The notes under the pieces: model-generated
Seen by the model: the letters and a program-made list of their open reading frames with translations, nothing else
Told to the model about the DNA's origin: nothing
The model's database searches: none
Made by a program: the position numbers and the translations under genes
DNA from: J088 sp003695505 [NCBI: Candidatus Dadabacteria bacterium]
GTDB taxonomy: Bacteria; J088
NCBI GenBank assembly: GCA_003695505.1
Contig: RFIY01000022.1
Span: forward strand, 1-5,443
DNA: 5,443 nt
Direction: 5' to 3'
Shown: positions 1-5,443 of the stretch, piece by piece
Layout of the letters: each line of letters begins with the position of its first letter
Numbering within the stretch: the first letter of the stretch is position 1

Positions 1-408
1 GCGGTCTTCGAGTCCGCCGGGCGCCATCAGCACCAGGTTGCGCACGCGCTCGGGATGCTCCAGTCCGATCGTGATCGCGACCGCCCCACCCATCGAGTTG
101 CCGACCAGCGTGTAGTCTTCGGCGCCCACCGCGGCGGCAAACTCGACGATGCCGCGTACGAGATCTTTGTATGTGAATGTCGGCGTCTCGGTGATACTGG
201 AATAGCCATATCCGAGCATGTCCGGTACCAGGCAGCGAAATCCGGCTGCTGCGATTTCGGGCGCATTGAGCCGGAAATTGCTCCAGCCGCTCGCGCCCGG
301 ACCGCTGCCGTGGACAAAGATCACCGCCGGCCCCTCGCCATATTCGTGGTAGTGGACCCGGTAGCCGTCGAAAATCTCGACGTACTTGCCCTCTGGTACG
401 GCGCTCAT
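1..408 (-). CDS. hsaD: Meta-cleavage product hydrolase, HsaD/BphD-like alpha/beta hydrolase (partial, N-terminal 136 aa)
   Basis: This serine-type C-C bond hydrolase would cleave the dienone product of extradiol ring opening; in steroid degradation HsaD splits 4,9-DSHA into DOHNAA and 2-hydroxyhexa-2,4-dienoate. The window shows residues 1-136 of a family usually about 280-290 long, so the acid and histidine of the catalytic triad lie beyond position 1. Visible are the oxyanion-hole segment HGSGPGASGW (33-42), typical of meta-cleavage hydrolases, the loop DMLGYGYS (63-70), the nucleophile elbow GNSMGG (103-108, nucleophile Ser105) and LVLMAPGGL (125-133). The reading frame is open to the edge. 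The ATG at 408-406 overlaps the stop of the dioxygenase gene by one base (TGATG), and an AAGGA Shine-Dalgarno lies 9 nt upstream, which suggests translational coupling. The family is near certain. The steroid-specific role rests on its neighbours; a biphenyl or other aromatic substrate remains possible. Confidence 0.9.
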   Translation of the reverse strand, partial: MSAVPEGKYVEIFDGYRVHYHEYGEGPAVIFVHGSGPGASGWSNFRLNAPEIAAAGFRCLVPDMLGYGYSSITETPTFTYKDLVRGIVEFAAAVGAEDYTLVGNSMGGAVAITIGLEHPERVRNLVLMAPGGLEDR

Positions 409-1322
409 CAGCTCGATTCCTTTTGCCGCCGAAACAGCTTCTTGCACATCGCGGCCGGGTGCTCGTGACCCCAGTCACTGATGCGATCGTACACAAACGT
501 GTTCCACTCGTCGTCGTTGAGGATTTCCAGCCCACCCCAGCCGTATTCGAACTGGAAACCGGACGGCGTCTCGGCGTAGAACGAGATCATGCGATCGTTG
601 GGATGCCGTCCGATCGCATTCCAGACCGGCAGACCCGCATCGACGATCCGGTCCCAGCACTTGCCGACGTCGTCGATCTCGTTGGCTTCGAGCATGAAAT
701 GGTGGATGTGCTTCGGCAGATTTCCGCCGACCGCAATCGAGTGATGGCGCGGATTGCAATGCGTGAACGCGATGTTGACGTGATAGCCGCCGATGTCACA
801 GATGATCCGGTCACTGAGGCGGAAACCAAGGCCGTTGAGCAGAAAGTCGAGCGTCGTATCCATGTCATCGGCCCTCAGCACGAAATGACCGAGGCCGAGA
901 TCGCCGGTCTTGAAACCGCCCGTGCAGACCGGGCTGCTGAACGCGCCTGCTTTTGCCGGTCCGTACACGGCTTCGAAGCGAACCCCGCCCGGTTCCTGAA
1001 ACGAGATGCCGCCTTCGACCTGGCGTGCCGCAATCGTCGCGTCATCGAGTGGCGTGCTGTCAACGCCGTGGGCCGCCAGCCGCTCGCCGAGCGCCGCAAC
1101 CGCATCGGCGTCCGCGACCTCCAGTCCAACGAACAGCAGATCGTCGGACGGATCGGGCGTAACGAAAAATCGGTTCGCGTACTCATCATGTCGCAGCGTA
1201 AAGCCGCCGCCGGCGAGCTCCCGCCCCTCGACGAGGCCGAGCAGCCGCGTGCCGACATCACGCCAGGCATCGAGATCGCTGACGCCGAATCCAAGATAAC
1301 AGAGCTGTTTGACTTCACTCAT
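408..1322 (-). CDS. hsaC: Type I extradiol ring-cleavage dioxygenase, HsaC/BphC-like (two-domain VOC fold)
   Basis: This 304-residue Fe(II) enzyme opens a catechol ring next to the hydroxyls with O2; in steroid catabolism HsaC/TesB converts 3,4-DHSA to 4,9-DSHA. The length is normal for the two-domain BphC class. The N-terminal, non-catalytic VOC domain (about 5-120) begins with LGFGVSDLDAWRD. The C-terminal domain (about 140-270) carries the expected metal ligands: His146 (GLGHFVLR), His208 (in KHIHHFML) and Glu259 (in FQFEYGWGG). It also has the active-site histidine pair in NPRHHSIA (193-194) and His240 and Tyr249 in GRHPNDRMISFYAETPSG, matching catalytic positions known from BphC. The start at 1322 gives the standard N-terminus, with a modest GCAGG 5 nt upstream and 17 nt after the stop of the monooxygenase gene; it is the second gene of the minus-strand operon. 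No key residue is missing. The substrate is inferred from context; DNA alone cannot separate HsaC from BphC-type specificity. Confidence 0.93.
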   Translation of the reverse strand: MSEVKQLCYLGFGVSDLDAWRDVGTRLLGLVEGRELAGGGFTLRHDEYANRFFVTPDPSDDLLFVGLEVADADAVAALGERLAAHGVDSTPLDDATIAARQVEGGISFQEPGGVRFEAVYGPAKAGAFSSPVCTGGFKTGDLGLGHFVLRADDMDTTLDFLLNGLGFRLSDRIICDIGGYHVNIAFTHCNPRHHSIAVGGNLPKHIHHFMLEANEIDDVGKCWDRIVDAGLPVWNAIGRHPNDRMISFYAETPSGFQFEYGWGGLEILNDDEWNTFVYDRISDWGHEHPAAMCKKLFRRQKESS

Positions 1323-1339
1323 GGGAACCTGCCCTGGTC

Positions 1340-2527
1340 TCAGATGAAATAATCGGTGTTCTTGAGCCCCATGCGCACGCTACCGTAGTTGCGCCCCGGT
1401 TTGTCCGGGTTGTTCGCGTAGTGGGCCCTTGCGGCGCGCAGATCCTGAAAGTAGCGGTTGATCGGATTCTTCAAAAAGATTGCCGCGCCTCCGCTCTCGT
1501 TCATCAGCAGCTCGCACGCTTCGAGGCAGCGCGTGACGACCCGCGCCGAGTGATAGCGCCAGGCGACGCGCTCGTCGACCGGAATCTTCTCGCCGCGCTG
1601 CACATAGGCCATCATGTCGTCCAGATTGCGTTCGAGCACCAGCACGAGTTCATCGATGACCGCTTCGGCATTGGCGACGGCGTGTTGCGCGCCGGCCTGC
1701 TGCGCGACCGCGTCGCCGCTGCCGCGCATCACGCGGTTCTGCTGAACCTCCAGGTACGCATCCAGCGCGCCCTGCAGCATGCCGATCGCGCCGGTTGAGA
1801 CGGCACGCACGAACAACTGACCAAAAGGCAGTCGAAACAATGGCGCATCGTTGACCGCGTTGCCCGGATTTTCCTGGCGAAAACCATCCGAAAACTTGTG
1901 GATCCGGTGCGACGGCACGAATTTGTTGTCCACGCGAATCGTCTTGCTGCCGGTCGCCTTCAGGCCGGACACGAACCAGTCGTCGACAATCTCATAGTCA
2001 CTGCGCGGAACGAGAAAGGTCACCATGTCCGGCGGGCCGTCGCCGTCCTTCTTTGGCACGAAACCACCGAGGAAAACCCATGTGCAGTGATCGCAGCCGC
2101 TGGAAAAGCCCCATTCGCCGCTCAACATCACGCCGCCATCAGTATGCTCGACCTTGCCGACCGGCATGTACGATGACGAAATCAGCGTGCTGTCGTCCTC
2201 GCCCCAGACATCGACCTGCGCCTGTTCGGGAAACAACGCCAGTTGCCACTGGTGAATCCCGATCACGCCATAGATCCAGGCCGTCGATGGACAGCCCCTT
2301 GCCAGTTCCCGCTGGATCGCGAAAAACGTGTGCGGGGCGCACTCATAGCCCCCGAATTGACGGGGCTGGAGGACACGGAAGAAACCCGCCTCGTGCATTT
2401 CCTGCACGGTCTCGACGGGCACCATGCGGGCAGCCTCGGCCGCGTCCGCGCGCTCGCGCAGTCGCGGTACCATGTCGCTGGCGCGCTGAACCAGTTCGTC
2501 GTGGGTCGGTATCGTCTTCGTCGTCAT
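1340..2527 (-). CDS. hsaA: Flavin-dependent aromatic monooxygenase, HsaA-like (acyl-CoA dehydrogenase fold)
   Basis: This is the oxygenase half of a two-component phenol hydroxylase that uses reduced flavin from a separate reductase. HsaA converts the secosteroid 3-HSA to the catechol 3,4-DHSA. The protein is 395 residues, close to mycobacterial HsaA (about 394). Matches to what I recall of HsaA include GFFRVLQPRQFGG (48-60), WGEDDSTLISSSYMP (108-122), the flavin-region block WGFSSGCDHCTW (139-150), FLVPRSDYEI (171-180) and VSGLKATGSKT (186-196). The C-terminal RAHYANN (367-373) holds His369, at the place of the catalytic histidine of HsaA. It is the first gene of the leftward operon and makes the substrate of the next enzyme. 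An AGGAG lies 11 nt upstream of the ATG (2543-2539), a slightly long spacing. No HsaB-type reductase is in the window, so its partner must be encoded elsewhere. DszC or p-hydroxyphenylacetate hydroxylase relatives are less likely alternatives. Confidence 0.88.
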   Translation of the reverse strand: MTTKTIPTHDELVQRASDMVPRLRERADAAEAARMVPVETVQEMHEAGFFRVLQPRQFGGYECAPHTFFAIQRELARGCPSTAWIYGVIGIHQWQLALFPEQAQVDVWGEDDSTLISSSYMPVGKVEHTDGGVMLSGEWGFSSGCDHCTWVFLGGFVPKKDGDGPPDMVTFLVPRSDYEIVDDWFVSGLKATGSKTIRVDNKFVPSHRIHKFSDGFRQENPGNAVNDAPLFRLPFGQLFVRAVSTGAIGMLQGALDAYLEVQQNRVMRGSGDAVAQQAGAQHAVANAEAVIDELVLVLERNLDDMMAYVQRGEKIPVDERVAWRYHSARVVTRCLEACELLMNESGGAAIFLKNPINRYFQDLRAARAHYANNPDKPGRNYGSVRMGLKNTDYFI

Positions 2528-2538
2528 AACGGGGCTGT

Positions 2539-2543
2539 CTCCT
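2539..2543 (-). promoter_or_regulatory. Ribosome binding site of the HsaA-like gene
   Basis: The minus strand reads AGGAG here, 11 nt before the ATG at 2527. The spacing is longer than the usual 5-9, but no better Shine-Dalgarno or alternative start is nearby, and the protein N-terminus beginning here matches the family length. Confidence 0.5.
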
Positions 2544-2604
2544 GCGGGTCTCGCCGCGCATCACGCTGACGCAACGCGGCGGAGATTGTCCGAATGGTAA
2601 ATAT

Positions 2605-2618
2605 TGAAACACGTTTCA
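2605..2618. promoter_or_regulatory. Operator 1, KstR-type palindrome (TGAAACACGTTTCA) before the HsaA-like operon
   Basis: This is a perfect 6+6 inverted repeat with a 2-base centre, and it fits TnnAACnnGTTnnA, the consensus I recall for the TetR-family repressor KstR of cholesterol catabolism. It lies inside a wider inverted repeat (GGTAAA at 2596-2601 and TTTACC at 2620-2625). On the minus strand it shares the 11-mer TGAAACGTGTT with operator 2, so each divergent gene has a copy in the same orientation relative to itself. Its centre is about 84 bases upstream of the HsaA-like start codon. A weak minus-strand promoter may overlap it: TTGCGG at 2631-2626, 17-base spacer, TTCAAT at 2608-2603. 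The palindrome is seen directly; the repressor identity is inference. Confidence 0.65.
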
Positions 2619-2644
2619 CTTTACCCCGCAAGAATGGCTATTGC

Positions 2645-2673
2645 TTGCAACAAACTGAAACGTGTTCTATTAT
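2645..2673 (+). promoter_or_regulatory. Sigma70-type promoter of the Rieske/acyl-CoA dehydrogenase operon
   Basis: A -35 element TTGCAA (2645-2650, 4/6 to TTGACA) is followed by an exact 17-base spacer and a -10 element TATTAT (2668-2673, 5/6 to TATAAT). The expected transcription start is near 2680, giving a leader of about 70 bases before the ATG at 2749. Operator 2 occupies most of the spacer and its last two bases overlap the -10, so a bound repressor would exclude RNA polymerase. Confidence 0.65.
2656..2669. promoter_or_regulatory. Operator 2, KstR-type site (TGAAACGTGTTCTA) within the promoter spacer
   Basis: This 14-base site matches TnnAACnnGTTnnA at every fixed position, although its outer right arm is imperfect as a palindrome (GTTCTA instead of GTTTCA). 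Its centre is 51 bases from operator 1 and 19 bases from operator 3. It sits between the -35 and -10 elements of the plus-strand promoter, the classic position for repression by steric exclusion. Binding by a KstR-like TetR protein is inferred. Confidence 0.65.
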
Positions 2674-2690
2674 GTTTGACGTGTCGAACA
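2673..2690. promoter_or_regulatory. Operator 3, variant palindrome (TGTTTGACGTGTCGAACA) at the predicted transcription start
   Basis: This imperfect inverted repeat has 8-base arms TGTTTGAC and GTCGAACA (7 of 8 pairs) around a 2-base centre. Its inner 14 bases (2675-2688) keep the layout of operators 1 and 2 but read GAC/GTC in place of AAC/GTT. It is centred at 2681.5, almost exactly on the transcription start expected from the -10 element. It may be a weaker site for the same repressor or the site of a second regulator. Confidence 0.45.
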
Positions 2691-2735
2691 TCCTCCGGCA
2701 GCCCCACACCATCGCCGGAATCAACCTGCAAGCAC

Positions 2736-2741
2736 GGGAAG
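2736..2741 (+). promoter_or_regulatory. Ribosome binding site of the KshA-like gene
   Basis: GGGAAG lies 7 nt before the ATG at 2749, good Shine-Dalgarno spacing. It supports this ATG over the later in-frame methionines. Confidence 0.6.
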
Positions 2742-2748
2742 TAACATA

Positions 2749-3732
2749 ATGACCACGACGCAGCGCCCCAAGGACCGGATCGAAGGTTACCCACGCGGCT
2801 GGTTTGTGATCGGATTTTCCAACGAGTACGGGCCCGGCGAGATGAAGTCCATGACCTACTTCGGCCAGCGTCTCGTCTGCTTTCGCGGCGAGGATGGGCA
2901 GATTCACGTCCTGGACGCCTGGTGCCCGCACCTTGGTATGGATCTCGGCAAGGGCAAGGTCATCGGCAACACGATCGAGTGCCCGTTTCACGCCTGGCGC
3001 TTCGATGGCGAGGGTCGTTGCGTCGAGATTCCCTACTGCGACAGCGTGCCCAAACGCGCCGCCGAGGGTTCCTGGACACAAAAGTGGACGGTTCAGGAAA
3101 CGAACGGCATGATCCATGTCTGGTTCGACCCCGAAGGCGGCCCGCCCGAATTCGAACTGCCCGAGCTCGGTGAGTGGGGCTCCGATGAGTGGACCGACTG
3201 GCACCACTCGATCGTCCATATCCGCACCCATTCCCGCGAAATCGTCGAAAACGTCGTCGATATCGGCCACTTCGCCCCCGTCCACGGTACGATCGTCGAA
3301 GAGTTCTCGAACGAATTCATCGACCACATGGCGATCCAGTACAACAAGGGCGTCGCCTATCCGCGTGGTGGCGGCAAGGACTACTTCACGCTGAAGGCAA
3401 CCTACTACGGTCCGGGCTTCCAGATCTCGGAGATGTCCGGCTTCCTGGAATCGCGCCTTGTCAACGCCCACACGATGGTCGATGAGAACAGCCTCGACCT
3501 GCGTTTCGGCGTGATGCTGAAGCAGACGCACGATAAGGCAAAAGATGAAGCCTTTGCAAGGCAATACGTCGAAAACCTCACTGTTGGCTTTCAGGAAGAT
3601 ATTCAGGTCTGGGAAAACAAGCTTTACCGCGACGTCCCCCTGCTCTGCGGCAGCGACGGGCCGATCATGCGCCTGCGCAAGTGGTACAAGCAGTTCTATA
3701 CGCCGCGCGAATCCGTCGCGGCCGGGGCCTGA
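2749..3732 (+). CDS. kshA: Rieske non-haem iron oxygenase, KshA-like (3-ketosteroid 9alpha-hydroxylase oxygenase component)
   Basis: KshA, with a separate ferredoxin reductase, inserts a 9alpha-hydroxyl into 1,4-diene-3-ketosteroids; B-ring opening and A-ring aromatisation follow, giving the substrate of HsaA. The Rieske domain (about 15-125) has all four cluster ligands: Cys59-Pro-His61 and Cys78-Pro-Phe-His81 (CPFHAWRFDG). The catalytic domain has Asp171, His174 and His179 in DIGHFAPVHG, spaced as the bridging aspartate and iron histidines of KshA, and Asp284 in QEDIQVW as the carboxylate ligand. SDEWTDW (145-151), YYGPGFQIS (219-227) and the final DVPLLCGSDGP...LRKWYKQFY (295-317) strongly recall KshA. 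At 327 residues it ends just after that block; mycobacterial KshA (about 386) continues some 50 residues, so the C-terminal tail is absent. No KshB reductase is in the window. It is the first gene of the rightward operon, 5 nt before the next. Another KshA-family steroid or terpenoid oxygenase is possible. Confidence 0.85.
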   Translation: MTTTQRPKDRIEGYPRGWFVIGFSNEYGPGEMKSMTYFGQRLVCFRGEDGQIHVLDAWCPHLGMDLGKGKVIGNTIECPFHAWRFDGEGRCVEIPYCDSVPKRAAEGSWTQKWTVQETNGMIHVWFDPEGGPPEFELPELGEWGSDEWTDWHHSIVHIRTHSREIVENVVDIGHFAPVHGTIVEEFSNEFIDHMAIQYNKGVAYPRGGGKDYFTLKATYYGPGFQISEMSGFLESRLVNAHTMVDENSLDLRFGVMLKQTHDKAKDEAFARQYVENLTVGFQEDIQVWENKLYRDVPLLCGSDGPIMRLRKWYKQFYTPRESVAAGA

Positions 3733-3737
3733 GCCGC

Positions 3738-4931
3738 ATGGCCGACCTCGAACAGTTTCGGCAGGAGGTTCGCGCCTGGATCGAGGCGAATGCGCCAGCC
3801 GGGTTGCGCGGCACCCGCAAAGGCAGATTTGACGGGTACTGGGGCGGACGCCTGCATCCGGAACCCGATCCCGATGTGAAGCGCTGGTTCGACGCCTGCC
3901 TGGAACGCGGCTGGACCGCGCCGACGTGGCCGGCCGAGTATGGTGGCGGCGGACTGAGCCGTGCCGAGGCCGAAATCATTGACGAGGAAATGGAGCGCGT
4001 CAAGGTGCCCCCGCCACTGGTCGGGTTTGGCCTCGTCATGATCGGCCCGACCCTGCTCGACTTTGGCACCGACGAACAGAAAGCCGAACACCTGCCAAAG
4101 ATCGTCCGCGGCGAAGTCCGCTGGTGCCAGGGCTACTCCGAGCCGGGCGCCGGCTCCGACCTGGCCGGCCTGCAGACGCGCGCCGAAATCCAGGGCGACA
4201 AAGTGATTGTCAACGGCCAGAAGGTCTGGACCTCCTACGCCGACAAGTCCGACTGGATCTTCGCGCTCGTCCGCACCGACCCGGACGCGAAGAAGCAGGA
4301 AGGGATCACATTTCTGCTGATCGATATGTTGCAGGATGGGGTCACGACGCGCACGATCGACCTGATCAGCGGCTGGTCCCCCTTTTGCGAGGTCTTTTTC
4401 GACAATGCCGTCGCCGAGACGAAAAACATCGTTGGCGGCATCAACAAGGGCTGGACCGTCGCCAAGGCGCTGCTCGGCTATGAGCGCAGCATGATCGGCA
4501 AGGCGATCGAGGGGCAGCTTGCCGGTACCGAGCAGGAGCTGGCCGCCTCCGCCCGCGCACACCTTGGCCGTGACGATGGCCCCCTGCCCGATGCGTCGCT
4601 GCGCCAGCAGCTCGCGCTGTACAGCATCGATGAGCAGTGCTACGCGCAGACCGCGCGACGGATCGCCGAGACGGCGCAGGCGACCGGCGCACCGGGACCG
4701 GAAAGCTCGATCATGAAGGTCGCCGGCTCCGAACTCAAGCAACGCCGCTGGGAGCTGGCGACCCGTATCGCGGGCCTGCACGGTATCGGCTGGGACGGCG
4801 AACCGTTTTCTGAAGACGAGCTGAATACGACGCGGCAATGGCTGCGTTCTCGCGCGAACACGATCGAAGGCGGCTCGACCGAAATCCAGCTCAACATCAT
4901 CGCCAAGCGTGTGCTGGGGCTGCCGTCATGA
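3738..4931 (+). CDS. Acyl-CoA dehydrogenase, catalytic-subunit type (ChsE4/FadE26-like)
   Basis: This FAD-dependent enzyme makes the 2,3-double bond in an acyl-CoA. At 397 residues it has the full ACAD fold: N-terminal helices (EQFRQEVRAWI, 5-15; WPAEYGGGGLS, 64-74), the signature YSEPGAGSDLAGLQT (133-147), VNGQKVWTSYA (158-168) in the beta domain, and a C-terminal helical domain ending NTIEGGSTEIQ (374-384). The position of the MCAD catalytic Glu is Gly here, so the base is probably Glu249 in helix G (LLGYERSMIG), as in isovaleryl-CoA dehydrogenase and FadE26-type steroid enzymes. The 3738 ATG is preferred over an in-frame ATG at 3681, because the extra 19 residues would overlap the KshA-like gene and look unlike an ACAD N-terminus. 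No strong Shine-Dalgarno is seen; coupling across 5 nt is likely. The stop overlaps the next ATG (ATGA). With its neighbour it probably forms a heteromer acting on a steroid side chain or ring-derived CoA ester; the substrate is inferred. Confidence 0.88.
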   Translation: MADLEQFRQEVRAWIEANAPAGLRGTRKGRFDGYWGGRLHPEPDPDVKRWFDACLERGWTAPTWPAEYGGGGLSRAEAEIIDEEMERVKVPPPLVGFGLVMIGPTLLDFGTDEQKAEHLPKIVRGEVRWCQGYSEPGAGSDLAGLQTRAEIQGDKVIVNGQKVWTSYADKSDWIFALVRTDPDAKKQEGITFLLIDMLQDGVTTRTIDLISGWSPFCEVFFDNAVAETKNIVGGINKGWTVAKALLGYERSMIGKAIEGQLAGTEQELAASARAHLGRDDGPLPDASLRQQLALYSIDEQCYAQTARRIAETAQATGAPGPESSIMKVAGSELKQRRWELATRIAGLHGIGWDGEPFSEDELNTTRQWLRSRANTIEGGSTEIQLNIIAKRVLGLPS

Positions 4932-5443
4932 CATTTGTACTCGACGACCAGCAGCAGATGCTCCAGGAGACCTTCGAGCGCTTTTTCCGCGAAAAGGGTT
5001 CCATCGAACGGCTGCGGCAGCTCCGCGAACACCGCGACCAGCCCGGTTGCGACCCTGAACTTTGGCGCGAGATGGCGGAATTGGGTTTCTGCGGCCTGAT
5101 GATCGACGAAGCACACGGCGGGCTGGGTATGGGCTTGCGTGAAATGGCGCTGCTGTTGCAGCACGCCGGGCAATGGCTGATGCCGGAGCCACTGCTGTCT
5201 TCGGCACTGCTGGCGCCGTCCCTGCTCCGACTTGCCGGTGACAGCGCCCAACAGGATCGCTGGCTGCCGGAACTGGCAGCCGGAACAACGATCGGCGCGG
5301 TCGCCTGGAGTGAGCCGACGACGCGCCTCGATCCCCTCGATCAACGGACGACCGCAACTGCCGCCGGCAACGACTGGGTCCTGAACGGAGAAAAGCAGTT
5401 CGTGCTGGACGGCAACGTCGCGTCTCTGCTGATCGTCAGCGCA
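4928..5443 (+). CDS. Acyl-CoA dehydrogenase, partner-subunit type (partial, N-terminal 172 aa)
   Basis: The ATG overlaps the stop of the preceding dehydrogenase as ATGA, and the frame stays open to the window end. The 172 visible residues cover the N-terminal helical domain (MTFVLDDQQQMLQETFERFF at 1-20; ELWREMAELGFCGLMIDEAHGGLGMG at about 47-72) and the start of the beta domain (AVAWSEP, 119-125; LNGEKQFVLDG near 151-161). WSEP replaces the fuller signature of the upstream enzyme: the glycine/serine-aspartate part (GAGSD) is missing, and TTRLDP follows. This fits the divergent partner subunits of two-gene steroid ACADs (ChsE5 or ChsE1 type), which lack part of the active site and work only with the first subunit. 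The catalytic region is beyond the edge, so this cannot be settled here. A 'GGGG' 8 nt upstream is a poor Shine-Dalgarno, and coupled translation, which would favour equal subunit amounts, is likely. Confidence 0.85.
   Translation, partial: MTFVLDDQQQMLQETFERFFREKGSIERLRQLREHRDQPGCDPELWREMAELGFCGLMIDEAHGGLGMGLREMALLLQHAGQWLMPEPLLSSALLAPSLLRLAGDSAQQDRWLPELAAGTTIGAVAWSEPTTRLDPLDQRTTATAAGNDWVLNGEKQFVLDGNVASLLIVSA

Follow-up and report, generated by a model that had tools for sequence, protein, structure and literature searches.

A predicted KstR-like repressor and its operators between divergent hsaA- and kshA-type genes outside the actinobacteria

How would a bacterium outside the actinobacteria come to carry an actinobacterial type of switch between its steroid genes? 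KstR control of steroid catabolism is known from actinobacteria. The window (the whole stretch of 5,443 nucleotides analysed here; contig C269 of a draft genome of 2.83 Mb in 395 contigs, 84.5% complete) raises this question with a pair of KstR-type palindromes set between two divergent operons.

Divergent operons and the palindromes between them

The minus strand of the window carries an operon of HsaA/C/D type: (i) a HsaA-like monooxygenase oxygenase subunit (1340..2527; NCBIfam HsaA, 424 bits, cut-off 450), whose closest relative in the structure library is a “3-HSA hydroxylase”; (ii) an extradiol dioxygenase of BphC/HsaC type (408..1322), which scores higher with BphC (275 bits) than with HsaC (203 bits), both under the cut-off; and (iii) a BphD/HsaD-type hydrolase (1..447, partial at the window end and scanned over 1-420; BphD 99 bits, HsaD 98 bits). 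The plus strand encodes a KshA-like Rieske oxygenase (2749..3732; Pfam KshA_C, 207 bits), whose closest solved relative is 3-ketosteroid 9alpha-hydroxylase, and then two acyl-CoA dehydrogenases recognized by family-library matches (3738..4931 and 4928..5443, the second partial at the window end). The HsaA/C/D-like and KshA-like assignments made in a preliminary description of this DNA are thus broadly borne out, with all scores under the NCBIfam curated cut-offs; its remark that no regulator gene lies in the window agrees with both the list of open reading frames and the family scans.

Two palindromes matching the KstR consensus TnnAACnnGTTnnA sit between the start codons of hsaA (2527) and kshA (2749), just where they had been described. 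The first predicted operator, the perfect-consensus palindrome TGAAACACGTTTCA (2605..2618), lies 77 bp upstream of the hsaA start codon; the second, TGAAACGTGTTCTA (2656..2669), lies 79 bp upstream of that of kshA. Chance would supply 0.03 matches to TnnAACnnGTTnnA in the window, and two matches were reached in none of 200 shuffles. A third palindrome, TTTGACGTGTCGAA (2675-2688), had been counted with them. It does fit the relaxed pattern, for which three matches were reached in one of 200 shuffles of the window, but its standing as an operator did not survive: a matrix derived from the set of 15 sites described below gives it -14.9, against 19 to 26 for those 15, and 14-mers scoring at least as high occur about 16 times per kb in 20 host stretches. 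This palindrome is background by the matrix and is rejected, so two sites are counted here.

The operator set and its candidate regulator in the host genome

Does the motif mark other genes of the host? The answer differs with the form of the motif. The loose consensus TnnAACnnGTTnnA is not enriched in the host genome (35 matches, 31 for the reversed control) and was rejected as a genome-wide marker, whereas the narrow form TRRAACRYGTTYYA is enriched, mainly before catabolic genes, with 15 sites against one for the reversed control, a ratio that is partly circular since this form was chosen after viewing the host's own sites. The tests independent of that circularity are those in other genomes and at regulator loci. 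Within the host, exact TGAAACRYGTTTCA stands at nine places; the six further sites vary only at bases 2 and 3 of one or both halves, and TAGAAC half-sites are also present in the set.

Thirteen of these 15 sites lie 22-79 bp upstream of a start codon (start codons being our choice), and the targets are mostly steroid or acyl-CoA catabolic genes together with kstR itself. Steroid ring degradation genes are represented by hsaA and kshA (77 and 79 bp). Further single sites precede a thiolase (27 bp), an aldehyde dehydrogenase (32 bp), a FabK-like oxidoreductase (35 bp, with an acyl-CoA synthetase frame beginning 52 bp away on the other side), a FadD8-like ligase that scores under its cut-off (39 bp), an amidohydrolase (42 bp), a gene with a ChsH2-type OB domain (43 bp) and a gene of the epimerase/3beta-HSD family (44 bp). 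The kstR-like gene has a site at 72 bp (C191:5794) and a distal one at 229 bp (C191:5637), and a saccharopine-dehydrogenase-like gene divergent from it has one at 36 bp. Two sites lie before an SDR gene, at 22 and 76 bp, and thereby 125 and 179 bp from divergent ipdA/ipdB-type genes; the site C189:6, at a contig edge, lies 261 bp before a gene that resembles metX by our reading (Pfam: alpha/beta hydrolase only).

Two of these places deserve a closer look. On contig C152 (L063, 2960-7207), the ipdA/ipdB-type genes diverge from the SDR and fadD3-type genes, with the two KstR-type sites between them. The former match PDB entries 6co6 (346 bits) and 6con (290 bits), labelled CoA-transferase alpha and beta subunits, which we take to be IpdAB; the ligase downstream of the SDR gene belongs to the FadD3 family (741 bits, cut-off 657). 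On contig C247 (L068, 2244-3242), the site-bearing epimerase/3beta-HSD-family gene is matched best in NCBIfam by hopanoid-associated HpnA (331 bits, cut-off 368) and next by the sterol demethylase SdmB (188 bits, likewise under its cut-off). Through this gene, the regulon may be connected with polycyclic lipids of the cell itself.

Which protein would read these sites? A KstR-like TetR gene, anticipated in the preliminary description, is present on contig C191 (5880-6506), a contig of the draft bin other than that of the window. Among the 36 TetR_N matches of the genome it stands well apart: its best NCBIfam match is KstR, at 123 bits, with 51 bits for the next TetR protein of the genome, and its closest solved relative is mycobacterial KstR (88 bits), so that KstR is the top match in both the family and the structure library. 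The score is far under the KstR equivalog cut-off (NCBIfam NF033703; 123 versus 280 bits), which makes “KstR-like” a safer name than “KstR”. The ligand-binding half of the protein is diverged. A comparison of recognition helices, also envisaged earlier, sets VALGTFYKRF of the C191 protein beside the consensus sequences VALGTLYRYF (14 actinobacterial rows) and VALGTLYRRF (39 non-actinobacterial rows). In a quick tree, whose outgroup branches are long, the host regulator joins these 39 rows (SH-aLRT 84), and the actinobacterial rows form a group of their own (88). A palindrome precedes the start codon of the C191 gene, which places an operator of the TnnAACnnGTTnnA type in the regulator's own promoter region.

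Directly downstream of the regulator gene lies a second KshA-like Rieske oxygenase (C191, L065, 6503-7504). Contig C102 carries a further TetR gene beside a cytochrome P450 gene (L062, 118-2255), with a KstR-type site at 3592; this TetR protein is not favoured as the regulator, its NCBIfam and PDB matches being weak and none of them to KstR.

Host placement and recurrence in other genomes

Conservation of the regulatory code across phyla had been offered on the condition that the host is not an actinobacterium. In an RpoB tree, built from a fragment on contig C89 only that covers 43% of columns, the host, itself on a long branch, is placed with seven rows of Myxococcota type (99/98); the highest raw RpoB identity is to an Eremiobacterota row (66% over 333, fewer columns). 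From these comparisons we conclude that the host is not an actinobacterium and that, of the groups compared, Myxococcota are its nearest. As its RpoB is only about 60% identical to the compared Myxococcota-type genomes and the branch is long, it may represent a deep-branching lineage of which few genomes have been sampled. Among 77 other genomes related to it only as “same domain”, a set too remote to help with placement, none had the regulator at E<=1e-12.

Both the regulator and the sites recur in Myxococcota, and the conservation across phyla that had been offered conditionally is observed. A search with HsaA gave 49 loci in named genomes, ten of which carry TRRAACRYGTTYYA (L091, L093, L095, L096, L098, L099, L100, L101, L103 and L138). 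By title or NCBI rank, these ten are Myxococcota except L096, ranked as a proteobacterium, and L091, which has no rank; both belong to the same phylum sample (as G083 and G078). The gammaproteobacterial HsaA loci and Rhodoferax, among the same 49, are without TRRAACRYGTTYYA. Sites lie upstream of hsaA in L091, L093, L096 and L101 and upstream of kshA in L099, L101 and L138; in the rest, they precede other genes or lie farther upstream. None of these loci shows the back-to-back arrangement of hsaA and kshA seen in the window; in those with both genes identified, the two share a strand, with kshA upstream of hsaA. The regulator was found in 9 of 23 genomes searched (E<=1e-8), namely in seven of the nine genomes with sites at the hsaA locus, G080 and G083 having sites there and no regulator match, and in two of the 14 others (G088 and G092).

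The association was then followed over 282 genomes sampled from the phylum to which G085 belongs, which the NCBI ranks of its locus (L098) give as Myxococcota. The regulator is present at E<=1e-25 in 73 genomes and absent from 209; since at most 11 candidates per genome were scored, some of these negatives may be false, which would weaken the association, not create it. Regulator and sites co-occur across the phylum: genomes with the regulator average 6.5 sites and those without it 0.7 (Mann-Whitney p 1.8e-33). In total, the 73 regulator genomes hold 471 matches to TRRAACRYGTTYYA and 23 to the reversed control; for the remaining 209 genomes the counts are 144 and 179. At least two sites are found in 66 of the 73 genomes with the regulator and in 21 of the 209 without it; the reversed control also differs between the two groups, in the opposite direction (p 1.4e-4), and both p-values are too small because the genomes are not independent. 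There are exceptions on either side. Seven regulator genomes have at most one site, and G117 (26 sites), G083 (14) and G374 (11) have no regulator match; candidate readings are a regulator missing from draft bins, one missed by the search, or another regulator that reads the same code.

The regulator's own locus provides the second independent test. Of 39 non-actinobacterial regulator loci (two of them from G082), 28 have a TnnAACnnGTTnnA site at the regulator's own start, in a stretch from 350 bp upstream to 40 bp downstream of the estimated start, with 0 for five control patterns; the other 11 loci are without one. In seven of the 39 (L140, L142, L143, L145, L148, L149 and L193), a KshA2-like gene (50-57% identity), homologous to the oxygenase gene that follows the host regulator, lies next to the regulator. 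In the actinobacterial positive control, 12 of 51 genomes of one order pass the KstR cut-off, and all 12 loci carry a site, nine of them TAGAACnnGTTCTA; the half-site is thus mostly TAGAAC in these actinobacterial loci and mostly TGAAAC here. In Pseudomonadota, none of 398 genomes matches at E<=1e-25, with at most seven candidates per genome scored and without a positive control; in the gammaproteobacterial genomes behind L092, L094, L097 and L105, fully scored at E<=1e-8, no regulator was found. Paired sites are common (L096, L099, L100, L101, L103, L138, L180, L186, L193, L194 and L202), and a start-to-start distance of 22 or 46 bp recurs; such spacings hint at two dimers on one promoter.

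A predicted repression switch, its rivals and its relatives

If the palindromes are operators, how would they work? A promoter-like site for kshA, TTGCAA-17-TATTAT (2645..2673, plus strand), recognized by consensus match only, is the sole such site in 2500-2780 (shuffles, mean 0.2), and no promoter was found over operator 1 in the same interval. Operator 2 takes in 12 bases of the 17-base spacer and extends over the first two positions of the -10 box, an overlap that suits repression. Mycobacterial KstR is reported to bind as a dimer, to repress its own gene and, at the kstR promoter, to overlap a putative -10 region (Kendall 2007, PMC1995591), and another paper gives the KstR inducer as a steroid side-chain CoA thioester (PMC8700777). 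By analogy, the KstR-like TetR repressor encoded on C191 would bind each 14-bp palindrome as a dimer; at the kshA promoter, the bound repressor would lie over the spacer and the first bases of the -10 box, thereby excluding RNA polymerase, and the site 77 bp before hsaA would act likewise on the opposite operon. The repressor would also repress its own gene through the two sites upstream. Upon uptake and activation of a steroid, an early CoA-thioester intermediate would bind the repressor and release it, turning the pathway on.

We regard it as highly probable that the two palindromes are operators at which the C191 protein blocks the divergent hsaA and kshA operons until a steroid CoA thioester releases it. 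We infer from the analogy that the protein binds this DNA, that it represses instead of activating, and what induces it; the KstR-like switch proposed in the preliminary description, minus its third site, is supported at the level of sequence. Could the C191 protein bind these sites and yet act in another way than KstR, say by activating transcription or by responding to an inducer that bears no relation to steroid CoA thioesters? Its diverged ligand-binding half, at about 123 bits to the KstR model, would allow this, and one target best matches a hopanoid-associated epimerase, a non-steroid enzyme (331 bits, cut-off 368). However, site 2 overlaps the promoter-like -10 box, as suits repression, and most targets are steroid or acyl-CoA catabolic genes; such a departure is improbable.

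Less probable still, the sites could be operators of a fatty-acid regulator such as PsrA, the steroid genes being part of a general acyl-CoA regulon. The PsrA consensus, GAAAC and GTTTC separated by 2-4 nt, also fits TGAAACACGTTTCA; several site-bearing promoters drive general acyl-CoA genes; and of the 29 other host TetR proteins scanned, 16 have weak matches to the PsrA model (best 6e-17) and one has a match to Bacillus-type FadR (3e-56). Yet over the 282 genomes the sites track the KstR-like gene, at whose own start they lie in 28 of 39 loci; the same set holds TAGAAC half-sites, as at actinobacterial kstR loci; and TnnAACnnGTTnnA has a match at only one of the 29 other host TetR loci. That the palindromes are chance, functionless sequence is disfavoured for sites 1 and 2 and scarcely credible: in its favour are the lack of enrichment of the loose consensus and the background score of the third site, but the narrow form outnumbers its reversed control 15 to 1 and is conserved at hsaA, kshA and kstR in other genomes.

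The predicted operator-bound repression by a KstR-like protein is closest to the KstR regulon of mycobacteria and rhodococci, in which a TetR repressor acts at TnnAACnnGTTnnA. In both, homologous TetR regulators go with palindromes of the same 14-bp design, one of them ahead of the regulator gene and one across a -10 region, and the targets include genes of hsa and ksh type. They differ in that the host here is non-actinobacterial by our placement, the regulator falls under the KstR cut-off and in a sister clade, and the half-site is mostly TGAAAC rather than KstR's TAGAAC. The main difference in targets is that here ipdAB/fadD3-type genes carry the same operator. These genes are a likeness to the KstR2 regulon, but the sites are of KstR type: the region between ipdA and the SDR-fadD3 genes holds two of them, and no KstR2-type operator (<=2 mismatches) was found there. 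A separate KstR2 may exist in the host: PF17932, a KstR2-type domain, occurs in two of the 29 other host TetR proteins scanned, the scan covering all but six of the 36 TetR matches. In actinobacteria, genes of ipdAB and fadD3 type are described as KstR2 targets in HIP degradation (PMC5380842). Another relative in design is EdcR of Caenibius tardaugens, described as a TetR-family repressor that controls divergently transcribed steroid operons and whose palindrome lies over the -10 box (PMC8700777). The locus shares with it a TetR-type regulator (with repression predicted here), divergent steroid operons and a palindrome at the -10 box; unlike the sites here, the EdcR palindrome is TnnCnnTACnAnTnGTAnnGnnA, and EdcR inducers are free estrogens.

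What does this mean beyond the locus? The system is a known one in variant form, unexpected outside actinobacteria; among the matches listed, no earlier report of a KstR-like regulator in Myxococcota was found in the open-licence literature. A broader reading, which we hold tentatively and at slightly below even confidence, is that of a KstR-like regulon, its operator code kept across phyla, widespread in Myxococcota and relatives, which in this host merges ring-degradation genes with those of ipdAB/fadD3 type and which either predates the division between KstR and KstR2 or reflects transfer of the regulator together with its targets. The regulator, in 73 of 282 sampled Myxococcota genomes, suggests a group of potential steroid users that has received little notice, and together with TGAAACRYGTTTCA it makes a sequence tag for finding steroid pathways. 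The differences between the two sides, TAGAAC versus TGAAAC in the half-site and RYF versus RRF or KRF at the helix end, make up a natural experiment in the joint change of repressor and operator.
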